Assembly (NCBI GenBank): GCA_007116635.1 | Contig: SKIB01000120.1 | Coordinates: 1-57,193 of the forward strand | Direction: 5' to 3' | DNA from: Saccharospirillaceae bacterium | GTDB lineage: Bacteria > Pseudomonadota > Gammaproteobacteria > Pseudomonadales > Natronospirillaceae | Length of the DNA stretch: 57,193 nt | Shown: positions 1 to 57,193 of the stretch, piece after piece | How the letters are laid out: each line of letters begins with the position of its first letter | Numbering within the stretch: the first letter of the stretch is position 1 | The notes under the pieces: generated by a model | Seen by the model: only the letters and a program-made list of their open reading frames with translations | What the model was told of the DNA's origin: nothing | Databases searched by the model: none | Made by a program: the position numbers and the translations under genes

Positions 1-12
1 CATACAAACTAT

Positions 13-645
13 TCATGGCTGGTAACGTCCCGGCTTGTGATTGAAGGTGAGAGCAAGGTTGCAAACAACAGCACCCAAGATTGACAGCAGTAATAACCAC
101 CATGGGACAATGAAAAAGGAAGCCAGCAGGATGCAGGCGTCCAAGCCTAGCTGTACCTTGCCCGCTCGCCAGCCATAGCGCTGCTGCATAAAGAGCGCCA
201 AGATGTTAAAGCCGCCCAAACTGGCTTGGTGACGAAACAACACCAGCATCGCATTGCCCATCAGTACGCCACCGGCTAGGGCTGCATACAGGGGATGAAC
301 ATTGGTAAGCTGCAGCAAGTGCTGCAGTGCGTCTACGCCAATGGACACGGTTAGGACTGTGATGATGGTATTGCGGGTAAAGGCGAGTCCCATTTGCCGC
401 CAGGCGAGGAAATAAAAAGGCAGGTTGAGCAGGAAAAACCATTGGCCAAAGCTTAGCGGGGTCAGCTTGCTCAGCAGCAGGGTTAGCCCTGCCGTACCAC
501 CTGTTAACAGTCCGGCGCTCTGCAGTAGAAAGATGCCAAGGGAAAACATGGCCGCGGCGGCAAAGAGGGCAAAGAGGTTTTCGCTGATGGGGTGTGGTTG
601 GCTCTTGGGCTTGGTGTCTTGATTAATGCTTGGGCTGCTGGACAT
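13..645 (-). CDS. YitT-family (DUF161) integral membrane protein
   Basis: This 210-residue protein has a polar N-terminus of about 20 residues followed by five or six hydrophobic segments (roughly residues 22-45, 60-80, 90-110, 118-138 and 165-198). The glycine-rich stretch SAGLLTGGTAGL near residue 45 and the later GGVLMGNAM and ASLGGFNIL stretches are typical of the YitT/DUF161 membrane family. No transport substrate is established for most members, so a specific function is not assigned. It lacks the soluble C-terminal DUF2179 domain found in longer Bacillus YitT proteins. The start is ATG at 645 behind an AGGAGAT ribosome binding site. The gene stands alone and ends 12 bases from the window edge. 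Confidence 0.8.
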   Translation of the reverse strand: MSSSPSINQDTKPKSQPHPISENLFALFAAAAMFSLGIFLLQSAGLLTGGTAGLTLLLSKLTPLSFGQWFFLLNLPFYFLAWRQMGLAFTRNTIITVLTVSIGVDALQHLLQLTNVHPLYAALAGGVLMGNAMLVLFRHQASLGGFNILALFMQQRYGWRAGKVQLGLDACILLASFFIVPWWLLLLSILGAVVCNLALTFNHKPGRYQP

Positions 646-823
646 GCTGATCTCCTGTTTTCGCCATTGTCCTGCAGTTGCTTTGGTGCTGCTAGTCTTG
701 AGCCTGATTCATGGGGTTATGCCTGTAAACTAATGTGTGTGATTTAAGTAAACTTTAAATTACGCTTATGGGTTTTTAGCTAAGATGCCTGGCTCCTTCG
801 CGTCCTATCCTGCACTCCTGCAA

Positions 824-850
824 GTCATCCTGCGCGCAGTCGCAGGGTCC
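824..850. repeat. Short intergenic hairpin repeat, copy 1
   Basis: The core CCTGCG-CGCAGT-CGCAGG forms a 6-bp inverted repeat around a short loop, flanked by GTCAT on one side and GTCC on the other. The same unit recurs at 20210-20235, 56842-56868 and, inverted, 57071-57098. This copy lies in the 290-base gap between ugpC and the YitT gene; the GC-rich remainder of that gap (about 850-935) shows nothing else I can name. Confidence 0.75.
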
Positions 851-935
851 ACAAAAGAACAGCGCGCCGCGAATGCTCGCCAAAGGCCACAAGGCAGCAC
901 CCGCAGCAGGGCGGGCGCAGTGCTCCGCGTAATGA

Positions 936-1988
936 CTAGGCTTGGTCCGTGCGGCGGCCGGTGGCTTGGTTAAAAGGATGCACTTCGCTGACAGGCACAT
1001 ACAGAGTCACTAAATCACCCTCACGCACCTGACAGTCACTGTCAACACGCATGCAAATGCTTTGTCCATTGCTGTTAAGACTCAGGTACAGATGGCTCTC
1101 GGCACCAGCAGGCTCAAACAGCGAGCAACGACAAGCCAGACGGATGTGTGGTTGTTCAGGTTGTTCCAGCAGCAGTTCATCGGGCCGCACACCAATGATG
1201 TCGGTGTCGTCTGGTAAATGCGACTGCCATAGGCTGTGTTCAGTCAAGGCGGCCAAAGGCAGTAGGTTCATGGCCGGAGAGCCGATGAATTGCGCCACGA
1301 ACAGACTGGCCGGGCGGTCATAAACCTCCATAGGGCTGCCAACCTGCTCCACCAAGCCCTGATTCATCACCACCAAGCGGTCGGCCAGAGTTAAGGCTTC
1401 TAGCTGGTCGTGAGTCACATAGAGGGTGGTGGTTTTTAAGCGTTTTTGCAGCTGCTTGATCTCGACCCGCATTTGCACCCTGAGCTTGGCATCCAAGTTG
1501 GACAAAGGCTCATCCAACAGGAAGGCCGAAGGCTCGCGCACCAGCGCACGACCCATGGCCACACGCTGACGCTGGCCACCGGACAGCGCCTTGGGCTTGC
1601 GCGCTAGAAAGGCATCGATCTCCAGCATCTTGGCGGTTTGCTGTACTCTGGTTTCAATCTCGGCCTTGTTGTAGCCACGATTTTTCAGGCCATAGGCCAG
1701 ATTGTTGTACACCGTCATGTGCGGGTAGAGCGCATAGTTTTGGAACACCATGGCAATGTCGCGCTCAGAGGGTTCCAGCTGGTTGACCAGCTTTTGGCTA
1801 ATGTGCAGCTCGCCACTGCTGATGGCCTCAAGGCCAGCAATCATGCGCAACAGGGTCGATTTGCCGCAGCCTGAGGGGCCGACCAGTACGATGAATTCAC
1901 CGTCCTGAATATCCAGATCGATGCCTTTGACGGCATGCACATCACCGGCATAGGTTTTGGCCAGTTGTTTAAGTTGAATAGTTGCCAT
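936..1988 (-). CDS. ugpC: sn-glycerol-3-phosphate ABC importer, ATP-binding subunit
   Basis: This 350-residue ATPase powers the Ugp importer. Walker A (GPSGCGKST) lies at residues 37-45, the ABC signature LSGGQRQR near 135, Walker B plus D-loop (FLLDEPLSNLDAK) near 155, and the switch histidine in THDQLEAL near 190. The C-terminal roughly 110 residues form the regulatory TOBE-type region of the MalK/UgpC group. It is the last gene of ugpB-ugpA-ugpE-ugpC, 13 bases after ugpE, with a GGAG site before ATG. MalK-type ATPases resemble each other closely, so the substrate is inferred from the neighbouring ugpB, ugpA and ugpE. Confidence 0.92.
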   Translation of the reverse strand: MATIQLKQLAKTYAGDVHAVKGIDLDIQDGEFIVLVGPSGCGKSTLLRMIAGLEAISSGELHISQKLVNQLEPSERDIAMVFQNYALYPHMTVYNNLAYGLKNRGYNKAEIETRVQQTAKMLEIDAFLARKPKALSGGQRQRVAMGRALVREPSAFLLDEPLSNLDAKLRVQMRVEIKQLQKRLKTTTLYVTHDQLEALTLADRLVVMNQGLVEQVGSPMEVYDRPASLFVAQFIGSPAMNLLPLAALTEHSLWQSHLPDDTDIIGVRPDELLLEQPEQPHIRLACRCSLFEPAGAESHLYLSLNSNGQSICMRVDSDCQVREGDLVTLYVPVSEVHPFNQATGRRTDQA

Positions 1989-2001
1989 ATCGTTTCTCCA
2001 A

Positions 2002-2850
2002 TTACTTCTCGGTCTCGGTCAGTCCTTTGACGAACAACCGCTGCATAAACAAAATCACAAGGGTAGGGGGCAAGGCCGCCAGAATGACGGTGGCCATCAC
2101 CAGATGCCAAAGCGGCTCGCTGTCACCCGCAGTGACCATGCGTTGAATGCCCATGACAATGGTGTAATAGCTTTGATCGGTGGTGATCAGCAAGGGCCAT
2201 AGGTATTGATTCCAGCCGTAGATGAACATGATCACGAACAGCGCGGCGATATTGGTGATCGACAACGGCAGCAGGATGTCTTTAAAAAACTTAAAGGGCC
2301 CTGCGCCATCCACCCGGGCTGCTTCCAGCATTTCTTCTGGCACGGTCATGAAAAACTGACGGAACAAAAAGGTTGCCGTGGCCGAAGCTATCAATGGGAT
2401 CGACAAGCCAGCAAAGCTATTGAGCATACCCAGGTCGGCCACTACCTGAAAGGTTGGCACGATCCTGACTTCCACTGGCAGCATCAGGGTCATGAAGATC
2501 AACCAGAAGAACAGCATGCGAAAGGGGAAGCGAAAGTACACAATGGCAAAGGCCGACAGCAGGGACACCGCCAATTTACCAAAGGTGATGGCCAGCGCCA
2601 TTAGCAGGCTGTTCCACAGCATTAGACCAATGGGTGGAGTGCCGGCTCTGGAGCGCCCTTCCGTGATCACGGTACTGTAGTTGTTCCAAAACTCGCCGCC
2701 GGGCAGCAAGGGCATGGTGCCAGAGACAAAGCTGCCTGCTGGATGCGTTGAGGCAATGAAGGCCACATAGATGGGAAAGGCGACCATGGCCACACCCAAA
2801 ATCAGAAACAGATGGGCCAAAACGGTCGCCCAGGGTTTATTTTCTACCAT
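2002..2850 (-). CDS. ugpE: sn-glycerol-3-phosphate ABC importer, inner-membrane permease UgpE
   Basis: This 282-residue permease has about six transmembrane segments and belongs to the binding-protein-dependent MalG/UgpE group. The cytoplasmic EAA loop, which docks on the ATPase, is visible as EAARVDGAGPFKFFKDILLP near residue 185. The first helix begins around residue 9 and a long periplasmic loop with GTMPLLPGGEFWNNY follows, as in UgpE. It starts 10 bases after ugpA and would pair with UgpA to form the transmembrane channel. Its length matches the E. coli protein (281 residues). Confidence 0.92.
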   Translation of the reverse strand: MVENKPWATVLAHLFLILGVAMVAFPIYVAFIASTHPAGSFVSGTMPLLPGGEFWNNYSTVITEGRSRAGTPPIGLMLWNSLLMALAITFGKLAVSLLSAFAIVYFRFPFRMLFFWLIFMTLMLPVEVRIVPTFQVVADLGMLNSFAGLSIPLIASATATFLFRQFFMTVPEEMLEAARVDGAGPFKFFKDILLPLSITNIAALFVIMFIYGWNQYLWPLLITTDQSYYTIVMGIQRMVTAGDSEPLWHLVMATVILAALPPTLVILFMQRLFVKGLTETEK

Positions 2851-2860
2851 TGCCTAAGCC

Positions 2861-3745
2861 TCAATAATTCACTTTGCGTTCAATAAAGCGGAATTGCACC
2901 ACGGTCAGCAGCACCACGATCAGCATTAAAATCACCGATTGGGCAGCAGAGGAGCCAAGGTTCATGCCGATAAAGCCATCGCGGAATACCTTGTAAACCA
3001 GAATGTTGGTCGCCTGCGCCGGTCCGCCCTCTGTGGTGGCGTGGATCACGCCAAAGGTATCGAACATGGCGTAAACGATGTTGACCACCAACAAAAAGAA
3101 GGTCACGGGTGACAACAGAGGCAGCACAATGCTGTAGAAGCGCTTGAAGCGGCCTGCACCATCAATGGCCGCAGCCTCAATCAAGGACTGAGGAATGGAC
3201 TGCAAACCGGCCAAGAAAAACAAAAAGTTGTAAGAAATTTGTTTCCAGGCCGCAGCCATAACCACCAGTGCCATGGCGTGATTGGCGTTAGCACGGTGGT
3301 TCCAGTCAAAGCCAATGCTTTGCAGCATGTAGCTTAGGATGCCAATAGAAGGGTTAAACATGAACCACCACAGCACACCGGCAATGGCAGGCGCAATGGC
3401 ATAGGGCCAAACCAAAAAAGTGGTGTACAGGTCGCGGCTGCGTAGCATCTTATTCACCAAGACTGCAAAAAACAGTGAGATGCTCATCGACAGCAGGGTG
3501 GTGCTGACCGAAAAAATCAGCGTTACCCGCATCGAATTGAGGTACAGGCTGTCACTGAACAGATCAATGAAGTTGGCCAGACCAACAAAGGTGGTGTTAA
3601 AGCCAAAAGCATCTTGGCGCAGCAGTGATTGATACAGGGCTTGTGAAGCAGGCCAGATGAAGAATACCAGGGTAATGATGACCTGGGGAGCCAGCAGCGC
3701 ATAGGGCAGCCAGCGGTGGTTGAAGGTCATGCGTTTGGTTTGCAT
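2861..3745 (-). CDS. ugpA: sn-glycerol-3-phosphate ABC importer, inner-membrane permease UgpA
   Basis: This permease of about 294 residues has six predicted membrane helices and an EAA loop ([20 protein letters not shown]) near residue 200. With UgpE it forms the membrane channel. I place the start at ATG 3745 (MQTKRMTF), which gives almost the family length of 295; an upstream TTG at 3763 has no ribosome binding site, and ATG at 3730 is a further alternative. It is separated from ugpB by a strong hairpin, so it is probably expressed at a lower level than the binding protein. Confidence 0.9.
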
Positions 3746-3771
3746 AGCAATCTCGAACAGCAAAAGGGAAC

Positions 3772-3799
3772 AAAAAAGCCTCCAGTAAACTGGAGGCTT
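3772..3799 (-). terminator. Intercistronic attenuator hairpin between ugpB and ugpA
   Basis: Read on the minus strand, a 9-bp perfect stem (AGCCTCCAG / CTGGAGGCT) closes a 4-base TTTA loop and is followed by a run of T. It lies 15 bases after the ugpB stop codon and before ugpA. A partial terminator here fits the common pattern in which the binding protein is made in excess over the permeases; that it terminates only partially is an inference. Confidence 0.8.
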
Positions 3800-3813
3800 G
3801 GATGGCGATAGAA

Positions 3814-5130
3814 TTAGCGGTTAGCGGCTTCGAATTCGCGCAGTAAGCGGTTGCCACGACGCACGGCAGCGTCCGTTGCTTGTTGGCCAGTCTTACGGCC
3901 AGTCATCACTTCTTCCATTTCTTCGGAAATGATGTCGCGAATCTGCACGAAGTTACCAAAGCGCAGACCTTTGGAGTTGTCCGTTGGTGGATTCAGGGTC
4001 ATTTGGTGAATGGAGGTATCAGAACCTGGGTTGGCTTCATAGAAGCCTTGCGCCTTGGTCAGCTCATAAGAAGCAAGGGTAATAGGCAGATAGCCAGTGT
4101 CTTGGTGCCAGGCGGCCTGAACCTCTGGCTGCGACAGGTAATCAAAGAACGCGGCCACACCCTGATACTCTTTGTCACTATGACCGCGCAAGACCCACAG
4201 AGTAGCACCACCGATGATGCTGTTCTGAGGTGCGCCCTCTACATCGCTGTAATAGGGCTGGAAGCCATAACCCACATCAAAGTTGGCATTAGCCAAAACA
4301 CCGGCACGGCTGGCAGAAGAGCCAAAGAACATGGCGCACTCACCAGAGTAGAACATGGGTGCGGCGTCCGCACCAGAGCCAGGGCCACCCCACTTGAAGA
4401 TGCCTTGATCTTGCCAGGTTTTCAGGTTGTCCCAGTGGCGAGATACGGTGGCATTGTTGAACACAAATTCGGTGTCAAAGCCTTCAAAGCCATTGGCCTT
4501 GGTGCCCAGTGGTAGGTTGTGCCAAGCGCTGAAGTTCTCCAGCATCAGCCAGCTCGGCCATGAGGTGGTGAAACCGCAGCGACTGGCACCAGATTCCAGC
4601 AGCTGTTGAGACACAGTGACCATCTCTTCCCAGGTGCGTGGCGGCTGGTCAGCGTCCAAACCGGCCTTGGCGAAGGCTTCACGGTTGTAATACATGATGG
4701 GCGTGGAAGAGTTGAATGGGAAGGACAGCATGTTGCCCTGTGGGTCCGTGTAATAGCCCACTACGGCAGGCAAAAAGGCTTCTTTGTCGAACTCATAGCC
4801 CTTGTCGGCCATCAGTTGATAAATGGGGTAAATCGCTGCTTCAGCAGCCATCATGGTGCCAGTGCCCACTTCAAACACCTGCACGATGTGTGGCTGCTGG
4901 CGGGCGCGGAAGGCAGTGATGGCACCAGTCATGGTCTCGGCATAGGTGCCACGGAAGCTTGGCACCACCTTGAACTCGTCCTGAGTGGCGTTAAAGTCGG
5001 CTGCTACCTGCTCAAGCTTTTCACCCAGCTCACCGCCCATGGCATGCCACCAGGTGATATTAGTGGTGGCCATGGCTTGGCTGCAAGCCAGGCTTAGGGT
5101 TAAAGCGCCCAAGGCAAATGATTTCTTCAT
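3814..5130 (-). CDS. ugpB: sn-glycerol-3-phosphate periplasmic binding protein
   Basis: This 438-residue extracellular solute-binding protein captures sn-glycerol-3-phosphate and glycerophosphodiesters for the UgpAEC channel. The first 22 residues ([21 protein letters not shown]) form a signal peptide ending in an AMA-type cleavage site, and the mature protein starts with [16 protein letters not shown], the classic UgpB N-terminus. The length equals that of E. coli UgpB. I chose ATG 5130, preceded by AGGAG; a longer reading frame from 5250 would bury the signal peptide. It is the first gene of the operon and sits behind a Pho-box promoter. Confidence 0.95.
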
Positions 5131-5171
5131 TAGTTGCTCCTGTTGATTCGTGTCATGATTTACTGACGCAA

Positions 5172-5216
5172 ATACTAGAAGCTGATCGTTACAGAGAAAC
5201 GACAATTGGATGACAG
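5172..5216 (-). promoter_or_regulatory. Pho box and -10 element in front of ugpB
   Basis: On the minus strand three 7-base direct repeats occur with exact 11-base spacing: CTGTCAT (5216-5210), TTGTCGT (5205-5199) and CTGTAAC (5194-5188), each separated by 4 bases. This is the architecture of a PhoB binding site, where boxes of CTGTCAT type replace the -35 element. Ten bases further lies TAGTAT (5177-5172), a fair -10 at the usual distance. The ugpB start is 41 bases downstream. Ugp is a known Pho-regulon operon in E. coli, so induction by phosphate starvation is the natural reading. Confidence 0.8.
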
Positions 5217-5265
5217 CTTTATGCCTTGTGGCTCGAAAATGAGTAAGCATTGCTTATGACTGTTA

Positions 5266-6372
5266 TTAGTCTTGGCTATGAGCAGACAAAAGTTTAGCAG
5301 TGAAAGTCGCTAGCCTTGGCAAGTCAGCACAGAGTCCCATGCGCACCAGAGTGCCCTTGGGGCCATGCCAATAGCGTAATAAGATTCGCTCTTTAGCCGC
5401 CAGCTCCGCCAGTTCTTTACCCAGCTTAGGGGTTAATAGCCAGCTGCAAAACAGCCCTTGTTGTTGCTGCCAACTGACCTGCCATGCACGCAATAGCGGT
5501 GCCAGAAGTTGCTGCTGCGCTTGCATCTGGTGTTGGTGGCGCTGGCGCTGCTGCTGTTGCCACTCTTGATCCTGCAGTCCCTGTTTGGCCAGCCATTGAC
5601 TAGGGCCGTTCACTGGCCAGCTACCCAGATGCTGCTGCAGTCTGTTGATCAAGGGTTGGCTGCCAAAGGCAAAGGCCAAACGCAGGCCAGCCAAACCAAA
5701 AAATTTACCAAAGGAGCGCAGCAGTAACAGATTGTTGGGCAAGCTGGCTAGGTTGAGCATGCTCTGCTCAGGCCTTTGGTCAATAAAGGCCTCATCCACT
5801 ATCAGGGTGCCATCCAAGGCGGCAGCCCAGTTTAAGACTTGCTGCTGGCTAAATAGAATGCCGCTTGGGTTGTTGGGTTGAATCAAAAGCAGATGCTGGC
5901 GCGGGTTCAGTGCCAACTGCTGATCCAGGTGCAGAGCTGCGCTTGGCTCATCCCAGCTGGGGTACTGTCGCCAAGGCTGTCCAGCCAACTGCCAAGCCCT
6001 TTGGTATTCTTGATAGCCTAATTCGGGCAGTAAGATGGGCTGAGCTTTAAGCAGGTAAGGCAGTAGCGCGATCAGGGCTTGTGACCCTGAGCAGGCCAGC
6101 ATCGAATAGGAGTCGGGCAGCAAGCTCGGCCGATAATAGCGCTGTGTCGCGGCCAAAAAATCGGCCTGCAGGTAGGGCAGTGCTTGCCAGCAATGGCTCG
6201 GCACCTCAGACACCGGATAGGGGTAAGGGCTTAATCCCGTTGACAAATCCAACCAGTCGGCCGGGCTTCCACCCCATTGCTGGCAGGCTTGAGCCAAATT
6301 GCCTCCATGGGCTATTTGTTCGTCTGAGCTTGGTTCGGTGCCCTGATCAAAGGCCGCTCTTGACTCAGACAT
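5266..6372 (-). CDS. cobC: L-threonine-O-3-phosphate decarboxylase (cobalamin aminopropanol arm)
   Basis: This 368-residue fold-type I PLP enzyme resembles histidinol-phosphate aminotransferases. The PLP lysine is in RSFGKFFGLAGLRLAF near residue 223, and the acidic PLP ring contact is in IVDEAFID near 192. In cobalamin synthesis such proteins (CobD of Salmonella, CobC in Pseudomonas naming) make aminopropanol-O-2-phosphate from threonine phosphate, the substrate of the next enzyme. It overlaps cobD by 8 bases and is the last gene of the operon, which is the main argument against an aminotransferase role. A Gln-rich stretch (QQQQRQRHQHQ) near residue 275 is unusual. Confidence 0.85.
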   Translation of the reverse strand: MSESRAAFDQGTEPSSDEQIAHGGNLAQACQQWGGSPADWLDLSTGLSPYPYPVSEVPSHCWQALPYLQADFLAATQRYYRPSLLPDSYSMLACSGSQALIALLPYLLKAQPILLPELGYQEYQRAWQLAGQPWRQYPSWDEPSAALHLDQQLALNPRQHLLLIQPNNPSGILFSQQQVLNWAAALDGTLIVDEAFIDQRPEQSMLNLASLPNNLLLLRSFGKFFGLAGLRLAFAFGSQPLINRLQQHLGSWPVNGPSQWLAKQGLQDQEWQQQQRQRHQHQMQAQQQLLAPLLRAWQVSWQQQQGLFCSWLLTPKLGKELAELAAKERILLRYWHGPKGTLVRMGLCADLPRLATFTAKLLSAHSQD

Positions 6373-7378
6373 GGTTCAGCAACCACCAATGGCCGATGTT
6401 AGCCAGCAAGGTTAGGACCAGCCAGAGCAGCAGACTGCGGTTAACCAGATGACAGGCCTGCAGGATGTCTTGCGCTTGCGGCTCGGGCTGGCTTGGACCC
6501 AGTAAGGGGCGTGGTTGCCATTGGCCCTGATAACAGGCCGAACCACCAAGAGCGATGCCCAGTGCACCGGCACCGCTGGCCATGACCGGGCCAGCATTAG
6601 GGCTTTTCCAACCAGAGCCCTGTCTGTGCCAGCAGCGCCATGCCAATCGGCGGTTGCCCTTGGCTGCCATCAGGCAATAGCTCAGGGCGCAGAGCCTCGC
6701 CGGTAGCCAGTTCAGCAGGTCATCCGTGCGCGCGGCCACGCGACCGAAATACAGAAAAGTCGGTGTCTTGTAGCCCCACATGGCATCCAGAGTGTTAGCT
6801 AGGCGGTACAGCACCACACCGGGTAGGCCTGCGACGATGAACCAGAACAGGGCAGCAAAGATGGCGTCACTGCCATTTTCCAGCACCGACTCACAGCTGG
6901 CCTTGGCGATCTGGCTTTCGTCGAGCTGCTCGGTGTCGCGGCTGACGATCATGGCCAGGGCTTGGCGCGCCTCAGGCAATTGCTTTTGGCTTAGGGGCAG
7001 GGCAATGGCCCTGGCATGTTGCAGCAGGCTTTGCCAGCCAAGGGCTAAATACAGGCCAAGAGCAGTGCACAGGGCATTGAGCCAGGGAAGGGCGCTGCTG
7101 GCTTGATTGATCAGTACCGCTAATGCCAACCAGGGACCAACCGCCAATAGCCAGGCCAGAGCACCGGCCAATAAGGCCTTGGCTTCACCTGAAAGCCAGC
7201 CAGATTCAGGATCTGAGTGACCAACAGTGACCTTTTGAGGCTGGCCGGCAAGACAGGGGTTGAGTTTGGTTTGCCAATGGTTGGCCCAGCGGCCAAAGCC
7301 GACCAAGGGGTGCCAAGCCTTAGGCTCGCCCAAGCGCCAATCCAGTAGCAAGGCCAGCAGCATGATTAGGCCGGTCAT
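6365..7378 (-). CDS. cobD: Adenosylcobinamide-phosphate synthase (CobD/CbiB)
   Basis: This 337-residue membrane protein attaches aminopropanol (phosphate) to adenosylcobyric acid. Family hallmarks are the N-terminal [21 protein letters not shown], the [12 protein letters not shown] stretch near residue 145 and [14 protein letters not shown] near 165, followed by the DAMWGYKT and [19 protein letters not shown] segments. Several hydrophobic helices fit an inner-membrane enzyme. It overlaps cobQ by 4 bases (ATGA), so translation is probably coupled. The symbol follows Pseudomonas use; the Salmonella name is cbiB. Confidence 0.93.
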
Positions 7379-8886
7379 GGCTGAGTGCAGCCATCAGGTA
7401 ATTGCAGCAGTTGACGCCATTGTTCAAGCCCGATGCTGGCTTCAACGGCGTCAGCCAGTCGTTCGATTTCGCGCTCTTGCCACTGAGCGTAATCAAAGGG
7501 GGTGGCATTTGGATTCTGATCTTCTAGGTTTTGGTCCTCTAGGTTTTGGCCAAGCACCCATTGGCTAAGCCAATTGAGCATGCCTGGCTGATCCAACAGG
7601 CCATGCAGGTAGCTGCCGCGCACGCTGTCGTCCGAATTGCGCGCCCCTTCCGGGCCGCAATCAAGAGTAAATAAGGGCCGGTTCAAGGCCTCACCCTGAC
7701 TGTGTCCTTGGTGTATTTCATAACCCTTTACCCTTTGCTCGCTGCCTAGGCAGTGGCCCTGTACCTGTAACAGACGCTTTTGTGGCCTCAGCTCGGTGAT
7801 TAGGTTCAGATAGCCCAGGCCAGGGTCACTGCCGGGAGGGCTTTCTAATCCAAGGGGGTCTTGGAGTTGCTCGCCTAACATTTGAAAGCCGCCACATATG
7901 CCCAGCAATTTGCCACCCAGGCGCAGGTGGCGTTGGATCAAGGCAGGCCAGCCTTGCGCTTGCAACCAGTGCAGATCGGGGCGCACTGCCTTGCTGCCGG
8001 GTAAAATGATTAGGTCCGCCCCTTTAAAATCCTGTACCTGTCGTACAAACTGGCAGTCGATCCTGGGTTCTAGCCTGAGCACATCAAAGTCAGTATGGTT
8101 ACTGGCCCGAGGGTACATCAGTACCGCCACTCGCAGCTTGGCCTCTTGACTGGTTCGTTGGCTGCGGTTCAGTGCGTCTTCTGCTTCAATGTGCAGGTCA
8201 TGTAGGTAAGGAATCACGCCCAGCACTGGTTTGCCGGTTTTGGCTTCCAGCCATTCCAAGCCCGATTGCAGCAGTTTAGGGTCGCCGCGAAAGCGGTTGA
8301 TGACAAAGCCTTTGACCCTGGCTTGCTCCGATGGGCTCAATAGCGCCAGGGTGCCATACAGATGGGCAAAGACACCACCACGGTCAATGTCGGCAATCAA
8401 GATAACAGGGCAATCGGCTGCCTCGGCAAAGCCCATGTTGGCCAGATCATGTTGACGCAGATTGATCTCGGCAGGGCTGCCAGCGCCCTCGATCAGGACC
8501 ACCCCATGACGCTGTTGCAGTCGTTCAAAGGCTTGTAGCACGGTCTGCAGTAGCTGGGGCTTGTGCTGGTGGTATTGTAGGGCATGCATGTTGCCAATGC
8601 TTTGCCCCAGCAGGATTACCTGGCTGCCGGTGTCACTGTTGGGCTTGAGCAAAATGGGATTCATGTCGGTACTGGGCGGCACACCGCAGGCCTGGGCCTG
8701 CACTGCCTGGGCACGACCAATTTCGCCCCCTTCGGCGGTGACCGCGCTGTTGAGCGCCATGTTTTGCGGCTTAAAGGGTGCGCAAGATATGCCGTGACGG
8801 TGCAAGATCCGGCCAATGGCCGCCACCAAGACCGACTTGCCGGCGTCCGAGGTGGTGCCTTGCACCATTAGGCAGCCCGCACGCAT
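7375..8886 (-). CDS. cobQ: Cobyric acid synthase, glutamine-hydrolysing
   Basis: This 503-residue enzyme amidates four carboxyl groups of adenosylcobyrinic acid a,c-diamide, using ATP and glutamine. The N-terminal dethiobiotin-synthetase-like domain shows the P-loop-type [13 protein letters not shown] near residues 8-20 and [11 protein letters not shown]. The C-terminal type 1 glutamine amidotransferase domain has its nucleophile in [11 protein letters not shown] near residue 330 and the late histidine in [10 protein letters not shown] near 447. A short duplicated acidic motif (ENLEDQ-type, EDQNLEDQN) near residue 472 looks like a small in-frame repeat. The gene starts at the base where cobO ends. 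Confidence 0.95.
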
Positions 8887-9479
8887 CAGAATTCAATGCC
8901 CGCTTGAGCCTTAACGCCCAGATTAAAGGCGTGGCGTTCAACCTCAACATGGCTGATGGTGTCGGCGATCTGCTGCAAAGGCTCGGCCATGGTGCGCCCG
9001 GTGATGATCACATTTTGCTGCTTGGGGCGCTGTTGCAAGGCCTTAAGCACGGGCTCAAGCTCCAGATAGTGGTACTTGAACATATAACTCATTTCATCAA
9101 AAACCAGAATGTCATAGCTTGGGTCTTGCAATAGCCCTTGGCAGATTTGCCAAGCGGCCTGAGCCGCTAGGCGGTCTTGTTCTTGATCCTGAGTTTCCCA
9201 GGTAAAGCCATGGCCCATGACATGCCAATCGACCCTGGGATGCTGAGCAAAAAACAATTGCTCACCGGTCTGCTGTTTACCCTTGATGAACTGTACCACG
9301 GCTGCTTTCTGGCCATGGCCAAGGCTGCGCGCCATGGTGCCAAAGGCAGAGCTGCTTTTGCCCTTGCCATTGCCCTTGAGTAGAATCAGCACGCCGCGCT
9401 CTTCGGTGGCCTTGGCGATGCGTTCATCAATGATGGCTTTTTTGCGCTGCATGCGCTCTTGGTAGGATGAGTTCGACAA
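8886..9479 (-). CDS. cobO: Cob(I)yrinic acid a,c-diamide adenosyltransferase (CobA/BtuR type)
   Basis: This 197-residue enzyme transfers the adenosyl group of ATP to reduced corrinoid cobalt. The P-loop [14 protein letters not shown] lies near residues 36-49, VQFIKG near 62 and VFDEMSYM near 123, all typical of the CobA/CobO/BtuR family and unlike PduO. It is the first gene of the cobO-cobQ-cobD-cobC operon and follows a strong sigma70-like promoter. The enzyme also serves cobinamide salvage, so the operon could work on imported corrinoids as well as on the de novo route. Confidence 0.95.
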
Positions 9480-9526
9480 GCTGGGTTCCTCTGCACTGCG
9501 GTTATTGGTTGCTAGGGGTTGGCCGC

Positions 9527-9554
9527 ATCATAGAGGGCAGGGGCGGGCTGTCAA
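9527..9554 (-). promoter_or_regulatory. Sigma70-type promoter of the cob operon
   Basis: On the minus strand TTGACA (9554-9549) and TATGAT (9532-9527) are separated by 16 bases: a perfect -35 and a 5/6 -10. The leader to the cobO ATG is only about 40 bases, too short for a cobalamin riboswitch, and no B12-box-like motif is visible there. Confidence 0.75.
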
Positions 9555-9842
9555 GTGGTGTTTGGCCTTGTGAGCGGGGGGGTGAAAAGCTTTCTCTCTG
9601 CTCTGGGTGGCTAGCTGTGCAATAGTTTGGCGCGTAATGACCATTTAGACATGGGGTAACTCTCACCATTACTTTGTTTTAAGCTTAGTAGGCTATTGAT
9701 ATTTTGCTTAACTAAAGTGTGTTTTTGTCTTGGCAAAGCAAATGACAAGTTTATCTGCTGCATGGCCAAGATACTGGGCCTCAGAGATGGCAGCAGCGCC
9801 AAGACTCTAGGCATGGATCTATAAACCGATTTGGAGAACTGT
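9555..9842. other. Divergent intergenic region before the cytochrome b gene
   Basis: These 288 bases between the cob promoter and the plus-strand cytochrome b gene are AT-richer than the flanks (notably 9650-9760). I see no gene, RNA or repeat here and no convincing -35/-10 pair for the plus-strand gene. The GGAG site for that gene lies at 9833-9836. Confidence 0.4.
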
Positions 9843-10532
9843 ATGAACTCGACAACTGCTCGTACCAAGGTCTGGCCTTGGCCGGTTCGTTTTGCGCATT
9901 ACAACCTCTTACTTTGTTTGCCCTTGCTATTGCTGACCGGCAATATGGGTTGGCTGTACTGGCATGCCGCCCTTGGTTTGTGGTTAATGGCGGTGCTGTT
10001 GTTTCGTGTAACTTATGCCTTGATGGTGACCGATTACGCCAGCTTTCGCTCACTGCTTTACTCGCCCATTGCCAGTCTGAGCTATCTTTGGTCGGTTATT
10101 CGCGCAAAAGAGGTTCAGCCTTACCCTGGGCACAACCCCGCCGGAAGCAATATGGTGCTGTTGCTCTGGGGGCTGTTACTGCTGCAAATCGGTCTGGGTT
10201 TGTTTAGCTCTGGCACCATTTTCTATCAAGGCCCCTTGGCGCATTGGATCAGTTTTGAGCTTTCGTTACAGCTGACGGATTGGCATAAGCAGATGCCAGG
10301 GGTGTTGTTGGTGTTGATAGCCTTGCACATTGCGGCGGTGCTCTGGACGCAATTTGCTCTGAAAGAGCGCATTCTCAAGGCAATCTTTGTTGATGGGGAA
10401 AAAGAGGGCCAGTTTGCTACTGGGCGATTGGATGCTCGGGCCATGTGGATTGCGTTGAGCATTGCTATGCTGCTGTTGGCTGTGGTGGTTGGCTTGGGGT
10501 ATCAGGGCGGTTTTTGGCGTTTAATACCCTAG
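9843..10532 (+). CDS. Cytochrome b561-type membrane cytochrome
   Basis: This 229-residue protein has about four to five transmembrane helices and the pattern of bacterial cytochrome b561/b6-type proteins. Candidate haem ligands are the histidines in RFAHYNLL near residue 19, YWHAALG near 43, TDWHKQMPG near 148 and ALHIAAVLW near 162. Such proteins pass electrons between a quinone or periplasmic partner and a c-type cytochrome or enzyme. The start is ATG 9843 with GGAG seven bases upstream; an in-frame TTG lies at 9831. No cytochrome c or catalytic partner gene is adjacent, so its redox partner is unknown. Confidence 0.8.
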   Translation: MNSTTARTKVWPWPVRFAHYNLLLCLPLLLLTGNMGWLYWHAALGLWLMAVLLFRVTYALMVTDYASFRSLLYSPIASLSYLWSVIRAKEVQPYPGHNPAGSNMVLLLWGLLLLQIGLGLFSSGTIFYQGPLAHWISFELSLQLTDWHKQMPGVLLVLIALHIAAVLWTQFALKERILKAIFVDGEKEGQFATGRLDARAMWIALSIAMLLLAVVVGLGYQGGFWRLIP

Positions 10533-10690
10533 TACGGCAGTTAAAACCCTTTTTCACTTTGATGTTGCGATATGTGGTGTGGACGCTAAGTGTTGATTTA
10601 CATAAATTGTCCGCAATTGCTGGTCCATTTTGTTAGCCGAAGTATCACTCCTGATTGTTACAATCACTCTCTTGCAATTGGATGACAACA

Positions 10691-10730
10691 GCCTAAGGAT
10701 CCAGCTTATTCTAAAGCTGGAGCCTTAGGC
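10691..10730. terminator. Long inverted repeat between converging genes
   Basis: Two 17-base arms (10691-10707 and 10714-10730) pair with one mismatch around a 6-base loop. The element sits between the 3' ends of the cytochrome b gene and the minus-strand DsbA-family gene. No T-run follows on either strand, so it may be a bidirectional 3'-end stem-loop rather than a classic intrinsic terminator. Confidence 0.5.
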
Positions 10731-10771
10731 CGATTGAGTATGCCACCTTACATAAGATGACCTGAAGCTCC

Positions 10772-11596
10772 TTATTCCTCAGCTACGCGTTCGCGCAGAC
10801 GATTTAGGGCGTCCTGTAAATTAGCCAAGGGCTGGGCGCCATGAACAGCAATGACCTGGCCAGATGGGTTGTGTCTTAGGATGTTGCCCGGTGTGCCACT
10901 GATACCAGCATTTTGACCATCAAGGAAATCAGCCTGCACAGTATCTTGATGTCTGCGACTGTCAAAGCACTCTTCAAACTCAGCTTGGTCAAGTCCTGCA
11001 TCAACTGCTAGGCCTTTAATGTCTTCTAGAGTCATGCCGCGACCACCGCCACTGGTGGTGCTTATAATGCTGTCAGTTAGTTGCCAGAATGCATCAGTAC
11101 CACCCAGTTCACCAGCGCACTCCACGGCTTCGGCTTGTAAGGAGGCCAAGGGGTTGTGGTGCTCAAGAGGGAAGTGACGATACACCCAGTTAACGTCATC
11201 GTTGGCTTCAACAAACTCTTTAGCAGTGTTGTGGAAACGAGCACAGAATGGACACTCAAAGTCAGAGTACTCGATCAAAGTAAAGGGTGCCTCAGGATTG
11301 CCGCGAATGTAATCATTCTCAGGGTCTACCGCGCGAGCACGCATAGAAACGGCACTGGAAGCAGCTTCTTGGGCATCACGTTGGGCTGTTTGTTGTTTAA
11401 TAATGAATTCTTCTATGCCTTCTTCAATTCTGGCTTGACGCTCAGGCTCTAGCAACCTGAGCTGTCCCAATTGTTCAGTAACCTGTTGTTGGACGCGTTG
11501 ATCAATAAGTTCAATTAATTCAGGGCTTAATTCATGGTTGTGGCTCTGTACTGCCATGCTCAGGGGTGCTAGCAGTAATAGGGGGGCAAAACGCAT
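10772..11596 (-). CDS. DsbA-family thiol:disulfide oxidoreductase with N-terminal coiled coil
   Basis: This 274-residue protein carries a short signal peptide (RFAPLLLLAPLSMAVQS). A charged, probably coiled-coil region rich in E, Q and R follows at about residues 25-85, and then a DsbA-like thioredoxin domain. The active site is CPFC (in DFECPFCARFH near residue 118) and the cis-proline loop is GTPG near 235. The layout resembles Com1/BdbD/ScsC-like proteins, in which an N-terminal helix mediates oligomerisation, so isomerase or oxidase roles are both possible. I chose ATG 11596, with GGAGAAAG upstream, over an earlier start at 11638 that would hide the signal peptide. Confidence 0.82.
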   Translation of the reverse strand: MRFAPLLLLAPLSMAVQSHNHELSPELIELIDQRVQQQVTEQLGQLRLLEPERQARIEEGIEEFIIKQQTAQRDAQEAASSAVSMRARAVDPENDYIRGNPEAPFTLIEYSDFECPFCARFHNTAKEFVEANDDVNWVYRHFPLEHHNPLASLQAEAVECAGELGGTDAFWQLTDSIISTTSGGGRGMTLEDIKGLAVDAGLDQAEFEECFDSRRHQDTVQADFLDGQNAGISGTPGNILRHNPSGQVIAVHGAQPLANLQDALNRLRERVAEE

Positions 11597-11718
11597 GGCT
11601 TTCTCCAATACAAATAGTGAAAGTACATTTGGCCACAAAGCAGGCTGCTGCTCAAGCGACCAGCAGGCATTTTTACAATTAATCAGTTACCATGTGTCGA
11701 ATATTGAGGAGACACACC

Positions 11719-12939
11719 ATGACCGACAAATCTCAACGCCTGCAAGAACTTAAAGAGTCTTTGGCCCATGCCCAGCCTGCAACTCTGGCCATTCGTGATG
11801 CTATTGCTCGTTCACAGCACGACGAGCACTCTGAAGCCCTCTATTTAACTTCTAGCTATGTGTTTGCAAGTGCTTCCGAGGCGGCCGCTCGCTTCGCTGG
11901 TGATGTTCCAGGAAATGTCTATTCACGCTACACCAACCCAACGGTGCAGCAGTTTGAGCAACGCTTGGCGGCCATGGAAGCAGGGGAGGCGGCCTGTGCC
12001 ACCAGTTCGGGCATGGCAGCGATATTGTCTACCGCCATGGCCTTTCTAAAGGCTGGCGACCACATGATTTGTTCGCAGGCGGTCTTTGGTGCCACCATTG
12101 CACTCTTTGATAAGTACTTGAAAAAATTTGCCATTGACATCACCTATGTGCCGCAAACCGACCTTGAAGCCTGGCAAGCGGCGGTTAAACCCAACACCAA
12201 GCTGCTTTATTGCGAGTCTCCTTCTAATCCCTTGGCCGAGGTGGCGGACATTGCAGCTTTAAGCAAGATTGCTAAGCAGGCAGGGGCCAGGCTGGTGGTA
12301 GATAATTGTTTTTGTACGCCCATTTTGCAACGCCCTCTAACTCTGGGGGCGGATCTGGTGATTCACTCCGCCACTAAGTACATCGATGGCCAAGGCCGCT
12401 GCCTTGGCGGTGCGGTGGTGGGTAGTCAGGAGGACATCAACGAGTTGGTGGGTGTGGTGCGCACCTGCGGTCCAACGCTGAGCGCTTTTAATGCCTGGGT
12501 GCTGCTAAAAGGTTTAGAAACTCTGGCGCTACGCATGGCAGTGCATTGTCGTCAAGCGGAACAGCTGGCGCGCTGGTTGCAGCAGCAGCCGCAAGTGGCT
12601 AAGGTGTACTACTGTGGTCTTGAGGAGCATCCTTCGTATTCATTGGCCAAACAGCAGCAGCCTGGCGGCTTTGGTGGTGTATTGGCTTTTGAGGTTAAGG
12701 GTGGTCAACAGCAAGCCTGGCAAGTCATTGACGCTACTCGTTTGCTGTCCATTACTGCCAATCTGGGTGATGCCAAAACCACCATCACCCATCCGGCCAC
12801 CACCACTCATGGTCGTCTGAGTCCAGAGCAGCGCCAAGCGGCCGGCATCAGTGATGCCCTGATTCGCATCAGTGTGGGTCTGGAAGACATTAAAGACCTG
12901 CAAGCTGATCTGGCGAGAGCCTTGGCCAGTATTGCTTAA
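11719..12939 (+). CDS. metZ: O-succinylhomoserine sulfhydrylase
   Basis: This 406-residue PLP enzyme of the Cys/Met metabolism family makes homocysteine directly from O-succinylhomoserine and sulfide. The substrate-phosphate and PLP region SRYTNPTVQQFE is near residue 75, ATSSGMAAI near 95, and the PLP lysine lies in HSATKYIDGQGRCLGG near 215. The DGQGR sequence after the lysine is characteristic of MetZ and differs from MetB. The start is ATG 11719 behind TGAGGAG. It is divergent from the DsbA-family gene and 49 bases before moxR, with which it may be cotranscribed. Confidence 0.92.
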   Translation: MTDKSQRLQELKESLAHAQPATLAIRDAIARSQHDEHSEALYLTSSYVFASASEAAARFAGDVPGNVYSRYTNPTVQQFEQRLAAMEAGEAACATSSGMAAILSTAMAFLKAGDHMICSQAVFGATIALFDKYLKKFAIDITYVPQTDLEAWQAAVKPNTKLLYCESPSNPLAEVADIAALSKIAKQAGARLVVDNCFCTPILQRPLTLGADLVIHSATKYIDGQGRCLGGAVVGSQEDINELVGVVRTCGPTLSAFNAWVLLKGLETLALRMAVHCRQAEQLARWLQQQPQVAKVYYCGLEEHPSYSLAKQQQPGGFGGVLAFEVKGGQQQAWQVIDATRLLSITANLGDAKTTITHPATTTHGRLSPEQRQAAGISDALIRISVGLEDIKDLQADLARALASIA

Positions 12940-12988
12940 AGTGAAAACGGATCGCATGAATCCTGAATCCATCGTTAAGGGAGTGAGT

Positions 12989-13906
12989 ATGCAAGCCATA
13001 AACGCCATTATAACCCAGCTTAATCAAGTCATTCTGGGTAAGGAGCGGCAAGTCAGTTTGGCTCTGGCCTGTTTGTTGGCCAAAGGGCATTTATTGCTTG
13101 AGGATTTGCCTGGCATGGGTAAAACCACATTGGCTCAGGCTTTGGCCGGTGTCTTTGATCTGCAGTTTCGCCGCTTGCAGTTTACCTCCGATCTGCTGCC
13201 CAGTGATGTAACGGGCGGCAATGTGCTGGATTTGAAAAGCTCGCAAATGACCCTACTGCCAGGGCCAGTCTTTACTCAGCTATTGCTGGCTGATGAACTC
13301 AATCGTGCCAGTCCCAAAGCGCAATCGGCTCTGTTAGAAGCCATGGAAGAGGGACAGGTAAGTATTGATGGTCAAAGTCATGCCCTGCCTGAGCCATTCT
13401 TTGTCATCGCCACGCAAAACCCGCAACAGCAACTGGGCACTCATCCTCTGCCCGAGAGCCAGCTCGATCGATTTTTGTTTTGCATCAGCCTAGGCTACCC
13501 GGATCCCAAGCGGGAGCGTGAACTGTTGCGCCCTGATCATGTCAGTGGCCGCAATCATGCTGTGCAGCCCATGGCCAGTCTATCCCAGTTGCGTCAGTGG
13601 CAAGCTCAGGTGCAAGGCCAGCAATTGGCCGAGCCAGTGCTGGATTACATTCAAGCCCTGCTTGCTGCTACCCGTGATCCCAGTCAGTTTCGCTTGGGTT
13701 TGTCGCCCAGGGCTGGTCAGGCTTTAGTTCGGGTTGCTCAGGCCTGGTCAATGCTGGCCGGAAGAGAATTTGTCGTGGTTGATGATGTGCAGCAGGTTTT
13801 TGTAGCTCTGGCTAGCCATCGTTTGCAACCCATCAACAGTCAGTCCGGTGCTTTCGCTGCCCAGCAATTGCTGCAGCAGGTGCCGAGCGAGCCTTGGGCG
13901 CAGTGA
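12989..13906 (+). CDS. MoxR-family AAA+ ATPase
   Basis: This 305-residue AAA+ protein has Walker A DLPGMGKTTLA near residue 40 and Walker B LLLADELNRASPKAQSALLEAMEE near 105, followed by the sensor region FVIATQNPQQQLGTHPLPESQLDRF. These are signatures of the MoxR branch, which acts with DUF58/von Willebrand-type partners as a chaperone-like system. The start at 12989 follows AAGGGAG at a good distance; ATG 12956 is an alternative that adds 11 residues. The stop overlaps the start of the DUF58 gene, so the three genes moxR, DUF58 and tgpA form one operon. Confidence 0.92.
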   Translation: MQAINAIITQLNQVILGKERQVSLALACLLAKGHLLLEDLPGMGKTTLAQALAGVFDLQFRRLQFTSDLLPSDVTGGNVLDLKSSQMTLLPGPVFTQLLLADELNRASPKAQSALLEAMEEGQVSIDGQSHALPEPFFVIATQNPQQQLGTHPLPESQLDRFLFCISLGYPDPKRERELLRPDHVSGRNHAVQPMASLSQLRQWQAQVQGQQLAEPVLDYIQALLAATRDPSQFRLGLSPRAGQALVRVAQAWSMLAGREFVVVDDVQQVFVALASHRLQPINSQSGAFAAQQLLQQVPSEPWAQ

Positions 13907-14874
13907 TGAAAAGCTGGTTGCAAGCCAATGTGCAGGCCTGGTCAGTGCGCAAGCATGGCCAGCATGACCAGCACCGACTGCGAGCCAACTCCATGCTGTT
14001 GGTGCCAACTCGCTTTGGCATGGCTTGGTTGCTCTTGCTCTTGTTGCTCTGGTTAGCGGCCATCAACTATCAGAATGGCTTGATTTTGCTGATGACCTTT
14101 GTGTTGTTTGCCTTTTGGCTGCTGGCGCTGCATTTGACCAATGCTCAGCTCTCAGGTTTGCGTTTGCAGCTAAAGGCAGTGAGCCCTGGGGTTTTGGGTG
14201 CTAATCATGAACTTAGGTTGCTAGTGACCAGCCCCAAGCAGGTGTTGCAACTGCAGCTTGACTGGTCCGGTCAGCATGGCGCTCAGCTGCAGTCGCAGTC
14301 CCAAGGCCTGGTGCTCAGTCTGCAGGCCAATACCGAACAAAGCCTGAGCCTGTATTGTCAATCCAGTCAGCGTGGCTGGCAGTCTTTGCCTTTGCTTAAA
14401 GTTAGTACCCAGGCGCCATGGGGATTATTTTATTGTGCTGCCTATCTGCAATTTGAATCAAAATTGCTGGCCTGGCCTAAGCCCGTTGCCGCCGAGCCTC
14501 AGGCCTTGGCCATGGGTGAGGCCGATGAAGATATTGGCCAGCTTGGCAAGCAGCAGGGCGATGAATTTGACTCAGTCGTTGCCGCAGATCCCATGGCCAA
14601 GCAACAACGCATTCTCTGGCGGCGTTATCTGCGCACTGGCGAACTGCTGCAAGCACGCTTTGAACAGCCCTTGGCCATTGCTCATCTTAGCTGGTACGCC
14701 TACCCGCATTTGCCAGTCGAGCAGCGGTTATCTGCTCTCTGTGCCGCCCTGTTAGAGGCCAAAGAGCAGGGAGCCAGGGTTGGCCTTGAGCTGCCTGGAC
14801 GTCAATTTGAAGCCGATTTAGGGCAGGCCCATTACCTCAATTTATTGCAGGCTTTGGCAGAATATGAAGCATAA
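13906..14874 (+). CDS. DUF58 domain protein, membrane-anchored partner of MoxR
   Basis: This 322-residue protein has two adjacent transmembrane helices at about residues 38-58 and 62-80 and then a soluble beta-rich and von Willebrand-like region. The DUF58 motif is visible as RILWRRYLRTGELLQARFEQ near residue 240, the version of the usual DW...AR.G.L pattern in this sub-group. DUF58 proteins are regularly encoded between MoxR ATPases and transglutaminase-like proteins. The start ATG overlaps the moxR stop by one base, and the stop lies inside the start of tgpA. The biochemical role is unproven in the family. Confidence 0.88.
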   Translation: MKSWLQANVQAWSVRKHGQHDQHRLRANSMLLVPTRFGMAWLLLLLLLWLAAINYQNGLILLMTFVLFAFWLLALHLTNAQLSGLRLQLKAVSPGVLGANHELRLLVTSPKQVLQLQLDWSGQHGAQLQSQSQGLVLSLQANTEQSLSLYCQSSQRGWQSLPLLKVSTQAPWGLFYCAAYLQFESKLLAWPKPVAAEPQALAMGEADEDIGQLGKQQGDEFDSVVAADPMAKQQRILWRRYLRTGELLQARFEQPLAIAHLSWYAYPHLPVEQRLSALCAALLEAKEQGARVGLELPGRQFEADLGQAHYLNLLQALAEYEA

Positions 14875-16900
14875 CGACTCTCTTAATTGGCTGGCGGTCA
14901 GAGAGCAGTTGCTGCTACAGCTCTTGGTTCTGCTGCCCTGGTGGTGGTTACTGCCGCTGCAGATCAGTTTGCTGTTGCATGCCTTGTTGGCCTATCGTTG
15001 GTTGGCGGTGCGCAAGCAATGGCGAACCCTTGGCTCAGGCTGGGCTCTGCTGCTGGCGCTGCCCAGTTTGGCGCTACTGTGGGTCAGCTTTGCTGGTCGC
15101 TGGTCTGTGGATGCGGCCAGTGCGTTTTTGCTCTGTATGTATGTGCTGAAGTCCATTGAAAGCAAGGGTCAGCGCGATGCGCAGCTCCTGGTGCTGCTTG
15201 GCTTGTTCGTGGTCGGCTGTGGCTTTTTGTTTCATCAAGGCATTCTCTATTCGCTCTGGGTGCTGGTGTTGATTTATGCCCACCTCAATTGGCTGCAAGC
15301 CCTGTTGCAAAAGCCTTGGTTGCAGGCGCAATCTCAGTCTGTTTGGTCGCTCTGGGCCGTGCCGCGTCAGGCCAAGTGGTTGCTGTTAATCCTGCCCTTG
15401 GGTTTTTTGATGTCGGCCCTGTTCCCTAGGCTGCCGCCCCTGTGGCAAATGCCCCTGCCTAACTCTCAGTTTGTCGGCTTGCAAACCGAACTGGATCTCA
15501 GTTCGATGCAAGACTTGGCGCAGAACAGTAGCGTGGCCTTTCGCGCCAACTTTGAAGGCAGCGTCCCCAGTAGCCTTTATTGGCGTGGCCTGACCTTAAA
15601 TTATCATGATGGTCAAAGCTGGCAGGAGCTGGCACCTGGCCAGCAGTGGCCTAATAACCTAGCCCCTAGTTATCGAGCCTCAGAACAGCCTTTAAGCTAT
15701 GAGGTGATCTTGCCGCCAACGGGTCAACGGTTGTTGTTCAGCTTGGACTACCCCGGCTGGCAAAGCAACGACATTGCCTGGCAGCCGGATCATAGCCTGA
15801 GACATAGAACCAATATTACTCAACCCTTGCGCTATCGGCTTGAGCGCTTAGCTCAGGATTATCAGCCGGAAGATCCAAGGGTGCTGGCCATGGCGCAGCA
15901 GCAAATTCAACAAAACCCACGCATGCAAGCCCTAGTCGAGCAATTAACGGCTGAATTGCAGCAAAGCTTAAACCACAGGGTCGAGCCAGAGGCCGAGCAA
16001 ATTGTTGCTCAGATTGAGTCATGGTTTTTGTCACAGCCCTTTTTCTATCGCTTGCAGACTCCTGCTCTGGGTAGTCGCGACCAGATTGATCGCTTTTTGT
16101 TTGAGTCCAAAATTGGCTTTTGTTCACACTATGCCGCCAGTTTGGTACTGATGTTGCGTCATGCCGGCGTGCCAGCACGCATGGTAGCTGGCTACCTTGG
16201 TGGTGAGCCGCATCCCAATGGTGAGTATTGGCTGATTCGGCAAAACGAAGCCCATGCCTGGGTAGAGTATTACCAGCCTGGCAAGGGATGGATTCTGGTG
16301 GATCCAACTGCCTGGGTGGCTCCTGAGCGAGTGCTAAGCGATAGCCGTGAATGGCGAACTGAGGCCGGGCTGAGCGACGGCTTTTGGCATGGTTCGGGCG
16401 TTCCCTGGTTGACTCGAGCGGCCTGGCGCTGGGATGAGCTTAACTATCAATGGCAGCGCCTCATGGTTGGCTTTGAGGTGGATCAGCCCACAGAGCGTTG
16501 GCTGGCCCTGACTCAATTTTGGTTGGCTTATTGGCATTGGTTGCTGGCTGGCTTGTTGACCCTGATCGCCTTCGGTAGTGGGCTTTATGCATGGCGAGTA
16601 CACAGCTCTAGGGCTAGGTATTTAAGGTTATGGCGCAAACTACGCCGCCAGCTGGAAAAACAGCACGGCCGTCAGCCTTCCTGGTCAGCTCAGCAGTGGT
16701 TAGAGCTGCTCGCTGGCCCTGAGGCGGCTGAACTGCAGACAATTTGGCTTAGTTATCATTATCAGGTATCCAGCTCGGCCAGCATCAAAAATCAGCAGGA
16801 GAGGCGGATGTCAGCCTTGATTTTAGTATTGTTGGCACGACTGTCTGAGTCATCTGCCAAGGATCAAGGCTTAGCAGCAACGCATCTTCGCCAAAATTAA
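14864..16900 (+). CDS. tgpA: TgpA-type DUF3488 transglutaminase-like membrane protein
   Basis: This 678-residue protein begins with about five or six membrane helices (to about residue 190, DUF3488) followed by a periplasmic transglutaminase-like domain. A later membrane helix lies near residue 560 and a cytoplasmic tail follows. The Cys-His-Asp triad is visible in IGFCSHYAASLVLMLRHAGVPAR (Cys near 425), NEAHAWVEYY (His near 464) and WILVDPTAW (Asp near 479). TgpA of Pseudomonas aeruginosa is a periplasmic transglutaminase reported as important for viability. It overlaps the DUF58 gene by 11 bases. Its last 116 bases overlap a minus-strand gene. Confidence 0.9.
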   Translation: MKHNDSLNWLAVREQLLLQLLVLLPWWWLLPLQISLLLHALLAYRWLAVRKQWRTLGSGWALLLALPSLALLWVSFAGRWSVDAASAFLLCMYVLKSIESKGQRDAQLLVLLGLFVVGCGFLFHQGILYSLWVLVLIYAHLNWLQALLQKPWLQAQSQSVWSLWAVPRQAKWLLLILPLGFLMSALFPRLPPLWQMPLPNSQFVGLQTELDLSSMQDLAQNSSVAFRANFEGSVPSSLYWRGLTLNYHDGQSWQELAPGQQWPNNLAPSYRASEQPLSYEVILPPTGQRLLFSLDYPGWQSNDIAWQPDHSLRHRTNITQPLRYRLERLAQDYQPEDPRVLAMAQQQIQQNPRMQALVEQLTAELQQSLNHRVEPEAEQIVAQIESWFLSQPFFYRLQTPALGSRDQIDRFLFESKIGFCSHYAASLVLMLRHAGVPARMVAGYLGGEPHPNGEYWLIRQNEAHAWVEYYQPGKGWILVDPTAWVAPERVLSDSREWRTEAGLSDGFWHGSGVPWLTRAAWRWDELNYQWQRLMVGFEVDQPTERWLALTQFWLAYWHWLLAGLLTLIAFGSGLYAWRVHSSRARYLRLWRKLRRQLEKQHGRQPSWSAQQWLELLAGPEAAELQTIWLSYHYQVSSSASIKNQQERRMSALILVLLARLSESSAKDQGLAATHLRQN

Positions 16901-17822
16901 GATTGGCTAGCAGTGACATAGGGCTAGATATTATTGGCCGTTGGCTTGCTTGCAATAGGCTCCAGGCTTGGGCAAACCAAGGCTGCCTCATGCGCAGCTC
17001 TAGAGCGCCGTTAAACTGTACAAAAATAGGTAGCTGTTCATGTTGTTGTTCAATGCTCTGCATAATGCTTGGGCTTTCTTGGTGCACCAGCTTGATTAAG
17101 CTTGACGCAGTTTTTTCTTGCCATTGATCCCTTTGTTGGACGAAGACCTTTGCTTTGGGGCGCATTAGACGCCATTGATACTGTGCCCAGGTGATTTCCA
17201 GTTGAGGCAGCAAGGCCTGATTGGTTTGTTGTACTTTGCTGGGTTGGCCGCAGCTAAAGACCCAGCTACGAAAACCAGAGCTGTAGCTGTTCAGCCTGGC
17301 TTTGATGGATCTGGGGCTGAGTGCAGAGCCGCTGTGCCCAGCATCCTGTGAACTCAGGGCAAGGTTGGGTAGCAAGCCATTACTAAGACGCCATAAATAA
17401 AAGCCCAGTCTTTGAGCATCAGCCCCAAAGCATGGACTACTGATGCAATGGCTTTGCAACTCTTCGCGCAACTGCAACTCTATCGGTGGGTGCTTTAAGG
17501 CCTGCTTAAGTGTAGCCTCTGCCTCGTGCTCAGGTTGCCTGGTTAACCAGATCAGATGGCGCACAGTGGTCAAGTTTTGCTGCTTTAGGCCGTTGATAAG
17601 ATCACTGACCTGAGAGGGAATGTCTTCTGCTTGTTGGCAATGCTGGCTTAGGGCCAGTTGGTAGAATCTTAGCCTCAGTTCGGCGGTAGCTCGATCCATA
17701 AGTAAGCAACGATCAAGCCTTTGTCGTTTGGCAATCACCTGAGCCCAAACCTGTTGATTCTGGTTCCACTGCATTAAATTTACAGGGCAGAATTCCGCAT
17801 CGATTAAAAGTAGACTGTTCAT
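16785..17822 (-). CDS. Hypothetical protein, overlaps tgpA antisense
   Basis: I do not recognise this protein of about 345 residues. It starts NSLLLIDAEFCPVNLMQW, is rich in Gln and Leu, and shows no signal peptide, clear membrane helix or nucleotide-binding loop. ATG 17822 and GTG 17840 are both possible starts and neither has a good ribosome binding site. It is divergent from gltX, with its start within 75 bases of the gltX start. Its last 116 bases lie opposite the end of tgpA. The long open frame and protein-like composition argue that it is real, but there is no functional clue. Confidence 0.6.
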   Translation of the reverse strand: MNSLLLIDAEFCPVNLMQWNQNQQVWAQVIAKRQRLDRCLLMDRATAELRLRFYQLALSQHCQQAEDIPSQVSDLINGLKQQNLTTVRHLIWLTRQPEHEAEATLKQALKHPPIELQLREELQSHCISSPCFGADAQRLGFYLWRLSNGLLPNLALSSQDAGHSGSALSPRSIKARLNSYSSGFRSWVFSCGQPSKVQQTNQALLPQLEITWAQYQWRLMRPKAKVFVQQRDQWQEKTASSLIKLVHQESPSIMQSIEQQHEQLPIFVQFNGALELRMRQPWFAQAWSLLQASQRPIISSPMSLLANLNFGEDALLLSLDPWQMTQTVVPTILKSRLTSASPADF

Positions 17823-17829
17823 CTCGTGG

Positions 17830-17858
17830 TTCGCAATCACCGGATTAGCCTATATAAT
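17830..17858 (+). promoter_or_regulatory. Sigma70-type promoter of gltX
   Basis: TATAAT at 17853-17858 is a perfect -10. TTCGCA at 17830-17835 is a 4/6 match to the -35, with 17 bases between. The leader to the gltX ATG is about 30 bases. Confidence 0.6.
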
Positions 17859-17893
17859 GGCTGTTTTTTAAGAACATCGCTAGGAATCCTAAT

Positions 17894-19393
17894 ATGAGCG
17901 TTAGAACCCGTGTTGCTCCGTCGCCCACAGGTGATCCCCATGTAGGCACAGCTTACATAGCACTTTTTAATCGTGCCTTTGCTAAGCAACAGGGCGGCGA
18001 GTTTTTGCTGCGCATCGAAGATACCGATCAACTGCGCTCCACCCCAGAAAGTGAAGCCGCCATCATGCAGGCTCTAACTTGGCTGGGTTTAGATTGGGAT
18101 GAAGGCCCAGGTAAGGAAGGTAGCAAGGGGCCTTATCGCCAGTCTGAACGCAGCGCCCTTTATCAGCAGCACGCTAAGCAGTTGGTGGATCAGGGGCATG
18201 CCTTTCATTGCTTCTGCTCTGAGCAACGCTTGAATGATTTGCGTGAACGGCAACGCGAAGCAGGCGAAAGCATTGGTTATGACGGCCACTGCATGCACCT
18301 AAGTCCACAAGAGGTGGCCAGCAAACTGGCTGCTGGTGAAGCCAATGTGGTACGCATGAAGGTGCCAACTGAGGGTGAGGCGGTATTTAACGACATGCTG
18401 CGCGGCGAGATTCGCATTCCTTGGGCGCAGGTGGACATGCAGGTGTTGCTTAAATCTGATGGCTTGCCTTCCTATCACCTGGCCAATGTGGTGGATGACC
18501 ATTTGATGGAAATCAGCCATGTGATTCGTGGCGAAGAGTGGATTTCTTCTACGCCTAAGCATGTATTGCTGTACCAGTACTTTGACTGGCAGCCACCGGT
18601 TTTTTGCCATTTGCCCCTATTGCGTAATGCCGACAAGTCCAAACTGTCGAAGCGTAAAAATCCGACCTCCATCCTCTATTACCAGAAACTGGGTGTTTTA
18701 CCGGAAGTGCTACTTAATTACCTAGGCTTGATGGGCGGAACCATGCCAGAGGATCAAGAGTTGTTCAGCTTTGAGCAGATGGCAGAGCAGTTCCGCTTGG
18801 ATAACATGACCCTAGGTGGCCCGGTGTTCGACCTGCAAAAACTGCAATGGCTGAATGGTCGTTATTTGCGCGAGCAACACAATCCTGAGCAATTGCTGGC
18901 CAGATTGCACGATTGGGCCTTTAACTCGCCTCATGCACTGCAAATTTTGCCCTTGCTGCAGCAGCGCATTGAAACCCTGAGTGATGTTGCTCCACTGATG
19001 CTGCCCTTTGTCACAGGCTTGCCCAGTTTGCAATCAGAGCAGTTCGTGCATAAAAAGCTGGACGAACAGCAGGTCAAAGAGGCCCTGCAGTTCATGCTGT
19101 GGCGATTGGAGTCGCAGCGACATTGGCACAAAGATGCCATATTGAATGTTGTGACTCAGACCGCTCAGCGGTATGAGTTAAAGATGCGTGACATGATGCC
19201 TTTGCTCTTTGCTGCCATTATGGGTACTTCCGCCTCAGTGTCAGTACTGGAGGCCATGGTTGTCATTGGCCCAGACCTGTGTCGAGCTCGCCTGCGTCAT
19301 GCGCTGGAGCTACTGGGTGGCTGGTCGAAAAAGCAAGCCAAACAGATTGAAAAGGACTACCAGCTTTGGTCCGCTAGTCTGGAGACAGCATGA
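17894..19393 (+). CDS. gltX: Glutamyl-tRNA synthetase
   Basis: This 499-residue class I aminoacyl-tRNA synthetase charges tRNA-Glu. The N-terminus RTRVAPSPTGDPHVGTAYIAL carries the HIGH-equivalent motif PHVGT at about residues 15-19, and the KMSKS loop appears as KLSKRK near residue 250. The RIEDTDQLRSTPES and WDEGP segments are typical of proteobacterial GltX. A CxC-type zinc motif (HCFCSEQRL) is near residue 107. The length matches the family (about 490). Start ATG 17894 follows TAGGAA. Its stop overlaps the start of the next small gene by four bases. Confidence 0.97.
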   Translation: MSVRTRVAPSPTGDPHVGTAYIALFNRAFAKQQGGEFLLRIEDTDQLRSTPESEAAIMQALTWLGLDWDEGPGKEGSKGPYRQSERSALYQQHAKQLVDQGHAFHCFCSEQRLNDLRERQREAGESIGYDGHCMHLSPQEVASKLAAGEANVVRMKVPTEGEAVFNDMLRGEIRIPWAQVDMQVLLKSDGLPSYHLANVVDDHLMEISHVIRGEEWISSTPKHVLLYQYFDWQPPVFCHLPLLRNADKSKLSKRKNPTSILYYQKLGVLPEVLLNYLGLMGGTMPEDQELFSFEQMAEQFRLDNMTLGGPVFDLQKLQWLNGRYLREQHNPEQLLARLHDWAFNSPHALQILPLLQQRIETLSDVAPLMLPFVTGLPSLQSEQFVHKKLDEQQVKEALQFMLWRLESQRHWHKDAILNVVTQTAQRYELKMRDMMPLLFAAIMGTSASVSVLEAMVVIGPDLCRARLRHALELLGGWSKKQAKQIEKDYQLWSASLETA

Positions 19394-19833
19394 ACCTAAC
19401 TAAGCCAGCCGGTCACACCAAGATTTTAAGGCTGGCTGCGCCCACCGACCAGCAACCCATACTGGCCCATGTGTTGATGCAAGGGCCACAAGGGCAGCGG
19501 GTTTGGTGGGAGCTGTATTGGCAGAGCCAGCAGATCTGCTTTCGCAACCTGGCCTTTTTTGCTCAGCAGGGCAGTACTGGCATTGCTTGTGAAGACCCTG
19601 GTAATGCTCTGCAAGTCATTCGTACGGTCTGGCTGGATCCTGGGCATCAGTTGGCCAAGGGCCCTGCTTGGCAGTGGCTGGCGGCAGAATCCAGAGTCAG
19701 GGCAGGAGTGCATCAGCGTCCTCTGGCTTCTAGGCCCTATGGTGCTATTCAGGAGTTGGTATCCTTGGCTAGCCTTGCCTCCATGCCTTTACCCGATGCT
19801 AGGCATCCGCTATGGCAGGCTCTCTGGTCGTAA
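19390..19833 (+). CDS. Hypothetical protein translationally coupled to gltX
   Basis: This 147-residue protein is not recognised. Its ATG overlaps the gltX stop (ATGA), so it would be translated by ribosomes leaving gltX. It has no signal peptide or membrane helix. It is rich in Trp, Gln and Ala, with segments such as RVWWELYWQSQQICFRNLAFFAQQG near residue 35 that suggest a compact mixed fold. It ends 29 bases before the tRNA promoter. The coupling suggests a role expressed in step with translation capacity, but that is only an inference from position. Confidence 0.6.
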   Translation: MNLTKPAGHTKILRLAAPTDQQPILAHVLMQGPQGQRVWWELYWQSQQICFRNLAFFAQQGSTGIACEDPGNALQVIRTVWLDPGHQLAKGPAWQWLAAESRVRAGVHQRPLASRPYGAIQELVSLASLASMPLPDARHPLWQALWS

Positions 19834-19861
19834 AAAATTGTTAGAAATCAGCAGTTTGTGC

Positions 19862-19889
19862 TTGACAGCCTAGGGTGCTGCTGTAAAAT
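19862..19889 (+). promoter_or_regulatory. Promoter of the tRNA-Ala pair
   Basis: TTGACA at 19862-19867 and TAAAAT at 19884-19889 are spaced by 16 bases. The -10 is followed by a GC-rich stretch (GCACCCC), the kind of discriminator found in stable-RNA promoters under stringent control. The first tRNA begins about 20 bases downstream. Confidence 0.75.
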
Positions 19890-19910
19890 GCACCCCGTTA
19901 GCAAGGTGAA

Positions 19911-19986
19911 GGGGCTATAGCTCAGCTGGGAGAGCGCCTGCATGGCATGCAGGAGGTCAGCGGTTCGATCCCGCTTAGCTCCACCA
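19911..19986 (+). tRNA. tRNA-Ala (anticodon GGC), copy 1
   Basis: This is a complete 76-base cloverleaf with encoded CCA. The acceptor arm GGGGCTA pairs with TAGCTCC, the D-arm contains AGCTCAGCTGGGAGAGC, and the anticodon arm CCTGC-ATGGCAT-GCAGG carries GGC. The T-arm shows GGTTCGATCC. It reads GCC (and GCU) alanine codons. Confidence 0.97.
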
Positions 19987-20018
19987 AACTAACCACCTTT
20001 TTTAGGTTTTCTGTTTTC

Positions 20019-20094
20019 GGGGCTATAGCTCAGCTGGGAGAGCGCCTGCATGGCATGCAGGAGGTCAGCGGTTCGATCCCGCTTAGCTCCACCA
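20019..20094 (+). tRNA. tRNA-Ala (anticodon GGC), copy 2
   Basis: This is a base-for-base identical second copy of the preceding tRNA-Ala, 32 bases downstream and in the same transcription unit, again with encoded CCA and anticodon GGC. Confidence 0.97.
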
Positions 20095-20099
20095 AATAT

Positions 20100-20128
20100 A
20101 AAAAAGCCGGTCACTGACCGGCTTTTTT
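20100..20128 (+). terminator. Intrinsic terminator of the tRNA-Ala unit
   Basis: The stem GCCGGT / ACCGGC closes a 5-base loop and is flanked by an A-run and a T-run of six. It begins 5 bases after the second tRNA. The symmetric A and T tracts would let it work on both strands. Confidence 0.9.
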
Positions 20129-20209
20129 ATTGGTTGCTCGGGACTAGCGTTTACCGCCCAGTCCGCTCCTTGGGCTGGTTTGCTGGCTGTTGTTAACAGC
20201 AATCGTGCC

Positions 20210-20235
20210 GTCACCCTGCGCGCAGTCGCAGGACC
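20210..20235. repeat. Short intergenic hairpin repeat, copy 2
   Basis: This copy has the same CCTGCG-CGCAGT-CGCAGG core as copy 1, with GTCAC before it and ACC after it. It lies in the 300-base gap (20129-20430) between the tRNA terminator and the ABC exporter genes. The rest of the gap is GC-rich and holds no gene I can support. Confidence 0.75.
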
Positions 20236-20430
20236 TCCTCACTTAATTCACGGACTGCGCCGCCATGTTTGGGCGCTCGTATTTGCACGTTCCTATACTC
20301 CTGAGGCTGCCGACGGCCACGGCTTAGCACCTTGCTTTCAGCTTTGCATTCCACAGGTCGGAACTACCGCCGCCATGGCTTACAAGTGAAATAGCTGTTA
20401 AGTTGATGGCATTGTAGATGAGGAAAGCAG

Positions 20431-21237
20431 ATGATTAATGTTGAAGGATTAGCCTTTACCTATGCCAAACAGCATAAGCCAACGCTGAACAATTTGAGTT
20501 TTTCAGTGGCCGAGGGTGAGATTTTTGGTTTTTTAGGGACATCGGGTTCGGGTAAGAGCACCACACAGAAACTGTTAACCGGCATGTTGGCAGGGCATCA
20601 GGGTAAGGCTGAACTCCTTGGCAAGCCCCTCGAGGCCTGGAAGAGCGAAGTGTATGCGCACATTGGTGTGGGGTTTGAGTTGCCGAACCATTACGACAAA
20701 CTCACCGCGCGCGAAAACCTAAAGGTGTTTGCTGGCTTGCAGGGCATAAAAAATGCAAAGTCTCGTATAGAAGAAGTGCTCGAACAGGTTGGTTTATTAG
20801 CTCATGCAGACCAGCGCACTCAAGAGTTTTCCAAAGGCATGCGGATGCGGCTCAACTTTGCCAGAGCCGTGCTGCACAACCCCCGGTTACTTTTTTTAGA
20901 CGAACCAACCTCTGGGCTCGACCCAGTAAACGCCAAGATTGTAAAAGACCTTGTCTTGGCCGAGCGCCAAGCCGGTGCCACCATTTTTTTAACCACTCAT
21001 AATATGTTCGATGCCGATTCCCTGTGCGATCGCGTAGCCTTTATCATACAGGGGCGGCTGCGTCATATAGGCGAGCCTGCTCGCATCAAACAAGAGTTTG
21101 GTCAAGCCACTGTGGTACTCAGTCAACATCAAAATGGGCAAACCATCTACAATGAATACCCCCTAGATAACCTTGCGACTAACCAATGCTTTTTAGCTCA
21201 ATTGAATGGCGCAAAGTTCGCAGCTACGCCTTTTTAA
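20431..21237 (+). CDS. ABC transporter ATP-binding protein (exporter type), C-terminus unusual
   Basis: This 268-residue ATPase has Walker A LGTSGSGKST (GTSGSGKS) near residue 36, a signature FSKGMRMRLNFARA near 137 and Walker B LLFLDEPTSGLDP near 156, plus the switch histidine TTHNMFDADSLCD near 189. The divergent signature and the downstream multi-span permease point to a drug or small-molecule exporter of the ABC-2-like group. The expected C-terminal segment after EYPLDNLATNQCFL, usually ending in an SLEDVF-type motif and TG, is missing: the last 17 or so residues are read from the start region of the permease gene. Start ATG 20431 follows a good AGGAAAG site. Confidence 0.85.
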   Translation: MINVEGLAFTYAKQHKPTLNNLSFSVAEGEIFGFLGTSGSGKSTTQKLLTGMLAGHQGKAELLGKPLEAWKSEVYAHIGVGFELPNHYDKLTARENLKVFAGLQGIKNAKSRIEEVLEQVGLLAHADQRTQEFSKGMRMRLNFARAVLHNPRLLFLDEPTSGLDPVNAKIVKDLVLAERQAGATIFLTTHNMFDADSLCDRVAFIIQGRLRHIGEPARIKQEFGQATVVLSQHQNGQTIYNEYPLDNLATNQCFLAQLNGAKFAATPF

Positions 21238-21890
21238 TCTTACTGGCTACGCTGTCGCCCATATTAGTGGTATTAGTGCGAATGTATTGGCCAGTGCTTA
21301 ACCAAAACTTCCCTAACTGGCAGCTAAACCAGTACGCCAGCATGGTCAGTGTTTTACTGGCGACCATCACCCCTATGATGATGGGCTTTGTATTAGGGTT
21401 TCAGCTGCTGTTGGAGCGTGAAGCGAACTTGCTGACCGCCATTTCCGTTACCCGCCTTGGCCTTCACCGTTATATTTTGCTGCGCCTTGGGGTCTATGGC
21501 TTGGTTGGTCTAGTGCTCACTGTTGTGATTCATCAACTACTCGGGCTTGTGGTGCTACCACTGTGGCAGGTGGTTTGCATTGCGTTGCTAAGTTTGCCCT
21601 TGCTAGGGCTAAGCTTGCTGCTGCTGATGCGTTTAGCGAAAAACCTAGTAGAAGGCTTTGCCGCAATGAAAGGCCTCGGCTTTTTGATTTCGGTGCCCAT
21701 TGTTGTGGTGCTCTTTGTGCCCATGCCTTGGTACTGGCTGGCGGGCATATTGCCAACCTTTTGGACCATTGCTGGCTACGATGCCATTGCAGCTGGTCAA
21801 GCATTGGGCTGGTGGATGATGCTGTTTGGGGTGGTCTTGCAAATACTAGGGTGTGGTTTGTTGTGGCAACAGTTTATGAAAAGCCATTAA
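21186..21890 (+). CDS. ABC transporter permease, exporter type
   Basis: This 234-residue protein has about six transmembrane helices and almost no soluble domain. The N-terminus SSIEWRKVRSYAF precedes the first helix, and the RLGLHRYILLRLGVYGLVGL segment marks the cytoplasmic face between helices 2 and 3. It would form the channel for the ATPase encoded just upstream. The two genes overlap by 52 bases in different frames, much longer than a normal coupling overlap. Substrate unknown; fluoroquinolone-type exporters are one family with this gene pair. Confidence 0.75.
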   Translation: MLFSSIEWRKVRSYAFLILLATLSPILVVLVRMYWPVLNQNFPNWQLNQYASMVSVLLATITPMMMGFVLGFQLLLEREANLLTAISVTRLGLHRYILLRLGVYGLVGLVLTVVIHQLLGLVVLPLWQVVCIALLSLPLLGLSLLLLMRLAKNLVEGFAAMKGLGFLISVPIVVVLFVPMPWYWLAGILPTFWTIAGYDAIAAGQALGWWMMLFGVVLQILGCGLLWQQFMKSH

Positions 21891-21945
21891 AGTATTTTCA
21901 TAATCAGTCGTTTTGACTCACTGCTACAAGAATGCAAGTTGATTC

Positions 21946-22004
21946 ATGCAGCAGTGAACCATGCAGAAGTGAAACAAGCAACACTGAAACAACAACACTG
22001 AGCC
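21946..22004. repeat. Degenerate 15-bp tandem repeat, four units
   Basis: Four consecutive units (21946-21960, 21961-21975, 21976-21990, 21991-22004) share the pattern A-GCA--A-TGAA-C, the last being one base short. The array lies in the 219-base gap after the ABC permease. It has no open frame of note. Confidence 0.5.
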
Positions 22005-22109
22005 AAGTTTAAGGCGCTACAAGGCAGGTGTAGAAAGGGCTGTAGACTTAAATCCAGCTCAATGAGGTAAAGAGCCGGCTGATTTCGCAGCAAATTATGC
22101 TTACAGAGA

Positions 22110-22643
22110 TTAATCCCCAACCCGCTCTATCCAGAGCACCACTTCACCCAGACCAAAGCCAAATTTGCTGATTCTGGTGCGGTTGAGTAGGCGTTGATCG
22201 TCGATCAGGTACATCCAGTCGTCCATGGTGACACTGATGCGGCCATCGCGCCATGGTAGCCACAGTTGGTACTTCATGTTCAGGGCATTGCCAGTGGTGC
22301 AGCCAGTGGTGCTGCCCTTGGTGTCATTGGCCTCAGCAATGAAGCAATTGCTGCCCTCTTTTGGCGTCAGTTGCCAAACTCTGGTTTCCTGGCTACCGTC
22401 AGACCAATAGAAGATTTCATCAAGGATGATGTTGTTATCTTGGTCGCGAAAGGCGTCTATTTCGGCGGTGAAGCGCCGAGTGACCCGGCCACGATTATCA
22501 AAGACCGCGCCATAGGCCATTAACTGGCCATCGAAAAAGGTCTCAATGTCAAACTGGGGGTGTTGATCTTGGTAGTCACGCAAAGATTGACCAGCACAGG
22601 CGGTTAGGCCAAGGCTGATAAGCAATATCCATAGGGCTCGCAT
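22110..22643 (-). CDS. DUF3833 family lipoprotein
   Basis: This 177-residue protein has a lipoprotein signal peptide with lipobox LTAC (Cys at residue 16). The mature part contains FFDGQLMAYGAVFDNRGRVTRRF near residue 37 and a late DDWMYLIDDQRLLNRTRISKFGFGLGEV segment, the pattern of DUF3833 lipoproteins. Members are often near fatty-acid or acyltransferase genes; their function is not established. Here it follows an acyltransferase-like membrane protein by three bases, so the two are probably cotranscribed. Confidence 0.85.
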   Translation of the reverse strand: MRALWILLISLGLTACAGQSLRDYQDQHPQFDIETFFDGQLMAYGAVFDNRGRVTRRFTAEIDAFRDQDNNIILDEIFYWSDGSQETRVWQLTPKEGSNCFIAEANDTKGSTTGCTTGNALNMKYQLWLPWRDGRISVTMDDWMYLIDDQRLLNRTRISKFGFGLGEVVLWIERVGD

Positions 22644-22646
22644 CTG

Positions 22647-23366
22647 TTAACTCCTCTGCAGTAGGTAGAGTCCATACGCAGCAGGGTACAAAATGGCTTG
22701 ATGCAGCAGGTAAATACTCAGGGCGTGCAGGCCTAGCCAGGTCAGGCTCTGGCTGATAGGCCCCTGTGCGCCTGCCAGCAGATCTCGCTTGGGCAGTATA
22801 TTGGCCAGTGCCATGCCCAGCAGCAGGCTGATGCCATGTGGCAGTAGCGGGTAATAATCCAGGCTTGAATTTGGCAGCCCTAGGGCGCTGCGATACTCAG
22901 GCCACCAGTGGCTCAGTTGCCAATAGGGGGTAAAGAGGTACAGTGCCAACAGCAGCAAGGCCAGAACAAATGCCAGCCGAGGCTGGCGGCTCAGTGGCCA
23001 AGCCAACAGGGCGGCGGTGGCAATCAGATGCAGAATGCCAAAGAAGATCCAACTGTTGCTCAGCAGCAAGCGGGTGGCCAAACTAATCAGCAGAGCGCCA
23101 GCGGCGATGGGTAACCACCAGCGCAAAAACTTAGCTAAGCTAAGCCCTCGGCTGTGGCCCAGTGCTAGGCCCATGCCAGCGAGGAAAAGAAAAGAGTTGG
23201 CAATGAAAAATCTCAGCCACCACCAAGGGCTCCATTGGCTGAGATCCATGGACACTAATTGAAAAGAATGGAGATTGTAATAGCCGTGAAAGACCAGCAT
23301 TAGCAGCACGGCTAGGCCGCGCCAACTGTCAAGATCCTTTCTTCTGCTCTTCACGCCATTTTTCAT
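22647..23366 (-). CDS. DUF1624-type (HGSNAT-like) membrane acyltransferase
   Basis: This protein of about 239 residues has seven or so transmembrane helices. It opens with RRKDLDSWRGLAVLLMLVFHGYY, which matches the N-terminal motif of the DUF1624/heparan-alpha-glucosaminide N-acetyltransferase-like family, including the conserved arginine, glycine and histidine. Late in the sequence LTWLGLHALSIYLLHQAILYP is another family hallmark. Substrate unknown. ATG 23366 is the chosen start, but a GTG at 23417 would add 17 residues and overlap the small upstream gene more deeply. No strong ribosome binding site decides the matter. Confidence 0.78.
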   Translation of the reverse strand: MKNGVKSRRKDLDSWRGLAVLLMLVFHGYYNLHSFQLVSMDLSQWSPWWWLRFFIANSFLFLAGMGLALGHSRGLSLAKFLRWWLPIAAGALLISLATRLLLSNSWIFFGILHLIATAALLAWPLSRQPRLAFVLALLLLALYLFTPYWQLSHWWPEYRSALGLPNSSLDYYPLLPHGISLLLGMALANILPKRDLLAGAQGPISQSLTWLGLHALSIYLLHQAILYPAAYGLYLLQRS

Positions 23367-23523
23367 AGGCTGATTTCTGCATTCTGCCTTTGTGCTTGGC
23401 CAAGCGATTGCTGGCACCTGGCTCGGATTTACGCTGATGTCGATCTTCTGGGCGGCTGCGCAGGTTAATGCCCTTGCTCAGCAGCAGGGTGCGCAATGAT
23501 CGAGATTTCTTTTGTCTGCTCAT
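23329..23523 (-). CDS. Small highly basic protein, unknown function
   Basis: This 64-residue protein starts SRQKKSRSLRTLLLSKG and continues with a dense run of Lys and Arg (RSRPEDRHQRKSEPGASNRLAKHKGRMQKSAYEKW). It has no hydrophobic segment. The composition fits an RNA- or ribosome-associated protein, and the basic, low-complexity style recalls YihI-like GTPase activators, but I cannot assign it. Its ATG 23523 overlaps the end region of the preceding hydrolase gene, and its 3' end overlaps the acyltransferase start, so the genes are probably cotranscribed. Confidence 0.5.
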   Translation of the reverse strand: MSRQKKSRSLRTLLLSKGINLRSRPEDRHQRKSEPGASNRLAKHKGRMQKSAYEKWREEQKKGS

Positions 23524-23528
23524 GGGAG

Positions 23529-24305
23529 TTACCATTTATCACGAAGTTGGCGAAGGCCAACAAAATACTGGAGCGCATTATGCGCCTTAATCCCTAATTG
23601 CGCCAGCTGAGTCTGTAATTCGCTCTGGTCGCACTGTAAAAATAGGTTGATTTCTTTCTCCAGGGCCAAACTGCTCACCAAACGTTGATCGGGTGTTAGG
23701 CTCTGCTGGGCGCTGAGCAGCTCTTGAGCGCGCTGCAGCTGCGGCCTGATGCTAAGGCTGAAGCCCAGATTGTGCAGTAGGTAATCATGGCTGGGGTAGA
23801 TCAAGCACTCATCTGGCAGACGGGCCACTAGGCTCATCACCGACTGATAAAGCTGTTCTGAATCACCTTGGCGGGTGTTGCCGACTCCGGCATTAAAGAT
23901 CAGGTCGCCAGCAATCAGCCATTGATGTTGTGCATTGGTGAAGCAAAGATGATCCCAGCGGTGCCCTGGGCAATGCCAAGCCAGAATCTCCGGCGCGATG
24001 GGCAGGCTTTGGCCATCGGCCAGAGGGATGAACTTGTGAGGGTAGTCAGATTCAGGGTGGGCATAGACCGGCAAACCAAGGGCTTGGCTCAGACTGGCCG
24101 CCGCACGGCTGTGATCGCCATGATTATGGGTTAGCAAAATGGCCTGAGCCTGAAGTTGATGCTGCTTGAGCTTATCCAAGCATTGCTGGTGATCAAAGGG
24201 GTCGCAAATCAGGGCTTGATGTTGGTTGTGTAGCAAGTGGTTGTAGTTTTGTAGCGAGTTGGGCACATAAAAACGCAGCACTTGATAACCGTAATCACTG
24301 GTCAT
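23529..24305 (-). CDS. Metallo-beta-lactamase fold hydrolase, hydroxyacylglutathione-hydrolase-like
   Basis: This 258-residue protein has the dinuclear-metal motif THNHGDHS (HxHxDH) near residue 59. The downstream metal ligands are in WHCPGHRWDHL near 112, IAGDLIF near 134 and YPSHDY near 170. The spacing and the HCPGHRWDHL and GDLIFNAGVG segments match glyoxalase II-type enzymes rather than beta-lactamases. Likely substrates are glutathione thioesters such as S-lactoylglutathione. The C-terminus carries the extra helical region seen in GloB. Start ATG 24305 has GGAAAG upstream. It is divergent from yaaA, 70 bases away. Confidence 0.85.
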   Translation of the reverse strand: MTSDYGYQVLRFYVPNSLQNYNHLLHNQHQALICDPFDHQQCLDKLKQHQLQAQAILLTHNHGDHSRAAASLSQALGLPVYAHPESDYPHKFIPLADGQSLPIAPEILAWHCPGHRWDHLCFTNAQHQWLIAGDLIFNAGVGNTRQGDSEQLYQSVMSLVARLPDECLIYPSHDYLLHNLGFSLSIRPQLQRAQELLSAQQSLTPDQRLVSSLALEKEINLFLQCDQSELQTQLAQLGIKAHNALQYFVGLRQLRDKW

Positions 24306-24375
24306 GGTCTTTCCGTGGGTAAACTTTATAATAGCTTGGCATGAACCCCTAACTGGCTCAAGAGGAGCAAGACGG

Positions 24376-25170
24376 ATGTTAATTTTTATTTCTCCGGCCA
24401 AATCGTTGGACCTAAGTGCTCATCCTGCGACGCTGTCGCCAACTCAGCCTAGCTTTTTACCGCAAACAGCGGAGTTGGTGGCCGAGATGCGCAGCTGGTC
24501 GGTTGAACAGCTGCAGCAGCAAATGAAGCTGTCACCGAATTTGGCACAGCTTAACTGGCAGCGATTTCAAGACTTTCAGCTACCGCAAAGCTCGCCAGAT
24601 ACTCAGCCCGAAGAGGGCTTCTATCCTGCGGTTTTCGCTTTTAACGGTGATGTTTACCAAGGCCTGCAAGCCAGAGACTGGTCGGCGCAGCAACTGGCCG
24701 GTGCGCAGCAGTCGCTGCGGATTTTGTCTGGCCTGTATGGCCTGTTACGGCCCTTGGATTTGATTCAACCCTATCGCTTGGAAATGGGCACCGCGGTTAA
24801 GCTTGCCCAGCACGGCACGCAGAATCTCTATCAATTCTGGCAACCAAGATTGCAGTCTCACCTTGAGCAAGAACTGGCGCAGCAGCCAGACAGTCTGGTG
24901 GTTAATCTGGCCTCTCAGGAGTACGCCAAGGCTGTACCCTGGAGCAAGCTGGAGCTGCAATACCTTGAACCACAGTTTTACGAAATTAAGGCCGGTAAAC
25001 GCAAAATCATCAGTTTCTATGCCAAAAAAGCCAGAGGTCTGATGGCGCGCTACCTGTTGGATAAGCCCAGTTCGGAGCAAGCTGTGCTCGATTTTGCCGA
25101 GCAGGGTTATGCCTATGACCCTGAAAACTCGACCGAGCTGAAGCCCTGTTTTGTTCGCACACATGATTAA
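24376..25170 (+). CDS. yaaA: YaaA-family peroxide stress protein (DUF328/UPF0246)
   Basis: This 264-residue protein starts LIFISPAKSLDL, the family's hallmark N-terminus. It has the central AFNGDVYQGLQA segment near residue 90 and RILSGLYGLLRPLDLIQPYRLEMGT near 120, and a C-terminal VISFYAKKARGLMARYL-type stretch. E. coli YaaA lowers free iron under peroxide stress and has a DNA-binding fold. The length matches E. coli (258). Start ATG 24376 has a GAGGAG site. The stop overlaps the start of the following gene by 8 bases. Confidence 0.95.
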   Translation: MLIFISPAKSLDLSAHPATLSPTQPSFLPQTAELVAEMRSWSVEQLQQQMKLSPNLAQLNWQRFQDFQLPQSSPDTQPEEGFYPAVFAFNGDVYQGLQARDWSAQQLAGAQQSLRILSGLYGLLRPLDLIQPYRLEMGTAVKLAQHGTQNLYQFWQPRLQSHLEQELAQQPDSLVVNLASQEYAKAVPWSKLELQYLEPQFYEIKAGKRKIISFYAKKARGLMARYLLDKPSSEQAVLDFAEQGYAYDPENSTELKPCFVRTHD

Positions 25171-27088
25171 ATGGCTCATTGCCCTGGGGCTCAGTGCTTG
25201 GCTTTGGGCAGTAGATGACTGGTTTTTATTGGTGGAGGGTCGTGCCAAGGCTCTAGAGTACCAGCCTGAGGTTCGCCCTCAGGGCTACTGGGCTTGGCAC
25301 AGTTATCGCCTGACTCTGGCCATGGAGCATTGGCAACCCTTTGATTCACTGCCTTTACCTGGCCTTGATTCTGGTGTGCCAGTGGTGGACTGGTTGGCCT
25401 GGTCTTGGCTGGCCTATCAAGATGCCCATCCTCAGGCCAGTTGGTCGGGGTTTATGGCTTGGATGCAGCAACACTCAGGCACTCAGGAATCCTGGCTGGG
25501 CGCAGGCCTGACTTGGGATCAAGAGTTTCGCTGGTTGCCCGAGTTTGGCTTTCTGGCCAGTCGTCATCAGAACCAGCTCAGTTTGCAGTCCTTTTTGCCG
25601 CCCAATGCAGAGCACTCAGGTCAGATCCAGACATTGATGCGTGAGCCTGAGGTGTTGCATTTTGCCCTGGTACGTTCTTCCTTGCTGCCTGATCTTGGTG
25701 TGTGGATGGTCAAAGAAAGCAGCAGTTGCCAACAAGGCCGAGTGCTGTCGTTTCGTTTGCTGTCCAGCCCAGCGCAAACCCTGGACTGTGGTGACTGGCA
25801 GGGTCTGTGGTCAAAGGATGATAAACTTTGGGCGCTGGATGGCCAGATGCTTGTTAATCTCTATGGTCTGGAGTCCTTGGATCTATCGCCCATGCCTGTC
25901 GGGCGTTTGCGAGACCTCTATTGGCAAGCTGGGAATCTTTATTTGCTGATCGAAGATCAGCAGCAAGTCAGCCTATATCGCTGGCAAGATCAGCAAGCCT
26001 GGCAGAGGCAAGCCACATTTGGCCAGGTCTGGGGCTTTGTGCACACGGAGCAGGGATTGCTGATGCTGCAGGACGATGCTTATCCCGTTTTGCGTTGGCA
26101 CCAGCAGCGGCTTTGGCGCTTGGCGCAGCCCTTACCCTTTGCGTTGGCGGTGCGTCCGGTTGATCCTGTGCACGGCCAGTCTTTGTCCTTAACCCTGCTG
26201 TCTGGGCAAGAGCGGCTGTTGTCAGAATTGCAATGGCAGCCCTTGGCCGCTGATAAAGACACCAAGGTGCAGCAAGACTGGCTTAGGGTGCAACCAAGGT
26301 CACAAGCCCGTTACCAGTTGCAGTGGCGGCAGCAGAATTCAATTAATCAGTTGTCTTGGCAAACCCCTGATTGGCAGTTGCACCTGGGGGCAGGCTGGGG
26401 TTTGGGTGCCCGTGTCGGCAAGGATCAACTATTGATGGCCATCGAGCAGGACTTGCAATTAGCTTGGCAGCACAGCCTGCCCGACACGGCTTGGCAAGTA
26501 GAGCCCTGGTTGTGGTTGGGGGATGAAGCAAGTGTGGCCATAATGCTGAGGCGTGATCAACGTCAGCGCCAGGGTGACGGTGGCTTGTTAGCTATCCCAA
26601 TAGAGCAGGGCTGGCATACTTACGGACACTGGCAGCCTGGTGGCTTGCGAGTTGGGCTTGAGCATGTTCAGCAATGGCAGTTAAATTCTCAGAGTATCTC
26701 CTTGGCCCTTGGTTTGCATCTCGGTGAGCAAAATAATGCTAGGCAACCCTACGCCCCCTTGTTGGATTACTCTGACCTACTGTTAGGGTCTTGGCAAGCC
26801 ATGGATCAGCCCTGGGTTATCAGTTATGCTTTGCAATTGAATTCGGCAAGCTCTGCTTTGCCAAGATTACAACCTATGGTTGCGAACATTAATTGGGTGC
26901 CCTGGCAGGTACATTGGCGTATTGGCCTTAAGGGCTATGTGGCTTCCGAGCAAGCGAACTATTGGCTTGAACAAGAAGCAAGTTTGGATACGGGTTCTGT
27001 CTTTGCTAGCAATAGCCGTTTGAGTCTGGGTTGGCAATTACAGCCTGAAAAGTCGTCTTGGTTCTTACGTTGGCAAGGTTTTTATTAA
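25163..27088 (+). CDS. Large Trp/Gln-rich exported protein, unknown function
   Basis: I do not recognise this protein of about 641 residues. It has an N-terminal hydrophobic segment (IKWLIALGLSAWLWAV) that could be a signal peptide or anchor. It contains nearly 50 tryptophans and many Gln. The second half is built of short alternating polar/hydrophobic stretches, and the final residues (SSWFLRWQGFY) end in an aromatic, as outer-membrane beta-barrels do. An outer-membrane or periplasmic beta-rich protein is therefore the best guess. It starts at ATG 25163, overlapping the yaaA stop, and is followed after 15 bases by a lipoprotein gene. Confidence 0.7.
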   Translation: MIKWLIALGLSAWLWAVDDWFLLVEGRAKALEYQPEVRPQGYWAWHSYRLTLAMEHWQPFDSLPLPGLDSGVPVVDWLAWSWLAYQDAHPQASWSGFMAWMQQHSGTQESWLGAGLTWDQEFRWLPEFGFLASRHQNQLSLQSFLPPNAEHSGQIQTLMREPEVLHFALVRSSLLPDLGVWMVKESSSCQQGRVLSFRLLSSPAQTLDCGDWQGLWSKDDKLWALDGQMLVNLYGLESLDLSPMPVGRLRDLYWQAGNLYLLIEDQQQVSLYRWQDQQAWQRQATFGQVWGFVHTEQGLLMLQDDAYPVLRWHQQRLWRLAQPLPFALAVRPVDPVHGQSLSLTLLSGQERLLSELQWQPLAADKDTKVQQDWLRVQPRSQARYQLQWRQQNSINQLSWQTPDWQLHLGAGWGLGARVGKDQLLMAIEQDLQLAWQHSLPDTAWQVEPWLWLGDEASVAIMLRRDQRQRQGDGGLLAIPIEQGWHTYGHWQPGGLRVGLEHVQQWQLNSQSISLALGLHLGEQNNARQPYAPLLDYSDLLLGSWQAMDQPWVISYALQLNSASSALPRLQPMVANINWVPWQVHWRIGLKGYVASEQANYWLEQEASLDTGSVFASNSRLSLGWQLQPEKSSWFLRWQGFY

Positions 27089-27103
27089 TCAATGGAGCAG
27101 GGT

Positions 27104-27670
27104 ATGAGAGTTGTGTTCAGTCTGGTTTTAGGTTTTGTGTTAGTCTCCTGTGCCATTTCGCCACAGCAGGCTGAGTTAAGCATGCAGCCAGTGGCAGTAC
27201 CTGCAGGTCAGGCCAAGTCTATGTCTTTGCAGGTTTTAGATGTGCGTTCAAATAAGGTACTTGGTCATTTAGGCGGAACCTATGCACAAACTGCAACCCT
27301 AACCTTGGCTTCGGGTGCCATGGATGAGCTTGCATCAGTCAGTCAGCAAAGCTTTTCTCAGTCCGGTTGGCAGTTGCAAAACTCGGCCATGGCTGACCAG
27401 CAACTACTTTTGAGGTTGCACGAGTTGCAATATCGAATCGAACGAGCTCCGCAATGGCCGCTCTGGGATGTTAGCCTCTATGCCGAGGTAAGTTATAACT
27501 TGAAAAACCATAATGGTGAGTTTGAGCGCAAGTTTCGAGTTCGTGAGGATCATCGCGTTTGGCCCAGGCCCTCGGCTGAAACCAATCAGGAATATGTAAA
27601 TCAGCTAATTAACAAAGCTTGGGCCATGATGCTTCAAGAGCCGGAATTAGCAGACCTGCTTGGCCGATAG
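27104..27670 (+). CDS. YajG-type lipoprotein
   Basis: This 188-residue protein has a lipoprotein signal peptide with lipobox LVSC near residue 17. The mature domain includes LQVLDVRSNKVLGHLGG near 45, a pattern of YajG-like lipoproteins, and ends with EYVNQLINKAWAMMLQEPELADLL. E. coli YajG is an outer-membrane-associated lipoprotein of unclear role. I chose ATG 27104, preceded by GGAGCAGGGT; an ATG at 27092 is four codons upstream. It probably forms an operon with the Trp-rich exported protein. Confidence 0.82.
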   Translation: MRVVFSLVLGFVLVSCAISPQQAELSMQPVAVPAGQAKSMSLQVLDVRSNKVLGHLGGTYAQTATLTLASGAMDELASVSQQSFSQSGWQLQNSAMADQQLLLRLHELQYRIERAPQWPLWDVSLYAEVSYNLKNHNGEFERKFRVREDHRVWPRPSAETNQEYVNQLINKAWAMMLQEPELADLLGR

Positions 27671-27687
27671 GTTGACATCGAGCTCAA

Positions 27688-28587
27688 TTAATTAAGTTGA
27701 TATTGTTTGAAGTAATCCAGCATGAAATCGATAAAGGCGCGACTTTTAGCCGATAAATAGCGATTTTCGGGATAAATCACATGAATTGTGCGGGCAGGGA
27801 AGGGGATTTGTGGCAATAATTGCACCATTTTCCCAGTTTGCAAGTGCTCTTTGATCATGTAGAGCGGCAATGCTGTGATGCCCATACCATTGAAGCAGGC
27901 TTCACACAGGGTGTCTAGGTCATTGACCACAAAACGCCGTTCTTTGTCTTGTAGGCCCGCATCCTTTAAAAAGCGCTTAATCCATCTGGGTTCGGCATAG
28001 TCAATGCCGGACACCATCAGCATTTGATGCTCTTTAAGTTGATCGATGCTGGTAGGTGTGCCATGGCGCGCCAAGTAGTCCTTGCTGGCCGTCAGGGCTA
28101 CGAGCTGTTTGGCGACCGGTCTGGCCACTAAGCGGCTGTCTTGTAGGCTGCCTAGGTGAATCGCCAGATCAATGCCGTCCCGCACCAGATCAAGGCTTTT
28201 ATCAGCCAAGCATAGATCAAAGTTAACCTGAGGATATTCCCGTGCAAACTGGGCGAAAATCTTCATCAGCATGCTGCGGCCAAAGGTTGGGGTGGCGCTG
28301 ATGCGGATGGTGCCCTTGGGCGTGGTTTCCAAATCCCGTACCATGTGCTCTGCTTCTTCTAAGTCTTCCATGATTTTATTGCAGCGATTGAAGAACAATT
28401 GCCCAGCTTCGGTTGGGCTTACCGAGCGGGTGGTGCGGTTCAATAGGCGCACACCCATGCGGTCTTCCAAAAAGCTAATTTGCTTGCTCACTGCTGAGGG
28501 GGTAAGACCAAGCTGGCTGGCTGCATTAGTGAAGTTGCTAGTTTTAACCACTGTGGTGAAAATCTGCAGAGTATCTAGTCGGCCCAT
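27688..28587 (-). CDS. LysR-family transcriptional regulator
   Basis: This 299-residue regulator has the winged helix-turn-helix at residues 1-60 (LDTLQIFTTVVKTSNFTNAASQLGLTPSAVSKQISFLEDRMG) followed by an effector-binding domain of periplasmic-binding type. The RTTRSVSPTEAG wing is standard for the CrgA/DmlR-like group. It is divergent from the DUF5610 gene, which is the default candidate target, and is convergent with the YajG-like lipoprotein gene. Effector and targets cannot be read from the sequence. Confidence 0.92.
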   Translation of the reverse strand: MGRLDTLQIFTTVVKTSNFTNAASQLGLTPSAVSKQISFLEDRMGVRLLNRTTRSVSPTEAGQLFFNRCNKIMEDLEEAEHMVRDLETTPKGTIRISATPTFGRSMLMKIFAQFAREYPQVNFDLCLADKSLDLVRDGIDLAIHLGSLQDSRLVARPVAKQLVALTASKDYLARHGTPTSIDQLKEHQMLMVSGIDYAEPRWIKRFLKDAGLQDKERRFVVNDLDTLCEACFNGMGITALPLYMIKEHLQTGKMVQLLPQIPFPARTIHVIYPENRYLSAKSRAFIDFMLDYFKQYQLN

Positions 28588-28639
28588 ATTTCTGTTGTGC
28601 TCTGTCCGCTGACTGTTGAGTTTTTCGAACGAATACCGT

Positions 28640-28667
28640 CCATTTCCAAATTATATTTCATAAATGG
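28640..28667. promoter_or_regulatory. Inverted repeat between the LysR and DUF5610 genes
   Basis: CCATTT (28640-28645) and AAATGG (28662-28667) flank 16 AT-rich bases midway between the divergent genes. The position and AT-rich centre suit a LysR operator, but a short inverted repeat like this can arise by chance. Confidence 0.3.
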
Positions 28668-28748
28668 CACTTTGTGCGCTTTTGCATTAAAGTTTTTTTA
28701 GTCATGACCGATGAAAGTTATGTAATTCAATTACCCAGAGGCCTGCAT

Positions 28749-29816
28749 ATGCTTGACCCCATTCAGAAATCGCCGTCAAGCTGGGCGGCAAATTCAAAAA
28801 ACGGCACTGCCAACACGGCCCTTAATCATGGTGCTGATTCTGCTCAACGCGGCCAAGCAGCAGCCAGTGATGTTAAGGTCAGTCTATCTAGTCAAAATCC
28901 TGTTAGCGGCTTTGATGGCGATCAGGTTCAGTCGGTGGTGCTGGCCAGTGTCGAGCGCCGTCTAGCGCAAGCCCGTGCTAATGGTGCTTCAGAGCAAGAG
29001 ATCGAAAAACTAAAGGATCAGGCTTTAAAGGGCGCTGCCAAGGGTTTTCAAGAGGCTAAAGACATCATTCGTGGCCTGGGCCGCATGACCCCTGAGATGG
29101 AAGACAAGATCGACATGACATTGGCTAATATGCAGCAAGCCATTCAGGATGAAGACTTCAGCCTGGTTGATAAAAACAGTTCTAATGATTTGCCTGTGGC
29201 TGCAAGCAGTCAGCAGTTAGTATCAAAGGGATACCTGCGCACTCAGCAATCCCTGAGCCTCCAGCTGCAGACTGCTAGTGGTAAGGGTATTGACATCAAC
29301 ATTAGTCAAAATAAAGAGCTGCTAAGCGGTCTAAAACAAAATGGCAATCAACTTTTGAGTCAATGGCAAATGCAGTCTGCTGGTGCAATTTCCTTTTCGG
29401 TGCAGGGTGATCTAACTGAGCAAGAAAAAGAAGCCATCGGTATGCTGATTGGCCAGGTAGGGCAGATTGCGGAAAAGTTCTTTAATGGCGATCTGGATGA
29501 AGCCTTTAAGTTGGCGCAGGAGTTGGAACTGGATGACGAACAACTGGTGGCCATGAGTCTGTCGATGCGTAAAGAGCAAACTCGTGCTGCCAGCCTTTAC
29601 CAGCAGCAAGCTCCCAGCCTGCCGAAGGCCTTGGCACCCGTGAGTGACTTTGCACGTAGCCTAGAGGATTTACGCCAGCAAGCCATCAGCAATCAGGTGC
29701 AGCCAGATTTGTCAGCCATACGCGAGCTGTTTTCCCTGCACCCCCAGGCCAGTGATAATAGAATGTCAATTTTAGACCGTTTGGCTGCACCCATTTGGGG
29801 TGTAAGCTCTGAGTAG
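28749..29816 (+). CDS. DUF5610 domain protein
   Basis: This protein of about 355 residues starts LDPIQKSPSSW. The DUF5610 core is recognisable at residues 65-115 (VERRLAQARANGASEQEIEKLKDQALKGAAKGFQEAKDII followed by LGRMTPEMED). A second conserved stretch, ISFSVQGDLTEQEKEAI-LIGQVGQIAEKFFNGDLDEAFKLA, lies near 220-255. The protein is soluble, Gln- and Ser-rich, and has no signal peptide. Function is unknown. Start ATG 28749 follows AGAGG; an ATG at 28704 is possible but has no ribosome binding site. The genes for a glutaredoxin-like protein and CheV follow on the same strand. Confidence 0.78.
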   Translation: MLDPIQKSPSSWAANSKNGTANTALNHGADSAQRGQAAASDVKVSLSSQNPVSGFDGDQVQSVVLASVERRLAQARANGASEQEIEKLKDQALKGAAKGFQEAKDIIRGLGRMTPEMEDKIDMTLANMQQAIQDEDFSLVDKNSSNDLPVAASSQQLVSKGYLRTQQSLSLQLQTASGKGIDINISQNKELLSGLKQNGNQLLSQWQMQSAGAISFSVQGDLTEQEKEAIGMLIGQVGQIAEKFFNGDLDEAFKLAQELELDDEQLVAMSLSMRKEQTRAASLYQQQAPSLPKALAPVSDFARSLEDLRQQAISNQVQPDLSAIRELFSLHPQASDNRMSILDRLAAPIWGVSSE

Positions 29817-29879
29817 GTTGAAGCTTGGCTTGCAGCTGCGCTTGCCGCTATCATTGGGGCTCTAATATGGAGAGCACCA

Positions 29880-30113
29880 ATGATAAGTCTGTACCATACC
29901 TCGGGTTGTCATCTTTGTGAGTTGGCCCAGGCCGAATTACGCCTGTTGGGCTTAGATGCCACCCTAATTGACATTTCTGACTCGGCTGAACTGGTGGAAG
30001 AGCTGGGGTGGCTGATACCCGTGCTGCGTCATTCTTCTGGAGCACAGCTTAATTGGCCCTTTGATGCTCAGCAAATCGAACAATGGTTGTCCTGCCAGTC
30101 ACAGCCCCAGTAA
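29880..30113 (+). CDS. Glutaredoxin-like (DUF836) small thiol protein
   Basis: This 77-residue thioredoxin-fold protein has its active-site motif in HTSGCHLCELAQ (CHLC, residues 10-13) and the cis-proline in WLIPVLRH near residue 47. It belongs to the glutaredoxin-like DUF836 group, which is shorter than classic glutaredoxins. It may act as a cytosolic reductase or a metal/thiol carrier, but the substrate is unknown. Start ATG 29880 has GGAGAG upstream. Confidence 0.85.
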   Translation: MISLYHTSGCHLCELAQAELRLLGLDATLIDISDSAELVEELGWLIPVLRHSSGAQLNWPFDAQQIEQWLSCQSQPQ

Positions 30114-30196
30114 GGCAATGCTAAAAAATTGCTTGGTTGACTGGCAAAGTTGCAGGCCTGAACTAAACTTGGAATATCCTGCACGAGAGTATCATC

Positions 30197-31150
30197 ATGT
30201 CTGATTTGTTGAAATCCGTCGATAGTCGAACCAATTTGGTTGGCCAAAACCGCTTTGAAATTTTGATGTTTGTGCTTAATGGGCGGCAAAAGTATGCCAT
30301 TAATGTGTTCAAAGTGCAGGAGGTTCTGACCGTTCCCAGGCTTACGGTTTTGCCAGGTGCTAATCCGGTCATTGTCGGGGTGGTGCATCTGCGTGGTCGT
30401 ACTATTCCGGTGTACGATCTGGGTGCTGCCATTCATATGAAGCCCCAGCAACTCAATGAACATTCCACCATTATTGTTACCGAATACAATAGCTCCGTGC
30501 AGGCTTTTTTGGTCTCTGGGGTAGACCGAATTGTTAACCTTAATTGGGATTCGGTTAAGCCGCCACCTTCTGGGGCGGGTCGTAGCCATTATTTAACAGC
30601 TGTAACCCAGGTGGGTGAGCAGATTGTCGAGATCATCGATGTGGAAAAGGTCTTGGCTGAAGTTGTGCCTTTGTCGTCTGATGTGTCTGCAGACTTGCTT
30701 AAAACCAATGATGTTGAATTGGCAAAGGGTAAGACAGTGTTGATGGTTGATGACTCTTCAACAGCCATTATGCAGGTTAAGCAAACTTTAGAAAGTCTTG
30801 GTTTAACGCTTGTTGCGGCTGGTAATGGCGAGGAGGGTTTAAAGCTGCTGCAGCAATGGTCACAAAATCAAAGTGTGTCTGATAAACTATTAATGGTGAT
30901 TACCGATGCCGAAATGCCAGTGATGGATGGCTATCGTTTAACCACTGAAATCCGCAATGACCCAGCCTTGCGTGATCTCTATGTGGTATTGCACACCAGT
31001 TTGAGTGGTAGCTTTAATGAGGCCATGGTGAAAAAGGTTGGTTGTGATGCTTTTTTATCTAAGTTTAAGCCGGATCAGTTGGCTGCTCTAGCCATTGAGC
31101 GGTTGAAGAGTTGGCAACCCAGCACTCAGCACCGACCAGCGGGAAGCTGA
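30197..31150 (+). CDS. cheV: Chemotaxis coupling protein CheV
   Basis: This 317-residue protein combines an N-terminal CheW-like domain (about residues 18-165; NVFKVQEVLTVPRLTVLPGANP-VVGVVHLRGRTIPVYDLG) with a C-terminal receiver domain (about residues 180-310). In the receiver, the acidic pocket is MVDDSS, the phospho-acceptor aspartate lies in VITDAEMPVMDG near residue 237, and the conserved Lys is in SKFKPDQL. CheV links chemoreceptors to CheA and adjusts the array through phosphorylation. It is convergent with mfd, 33 bases apart. No other chemotaxis gene is in the window. Confidence 0.95.
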   Translation: MSDLLKSVDSRTNLVGQNRFEILMFVLNGRQKYAINVFKVQEVLTVPRLTVLPGANPVIVGVVHLRGRTIPVYDLGAAIHMKPQQLNEHSTIIVTEYNSSVQAFLVSGVDRIVNLNWDSVKPPPSGAGRSHYLTAVTQVGEQIVEIIDVEKVLAEVVPLSSDVSADLLKTNDVELAKGKTVLMVDDSSTAIMQVKQTLESLGLTLVAAGNGEEGLKLLQQWSQNQSVSDKLLMVITDAEMPVMDGYRLTTEIRNDPALRDLYVVLHTSLSGSFNEAMVKKVGCDAFLSKFKPDQLAALAIERLKSWQPSTQHRPAGS

Positions 31151-31183
31151 ATCGGTACCTAGTCATCTGTTGGTCAGGCCATT

Positions 31184-34100
31184 TTAGGCTGTATGCAACT
31201 GGTCTAGTAATTGCTCTATGAGCTTGAGCCTGTCACTGGGCTTTTCTTTAGCCAAGGCAATTTTTAGTATGTTGGCCTGCAGTCTGAGCTGCTGGGGGTG
31301 TTTCTGTACTAAACCAACCAAACGACTCGGGTCCACATTAGTGTTGCTGGCAAACTCAATGCTGCCCGACTGAGCACCGTACTGAATCTTTTTGATACCC
31401 ATTCGTTTGCATCTAAGCTGTAACGCAGTTTGCGCCATCAGATTTTTCGCCGCCTCTGGCAGCAAGCCAAAGCGGTCAATCAATTCAATTTGCACCTCTT
31501 TGAGGTCGTCCGTGCTGCTGCATTTGCCAAGGCGTTGGTAAAAGTCTAGCCGTTGAGCCACGTCTGGCATATAGTCTTCGGGGAGGCGGGCTGGCCAGCC
31601 AAGGTTAACCTCTACTTGTTGGCGCAGATCATTCAATTGCGGCAGCTGTTTGCCCTGCTGCAGCGCCTTGACCGTACTTTCCAGCAGTTCCATGTACAGG
31701 CCAAAGCCGATGTTGTGCATGCTGCCAGATTGCTCTGCGCCTAGCAGCTCGCCTGCGCCTCGTATTTCCAGGTCATGACTGGCCAGCACAAAGCCTGCAC
31801 CCAAGTCTTGAGTGGCGGCAATGGCGGTTAGGCGTTTTTCGGCATCCTTGGTGATCTTGCCTTCCTCTGGCGTCAGCAGCCAGGCATAGGCCTGATGGTG
31901 CGAGCGACCGACTCGGCCACGCAGTTGGTGCAACTGCGCCAAGCCAAATTTGTCGGCTCGGTTGATGATGATGGTGTTGGCGTTAGGGATGTCGATCCCG
32001 GTTTCAACAATGGTCGAGCATAGCAGTACATTAAAGCGTTTGTGGTGAAAATTACTCATCACTCTTTCCAATTGACGCTCGCTCATTTGTCCATGGCCGA
32101 TGCCGATTCTGGCTTCTGGTATCCAGTCTTGCAGCTGCTCAGCCATGCGTTCGATTTGCTTAACTTCATTGTGCAAGAAGTAGACCTGGCCGCCACGCAG
32201 AATCTCGCGCAGTATGGCCTCACGTATTAAGGACTTATCAAAGGACCTAACAAAGGTTTTGACCGCTAAGCGTTTGGCCGGAGGGGTGGCGATCAATGAC
32301 AGGTCACGAATTTGATTCATGGCCATGCTTAGGGTGCGGGGAATGGGCGTGGCCGTCATGGTGAGAATGTCGACCTGACTTCTAAATTTTTTGATCTGCT
32401 CTTTTTGTTCCACACCAAAGCGGTGCTCTTCGTCGATGATCAGCAGGCCAAGATCGCGGTAGTGAATCTCGCTGTTGAGGATCTTATGGGTGCCAACCAA
32501 AATATCAATTTTACCATCGGCCAGATCCTGAAGAATTTTTTGACTTTCTTTGGCCCCCTTGGAGCGAGACAGAAGCTCAACTCGCACTGGCCAGTCGGCA
32601 AAGCGATCACAGAAATTGTCATAGTGCTGCTGTGCCAACAGTGTGGTGGGTACCAAAATGGCCACCTGGCGCGAGGCATGGGTCACGGCAAAGGCAGCGC
32701 GCATGGCGACTTCGGTTTTGCCAAAGCCAACATCACCGCAGATCAAGCGATCCATGGGCTTACTCTGTGCCAGGTCTTGAAGTACAGCATTGATGGCGCG
32801 TTTTTGATCCTCGGTTTCTTCAAATGGGAATCCGGCGCAAAAGCGGCGATAGTCGTCGCCACCGATTTCGATGGCCTTGCCCTGCATGCTGCTGCGCTTA
32901 GCGTAGATTTCCAGCAGTTCAGCCGCGGTGTCACGGATTTTTTCTGCGGCTTTTTGTTTTTGCACCGACCAGCGATCATTGCCTAGTTTGCTTAGGCTGA
33001 CCTGTTCTGGGTCGCCACCGCTGTAGCGACTAATGAGTTCCAATGCATCTACTGGGATGTAAAGCTTGGCCTCATTGGCGTACTGCAACAGTACAAATTC
33101 TTGTGCGCCCTCGCTGGTGTCTAGCTGGCACAGGCCCAGGTAGCGGCCAATGCCATGATCCAGATGCACCACCAGATCCCCCTCTTGCAGCTCGCTTAAC
33201 GAGCGCAGGAAGTTGTCGGCCTGCTTGCGTGCACGGCGCTGCTTTTGATTGACTTGCAGGCTGCCAAACAACTGCGCCTCGCCAAGAATCAAGACCTCAT
33301 TTTGCACGACAAAGCCGCTTTCTAAGGGGGCGACGGTGAGCGCCAGAGCGCAGGGTTTGAGTAAGAAATCGGCTAGACTTTCCATGATCTGGGCTTGTTG
33401 GCCGATGCTGCGTAACCAGTCTTGTATCAGCTCTCGCCGCCCCGGTGATTCGGCCACTAGCAAACAATAGGGGTATTGCGCCAACACCTGCTGCAGGGCC
33501 GCCAGAGGTTGGTCACTTTTGCTGTCGATCAGGCAATCGGGTGCGGCACTGATTGGCAGGTTGATCTGGCCTGACTTCTCAGTCAGCTTGGAACTACTAA
33601 ATAAATAGCGTTTAAAGCCCTTGAGTTCCTGCATCACCCGCTCAGGTGGCAGGTACAGAGCACTGGCCTTAAGAATGGGGCGCTGCACATCGTGGCGCAA
33701 ATTTTCATGGCGCTGCTCGATGTCTTGCCAGTGCTGCTCAAGCTGCGCCAAAAACTCGCTGTCGTGCACCATTAGGCAATTGGCTGGCAGATAGTCATAC
33801 AGGCTGCTTAGGCTCTGCTCAGCAAAGAACAGTGGCAGCCAGTATTCTATGCCCGCAGGAAAGATGCCTTCACTGACTTCGCGGTAGAGGCTGCACTTGT
33901 TGGCGGCAAGGTCAAAGGTTTCGCGGAATTGACGGCGAAACAGATCGATGCTGTCTTGGGTGCGTGGGATTTCATGGCCAGGTAGCAGGCTTAGTTCTTT
34001 GAATTGCCCAACCGATTTTTGGCTGTCGACCTCAAAGTAGCGTAGGCTTTCGATTTCATCGTCCAGCAGCTCTAGACGAATGGGCTGCCCTAGACCCATT

Positions 34101-34612
34101 GGAAATAAATCCATCAGGCTGCCACGGATGCAAAATTCACCATGATGCAGTACTTGTTGGCAGCGTAAATAGCCAGTTTGTATGAGGTGCTCGGCAAAGC
34201 TTTCCAGATTGAGTCTCTGCCCCAGGCGCAATTCTAGACTGTTATGCAGTAAGTGTTCACGGGGGCAAAACCACTGCATAGCAGCAGTGCTACTGACCAG
34301 CATAATGTCTCCCTTGTCTAGATGTGCTAGTTGACTTAGGGTGGCTAAGCGTTCAGAGATAATGTCTTCGCTAGCTGAAAAGTGATCATAGGCTAGGGTT
34401 TCGTAATCTGGTAATTGTAAAACTTTACCCTTGCTCTGCTGGTTAATATTTTCGGTAAGAAAATCCATCTGTTCGGCCTTGCTACAAAGAACCACCACGG
34501 GCTGAGGCTGCTGCTTAGCAAGTTGTAATAAAACGCTTGGCATTGCAGATAAGGGCAGTTGGCCGATCTGTAACCATTGTTGATGTGGTTCGATGGCAGG
34601 CAAATGCAGCAC
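31184..34612 (-). CDS. mfd: Transcription-repair coupling factor
   Basis: This protein of about 1142 residues releases RNA polymerase stalled at DNA lesions and recruits UvrA. The N-terminal UvrB-like module spans about residues 1-340, an RNA-polymerase-interacting domain (EGDLVVHLDHGIGRYLGL) begins near 470, and SF2 translocase motifs follow: Walker A GDVGFGKTEVAMRA near 630, LLIIDEEHRFGV near 728 and TATPIPRTL near 755. The C-terminal TRCF domain closes the protein. I chose GTG 34612, which has GGAG six bases before it; TTG 34624 would lie on that same GGAG. Length matches E. coli (1148). Confidence 0.96.
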   Translation of the reverse strand: MLHLPAIEPHQQWLQIGQLPLSAMPSVLLQLAKQQPQPVVVLCSKAEQMDFLTENINQQSKGKVLQLPDYETLAYDHFSASEDIISERLATLSQLAHLDKGDIMLVSSTAAMQWFCPREHLLHNSLELRLGQRLNLESFAEHLIQTGYLRCQQVLHHGEFCIRGSLMDLFPMGLGQPIRLELLDDEIESLRYFEVDSQKSVGQFKELSLLPGHEIPRTQDSIDLFRRQFRETFDLAANKCSLYREVSEGIFPAGIEYWLPLFFAEQSLSSLYDYLPANCLMVHDSEFLAQLEQHWQDIEQRHENLRHDVQRPILKASALYLPPERVMQELKGFKRYLFSSSKLTEKSGQINLPISAAPDCLIDSKSDQPLAALQQVLAQYPYCLLVAESPGRRELIQDWLRSIGQQAQIMESLADFLLKPCALALTVAPLESGFVVQNEVLILGEAQLFGSLQVNQKQRRARKQADNFLRSLSELQEGDLVVHLDHGIGRYLGLCQLDTSEGAQEFVLLQYANEAKLYIPVDALELISRYSGGDPEQVSLSKLGNDRWSVQKQKAAEKIRDTAAELLEIYAKRSSMQGKAIEIGGDDYRRFCAGFPFEETEDQKRAINAVLQDLAQSKPMDRLICGDVGFGKTEVAMRAAFAVTHASRQVAILVPTTLLAQQHYDNFCDRFADWPVRVELLSRSKGAKESQKILQDLADGKIDILVGTHKILNSEIHYRDLGLLIIDEEHRFGVEQKEQIKKFRSQVDILTMTATPIPRTLSMAMNQIRDLSLIATPPAKRLAVKTFVRSFDKSLIREAILREILRGGQVYFLHNEVKQIERMAEQLQDWIPEARIGIGHGQMSERQLERVMSNFHHKRFNVLLCSTIVETGIDIPNANTIIINRADKFGLAQLHQLRGRVGRSHHQAYAWLLTPEEGKITKDAEKRLTAIAATQDLGAGFVLASHDLEIRGAGELLGAEQSGSMHNIGFGLYMELLESTVKALQQGKQLPQLNDLRQQVEVNLGWPARLPEDYMPDVAQRLDFYQRLGKCSSTDDLKEVQIELIDRFGLLPEAAKNLMAQTALQLRCKRMGIKKIQYGAQSGSIEFASNTNVDPSRLVGLVQKHPQQLRLQANILKIALAKEKPSDRLKLIEQLLDQLHTA

Positions 34613-34877
34613 GGCATACTCCAACAGTGAAAAGGATGCGCTATTTTAACAGTAACTCTTTGTATGTGCGGCAGTTTTTTCGTACCCACTATGCTGGCGT
34701 AAAGAGGCGGGTTTATTTATACTTGAGCGGCAAAATATGGGGGATAAGGCTGAGTAGGCCAGTTTAGGCTCTCAGGGCTTGTCAGAAGTCATAGCAATTT
34801 TTGGTTAACTTAGTGTTCTCATGACACTCAGTCGAGTGCGCATGACTCTAAGGCCGATGCAATTATGGGCAAGGTAA

Positions 34878-36212
34878 ATGATTCAAATTAAAAAAGGCCT
34901 TGATCTACCCATTAACGGTGCGCCAGAGCAAAAGATCTACGATGGCAAAAAGGTCGATCGTGTTGCTCTTGTGGGTTTCGACTATCATGGTATGAAACCC
35001 ACCATGGCCGTTCGTGAAGGTGATCGAGTGCAAAAAGGCCAGCTGCTTTTTACTGATAAAAAGACAGCAGGCATAAGATACACTTCTCCCGCCTCAGGGG
35101 TAGTGACTCAGGTCAACCGTGGTGATAAGAGGGTGTTTCAATCCCTGGTCATTGAGGTTGAGGGTGACGATCAAATTCAATTTCAATCCTACAGTGCAGC
35201 AGAAATCGCCAAGCTAAACCGCGAGCAAGTGGTTGAGCAGTTGGTCGAGTCTGGCCTCTGGACTGCGCTCCGTACTCGTCCATTTAGCATGGTACCCGCA
35301 CTGGATGCCAAGCCAAGTTCGGTCTTTGTGACCGCCATGGACACCAACCCTCTGGCTGCCAACCCTGAATTAGTGATTGCAGAGAAGTCCGATAGCTTCC
35401 TCGCGGGTTTGCAGCTGCTGTCTACTCTGGCGCCTAAGCTTTTTGTTTGTAAAGCAGCAGGGGCTAAGATTCCGAGCATTGATCAGGCTCAGGTTGCCGA
35501 GTTTGCCGGTGTTCATCCAGCTGGTCTGGTGGGCACTCATATTCACTTCTTGGACCCAGTGGGTGAGCAAAAGTCGGTTTGGCATCTGGGTTATCAGGAT
35601 GTGATTGCCTTTGGTGAGCTGTTTTTAACTGGCAAAATTTACACCGATCGCGTGATTTCCTTGGCTGGTCCTTTAGTCAAGCAACCTCGCTTGGTTCGCA
35701 CTCAGCTGGGTGCCGACCTGAATCAAGTGGTGGCAGGCGAACTGAATTCTGAGCACAAGCGTATTATTTCAGGGTCTGTGTTTGGTGGTCGCACCGCTAA
35801 GGGGCCAGTGGCTTACTTAGGGCGCTACGCCAATCAGGTGTCTGTGTTGCTTGAGGGTGATGAGCGAGTGATGTTCCGTTACTTGCGTGCAGGCTTTAAT
35901 CTGCACTCGGTGATGCCAATCTTTGCTTCTGCTTTTAACAAGTTGAAGAAGTTTGACTTTAACACCACTACTAACGGTTCGGCTCGTGCCATGGTTCCCA
36001 TTGGTCAGTACGAGAAAGTGATGCCACTGGACATCTTGCCAACTCAGTTGCTGCGCGCCATCTGTGTCGGCGATTTGGAAATGGCCATCAAACTGGGTGC
36101 CCTGGAGTTAGACGAAGAAGATCTAGCACTCTGCACCTACGCCTGTATCGGTAAATACGAATACGGTCCCATCCTGCGCGACAACCTAACTCGTATTCTG
36201 AAAGAGGGCTAA
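34878..36212 (+). CDS. nqrA: Na+-translocating NADH:quinone reductase subunit A
   Basis: This 444-residue subunit lacks membrane helices and starts [17 protein letters not shown], the NqrA hallmark. A further conserved stretch is [24 protein letters not shown] near residue 30. NqrA sits on the cytoplasmic face of the complex and contributes to the quinone site. Its start follows AAGGTAA (34870s). It heads the nqrABCDEF operon. The 265-base gap upstream to mfd shows no convincing -35/-10 pair that I would defend. Confidence 0.97.
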
Positions 36213-36214
36213 CA

Positions 36215-37423
36215 ATGAACGCATTGAAAAACTTTATGCATAAAATTGAACCCAATTTTATGCCAGGTGGTAAGCATGAAAAATGGTACGCCCTCTTTGA
36301 AGCTGTAGACACCATTCTTTATTCCCCCAAGGACACTACCTACAGTACTTCGCATGTGCGTGATGGTATCGACCTCAAACGCCTGATGATCACGGTTTGG
36401 TTGATGACTTTCCCAGCCATGTTTTTTGGTATGTGGAACATTGGTTATCAGGCCAACATGGCCATTGCTGGTGGTTTGGAAATGGGCACCGGCTGGCGTG
36501 AAACCATGATTGCTCTGTTTGCTGGCAACAATCCTGCCAGTCTCTGGGACAATTTCTGGTACGGCTTCTGGCATTTCATGCCTTTGTACGCCGTTGTCTT
36601 TGCCGTTGGTGGTTTCTGGGAAGTGTTGTTTGCCATCGTGCGCAAACACGAAGTAAACGAAGGTTTCTTTGTTACTTCCGTACTCTTCACTTTGATCCTG
36701 CCTGCTACCACCCCTTTGTGGATTGCTGCCCTAGGTATTTCCTTTGGTGTGGTGTTTGCCAAAGAAATCTTTGGTGGCACTGGTAAAAACTTCCTTAACC
36801 CTGCGCTTTCTGGTCGCGCCTTCCTTTACTTTGCCTATCCTGCTTACCTGTCCGGTGATGCAGTCTGGACGGCAGTGGACGGCTTCAGTGGTGCTACTGC
36901 GCTCTCTGTGGCTTTTGATCAGGGCGTGATCAATGGCATGATCGGTGACATCAGCTGGATGCAAGCCTTCTTGGGTGTGATTCAGGGTTCCATGGGCGAA
37001 ACCTCTACTCTGGCCATTATGCTGGGTGGTGCGGTATTGCTGCTGATGGGCATTGCTAGTTGGCGCATTGTGCTGGGCGTGTTCCTAGGTATGGTGGCCG
37101 CCAGTTTGCTGTTTAATGTCATTGGTTCGGACACCAACCCCATGTTTGCTCTGCCTTGGTACTGGCATCTGGTGATCGGTGGTTTTGCCTTTGGTATGTT
37201 CTTTATGGCAACGGATCCAGTGTCGGCGTCCATGACTAACATGGGCAAATACTACTTTGGTGCCCTGATTGGTGTGATGACTGTCTTGATCCGCGTGGTC
37301 AACCCCGCCTTCCCTGAGGGCATCATGCTGGCCATTCTTTTTGCTAACCTATTCGCACCCCTGATCGATTACTCGGTCGTGCGTGCCAACATCAAACGGA
37401 GGCTCGCCCGTGTCTCAGCCTAA
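36215..37423 (+). CDS. nqrB: Na+-translocating NADH:quinone reductase subunit B
   Basis: This 402-residue membrane subunit has about ten helices and carries the covalent FMN. The flavinylation motif SGAT, in [10 protein letters not shown], puts the acceptor threonine at residue 228, compared with T236 in Vibrio cholerae. [21 protein letters not shown] is another hallmark. NqrB forms the core of sodium translocation. It starts two bases after nqrA and overlaps nqrC by 14 bases. The flavin is attached by ApbE, whose gene lies later in the same run. Confidence 0.97.
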
Positions 37424-38231
37424 TAAAAACAGTGTTGGCTACACCATCAAAATTGCTTTTTTGGTGTGTTTGGCCTGTGCCGTTGTGGTATCAACCGCTG
37501 CGGTTGCCTTGCGTGACCTGCAAGAACGCAATGTGGTTCTGGACATCAAACGCAATGTCTTGATTGCGGCTGGTATCTTTGAGCCCAGTCGTTCAATCGA
37601 AGAGCAGTTTTTGGATATCACCACTCGAGTGATCAATTTGCAAACGGGTGAGTTTGTGGATCATATTGACCCAGAAACTTTCGAGAACCGCACTGCAGCA
37701 CGTGATCCAGAGATGTCTCGAGCCCTGAGTCGACAAGAGGACACTGCTGGCTTGTCGCGCTTGGAAAACTATTCTTTAGTTTATTTCCGAGGTGATGAAA
37801 ATAATTTTGAGCAAATGATCTTGCCTGTTCGTGGCGCTGGTTTGTGGTCAACCTTGCACGGTTTCATTGCTTTGGAGTCGGACCTTAACACCATTGTTGG
37901 CCTAGGCTTTTACGAACATGGTGAAACACCAGGTTTGGGTGGTGAAATTGACAACCCTAGATGGCAAGCACAATGGACTGGTCAGCGTGTGTTCGCTGAG
38001 TCCGATAGTGACAAACAGGAAGTGGCGTTACGTGTGACCAGAGCAGGTCAGGCCGATTCCTCCTCTCCTCATGAAATTGATGGCTTGAGCGGTGCTACAC
38101 TTACCGCCCGAGGCGTGGATAACATGGTGAAATTTTGGATGGGCGACATGGGCTTTGCACCCTTTTTACGCCAGATGAAAGCTAGGCAGGCTGAGCCTGA
38201 CTTAGCTGCCGTTACAGTTGAGGGGATCTAA
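37410..38231 (+). CDS. nqrC: Na+-translocating NADH:quinone reductase subunit C
   Basis: This 273-residue subunit has one N-terminal membrane helix (about residues 10-35) and a periplasmic FMN-binding domain. The motif DGLSGATLT contains the FMN acceptor Thr230 (T225 in V. cholerae), and GLGGEID near residue 178 is conserved. I use GTG 37410 with GGAGG seven bases upstream; a GTG at 37383 would overlap nqrB more deeply and has no such site. The overlap with nqrB suggests coupled translation. Confidence 0.96.
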
Positions 38232-38233
38232 TT

Positions 38234-38896
38234 ATGTCCACTAATGTAAAACAGTTAATGACCAAACCCCTGATCAAGGATAACCCCATTGGTTTACAGG
38301 TGTTGGGTATTTGTTCAGCCCTTGCGGTAACCACCAGCCTAGCTGTGTCCTTGGTTATGTGCATGGCGGTAATTTTTGTTTGTGCTTTTTCAAACCTGTT
38401 TGTGTCTTTGATTCGGGCTCAGATTCCATCTAGCATTCGTATCATCGTACAAATGACCATCATTGCTTCCCTGGTGATTGTGGTTGACCAAGTACTTAAA
38501 GCCTTTGCATACGACACCTCTAAGCAGTTATCGGTCTTCGTTGGTCTGATCATCACTAACTGCATCGTGATGGGTCGAGCTGAAGCCTTTGCCATGGCTA
38601 ATCCGCCGGGTCTAAGCTTCTTGGATGGCATTGCCAACGGTTTGGGCTATAGCCTGGTGTTGATCATCGTGGCCGTGATTCGTGAGCTGTTTGGCTCTGG
38701 TTCCTTGTTAGGTTATGAGATCCTGCCTTTGGTGACTGAGGGTGGCTGGTATGAGCCAAATGGCCTGATGTTGTTGGCACCAAGTGCGTTCTTCATCATT
38801 GGTGGCTTTATTTGGGCGGTTCGTACCTACGACAGTGCTCAGGTTGAAAAGGCAGATTTCAAAATTAAGCCGAACGTAAGTAAAGAGGCCATTTAA
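38234..38896 (+). CDS. nqrD: Na+-translocating NADH:quinone reductase subunit D
   Basis: This 220-residue protein has about six membrane helices. The conserved [17 protein letters not shown] motif near residue 110 contains one of the cysteines that, with NqrE, holds the intramembrane iron-sulfur centre. It starts three bases after nqrC. The family is shared with RnfE, but the surrounding nqrABC and nqrF settle the identity. Confidence 0.97.
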
Positions 38897-38898
38897 TC

Positions 38899-39507
38899 AT
38901 GGAAGCATTATTAAGTTTATTTATTACTGCCATCTTCATCGAGAATATGGCCCTGGCTTTCTTTTTAGGCATGTGTACCTTTATTGCCATCTCTAAGAAG
39001 GTTGAGTCATCCTTTGGTCTGGGCCTTGCTGTTATCTTTGTATTGTTGGTAACAGTGCCTATTAACAACCTTGTCTATAACTACTTCTTGGCCGATGGCG
39101 CCTTGGCTTGGGCTGGGCTGCCAGATGTAAATCTGAGCTTTTTGGGCTTTTTGGCTTATATTGGTTTGATCGCTGCCTGTGTTCAATTCATTGAAATGTT
39201 CTTAGATAAGTATGTACCTTCGCTGTACAACGCTTTGGGTGTGTTCTTGCCATTGATCACAGTGAACTGTGCCATTTTAGGGGCTTCACTTTTCATGGTA
39301 GAGCGTAATTACAACTTTACCGAGTCCGTTGTCTATGGTGCGGGCGCAGGTGTGGGCTGGGCGCTTGCCATTACCGTACTAGCAGGTATACGTGAAAAAA
39401 TGAAGTACAGTGATGTGCCGGCTGGTCTGCGTGGTTTGGGCATTACCTTTATCACCGTTGGCTTGATGTCGCTAGGCTTCATGTCATTCGGCGGCATTCA
39501 GCTGTAA
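38899..39507 (+). CDS. nqrE: Na+-translocating NADH:quinone reductase subunit E
   Basis: This 202-residue protein has about six membrane helices and is homologous to NqrD and Rnf[17 protein letters not shown] near residue 115 supplies the partner cysteine for the intramembrane iron centre, and [14 protein letters not shown] near 14 carries a further conserved cysteine. It begins two bases after nqrD and is followed by nqrF after 13 bases with AAGAGGAG as ribosome binding site. Confidence 0.97.
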
Positions 39508-39520
39508 GAGGAGATACCTA

Positions 39521-40747
39521 ATGTTTTTAGAAATTGGTCTTGGGGTTAGCCTCTTCGTTGTTATTGTTTTGATCTTGGTAGCCTTCATCCTGTTTGCACG
39601 TTCCAAATTGGTGAATACCGGTGAGGTGGCCATCGAAATCAACGAAGACCCAAATAATATGGTCAAGACTCAGGCTGGCGGTAAATTGCTGCAGACCTTG
39701 GCGGAGAATAACATCTTCCTCAGTTCGGCCTGTGGTGGTGGCGGTTCTTGTGCCCAGTGTAAATGTAAGGTGTTTGATGGCGGTGGTGAGGCCTTGCCAA
39801 CCGAAGCACAGTATTTCACCAAGGGTGAACTGCGTGATGGCTGGCGTTTGGCTTGTCAGGTGGCCGTTAAGCAAAACATGAAGATTGAGGTCGAGCCAGA
39901 GTTCTTTGGTGTTAAACGCTGGGAGTGTACCGTGGTATCAAACCCTAATGTGGCCACCTTCATTAAAGAATTAACGCTAAAACTGCCTGAGGGTGAAAAT
40001 GTAGACTTTCGTGCCGGTGGTTATGTGCAACTTGAAGTGCCACCACACCATGTAAAGTTTAAGGATTTTGACATCGAGCCTGAATACCGTGGTGATTGGG
40101 AGAAGTTTAAGCTGTTTGATCTTGAGTCCAAGGTAGACGAAACCGTGACTCGTGCTTATTCCATGGCCAACTACCCAGAAGAGCGTGGCCTGGTTAAGTT
40201 TAATATCCGTGTCGCTACTCCGCCTCCTGGTACTAACCTGCCACCCGGTAAAATGTCATCTTACGTTTTTAATCTTAAAGAAGGCGATAAGATGGCGGTT
40301 TATGGTCCCTTTGGTGAATTCTTCGCTAAAGACACTGAAGCCGAGATGGTATTTGTTGGTGGTGGTGCCGGCATGGCACCCATGCGCTCGCACATCTTTG
40401 ACCAATTAAAGCGCCTGCAGTCCAAACGCAAGATCAGCTTCTGGTACGGTGCCCGTTCAATGCGTGAAGCCTTCTATGTTGAGGAATTCGATCAACTGGC
40501 CGCTGAAAACGACAATTTCGTTTGGCATTTGGCTTTGAGCGACCCTTTGCCGGAAGATAACTGGACTGGCCATACAGGTTTTATTCACAATGTACTTTAT
40601 GAAAACTACCTCAAGGATCATGAAGCACCCGAAGACTGTGAATTCTATATGTGTGGTCCGCCAATGATGAACGCTGCGGTCATCAAAATGCTTAAAGACT
40701 TAGGCGTTGAAGATGAAAACATCATGCTTGACGATTTCGGTGGTTAA
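39521..40747 (+). CDS. nqrF: Na+-translocating NADH:quinone reductase subunit F
   Basis: This 408-residue subunit is the electron entry point. It has one N-terminal membrane helix, then a 2Fe-2S ferredoxin domain with the cluster motif [12 protein letters not shown] near residue 70 and a fourth cysteine in LACQV near 111. An FAD domain ([11 protein letters not shown] near 210) and a C-terminal NADH domain ([15 protein letters not shown] near 278, ending [12 protein letters not shown]) follow. NADH reduces FAD, which passes electrons to the cluster and on into the membrane. It is 5 bases before apbE. Confidence 0.98.
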
Positions 40748-40752
40748 GATCA

Positions 40753-41787
40753 ATGATGTATCTTGCGTGTAGCAAGCAGGGAGGGCTTCGAGCCCTCTTT
40801 TTGCTAGTTGGAATTGTATTGCTTTCTGGTTGTTGGCCTAAAGAACAACATTTTAATGAGATTCAGGGCCGAACCATGGGTACTTTTTATCAGGTTATTG
40901 TTGAGGCGCCATCTGGCTCACAAACCTTACTGCAACAGCGCATTGACTACAAATTGCAGCAGATCAGCCAAACTTTTTCTACCTACCTGCCAGACTCTGA
41001 AATCAATCAGTTGTCCCAAGCTGCTGCTGGAGAGTGGTTGGCTGTTTCATCAGATATGTTGCAAGTTATGTTGGCTGCGCAGCAGGTGTATCAGCAAAGC
41101 TCTGGAGCCTTTGACCCTACTGTTCGTACCCTGGTGGATCAGTGGGGGTTTGGTCCTTTACAGCGTGCTGATGTCATTCCTGATGACCAGACCTTGGCTT
41201 CAGCCTTGGCTGAAGTTGGTTTTTCCGCGGTGACTATTGATGCCGAACAATCAAAAATTTTAAAACAACAAGCTCGTCAATTTGAGCTTTCTGGGGTGGC
41301 TAAGGGTTATGCCGTTGATCAGATAGCCAATTTTTTAAGTGCTCAGGGCCATAGTAATTTTTTGGTAAACATTGGTGGCGACATTCGGGTTGAGGGGAAT
41401 AGGCGTGATGGAACCCCTTGGCGTGTTGCTATTGAACATCCAGATCAAGAACAACAGGCAGTCTATCAGACCCTCAGAGTAACCGATCTTGCAGTATTGA
41501 CCTCAGGTGATTATCGTAACTTTTTTATGGTTGATGGCGAGCGGTTTTCTCATACCCTGGATCCCTTTACCGGCTTTCCCATTGATCATGGTTTGGCTTC
41601 TGTTACTGTTCTAGCTGAAAGTGCTGCCTTGGCTGACGCCTGGGCCACTGCCTTTACGGTATTAGGCTTTGAGGCCAGTAAGGCGCTGAGCCAAGAGCTG
41701 GCCATTCCTTTGTTAATGCTTAATCGTGATCAAGATGAATTCCAAGTTTACAGTAATGAATTTTTCCAGCAGGCTTTAGCGGAGTAG
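40753..41787 (+). CDS. apbE: ApbE-type FAD:protein FMN transferase
   Basis: This 344-residue lipoprotein (lipobox LLSGC near residue 27) transfers FMN from FAD to threonines of NqrB and NqrC in the periplasm. Family motifs are RTMGTFYQV near 41, FDPTVRTLVDQWGFG near 121, DLSGVAKGYAVDQI-type (FELSGVAKGYAVD) near 180, NIGGDIRVEG near 207, and DYRNFF with SHTLDPFTGFP near 256-280. ATG 40753 and 40756 are both possible starts. A stem-loop with T-run lies inside codons 6-18, so transcription of apbE may be attenuated relative to nqrF. The gene's place directly after nqrF fits its target. Confidence 0.95.
   Translation: MMYLACSKQGGLRALFLLVGIVLLSGCWPKEQHFNEIQGRTMGTFYQVIVEAPSGSQTLLQQRIDYKLQQISQTFSTYLPDSEINQLSQAAAGEWLAVSSDMLQVMLAAQQVYQQSSGAFDPTVRTLVDQWGFGPLQRADVIPDDQTLASALAEVGFSAVTIDAEQSKILKQQARQFELSGVAKGYAVDQIANFLSAQGHSNFLVNIGGDIRVEGNRRDGTPWRVAIEHPDQEQQAVYQTLRVTDLAVLTSGDYRNFFMVDGERFSHTLDPFTGFPIDHGLASVTVLAESAALADAWATAFTVLGFEASKALSQELAIPLLMLNRDQDEFQVYSNEFFQQALAE
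40770..40806 (+). terminator. Terminator-like hairpin inside the 5' end of apbE
   Basis: GAGGGCT (40781-40787), a 3-base loop and AGCCCTC (40791-40797) are followed by TTTTT. Outer bases TAGCAA (40770-40775) and TTGCTA (40801-40806) can pair as well. It has the form of an intrinsic terminator but is coding sequence for the apbE signal peptide. Confidence 0.7.
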
Positions 41788-41789
41788 TT

Positions 41790-41999
41790 ATGCAAACCTT
41801 TATTGTGGTGTTTGTGGTTATGATGTTGTTTGTAACCCTGATGGCTGTTGGTGTTCTTTTTGGACGTAAACCTATCAAGGGCTCCTGTGGTGGTGTGGGT
41901 GCTGCCCTTGGTGAGAAAGACTATACTTGTCCTGTTTGTGGTGATGACCCGGCCAAATGTGATGAGCAAACTAAAGACTTGGGCTACGAAGTAAAATAA
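41790..41999 (+). CDS. nqrM: NqrM, Na+-NQR maturation factor (DUF539)
   Basis: This 69-residue protein has one N-terminal membrane helix and a cysteine-rich tail: KGSCGGVGA near residue 33 and YTCPVCGDDPAKCDEQ near 46. NqrM is required for assembly of active Na+-NQR and probably helps deliver iron to the NqrD/NqrE centre through these cysteines. It starts two bases after apbE with GCGGAG upstream. Confidence 0.95.
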   Translation: MQTFIVVFVVMMLFVTLMAVGVLFGRKPIKGSCGGVGAALGEKDYTCPVCGDDPAKCDEQTKDLGYEVK

Positions 42000-42012
42000 C
42001 TAGGAAGAGTTT

Positions 42013-43407
42013 ATGGCAGAGCATCGTTTCGATTTAGTGATCATTGGCACTGGGCCTGCTGGTGAAAGTGCGGCCATGCATGCCAGTAAAAAAGGCCTGC
42101 GAGTGGCAGCGGTGGATAACAAAGCAGTGGTGGGTGGTAACTGTACTCATCAGGGCACCATTCCTTCCAAGGCGCTGCGTCAAGCCGTGCACCAGATCAT
42201 CCAGCTTAGACGCAATCCTGTGTTTCGCCAGATGCAGATTCAATCCGATTTGTTGCATTTTAATCAGGTAAGGGTTGAAGCCGAACGGGTGATTGAGCAT
42301 CAGGTGGCCATGCGAACTCGTTTTTATGCTCGTAATGGAGTGTCATTATTCAATGGTGATGCCTGCTTCTTGGATGCCAACCGCCTGCAACTGAGCCATG
42401 GCCGAAATCACAATGATCAACTTGTGGCTGATAATTTCATCATTGCCACCGGCTCAAGGCCCTATCGCCCCCCGGAAATCGACTTTAGCCAGCCTAACGT
42501 TTTTGATTCTGATAAAATTCTCAGCCTGGATCGTAGCCTTAAACGCATCGTGATTTTTGGCGCCGGGGTTATAGGTTGTGAGTATGCGTCCATTTTCAGT
42601 GGCATTGGTGTCAAGGTGGATCTGATTAACCCAGGTAGTCATCTGCTGTCTTTCATGGATGATGAAATCGCCGATGCCCTGAGCTATCACTTGCGCACTC
42701 AGTCGGTGACCATTCGTCATAACGAGCAGTTTGCCAGTGTCAATGATCTGGGTGACAGTGTCGAAGTGCGCTTGCAGTCTGGCAAGTTGCTGCGTGCCGA
42801 CGCCTTTATGTGGGCCAATGGCCGCACGGGTAACACCGCCGATCTTGGCCTTGAGCAGTTGGGCTTAATGGCCAATGGTCGTGGCCAATTGGAAGTTGAC
42901 CGTCAATATCGTACTACAGTGCCTCATGTCTATGCTGTGGGTGATGTGATCGGCTGGCCAAGCCTCGCCAGTGCGGCCTATGATCAGGGCAGGGCAGTGG
43001 CGGCTACCATCTTGGGTGAAGAAGATCAGCGTCATGTGGACGAAGTGCCGACCGGCATTTACACCATTCCGGAAATCAGCTCAGTGGGCAAAACCGAAAG
43101 AGAGCTAACCGCAGAGCGTATTCCCTATGAGGTGGGCAAGTGCTACTTCAAGGACACGGCTCGTGGGCAGATCACTGGCGAAATGGCCGGGGTGTTAAAG
43201 ATTCTTTTTCATCGCGAGACCTTAGAATTGCTAGGTATTCATTGCTTTGGTGATCAAGCAGCTGAAATTTTGCACATTGGTCAGGCCATCATGGCGCAAA
43301 AGCAGGGTGCCAATAGCCTGAAGTATTTCGTTAACAACACCTTCAACTACCCAACCATGGCAGAGGCCTATCGTGTTGCCGCCCTTAACGGTCTCAACCG
43401 CCTCTAG
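42013..43407 (+). CDS. sthA: Soluble pyridine nucleotide transhydrogenase
   Basis: This 464-residue flavoprotein interconverts NADPH/NAD+ and NADH/NADP+. The FAD site is [18 protein letters not shown] near residue 10, and the sequence [18 protein letters not shown] near 45 has Thr where lipoamide dehydrogenases have their second redox cysteine, which identifies SthA. The NAD(P)-binding [20 protein letters not shown] is near 180. Start ATG 42013 has AGGAAGAG. It follows nqrM after 13 bases and overlaps nnr by 35 bases. Confidence 0.95.
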
Positions 43408-44854
43408 ACCATGGCTTTACCAAGGCCAGCAGGTGCTGGCCTTTGAAGCCGCTCAGGCCGAGCAAGGCCAAGACCTGTATCAGTGGCTGCAGCAAGCTGC
43501 ACAGAGTTTGGCTTGGCACCTTGAACTGCATTTTCCGAGTGTTACCAAGGTTTTAATCCTAGTAGGCTCAGGCAACAATGGTGGTGATGGTTATGCCCTA
43601 GCCAAGCTACTTTTGGCTAAGGGCATTGAGGTTACACTGCTGGTTGCCTTGCCAGCCAAAAGTGACTTTGCCTTGCGTGCTAGACATGAATTATTGTCGG
43701 CCTTTGCACCCAGAATCCTTGAGCAGTTACCAGATGACTTGTCAGAGCAGCAGTTGGTCGTTGATACTGTCTTTGGCTGTAGTTTTCGTTTACCTCTGCC
43801 TGAGGCTTGGGCGGTAATCTTTCGCCAGCTCAACAGCTCAGGAATACCGATCCTGGCAGTAGACCTACCATCAGGCCTGGATGCTAATAGCGCGCAGGCC
43901 GATCCTGATACCCTTAGAGCCACCCATACAGTGCAGATGTTGGCGGCAAAATTTGCCTGCCATACGGCCTGGGGGGCGCACTTCAGTGGCCAAAGTTATG
44001 TAGCAACTCTCGGGCAAGAGATTCAGCTTAGCGTCCAACCCAGGGCCCACTTACTGACTGATCTTGCAGCAGTCTGGCCAAAGGCTCGAGACAAAACCTG
44101 GCATAAGGGCCGCTCGGGTACAGTCTGGATAGTGGGTGGTGTTGAGGGCATGCAGGGGGCCGCGATCTTGGCCGGATTGGCGGCCTTGCGTGCCGGTGCG
44201 GGTAAGGTGATTGTGCTTTGCCCTAAGGAGCAACAAGCCAGCTTGGCAGCCATGAGCATGGATTTGATGGTCATGCCTTTTGCTCCACAGAGCTTGGCCG
44301 AGATCAAATCCCAGGATGTGCTTTTACTGGGGCCTGGGCTTGGTCGCTCACACTTTGCCCAGCAAGTCATTAGCCAAACCTATCTGTTTAGCGGTAAGCT
44401 GGTATTGGATGCCGATGCGCTATTTGCCATGGCTCAAGGGGCAGATTGGCCTTGGGCGACAAAAGTGATTACTCCGCATCCCTTGGAGGCGGCCCGCTTA
44501 CTGGGTTTGGATACCGAAGAGGTGCTGCAGCAACCATTAGAGACTGTTCAAAGGCTAGCCCAATTGGCACAGGGTTTGATACTTAAGGTTAATGGCAGCC
44601 TGTTGCACTGCCAAGGGCAGTATTCTGTGGTGGCTGCTGGTAATCCTGGTATGGCCAAGGCCGGTATGGGCGATGTGTTGGCTGGTATGCTTTCTGCGTT
44701 ATGGGCGCAGGATTTGCCTCTGGGCTCGGCCCTGTGCTTGGCTGCTCTGTGGCATGCCAAGGCCGGTGATGCCTTAGCAGCCGAGCAGGGCGAGCTGAGT
44801 CTACTGGCTTCGGATATGCTTGGCGCGCTAATGCGAGCAAGGCCAAGGGGCTAG
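43373..44854 (+). CDS. nnr: Bifunctional NAD(P)H-hydrate repair enzyme (epimerase and dehydratase)
   Basis: This 493-residue protein repairs hydrated NADH and NADPH. The N-terminal YjeF epimerase domain shows [18 protein letters not shown] near residue 64 and [12 protein letters not shown] near 163. The C-terminal ribokinase-like dehydratase domain has [12 protein letters not shown] near 245, LLGPGLGRS near 318, [13 protein letters not shown] near 365 and [19 protein letters not shown] near 421. The start is uncertain: GTG 43373 or TTG 43376 both overlap the end of sthA, and the ATG after the sthA stop is in another frame. Confidence 0.92.
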
Positions 44855-44941
44855 ATTCGCAGTCAGTTAGCAAAGGTCACGAACTCTGTGCTATGGTCCA
44901 AGGATCCATGATGAACCATCAATATAACCGCGAGTCCCATT

Positions 44942-45406
44942 ATGATTTTTGATTTACAGCAGCGCCCTGAATGCTTGGCGCAATTGGCGCAATGGCACCA
45001 TCAGCAGTGGCGTTTTCTTAATCCTAACCTGAGTCTTGAGCAGCGCATTGCCAAGATGCAGGCCTATTTGGACGATCAGCCCATTCCGAGAACCTTTGTT
45101 TGGCAACAGGCTGAGCAGTTACAGGGGTCAGCGGCCATAGTGGATTGCGACATGGATAGCCATCCTGAACTCGGCCCTTGGTTGGCCAGTGTCTATGTGG
45201 CGCCTGAATTTCGTAATCAGGGGCGTGCCTCGGCCTTGGTAGCAGAGGTGCAGCGTTATGCCCAGCGACTTGGCTATGCCAAACTCTATCTCTTTACCCC
45301 GGATCAGCAGACATTTTATCAGCGCCTAGGTTGGCGCTTGCTCAGCAAAGAAAACTATCGCCAAGCAGAGGTAAGTCTGATGGTACTGGATTTACAGACA
45401 AATTAA
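44942..45406 (+). CDS. GNAT-family N-acetyltransferase
   Basis: This 154-residue protein has the GNAT fold: the acetyl-CoA pyrophosphate loop is FRNQGRASALV near residue 98, preceded by the strand WLASVYVAPE. The C-terminal TFYQRLGWRLL is typical of the last helix and strand. The N-terminus has WHHQQWRFLNP. The acceptor substrate is unknown. It stands alone, 87 bases after nnr, and is convergent with the TVP38-type gene. Confidence 0.85.
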   Translation: MIFDLQQRPECLAQLAQWHHQQWRFLNPNLSLEQRIAKMQAYLDDQPIPRTFVWQQAEQLQGSAAIVDCDMDSHPELGPWLASVYVAPEFRNQGRASALVAEVQRYAQRLGYAKLYLFTPDQQTFYQRLGWRLLSKENYRQAEVSLMVLDLQTN

Positions 45407-45439
45407 GCTGACGTGGTATTCGAGCGGGTTAAGGGCTTG

Positions 45440-46219
45440 TTAGGTTTTGGGTGTGCTGTCGGTCAGTAGCTCAGCTGCCTGTTGCCTGTTTTTTAGCCAA
45501 GATGGTAATAGGGATAGCCCAACCAGCAAGATGGCACCCAGTGCAAAGTAGGTCATCATCCAGCCAAGGCTGGCACCCGACAGAGCTGCTCCGGTAATCA
45601 GTACATAGGCAGCGGTGCCGGGTAGCATAAAGATCCAAGAACAAAGTGCATAGACCACAAAGGGGATGGCGGTTGCGCCATAGACATAGTTTTGTGCGTT
45701 AAAGGGAAAGATGGGCACCAAACGGCTGATCATTAGCATTCGCCAGCCATGTTGTTTGACGCCCTGATCAATCTTGCCCAGTTTGGGCTGCTTGCTAACC
45801 AGTTGGTACACTAGGTCACGCAACAAGTAGCGGCTAACCAAAAAGGCCAAACAGGCTCCTAATGTTGAACCTAAGGACGCGTAAAGGGTGCCCCAGACCG
45901 GTCCAAAGGCAATGGCGGCCACCAAAGTGAAGGGGATGGCAGGTAGGAACAGCACGGCAGCCAGGGCAAAGAACAGGATAAACAACAAGGGCGCAAACCA
46001 ACCAAAACCCTGAATCCAGGCCTGTAGCTCGGCGACCCTGTCCAGATGGACTAGGCGCAATAGGTCCAATTGCCAGAGGCTAGCCAGAATTAGCACGGCC
46101 AAGGCGATGAGCGACAATTTTAGCCAGGCATTGGGCTTGCTTCGCCGCCAATACAGGCCTAGCCCTAGTAATAAAAGAAAAAGACTGATGAGCTGCAAGG
46201 CTAGGGCAAATAGGTTCAT
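45440..46219 (-). CDS. TVP38/TMEM64-family (VTT domain) membrane protein
   Basis: This 259-residue protein has about five to six membrane helices. The VTT hallmark is visible as FLPAIPFTLVAAIAFGPVWGTLYASLGSTLGACLAFLVSRYL near residues 88-135. A further stretch is RMLMISRLVPIFPFNAQNYVYG near 160. VTT/DedA-type proteins act in lipid scrambling or polyprenyl-phosphate recycling in several bacteria, but this sub-group lacks a settled role. It lies before glpD on the same strand with a 77-base gap. Confidence 0.85.
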   Translation of the reverse strand: MNLFALALQLISLFLLLLGLGLYWRRSKPNAWLKLSLIALAVLILASLWQLDLLRLVHLDRVAELQAWIQGFGWFAPLLFILFFALAAVLFLPAIPFTLVAAIAFGPVWGTLYASLGSTLGACLAFLVSRYLLRDLVYQLVSKQPKLGKIDQGVKQHGWRMLMISRLVPIFPFNAQNYVYGATAIPFVVYALCSWIFMLPGTAAYVLITGAALSGASLGWMMTYFALGAILLVGLSLLPSWLKNRQQAAELLTDSTPKT

Positions 46220-46296
46220 AAAATCTCGAAATAGGCCGCCAAATAGGCCGTTCAGTAATCATGACTAGGCTGGCCATACAGATTTTTGGTCTGTGC

Positions 46297-47826
46297 TTAG
46301 CGCCTGCCTGTGGGCCAAAGCTGCAAGGCAGAGATTCTGTCTTTTAACTGCGCTGCCAGTTTAGCGTTCTGTTGGCCAATACGCCAACGCCTTTCGATTA
46401 GGTCATCAATCTTGTGGCAAAACTCTTGCTCATAGGCCCAGATCAGCTCATTGGTGATGTAGGGATGTCCAGCCAAAATGGGTTCAACCGGCCCCAGATC
46501 CATAACCTGCTGCGCTTGGTCACCGTATTGCGACAACAAATGCTGGGCAATGCTAGGCTCAAGATCCGCTGCCAGTTGCAGCGGCACTCCCAGCTGCGCA
46601 CCTACCAGGCTGTAGTGCTGGCTGGGTTGTTGCAAATTCAGGCTAAACTTTTGCTTGGCAAAGGCTAGGCAATCTTGCGCCATGATGCGCCAGGTCGTCC
46701 ATTTGCCGCCTATCAGGCTGATCAAGCCATTGCTATCCTGATGGATTTGATGATCCCTGCTGATCTTGCTGCTGCCCTGTCCTGCCAGGCCCTGGATCAG
46801 TGGCCTAAAACCGGTAAAGCAGCCAAGGATATCCTGTTTGCTGATCCTCTGCTTGAGGTGTGGCCTTATCTCAGCCAATAAATACTGAATATCCTGCTCT
46901 GGTATTTGTGGCTCTAGGCTGGCCTGTGACTCATTATCCGTAGTGCCCAGCAAGCAATAGTCCTGCCAAGGCAGCATAAAGAGCACCCGACCGTCAGAGG
47001 TATTGGGTATGAGTAGGCCTTGGTCCGTGGGCAAGAATTTTCGCGGCAGTACCAGATGACTGCCTCTAGAGCTGCTGACCAGAGGGGGTAATTCAGGATC
47101 AGCTAGCTGTCGTATTTGATCGCAAAAAGCGCCTGTGGCGTTGATGATCTGGCTACACTGGATTTGCCACTCTGTATGCTTGAGCTCATCGCGAAAGCTT
47201 AGGCCAACTACCTGGCCGTCCCGAAGATGCAGTTTGGTGACAGGGCAATAGTTAAGCAACTGAGCACCCAGTTGCTGCGCGGTTTGCAGCATGCTAATGC
47301 CAAAGCGTGCGTCATCAAACTGACCATCCACATAGCTGACAGCTGAGCGGTATTGTGCCCCTAGGTTCGGCTGGCAGGCTTGCAGTGTCGCACGACTGAG
47401 TCGGGACACCCTGCCTAGTTTTTGCTTACCCGCCAGCCACTGGTAGAACTGCAAACCCAGATAATAGTAGGCTTGCTCAAAAGGGTTTTTGCAGGGCGTG
47501 ACCAGGGTTAGGGGGCGGCACAGGTGGGGTGCCATACTCATTAGCTGTTTGCGTTCTTGCAGCGCGTCTTTGACCAGCTGGTATTTTTGCCAATCCAGAG
47601 TTTTAATGGCTTGCTCAAGATAGCGTACTCCACCATGCAGTAGCTTGGTGGAGCGGCTTGAGGTGCCAGACATAAAGTCATTGGCTTCAAGCAGTAATAC
47701 TTTAAGGCCTACATGGCTTGCTTCCAGGGCTAGGCCTGCACCACTGGCCCCGCCACCAATGATAACCAGATCAAAGTTCTGCTCTGGCTGCTCTGACAGT
47801 TGCTGAAAAATCTGTTCACGCGTCAT
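46297..47826 (-). CDS. glpD: Glycerol-3-phosphate dehydrogenase, aerobic type
   Basis: This 509-residue FAD enzyme oxidises glycerol-3-phosphate to dihydroxyacetone phosphate and feeds electrons to quinone at the inner membrane. The FAD motif is VIIGGGASGAGLALEAS near residue 18, with SGTSSRSTKLLHGGVRYLE near 52. TDNESQASLEPQIPEQDIQYLL and LIGGKWTTWR follow later. I chose ATG 47826, which overlaps the glpK stop as ATGA; an upstream start at 47865 would add 13 residues inside glpK. It acts after GlpK and on substrate from the Ugp importer. Confidence 0.94.
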   Translation of the reverse strand: MTREQIFQQLSEQPEQNFDLVIIGGGASGAGLALEASHVGLKVLLLEANDFMSGTSSRSTKLLHGGVRYLEQAIKTLDWQKYQLVKDALQERKQLMSMAPHLCRPLTLVTPCKNPFEQAYYYLGLQFYQWLAGKQKLGRVSRLSRATLQACQPNLGAQYRSAVSYVDGQFDDARFGISMLQTAQQLGAQLLNYCPVTKLHLRDGQVVGLSFRDELKHTEWQIQCSQIINATGAFCDQIRQLADPELPPLVSSSRGSHLVLPRKFLPTDQGLLIPNTSDGRVLFMLPWQDYCLLGTTDNESQASLEPQIPEQDIQYLLAEIRPHLKQRISKQDILGCFTGFRPLIQGLAGQGSSKISRDHQIHQDSNGLISLIGGKWTTWRIMAQDCLAFAKQKFSLNLQQPSQHYSLVGAQLGVPLQLAADLEPSIAQHLLSQYGDQAQQVMDLGPVEPILAGHPYITNELIWAYEQEFCHKIDDLIERRWRIGQQNAKLAAQLKDRISALQLWPTGRR

Positions 47827-49334
47827 TGGTGCCAATCTCTTGCCCTGCTTAGGGCGCGTTGCCATTGTTGTCTTTTACGCATCACCTTGGTTGGGCTGAG
47901 ACTGGGTTTGAACAGCCTGCCAGACGCCAACCAGCCATTAAGCTGCTGCTGATCAAAGAGTTGTAATTGCAGACCCGCCATCCAGGCGATGCCCTGGGCG
48001 GTGGATTCGGATTGAGTAGGGCGAAACAGCTGCAAACCACAGAGATCGGCTTGCATTTGCATCAGCAGGTCGTTGTTACAGGCACCACCATCGACACGAA
48101 TTTGCTTGAGCTGTAAGCCATCGGCTCGGGCTGCTTCCAATACATCGGTGCACTGTTGGGCGATGGCCTCCAGGCAAGCGTAGGCAATATGGCCCTTATT
48201 CGTGGCTCTGGTCATGCCGACCAACAAACCTCTGGCGCTGGGGTCCCAATAGGGGGTGCCAAGGCCAGCAAAGGCAGGCACGCATATTAGGTCATCCGCT
48301 TGGTTCACCGTGCGCGCCAAAGGTTCTATGTCGCTGGCCTGCTGGATAATGCCAAGATTGTCTCGTAGCCATTGCACCAGTGCGCCGCCCATGAATACCG
48401 AGCCTTCCAGTGCATAGGCCAAGGGTCCTGAGGTGCAGGCTAGGGTGGTAAGTAGACCGTGCCGAGAAAGGCTCATTTGTTCACTGGGCATGAGCAAAAA
48501 ACAGCCCGTGCCATAGGTAACCTTGGCTTGGCCGGGTTGCCAGCAGCCTTGGCCAAAGGCTGCAGCCTGTTGGTCTCCTGCCATGGCCACTATGGGCACC
48601 TGAGCACCAAAGCTAGGGTGGCTGTGGCCATAGAGGTGCATGCTGGGCTTAACCTCTGCCAAGGCATTGCCGGGGATGTTAAATTCAGCCAGCAGTTCAG
48701 GGTGCCAAGCCCCCTGTTTAATGTCATACAGTAGGGTGCGGCTGGCATTGGTTTGATCGGTGGCAAAGCATTGGCCAGCCGTCAGTTGCCACAGTAGCCA
48801 GCTGTCGATGGTGCCAAGGCACAGATCATTCAGCTCTGCCAAGGGCTCAAGCTGGAATTCGGCCATTAGCCATTCCATTTTGCTGGCGCTGAAATAGCTG
48901 TCGGCCTTAAGGCCAGTGAGGCTTTCGAGTCGTTCGCGCTGCTGTTGACCTAGGGCTTGCATCCGTTGGCTAGTGCGGCGGTCTTGCCAAACAATAACAG
49001 GCGTTAGGGCTTTACCTGTTGAGCGTTGCCAAGCAAGGCAGCTTTCCCGTTGGTTGCAAATACCTATGCCAGCCAGATCCGACCAGTGCAAACCAGCTTT
49101 ACTTAGGGCTTGCTCAAGACTGGTCAGTTGGCTTTGCCAGAGTTCATTGGCGTCCTGTTCATGCCAATCATTATGGGGGAAAGACTGGTTAAACTCGATT
49201 TGACTGCTGGCAATGAGTTGGTTGTCGCCATTAAAGATCAGGGTACGACTGCTGGTCGTCCCCTGATCCAGAGCTGCAATCAAGGCTCCAGAGTGCTTAG
49301 CCTTGCTTATGGGTAATGCGTTGTGATGTGACAT
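47823..49334 (-). CDS. glpK: Glycerol kinase
   Basis: This 503-residue FGGY kinase phosphorylates glycerol. The first phosphate motif is AALDQGTTSSRTLIFNG near residue 19, the signature YGTGCFLLM lies near 273, and PYWDPSARGLLVGMTRATNKGHI near 365 is typical of GlpK. The length matches the family (about 500). A leading 18-residue polar stretch (SHHNALPISKAKHSG) is longer than usual. It is followed by glpD with a 4-base overlap. No glpF or glpR is adjacent. Confidence 0.95.
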   Translation of the reverse strand: MSHHNALPISKAKHSGALIAALDQGTTSSRTLIFNGDNQLIASSQIEFNQSFPHNDWHEQDANELWQSQLTSLEQALSKAGLHWSDLAGIGICNQRESCLAWQRSTGKALTPVIVWQDRRTSQRMQALGQQQRERLESLTGLKADSYFSASKMEWLMAEFQLEPLAELNDLCLGTIDSWLLWQLTAGQCFATDQTNASRTLLYDIKQGAWHPELLAEFNIPGNALAEVKPSMHLYGHSHPSFGAQVPIVAMAGDQQAAAFGQGCWQPGQAKVTYGTGCFLLMPSEQMSLSRHGLLTTLACTSGPLAYALEGSVFMGGALVQWLRDNLGIIQQASDIEPLARTVNQADDLICVPAFAGLGTPYWDPSARGLLVGMTRATNKGHIAYACLEAIAQQCTDVLEAARADGLQLKQIRVDGGACNNDLLMQMQADLCGLQLFRPTQSESTAQGIAWMAGLQLQLFDQQQLNGWLASGRLFKPSLSPTKVMRKRQQWQRALSRARDWHQ

Positions 49335-49409
49335 GCTTGGCCATTGAATGAATTCTATACTCTAAGCATAGTTCATACAGCCAAGCAGGTGGCAAGCCAT
49401 TAGTCTTTG

Positions 49410-49934
49410 TTAATGCCCATGATGGCCATGATGCATCTCGGTGTCATGCTCAGAGTGGTGCTCGGCCTCAGGCAAATAGGTGCGTTCCATCACTTGGAAG
49501 GGCAGGCTAAGTTGCTCACCGTCAGCAAAGAGCAACTGTAGGGGGATCTCTTCACCCGGTGTCAATTCGCGTTGCAAGTTAATCAGCATCAGGTGCAGCC
49601 CACCGGGCTGGAGGTTAACCCATTGATTGGCTGGCAGGTCAATGTGGCTGATCTCGCGCATCTGCATCATACCATCGACCATGCTGTGAGTATGAACCTC
49701 GTTAAATTCTGCCAGATCCGAATGTACCGCCACCAGTTGTTTGTCTTCCGCACTGCGTAATTGCACGAAAGCGGCGGTGATTTGTTGCTCACCTGCGGCA
49801 CGCACCCAGGCATGGCGAAACTCAATGCTCTGACTGATCTGAGTTGAGCTATGATGCTCAGCATGATGTTGTTCATCGGCCAATACTGGCCAGCCTAGGC
49901 CTAAGAGCAATGGAATAATGGCTAATTTATTCAT
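49410..49934 (-). CDS. PCuAC-type periplasmic copper chaperone, His-rich tail
   Basis: This 174-residue secreted protein (signal peptide to about residue 19) has the PCuAC copper site: EVHTHSMVDGMMQMREI near residue 80 and LQPGGLHLMLINL near 107 supply the Met and His ligands. The C-terminus is His-rich (HHSEHDTEMHHGHHGH), as in other PCuAC proteins, and the N-terminal mature part also has HHAEHH. Such proteins deliver Cu(I) to the CuA site of cytochrome oxidase, with SCO proteins as partners. It overlaps the SCO gene by 4 bases. Confidence 0.9.
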   Translation of the reverse strand: MNKLAIIPLLLGLGWPVLADEQHHAEHHSSTQISQSIEFRHAWVRAAGEQQITAAFVQLRSAEDKQLVAVHSDLAEFNEVHTHSMVDGMMQMREISHIDLPANQWVNLQPGGLHLMLINLQRELTPGEEIPLQLLFADGEQLSLPFQVMERTYLPEAEHHSEHDTEMHHGHHGH

Positions 49935-50533
49935 GGTTGGTCTCCAAAAAAAGTTTTTAATTCAGTGAGTAAATAGTGGCTGTCGTCACTGACCAGGGTC
50001 AATAGGCGTTCAGCGCGATGATTGGTTAAATACAGTCCTGGGCTGTGGTCTATGGCATAACCAAGACCAGAAGAGGGCAGATCGACTACCCGATAAAAAG
50101 CCTCAAAGTGAGCCACCAGTTGATCCACCTGTTCAGTCTCACCGGCCACGGCTTTAAAACTGGGATGGAATAAGGGTGGGTAAGCAAAGAGTTCCTGCCA
50201 GTCGTCAAGTCTAGGATCCACGCTGACCATGACCACCTGCAAGCGATCTTGCAGGTCAATGGGTAATTGTTGGTATGCGCGGCCAAGATGAGCCAGAGTT
50301 AGGGGGCAAATATCCGGACAACGATGATAGCCAAAGAAAATTAAGGCATATTGCTCAGGTTCTAGTGAGGCTAGTTGCCAGCTACCTATGGCCGACTCTA
50401 GTTCCACCTCAGCGGCTGAAGCCTGTTTTGCGGCTGCAATCTGGCCCGGTCGAAATATCCATAGGGTATTGGCTACTAACAGCGCCAGCAGAATGGTCGA
50501 GGTTATCAGCAATAGTCGACTCATGGTCATCAA
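49931..50533 (-). CDS. SCO1/SenC-type copper metallochaperone
   Basis: This 200-residue protein has an N-terminal membrane anchor (about residues 5-27) and a thioredoxin-like SCO domain. The copper ligands are the CxxxC cysteines in YHRCPDICPLTL near residue 75 and the histidine in IDHSPGLYL near 164. SCO proteins help assemble CuA of cytochrome c oxidase. The gene lies between an unknown anchored protein and PCuAC, all overlapping by 4 bases. The start may be ATG 50533 or the downstream ATG codons at 50530 and 50524. Confidence 0.92.
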   Translation of the reverse strand: MMTMSRLLLITSTILLALLVANTLWIFRPGQIAAAKQASAAEVELESAIGSWQLASLEPEQYALIFFGYHRCPDICPLTLAHLGRAYQQLPIDLQDRLQVVMVSVDPRLDDWQELFAYPPLFHPSFKAVAGETEQVDQLVAHFEAFYRVVDLPSSGLGYAIDHSPGLYLTNHRAERLLTLVSDDSHYLLTELKTFFGDQP

Positions 50534-51000
50534 AACACTCCATCACGAATGGTGAACTCAAGGCTGATGCGGTATTGCTGGCCTCGATGACTGAATAGAT
50601 AATGGGCCAGCCAGGGCATTTCGTCGTCAATGCAGTTACCCACGGCCCCTCGACCTTGCCAAGAGGATTGTTCTCCTGGTTGTAGACGGTAATGCAAGCG
50701 GCCAACGTACATGTCTCTGCCTTCCATGATCACACGAGCGTCAGTCAGGTTGACGGCACTGTCTAGCCACAGTTGCTGCAATGCCAGCGAGCGCAAAGCG
50801 CCTTGTCGACCAAGCTCGATGCGCTCACCACTGGGTAAAAATGCAACACAGTGCTGAGTTTCTCCCTCTGCATGGCACTCATGAGTGAGTTGTTGGTAGC
50901 TACCCTCAGGCCACAACCAGCGCGCAGCCAGAACCCCAACTAATAATAAGGCCAGTAAGGCAGTGCTCCATAGTAGTAGTTTAGGGGTTTTTTTAGGCAT
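50530..51000 (-). CDS. Membrane-anchored protein of a copper-delivery operon, unknown
   Basis: This 156-residue protein has an N-terminal hydrophobic anchor (about residues 9-28; LLLWSTALLALLLVGVLAARWLW) and a soluble, probably periplasmic, domain. Cysteines lie in THECHAEGETQHCVAF near 40-52 and GNCIDDEMPW near 123. I do not recognise the family. Its position at the head of the operon with SCO and PCuAC suggests a part in copper handling or oxidase assembly. The start ATG 51000 lacks a clear ribosome binding site. Confidence 0.7.
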   Translation of the reverse strand: MPKKTPKLLLWSTALLALLLVGVLAARWLWPEGSYQQLTHECHAEGETQHCVAFLPSGERIELGRQGALRSLALQQLWLDSAVNLTDARVIMEGRDMYVGRLHYRLQPGEQSSWQGRGAVGNCIDDEMPWLAHYLFSHRGQQYRISLEFTIRDGVF

Positions 51001-51088
51001 CTGATTTAGGTGTTAAAGTGTAAAGCAATGGTTTTATGATTCAATGTTCAATAAGCTTAGTGGTAAAGCCTTTTATGAAACAGTTACT

Positions 51089-51343
51089 ATGTCACAAAGC
51101 TTAGCAATAGTGCACAACACAGATCAGCAGTGTTTTTCTTTGGTTCATCAGCCACAAGCAAGGTTGCAATATCGAATAATGCAGGCTAATGAGGTACATT
51201 TTTTTACGGTAGAGGTACCAGAATCACTTCGGGGTCAGGGGGTGGCGGCACTATTGCTTGACTCTGCTTTGGCTTGGGCTACTAATGAAGGCTTGGCAAT
51301 CAGTACCAGTTGCAGTTACATTGCAGCTCGTCTAGCAAAATAA
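51089..51343 (+). CDS. Small GNAT-type acetyltransferase (YjdJ-like)
   Basis: This 84-residue protein is of the short single-domain acetyltransferase kind. The CoA loop is visible as ESLRGQGVAALLLDSALAWA near residue 45, and ISTSCSYIA near 70 holds the conserved Cys-Ser-Tyr. ATG 51089 gives the usual family length of about 90; an upstream start at 51044 would add 15 unrelated residues. The acceptor is unknown. It is divergent from the copper-delivery operon. Confidence 0.8.
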   Translation: MSQSLAIVHNTDQQCFSLVHQPQARLQYRIMQANEVHFFTVEVPESLRGQGVAALLLDSALAWATNEGLAISTSCSYIAARLAK

Positions 51344-51375
51344 ATTTAAAACAAATCATTGTTCTGCTAACTAGG

Positions 51376-51389
51376 TCTCATGCATGAGA
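51376..51389. promoter_or_regulatory. Perfect 14-bp palindrome upstream of the glycan operon
   Basis: TCTCATGCATGAGA is fully symmetrical and lies 61 bases before the first ATG of the four-gene glycosyltransferase operon. It may be an operator, but no promoter elements fix its role. Confidence 0.4.
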
Positions 51390-51450
51390 GCTTGGTTGTG
51401 AGTAGTATTGATTAGTTTCCTGATTAAGATAACGACAAAAAGAGACATCT

Positions 51451-53421
51451 ATGATTAGTCTGATGTATTTATTCATGGCAGTGGTCATTATACTGATTAA
51501 CTTTGCCGCCCTAGGTCTGTTTCTAGAACCCTGGTTTAAAGATCGCAACCAAGCACGTTTCTGGGGCTTTACTCTGTTGGCGCTAGTACTGGTGTTTATG
51601 GGTTATACCCTTGGTTTAGCTCATGTAGCCATGTTGTGGCCTTTGTTTACTGCTGGTTCGGCAGCGCTTTTATGGTCTCGTAGGCAAGAAATTCTCTCTT
51701 TTTGTTTTTGGCGGGAAGATTACGTTTTTTTCGTGGTTTTCTTGTTAGTGCTGGCCATACGTGTGGTCTTCCCAAACATTGCTCCTAACAGCCCACAGAT
51801 GGGCAGTCTGCATCAATTGGCCAGTTTCTATTTTGCGGATGAATTCCCACCTCAAGATCTGTGGTTTGCCAGCGAATACTTTCAGCATCAACCCGGTCTG
51901 ATGGCGGCCATTTTTGCCGTTCAGGGTAAGCTGTTCTCCTTTGGCCCAGGATTAGCCTTTAACATTGCCTTTGCTAGCCTGTTTGCTCTTATGGCAGGCA
52001 TGCTCTGGTCGGCGGCTCGCAATCTGAGCATTGGTTATTGGCAAAGCGCAGGCGCTGTGGCCGTGCTTTTATTGGCCGGTACTGGAATGGCGCCATTAAT
52101 CTGGTTTTTGTTTGAGGCCCGTCCTAGCTTAACTGCTGGAGTAGATTCTGCCAGACAGTTTTGGGAGCACTCTATGCTTTTAGTGGGTGGTCTGGATCAG
52201 TCCTCTCGTTTGGCTGCTTCTGCTGAGACGGCTTCCATGCCCATGCAATCACCGGCCTTTTATTTTGTCACCGGCGTGTTCAGCACCGTTTTACATGGCG
52301 TTTTTATTGCAACGGCCATGCTTAGCACCTATCTGCACGCCACCAAACAAGAGGGCAGGTCGTGCTTCACCTCTCCTTGGTTATTGGTGGGGCTGCTGGT
52401 TCCGGTGGCCTATTTAACCTCTGGCTATGCCTTGGTGTTTGCACTATTGATGGCCGGCTTGGCCATTGTGCGCAAACCATTGCCAGTATTGGTTGGTGTG
52501 CTGCTTGGTACCTTGCTGTGCTTGCCAATGATGATGAGCCTAAGTTCTGGCTTTTCAATGCCTAGCCTGAGTCTGGTAACTGGCCCGCGCGCCTTGGTGC
52601 AACAGCTGTTGTTGTTCTGGCCTTTGCTTCTCATCCTTGTCTTGCTGGTTGCTGGCTTGGTCAGTGCAAACCATGAGCGCAGCGTGCTCAGAACAGTACT
52701 TGAAGCCGCTTTGGTTATTGTGCTGCTGTGGCTCTTTACCCAACTGTACTTCTTTGATGACCTTTATGGTGGCCGCTTTGAGCGCTACAGCACCAGTATC
52801 CACCTATGGACACTGTTGTATTTTGTTGGCTTTGCTTGGCTGTGGTTGCTGTTGGCGGCCAGTAACGTGCGCTGGCAGATGCTCTCTGCTTGGGTCTTGG
52901 CTGTGCCCCTGGTGCTGGCAAACCTGCTGCCCATGTCAATGACCCTGGCGCAGACCGATTACCGCAGTCTGGGTAAAGTTCGTGGCCATCATGCCTTTAC
53001 CTCTGACAACTCCAACGCCGATTTGCTTACCTATCTTCAGGTAGCGCGCCGGGGGGTGATGATCGAATCTCAGGGCGGTGGGGCCAATACCTATACCGGT
53101 CGTTTTTCTCTGTTCTCTGGTCAGCCTAGCTTATTGGCTTGGCCGGATGAACAGCGTGTTTGGCGTGCCAATCATGTGTTAATTAATCAGCTCCAAGAAC
53201 AATTGAAGCTGTTTTATGATGCCGAAATGACGCCTGAGCAGATGTTGGATTTCTTGCAGGCTCATCGTGTGATGCATGTACTGTGGCAGCCTGAAGATGT
53301 ACCAGTGCGCTCAGGGAACTGGCAATACATTCATGATGCCCTATTGGGCCACTATCAATGGGTGCCGTTTTTCGATGATGGCGGTGTGAACAAAGTTGGC
53401 ACCTTTGAGCGACTGAATTAA
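51451..53421 (+). CDS. DUF2298/YYY-type large membrane protein, putative GT-C glycosyltransferase 1
   Basis: This 656-residue protein has about a dozen membrane helices and a soluble C-terminal tail. The loop after helix 3 reads FADEFPPQDLWFASEYFQHQPGLMAAI near residue 130, the position where GT-C enzymes carry an acidic catalytic motif. The C-terminal region has SGQPSLLAWPDEQRVWR near 560, a version of the G-W--H---W pattern of DUF2298 (Chlor_Arch_YYY) proteins. It ends ...HYQWVPFFDDGGVNKVGTFERLN, colinear with the next gene's end, so the two are diverged paralogues. A polyprenyl-phosphate-sugar-dependent transferase is the likely role; donor and acceptor are unknown. Confidence 0.7.
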   Translation: MISLMYLFMAVVIILINFAALGLFLEPWFKDRNQARFWGFTLLALVLVFMGYTLGLAHVAMLWPLFTAGSAALLWSRRQEILSFCFWREDYVFFVVFLLVLAIRVVFPNIAPNSPQMGSLHQLASFYFADEFPPQDLWFASEYFQHQPGLMAAIFAVQGKLFSFGPGLAFNIAFASLFALMAGMLWSAARNLSIGYWQSAGAVAVLLLAGTGMAPLIWFLFEARPSLTAGVDSARQFWEHSMLLVGGLDQSSRLAASAETASMPMQSPAFYFVTGVFSTVLHGVFIATAMLSTYLHATKQEGRSCFTSPWLLVGLLVPVAYLTSGYALVFALLMAGLAIVRKPLPVLVGVLLGTLLCLPMMMSLSSGFSMPSLSLVTGPRALVQQLLLFWPLLLILVLLVAGLVSANHERSVLRTVLEAALVIVLLWLFTQLYFFDDLYGGRFERYSTSIHLWTLLYFVGFAWLWLLLAASNVRWQMLSAWVLAVPLVLANLLPMSMTLAQTDYRSLGKVRGHHAFTSDNSNADLLTYLQVARRGVMIESQGGGANTYTGRFSLFSGQPSLLAWPDEQRVWRANHVLINQLQEQLKLFYDAEMTPEQMLDFLQAHRVMHVLWQPEDVPVRSGNWQYIHDALLGHYQWVPFFDDGGVNKVGTFERLN

Positions 53422-53435
53422 GGCGGAGATACCCT

Positions 53436-55469
53436 ATGATGCATCTAATGAATTTTGCCTTAGTTTTGGCAGTACTGATTAACCTAGCCGCCCTGACTGC
53501 GGTGAGTGGTCGTTTTTTTAACGATTGGGGCATTGCCCGCGCCGCTGGTGTGATCGCCATTACCCTTGGCTTATTTTTTATTGAACACTTTGTCGGTCTT
53601 GGCCAATTCTCATGGCTATGGCCCATCACCACTGCACTGTCGCTCTATATCCTATGGCGTTATCGTCAATCCTTGCTTAATAGAGGGTTTCATTGGGCGG
53701 AATTGGTGTTCGTACTGGCCTTTGCCTACGGCATGCTGTGGCGCTATGCCTTTCCTTCCATTTGGCCTTCCTCGGAGCGAGTAACCAATCTGTATTGGAT
53801 TAACAACTACATGAGTGGTTCGCAGTTGCCGCCTCTGGACCTTTGGCATCCGCCCTACCAGTTCGACTTTTACTATGCCTACATGCATTATGCTGCCGCC
53901 CTGCTGGGCCGTTTGTTTGGTGTTAATGGTGGTGTGGCCTATAACCTTTCCTTCTGTATTTTGCAGGGCATGACCATTGCTCTGGGTTGGTCTTTTGTCA
54001 GTTTGCTGATCAACAAGGCGCTCTGGGTCCGCATCTTTATGGTGGTTATCCTGACCTTTGGCGGTACTGGCCTTTCGCCCTTATCGACCCTGCTGTATGA
54101 GCCCTTTGCCAATGAATCGCCGCAGTCGGTTGCCTATAAAGAAATGACGGTGACCACCCGTTTCATGGGTAATTTTGAGCATCACATCAATACCGATCTT
54201 GGTTTGCGCCTGTTCCCTAGGCTAACAGAAGAGCAAAAACCCTTTGCTGGTTTTGAGCCGCGTGAGCTACCCCTAGAGCATTTTAGCTATCAGTTCTTTG
54301 TGGGTGATTACCATCCGCCCAAGGCTGGTTTCTTCCTCTTGCTACTATTGTTGGCCTGTATTGCCTGGCTGGAGCGTTATCCGGATCGTAATCGTGATCC
54401 TTGGGTGCATGGTTTGATGGCCATGACCGTGCCCTTGATCTTTATTTCAAATACCTGGGTGATGCCTCTGCATGTCATGCTCGGTTTTTTCTGGTTCGTT
54501 TATCGTTTTGTCATCAAGCAGCCACCCAATACCTGGGCCTTGATCTTGGTGGGTTTGTTCGGCTTTGCACTGTTGCAACCCTTTATGGTCGATTTCTCGG
54601 CCAAAAGCCTGTCCACCCCCTTTGCCTTAACTAAGAGTTTTGACCACACACCCATACGTGGCTTCATCTGGCTGTTCTGGCCCTTGTTGTTACTGGCTGC
54701 GGTTGGTCTGAGCCGCTGGCGACAACAGCCCTTGTTGGCAATGTTTACTCTGTATTTTGTGTTCGCTTTGGCCTTTACCGAGTTTATCTATGTTAATGAT
54801 CCTACGGGTGGCAAGTTTGAACGCACTAACTGGGTGATGAAGAGCTGGGGCTGGCTCTGGGTGGCTGCCATTATGTCCATGGGCACTCTACTGCTCAATG
54901 ACAAAGAAAAGTGGGTCAAGGCCTTGGCCTTGGTGGCCATGGTGCCGACCTTGGCCTTTGCTCCTATTTTAGCTAAGGCCTGGTATACCTCACCTAAGAC
55001 GGATTTAGGTCATTTGCAGGGTTACAACATCTTCAGTCGTGACCAGGGCCGCAGCGCCATGCTCAGCTATTTGCAATCACAACCGCCCGGTATTGTTCTG
55101 GAGCGCAGTCCGCGCAATAACAACACCGATGCCACCCTCTACGCCCTGTTTTCAGATAACCCAGCCTCCTATGGTTGGTTTAACCACTTGATCACCTGGC
55201 ATAGTACACGCAGCCATATCATGATCAACAATGATAAGATCCAAAACCTTTATCGTGGCAAGCTTGAGCATGCTGGCTATTGGTTGCAGCAGAGACGTGT
55301 GCGCTATGTGGTTTGGACCATAGACGACAGCCTTAACTCTGAGATGAATTGGCAAGCCATGTACGACAGCATTGCTGATCAGTATGTATGGCTGCCCTTT
55401 GTTGAGCAGGGTGACCGCCGTTTAGGTCTGTTTGTATTTCGAGGTGAGCCTTGGCCAGTACCACACTAA
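53436..55469 (+). CDS. DUF2298/YYY-type large membrane protein, putative GT-C glycosyltransferase 2
   Basis: This 677-residue protein has about twelve membrane helices and a tail of about 140 residues. The loop SGSQLPPLDLWHPPYQFDFYYAYMHYAAALLGRLFG near residue 125 matches the DUF2298 pattern PP-D-W-----N-YY-GH closely. Conserved late features are PPGIVLERSPRNNNTDATL near 545, YGWFNHLITWH near 575 and YVWLPFVEQGDRRLGLFVF near the end. It starts 14 bases after its paralogue and is followed by a GtrA-type gene that begins within or just after its end. It keeps the family motifs better than the first copy. Confidence 0.75.
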   Translation: MMHLMNFALVLAVLINLAALTAVSGRFFNDWGIARAAGVIAITLGLFFIEHFVGLGQFSWLWPITTALSLYILWRYRQSLLNRGFHWAELVFVLAFAYGMLWRYAFPSIWPSSERVTNLYWINNYMSGSQLPPLDLWHPPYQFDFYYAYMHYAAALLGRLFGVNGGVAYNLSFCILQGMTIALGWSFVSLLINKALWVRIFMVVILTFGGTGLSPLSTLLYEPFANESPQSVAYKEMTVTTRFMGNFEHHINTDLGLRLFPRLTEEQKPFAGFEPRELPLEHFSYQFFVGDYHPPKAGFFLLLLLLACIAWLERYPDRNRDPWVHGLMAMTVPLIFISNTWVMPLHVMLGFFWFVYRFVIKQPPNTWALILVGLFGFALLQPFMVDFSAKSLSTPFALTKSFDHTPIRGFIWLFWPLLLLAAVGLSRWRQQPLLAMFTLYFVFALAFTEFIYVNDPTGGKFERTNWVMKSWGWLWVAAIMSMGTLLLNDKEKWVKALALVAMVPTLAFAPILAKAWYTSPKTDLGHLQGYNIFSRDQGRSAMLSYLQSQPPGIVLERSPRNNNTDATLYALFSDNPASYGWFNHLITWHSTRSHIMINNDKIQNLYRGKLEHAGYWLQQRRVRYVVWTIDDSLNSEMNWQAMYDSIADQYVWLPFVEQGDRRLGLFVFRGEPWPVPH

Positions 55470-55480
55470 GCGCTAATCCT

Positions 55481-55870
55481 ATGTTGCAGCAGTTCATTCG
55501 TTTTGCATTGGTTGGGCTAGGTGGTACGGCGGTGCACTACGGCCTGCTGTTGCTGCTGGTGGAGCTAGCCAGCCTAACGGCTCTGTATGCCAGTATGCTG
55601 GGTGCTTTGGCGGGGGCGGTGGTGAACTATTTTTTGAATTACCGTTTTACCTTTGCCAGTACGGCCAAGCACCGCAAGACCATGCCTAAGTTCTTTTTCC
55701 TAGCTGGTCTTGGTTTAAGCCTGAATGCTCTGCTAATGTGGTGGTTGCTGACCTGGCCATTATTCAGTTGGCAATGGTACTACTTAGCGGCACAGATCAT
55801 GGTAACGGCCTTAGTCCTGTTATTTAATTTCTTTGCCAATCGTTTTTGGACTTTTCGGAGTGATCTATGA
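55481..55870 (+). CDS. GtrA-family polyprenyl-phosphate-sugar flippase
   Basis: This protein of about 129 residues has four membrane helices. The N-terminal QQFIRFALVGLGGTAVHYGLLLLL, the VNYFLNYRFTF in the middle and the final LFNFFANRFWTFR are clear GtrA hallmarks. GtrA proteins flip lipid-linked sugars to the periplasmic face. ATG 55481 has no obvious ribosome binding site; TTG 55451 has GAGGTGA upstream and would add 10 residues and overlap the preceding gene. It overlaps the next gene by 4 bases (ATGA). Confidence 0.9.
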   Translation: MLQQFIRFALVGLGGTAVHYGLLLLLVELASLTALYASMLGALAGAVVNYFLNYRFTFASTAKHRKTMPKFFFLAGLGLSLNALLMWWLLTWPLFSWQWYYLAAQIMVTALVLLFNFFANRFWTFRSDL

Positions 55871-56820
55871 AACCACTATTAACCGTTATTGTGCCTGCCT
55901 ACAATGAGCAAGAAGTTTTATTGGAATTTCATCAACGTTTGTCCAAGGTCTTTGATGATTTATCTCCTGAGCTGGATTCTGAAGTGCTTTATGTTAATGA
56001 TGGAAGCAAGGATCGAACCCAAGAAATTTTGGATCGTTTAACCGAACAAGATCAGCGTGTTAGTAGTATTGAACTCAGCCGTAATTTCGGCAAGGAAGCG
56101 GCCATGACCGCTGGCTTTGATTATGCTAAGGGCGATGCGGTGGTCATCATTGACGCCGATTTGCAAGACCCGCCTGAGTTGATCAAGGACATGGTCAGCC
56201 ACTGGCAGCAAGGTTATGACGTTATCTATGCTCAGAGAACGGAGCGAGAAGGTGAAACCTGGTTAAAAAAGGCCACCGCTTCGGCATTCTATCGTCTCAT
56301 TTCCAAAATTTCCAAGGTACAAATTCCGAAGGACACAGGTGATTTCCGTTTGATGAGTCGCCGGGCTGTAGACTCTTTAAACCGTCTGCGTGAGCAGCAT
56401 CGCTTCATGAAGGGTTTGTTTGCCTTTGTGGGCTACCCGCAAAAAGCCTTGCTTTACCATCGTGACGCTCGTGCTGCGGGAGAATCTAAGTTCAACTTTT
56501 GGAAACTATGGAACTTTGCGTTAGAGGGCATTACTAGCTTTACCATTGCACCCTTGAAACTGGCTTCATACATTGGTTTTGCGACTGCTTTTTTTGCCTT
56601 TGTTTATGGTGCTTATGTGGTTTTTAAAACGCTACTATTTGGTGAATCTGTTCCCGGTTATCCCAGTTTGATGGTGGCCATACTGTTTATCGGTGGGGTG
56701 CAGTTACTGTTCATCGGTATTCTTGGTGAGTACATCGGCCGCATCTACAACGAAAGTAAGCAGCGTCCGCTCTACTTCATTCATCAGTATCACCAAGCCA
56801 AGTCCTCACGCCGGGACTAG
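55867..56820 (+). CDS. GtrB/DPM1-like family 2 glycosyltransferase
   Basis: This 317-residue enzyme has the GT2 N-terminal domain (VIVPAYNEQEVL near residue 8, YVNDGSKDRT near 42, LSRNFGKEAAMTAGFDYAKGD near 75) with the DXD-like motif IDADLQDPPEL near 98. Two C-terminal membrane helices lie at about residues 232-252 and 268-290. It belongs to the group that transfers a sugar from a nucleotide donor to polyprenyl phosphate. It would supply the lipid-linked sugar that GtrA flips and the two GT-C candidates use. It closes the operon. Confidence 0.93.
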   Translation: MKPLLTVIVPAYNEQEVLLEFHQRLSKVFDDLSPELDSEVLYVNDGSKDRTQEILDRLTEQDQRVSSIELSRNFGKEAAMTAGFDYAKGDAVVIIDADLQDPPELIKDMVSHWQQGYDVIYAQRTEREGETWLKKATASAFYRLISKISKVQIPKDTGDFRLMSRRAVDSLNRLREQHRFMKGLFAFVGYPQKALLYHRDARAAGESKFNFWKLWNFALEGITSFTIAPLKLASYIGFATAFFAFVYGAYVVFKTLLFGESVPGYPSLMVAILFIGGVQLLFIGILGEYIGRIYNESKQRPLYFIHQYHQAKSSRRD

Positions 56821-56841
56821 GCTCTTTTTCAGCGTCCGTCA

Positions 56842-56868
56842 GTCACCCTGCGCGAAGTCGCAGGGTCC
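56842..56868. repeat. Short intergenic hairpin repeat, copy 3
   Basis: This copy has GTCAC, then CCTGCG-CGAAGT-CGCAGG, then GTCC, one base different from copies 1 and 2 in the loop. It lies 21 bases after the glycosyltransferase stop codon. Confidence 0.75.
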
Positions 56869-56899
56869 CATAGATTTTCACTCAGCGCCCACTGTCACC

Positions 56900-57117
56900 A
56901 TGACGCCAGCCACAAAACCAGCCCAATAAGCGGGCTGGGAACTGGGATCGAGGGGTGTCGGCGGCCAGGGATGGACGCCGTCAAGCGGTCAGGACGACGA
57001 ACAGCGACCACGAGAGCGCAGTTGCCAGACCAGTGACTGGGCGGGAAAGGGTAGTCCCGAACAACCCAAAGAGATCCTGCGACTGCGCGCAGGATGACGC
57101 CAGCCACAAAAACAGCC
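56900..57117. repeat. 24-bp direct repeat pair in the right-hand gap
   Basis: ATGACGCCAGCCACAAAA plus ACAGCC/CCAGCC occurs at 56900-56923 and again at 57094-57117, 23 of 24 bases identical. The pair encloses 170 bases of GC-rich sequence. The whole 373-base stretch 56821-57193 has no gene I can support: it holds this pair and two copies of the hairpin repeat, and runs off the window. Confidence 0.7.
57071..57098. repeat. Short intergenic hairpin repeat, copy 4 (inverted)
   Basis: This copy is in the opposite orientation to the other three: its reverse complement reads GTCAT, CCTGCG-CGCAGT-CGCAGG, ATCTC. It overlaps the second unit of the 24-bp direct repeat by five bases. Confidence 0.75.
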
Positions 57118-57193
57118 AAGCGAAGGGCGACAAACGCCAGTCTTGGAAACTACCAGTTGTGGTTGGGTATCAGTGCTGATGACCACCCTTGGC

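Follow-up and report, generated by a model that had tools for sequence, protein, structure and literature searches.

A diverged DUF2298 gene pair adjoining gtrA and gtrB in a Saccharospirillaceae bacterium: a putative periplasmic glycosylation operon with one eroded copy

The window analyzed here, positions 1 to 57,193 of contig SKIB01000120.1 (GCA_007116635.1) of a gammaproteobacterium classified as Saccharospirillaceae bacterium, carries at 51451-56820 an operon that probably (roughly 60%) encodes a GtrA/GtrB/GT-C three-component periplasmic glycosylation system, in which the DUF2298 protein B would be the transferase and its paralogue A a non-catalytic partner. The DUF2298 identity of the two large proteins, the recurrence of gtrAB beside DUF2298 genes, the structural neighbours of the B model and the key residues of GtrB together make a three-component system the most likely reading. 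According to this model, GtrB would use a nucleotide sugar to charge undecaprenyl phosphate (UndP) with a sugar, glucose being most likely, on the cytoplasmic side, GtrA would help the UndP-sugar across the inner membrane, and B, a predicted GT-C class enzyme with its active site in periplasmic loops, would move the sugar to a presumed acceptor outside, which may be a surface polymer or a protein. A would most likely help B non-catalytically, by forming a heterodimer, binding the acceptor or routing the donor.

Gene organization and recurrence of the gtrAB link

The operon consists of four intact open reading frames on the forward strand. Gene A (51451..53421) and gene B (53436..55469) encode proteins of 656 and 677 amino acids, respectively, both matching DUF2298 (PF10060; E 4.8e-8 and 2.9e-26), and are followed by gtrA (55451..55870; PF04138, E 1.3e-25), a candidate for the UndP-sugar flippase, and gtrB (55867..56820; GT2, E 8.9e-36), which encodes a polyprenyl-phosphate glycosyltransferase. 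A gap of 14 bp separates A and B, whereas B and gtrA overlap by 19 bp, the gtrA start being a TTG with GAGGTGA just 5' of it, and gtrA and gtrB overlap by 4 bp. This layout agrees with an earlier sequence-only reading of two big polytopic proteins tightly coupled to GtrA and GtrB, while the word "fused" in its title was mistaken, the four genes being separate and adjacent. A promoter scan of 51300-57193 found 5 sites against 5.3 expected and none on the forward strand, and a terminator scan found 16 against 8.7 expected; one predicted terminator lies at 56801-56818, at the end of gtrB.

Scores of 32.8 bits for A and 92.9 bits for B, both above the PF10060 gathering score of 27.8 bits, placed the two proteins in DUF2298, as had been proposed. 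Membership in TIGR03662 (chlor_Arch_YYY; NCBI cut-off 300 bits) was not found for either protein, with B matching a portion of the profile at 96.3 bits and A giving no match. DUF2298 was rare in the Pseudomonadota sampled, where seven genomes exceeded the Pfam cut-off; sub-threshold matches (G208, G599, G913, G928 and G1005) were not counted, and that of G208 sits in a PMT_2-type protein. PF10060 also matches in Haloferax volcanii and Methanosarcina acetivorans, and no relatives were found on the plasmids or in the viral contigs searched.

Gene neighbourhood analyses revealed that gtrA and gtrB directly adjoin DUF2298 in six of the seven genomes. Genome-wide counts, made for five of these six, showed that the adjoining GtrA is the sole GtrA in each of the five, and the operon gtrA is the only GtrA match of the genome studied here; as background, GtrA is present in 129 of the 293 genomes of the order sample. 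An accidental neighbourhood, which the sequence-only reading had named as a possible refutation, was ruled out by this recurrence. The order A-B-GtrA-GtrB is identical in Salinibius halmophilus, with identities to the window of 75% for GtrB, 41% for GtrA, 40% for B and 28% for A, and a scan of genome contigs gave a single locus, in Salinibius. The one exception among the seven genomes is G538, which has a tandem DUF2298 pair without adjoining gtrAB.

GtrB, GtrA and the predicted transferase B

The best solved relative of the window GtrB is SynGtrB (5ekp; E 5e-106), and the alignment showed that equivalents of all five key residues described for that enzyme (D94, D96, R122, D157 and R200; PMC4728340) are retained. 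The GtrB polyprenyl-phosphate glycosyltransferase of a three-component system is represented by this protein on both grounds, and its resemblance to the UndP-glucose synthase SynGtrB makes glucose its most likely sugar. The family match to PF04138 (E 1.3e-25) supplies the GtrA component, for which flipping itself is predicted.

AlphaFold models of the two large proteins, built on 4-row alignments, were poor (mean pLDDT 46.9 for B and 49.0 for A). With the low-confidence B model, the first 27 of the 50 neighbours listed were GT-C enzymes or complexes containing one, including STT3, PglB, PMT, AftA and DPY19 (Z 9.6-6.4, rmsd 4.4-12.5, 198-338 residues aligned), and the best non-GT-C neighbour had a Z of 5.9, although Z values below about 13 may come from common helix arrangements. 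The suggestion of GT-C candidates made from the sequence was thus supported for B, whose low-confidence model matches GT-C enzymes before all else. A Foldseek search with this model gave nothing significant (best E 0.12), and neither model had a Foldseek match at E up to 0.001. No PDB sequence match to B was found at E up to 1, a PDB profile search with 10 DUF2298 sequences returned no relative and one unrelated chain (E 5.4), and neither A nor B had a significant sequence match to any characterized GT-C; hhalign of DUF2298 against ALG10-like proteins gave a probability of 1.8%.

ERVTNLY, LPPLDLW and the beginning of FDFYYA lie within the first periplasmic loop of B, delimited by alignment and the charge rule as residues 106-144 (53751..53867, forward strand). 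The stretch 105-145 was placed outside because of the charge pattern, as D+E exceed K+R within it in 10/10 sequences and K+R exceed D+E in 10/10 in the loop preceding the helix before it. An acidic motif in loop 1 is described for GT-C enzymes in PMC6801728, and B has an acidic residue, E114, in its first extracytoplasmic loop, soon after a membrane helix, the same in 8/8 sequences besides A. By likeness to this motif, E114 is the predicted catalytic acid. The family motifs of B are intact, with 0 of 24 invariant columns broken when B was left out in turn.

The lack of significant sequence matches to characterized GT-Cs would suit a different role for DUF2298, as a transporter, polymerase or scaffold of the GtrAB pathway whose true GT-C is encoded elsewhere, as would G538, where GtrB-GtrA lie on another contig beside a protein that matches PMT_2 just below Pfam's cut-off. 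Such a role is nevertheless improbable, since DUF2298 occupies the GT-C place of three-component systems in six of the seven genomes, GT-C neighbours top the structural list of the low-confidence B model, and acidic loop 1 is conserved.

Gene A, an eroded copy

A and B share 27% identity in a full-length alignment (E 1e-55). Among 52 columns invariant in the 8 other sequences, 28 are broken in A and 24 kept, whereas leaving out each of the 8 others in turn as a control gave 24 to 33 columns, of which 0 to 9 are broken in the sequence left out (the near-duplicate row G297 did not enter these counts). The losses include the equivalents of E114, R242, D291, H293, N339, N465 and K469; one loss in A, R to K, is mild. 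At codon 115 of A (51793..51795, forward strand), the alignment shows Pro where the 8 others, B included, have Glu, and the proposed check for an acidic residue in the first loop was therefore positive for B and negative for A; D135 of B, a conserved Asp further along loop 1, is retained in A. Structural comparison of its low-confidence model by VIA-align gave no clear GT-C core. Most matches were short ones to channel helices; also listed were DPY19 (Z 6.0, rmsd 14.9 over 276 residues) and the C-terminal domain of AglB (Z 6.5, rmsd 3.7 over 107 residues). Judged by its sequence, A looks like a probably non-catalytic partner of B that lost the predicted catalytic residues and kept its reading frame; the eroded variant is a single sequence (n = 1), in which the lost residues are assigned their role from conservation alone.

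The sequence-only reading had proposed two sequential or paired GT-C enzymes. The 28 broken columns, which include the loop-1 acidic residue, speak against two sequential catalytic enzymes, while a paired arrangement of A and B still fits. Two active GT-Cs, making sequential additions or two linkages from one UndP-sugar, would be in keeping with related loci: both Salinibius copies keep the motifs, with the A counterpart retaining 52 of 54 invariant positions, the tandem copies of G538 are nearly intact (0/24 and 3/27 invariant columns broken), and two predicted GT-Cs per GtrAB pair recur, as an ALG10-type gene adjoins DUF2298 and GtrBA in G222 and G297. For the window this is unlikely, since the seven residues listed above have no equivalents in A, which could then be active only with a rebuilt active site.

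A number of features could also indicate that A is a functionless, decaying gene and B the sole transferase, as in the systems with one DUF2298 in G325 and G1053. The A branch in the tree is very long (2.1 changes per column), related genes do erode in this bacterial family, as the ALG10-like genes are broken by stop codons both in this genome and in Salinibius, and a motif-bearing third DUF2298 on the A side of the tree (contig C93) could have replaced A. Decay is unlikely, and slightly less probable than two active enzymes. Against it, the 656 codons of A contain no stop against 25.8 expected for random codons of its composition, its codon usage resembles that of its neighbours (correlation 0.87 versus 0.77-0.80 in two wrong frames, a modest contrast), and G/P/W positions are preferentially retained (17/23, versus 5/17 for D/E/H/K/R/N; Fisher p 0.0095). 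Given the interrupted ALG10-like genes, this system may be undergoing change or decay in the family.

A recent tandem duplication giving A and B in this genome was rejected (p-AU 2.8e-5), and the AU test of the G538 pair as an independent duplication gave a p-AU of 0.16. A is, from its sequence, most likely an old paralogue of B, and an eroded A offers a natural experiment on the requirements of a GT-C pair.

DUF2298 in the literature and comparison with known systems

The literature searched yielded no function assigned to DUF2298 by experiment; the term occurs there as a gene label and in a computed table. That table lists DUF2298 under "electron transport chain" (PMC12828279), which does not fit the glycosylation model; the "YYY" of PMC4343526 was discarded as DUF2298 literature, the term there being the Y_Y_Y domain. 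The recurrent gtrAB linkage gives DUF2298, which is also archaeal, a concrete and testable role as a UndP-sugar-dependent transferase.

DIE2/ALG10 homologues are present in all four DUF2298 genomes of the order sample, where an ALG10-type gene exceeds the cut-off in 5 of 293 genomes, and this co-occurrence hints at UndP-glucose as the donor. A wider picture can be drawn only tentatively and is rather doubtful: the DUF2298 GT-C might work in a heteromer whose other member is a paralogue without catalytic activity, and might share with bacterial ALG10-type glucosyltransferases a multi-GT-C periplasmic UndP-glucose pathway partly parallel to eukaryotic ER lumenal glucosylation. The tie between DUF2298 and ALG10-type genes bears on the statement, made in PMC4973528, that Alg10, like the other lumenal transferases, seems to be confined to eukaryotes.

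Structural matches of the B model include entries of Pmt1-Pmt2 and of PIG-U/GPI transamidase. Pmt1 and Pmt2 are GT-C-fold paralogues acting as a pair, and PIG-U is a GT-C-fold protein of the GPI transamidase that is not itself a transferase. Both complexes differ from A-B in being eukaryotic and of other families, and contact between A and B is a proposal. The archaeal and Chloroflexi YYY proteins share PF10060 with A and B, but B scores only 96 bits against TIGR03662 (cut-off 300) and A has no match; PMT2 genes are reported next to a DUF2298 gene in Chloroflexi bacterium 44-23 (PMC8756737).

The pgf genes of Streptococcus mutans encode PgfS, PgfM1, PgfM2 and PgfE, with a GtrB-like GT2 enzyme and two paralogous polytopic membrane proteins (PMC5856776), and thus resemble the window, in gene content only, in combining a GtrB-type enzyme with two such paralogues. 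The novelty that had been suggested for the arrangement is accordingly reduced, as PgfS/PgfM1/PgfM2 provide a precedent for this combination. The S. mutans system differs in being Gram-positive, in having an epimerase and in that no GtrA is named in the available text of PMC5856776; the window GtrB scored 315 bits against NF047588 (PgfS), below the cut-off of 500. A close parallel in components is O-antigen glucosylation in Shigella, Salmonella and Escherichia, where GtrB is the UndP-glucose synthase, GtrA the proposed flippase and a dedicated GT-C the third component, as described in PMC11127046. The window operon is like these GtrA/GtrB/Gtr(type) systems in its GtrB, GtrA and predicted dedicated GT-C, and differs in that the predicted GT-C is a DUF2298 protein and belongs to a diverged pair, one copy of which is apparently without active-site residues.

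Layout of the operon and its linkage to gtrAB

The window operon is likely a three-component system with a DUF2298 (PF10060) transferase. The 2.5 Mb window genome is assembled in 146 contigs, of which C20 (57,193 bp) is the window. Analysis of its open reading frames revealed four genes on the forward strand, A (51451-53421; 656 aa), B (53436-55469; 677 aa), gtrA (55451-55870) and gtrB (55867-56820), separated by a gap of 14 bp between A and B and overlapping by 19 bp at B/gtrA and by 4 bp at gtrA/gtrB, which confirmed the four coupled genes described in the sequence-only reading. Bases of the GGAG or GAGG type, judged by eye, lie directly 5' of B, gtrA and gtrB, and the contig ends 373 bp 3' of gtrB. 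The proposed family also held for both large proteins, with DUF2298 scores of 32.8 bits for A and 92.9 bits for B against a Pfam cut-off of 27.8 bits; the two share 27% identity over a full-length alignment. The YYY profile matched B partially and well below the profile's cut-off, and gave no match to A. GtrA is a clear PF04138 member, and GtrB is a GT2 protein whose nearest solved structure is Synechocystis GtrB (sll0501; 5ekp; E 5e-106). That enzyme is described as converting UDP-glucose to UndP-glucose, with an active site showing D94, D96, R122, D157, the putative catalytic acid, and R200 (parts of PMC4728340); alignment showed an identical residue in the window GtrB at all five positions (numbering shift of 23, calculated manually).

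DUF2298 is rare in the sampled genomes: matches above the cut-off occurred in 2/22 genomes of the window's family, 4/293 of the order sample, 3/369 of the class sample, 1/398 of the phylum sample, 1/40 of the family of G538 and 2/4 of the family of G325, these samples overlapping and each containing the positive genome on which it was centred. The seven DUF2298 genomes, which include two congeneric pairs, are the window's, Salinibius halmophilus (G020; in the same family sample, and placed by NCBI in the Gammaproteobacteria, Saccharospirillaceae), G222, G297, G325, G538 and G1053. In six of the seven, gtrA and gtrB adjoin DUF2298, so that the association is not accidental. The gene order is A-B-GtrA-GtrB in the window genome and Salinibius, DUF2298-GtrB-GtrA in G222 and G297, and DUF2298-GtrA-GtrB in G325 and, by tblastn, in G1053. 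GtrA is present in 129/293 genomes of the order sample, and the adjoining copy is the sole GtrA in the five genomes counted (window, Salinibius, G222, G297 and G325). In G538, tandem DUF2298 genes lie without adjacent gtrAB and with a PMT_2 gene on the opposite strand, while GtrB-GtrA is found on a separate contig alongside a protein matching PMT_2 slightly below the cut-off. Tandem DUF2298 genes were present in 3/7 genomes.

Structural comparison of DUF2298 with GT-C enzymes

Sequence searches did not find a GT-C relationship of DUF2298. A sub-threshold DUF2298 match in genome G208 falls within a PMT_2-type protein (L029 10018-11334, forward strand), a faint hint that the two families may be related. 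The AlphaFold model of B was poor (mean pLDDT 46.9; pTM 0.43; alignment of 4 sequences), and Foldseek returned no significant match to it (best E 0.12), seven of the first ten rows being STT3/OST, DPY19 or PglB, none significant. Re-alignment with VIA-align of 994 chains chosen by Foldseek placed GT-C enzymes, or complexes containing one, in the top 27 rows (chain identity was inferred for 9n9j_I and 9ub7_B), with Z from 9.6 to 6.4, values that according to the tool may be unspecific with helical models; the first unrelated row had a Z of 5.9. These rows comprised STT3/OST, AftA, PglB, Pmt4, AglB, Pmt1-Pmt2, AftD, ALG12, DPY19 and GPI transamidase. They are not the default of the method, since the A model gave mostly channel helices under the same procedure. 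For B, the GT-C-like fold proposed in the sequence-only reading is suggested by structural neighbours but not by sequence searches, and for A it is not shown by the protein's own model.

In all but one of the 27 rows, the GT-C match starts between residues 70 and 87 of B, which suggests about three additional N-terminal helices ahead of the GT-C core in this model. Basic residues outnumber acidic ones in the loop preceding helix 87-105, and acidic residues outnumber basic ones in the loop following it, each in 10/10 sequences, a charge bias that places the acidic loop in the periplasm. GT-C enzymes are reported to carry an essential acidic motif at the equivalent site (parts of PMC6801728). 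The acidic residue expected in the first periplasmic loop was found in B as E114, but its equivalent is lost in A.

Erosion of A and history of the DUF2298 copies

Conservation was counted in a 10-row alignment, with the near-duplicate row of G297 excluded. A broke 28 of the 52 columns invariant in the eight other sequences, while these, left out singly, broke 0 to 9 among 24 to 33 columns (G325 9/33; the copy on contig C93 of the window genome 4/28), the columns being fewer because A stays in the reference. Mean identity was 24.2% for A, 26.2% for G325 and 27.6% for the C93 copy, the last two being nearly as divergent as A. With A excluded from the reference, Salinibius A kept 52/54 columns, B 52/55, the C93 copy 52/62 and G325 52/68. 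Among D/E/H/K/R/N residues, A lost the equivalents (B numbering) of E50, H51, E114, R159 (to K), R242, E281, D291, H293, N339, N465, K469 and H584, and retained D135, D455, R463, E556 and D631. Retention was 17/23 for G/P/W as compared to 5/17 for D/E/H/K/R/N (Fisher p 0.0095) and 2/12 for the remaining residues; by region, it was 17/42 in the membrane part and 7/10 in the C-terminal part. The 656 codons of A contain no stop, against 25.8 expected for random codons of its composition. This pattern, seen in one sequence only, fits a protein retained for its shape after loss of its chemistry. Of three readings, that of A as a putative non-catalytic partner ranked best.

In the phylogenetic tree, B clusters with Salinibius B (support 96/96), and A with Salinibius A and the C93 DUF2298 (99/97); at 2.1, the branch leading to A is a very long one, and according to the tool the placement of long rows is uncertain. 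A recent duplication giving rise to A and B in this genome, imposed by constraining them as one group, was rejected (p-AU 2.8e-5). The C93 gene, the third DUF2298 of the window genome (L008 4829-6826, forward strand; 665 aa), contains the family motifs, belongs to the A side and has no adjoining gtrAB. In the unrooted tree, tandem gene 1 of G538 falls on the A side and gene 2 on the B side (91/94, below the support at which the tool regards a branch as shown), and a single ancient A-B pair common to G538 and the window/Salinibius lineage is possible from these sequences; a separate duplication within G538 was not rejected (p-AU 0.16).

Candidate sugar and acceptor, and comparison with known systems

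A DIE2/ALG10 homologue lies directly upstream of DUF2298 in G222 (E 1.4e-29) and G297. Intact homologues are located at L026 11779-13077 (reverse strand; E 1.4e-29), L041 8736-9983 (forward; E 7.2e-32; the second copy of G222, with a membrane protein matching PTPS_related encoded after it) and L042 8510-9718 (forward; E 3.1e-27). The ALG10 search covered the order sample, outside which G325, G538 and G1053 lie, and 5/293 genomes exceeded the cut-off, namely all four DUF2298 genomes and G037; by genus, this corresponds to 3/3 versus 4/119 (hypergeometric p 1.5e-5, computed post hoc and ignoring kinship). In the window genome, a DIE2/ALG10-type gene (L008 6901-8156, reverse strand) convergent to the C93 DUF2298 is broken by stop codons in this assembly, and that of Salinibius (L040 7880-9142, reverse strand) has one internal TAG; these stops may be assembly errors. 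Alg10 and other lumenal transferases are said in parts of PMC4973528 to appear eukaryote-only, distant prokaryotic hits being mainly of PMT and DUF2029 types. Eukaryotic ALG10 is described as a Dol-P-glucose-dependent glucosyltransferase (PMC6801728, in part), and this donor, together with the match of GtrB to the Synechocystis enzyme, favours glucose by analogy as a plausible transferred sugar.

As a clue to the acceptor, G325 carries a YjbH-family exopolysaccharide gene (L028 14593-16686, forward strand) two small ORFs downstream of DUF2298-GtrA-GtrB. In Salinibius, the gene directly after gtrB (L015 13622-14461, forward strand; same gene in L009) encodes a protein of 279 aa whose N-terminus is signal-like and for which Pfam yielded nothing with an E of 0.01 or below.

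In the literature, DUF2298 appears as a gene label beside PMT2 genes in a Chloroflexi neighbourhood (a section of PMC8756737), and a computed table assigns it to the 'electron transport chain' (an extract of PMC12828279), a label that does not fit the glycosylation reading. In L. johnsonii, a homopolysaccharide glucan is reported to require a GtrA-GtrB-like pair (parts of PMC7117936), so that by analogy a glucan would be a possible product here. PgfM1/PgfM2 of S. mutans offer a precedent for a paralogous pair of polytopic proteins alongside a GtrB-type enzyme (as outlined in PMC5856776), and the closest kind for the window operon is the GtrA/GtrB/GT-C three-component system, as presented in parts of PMC11127046.
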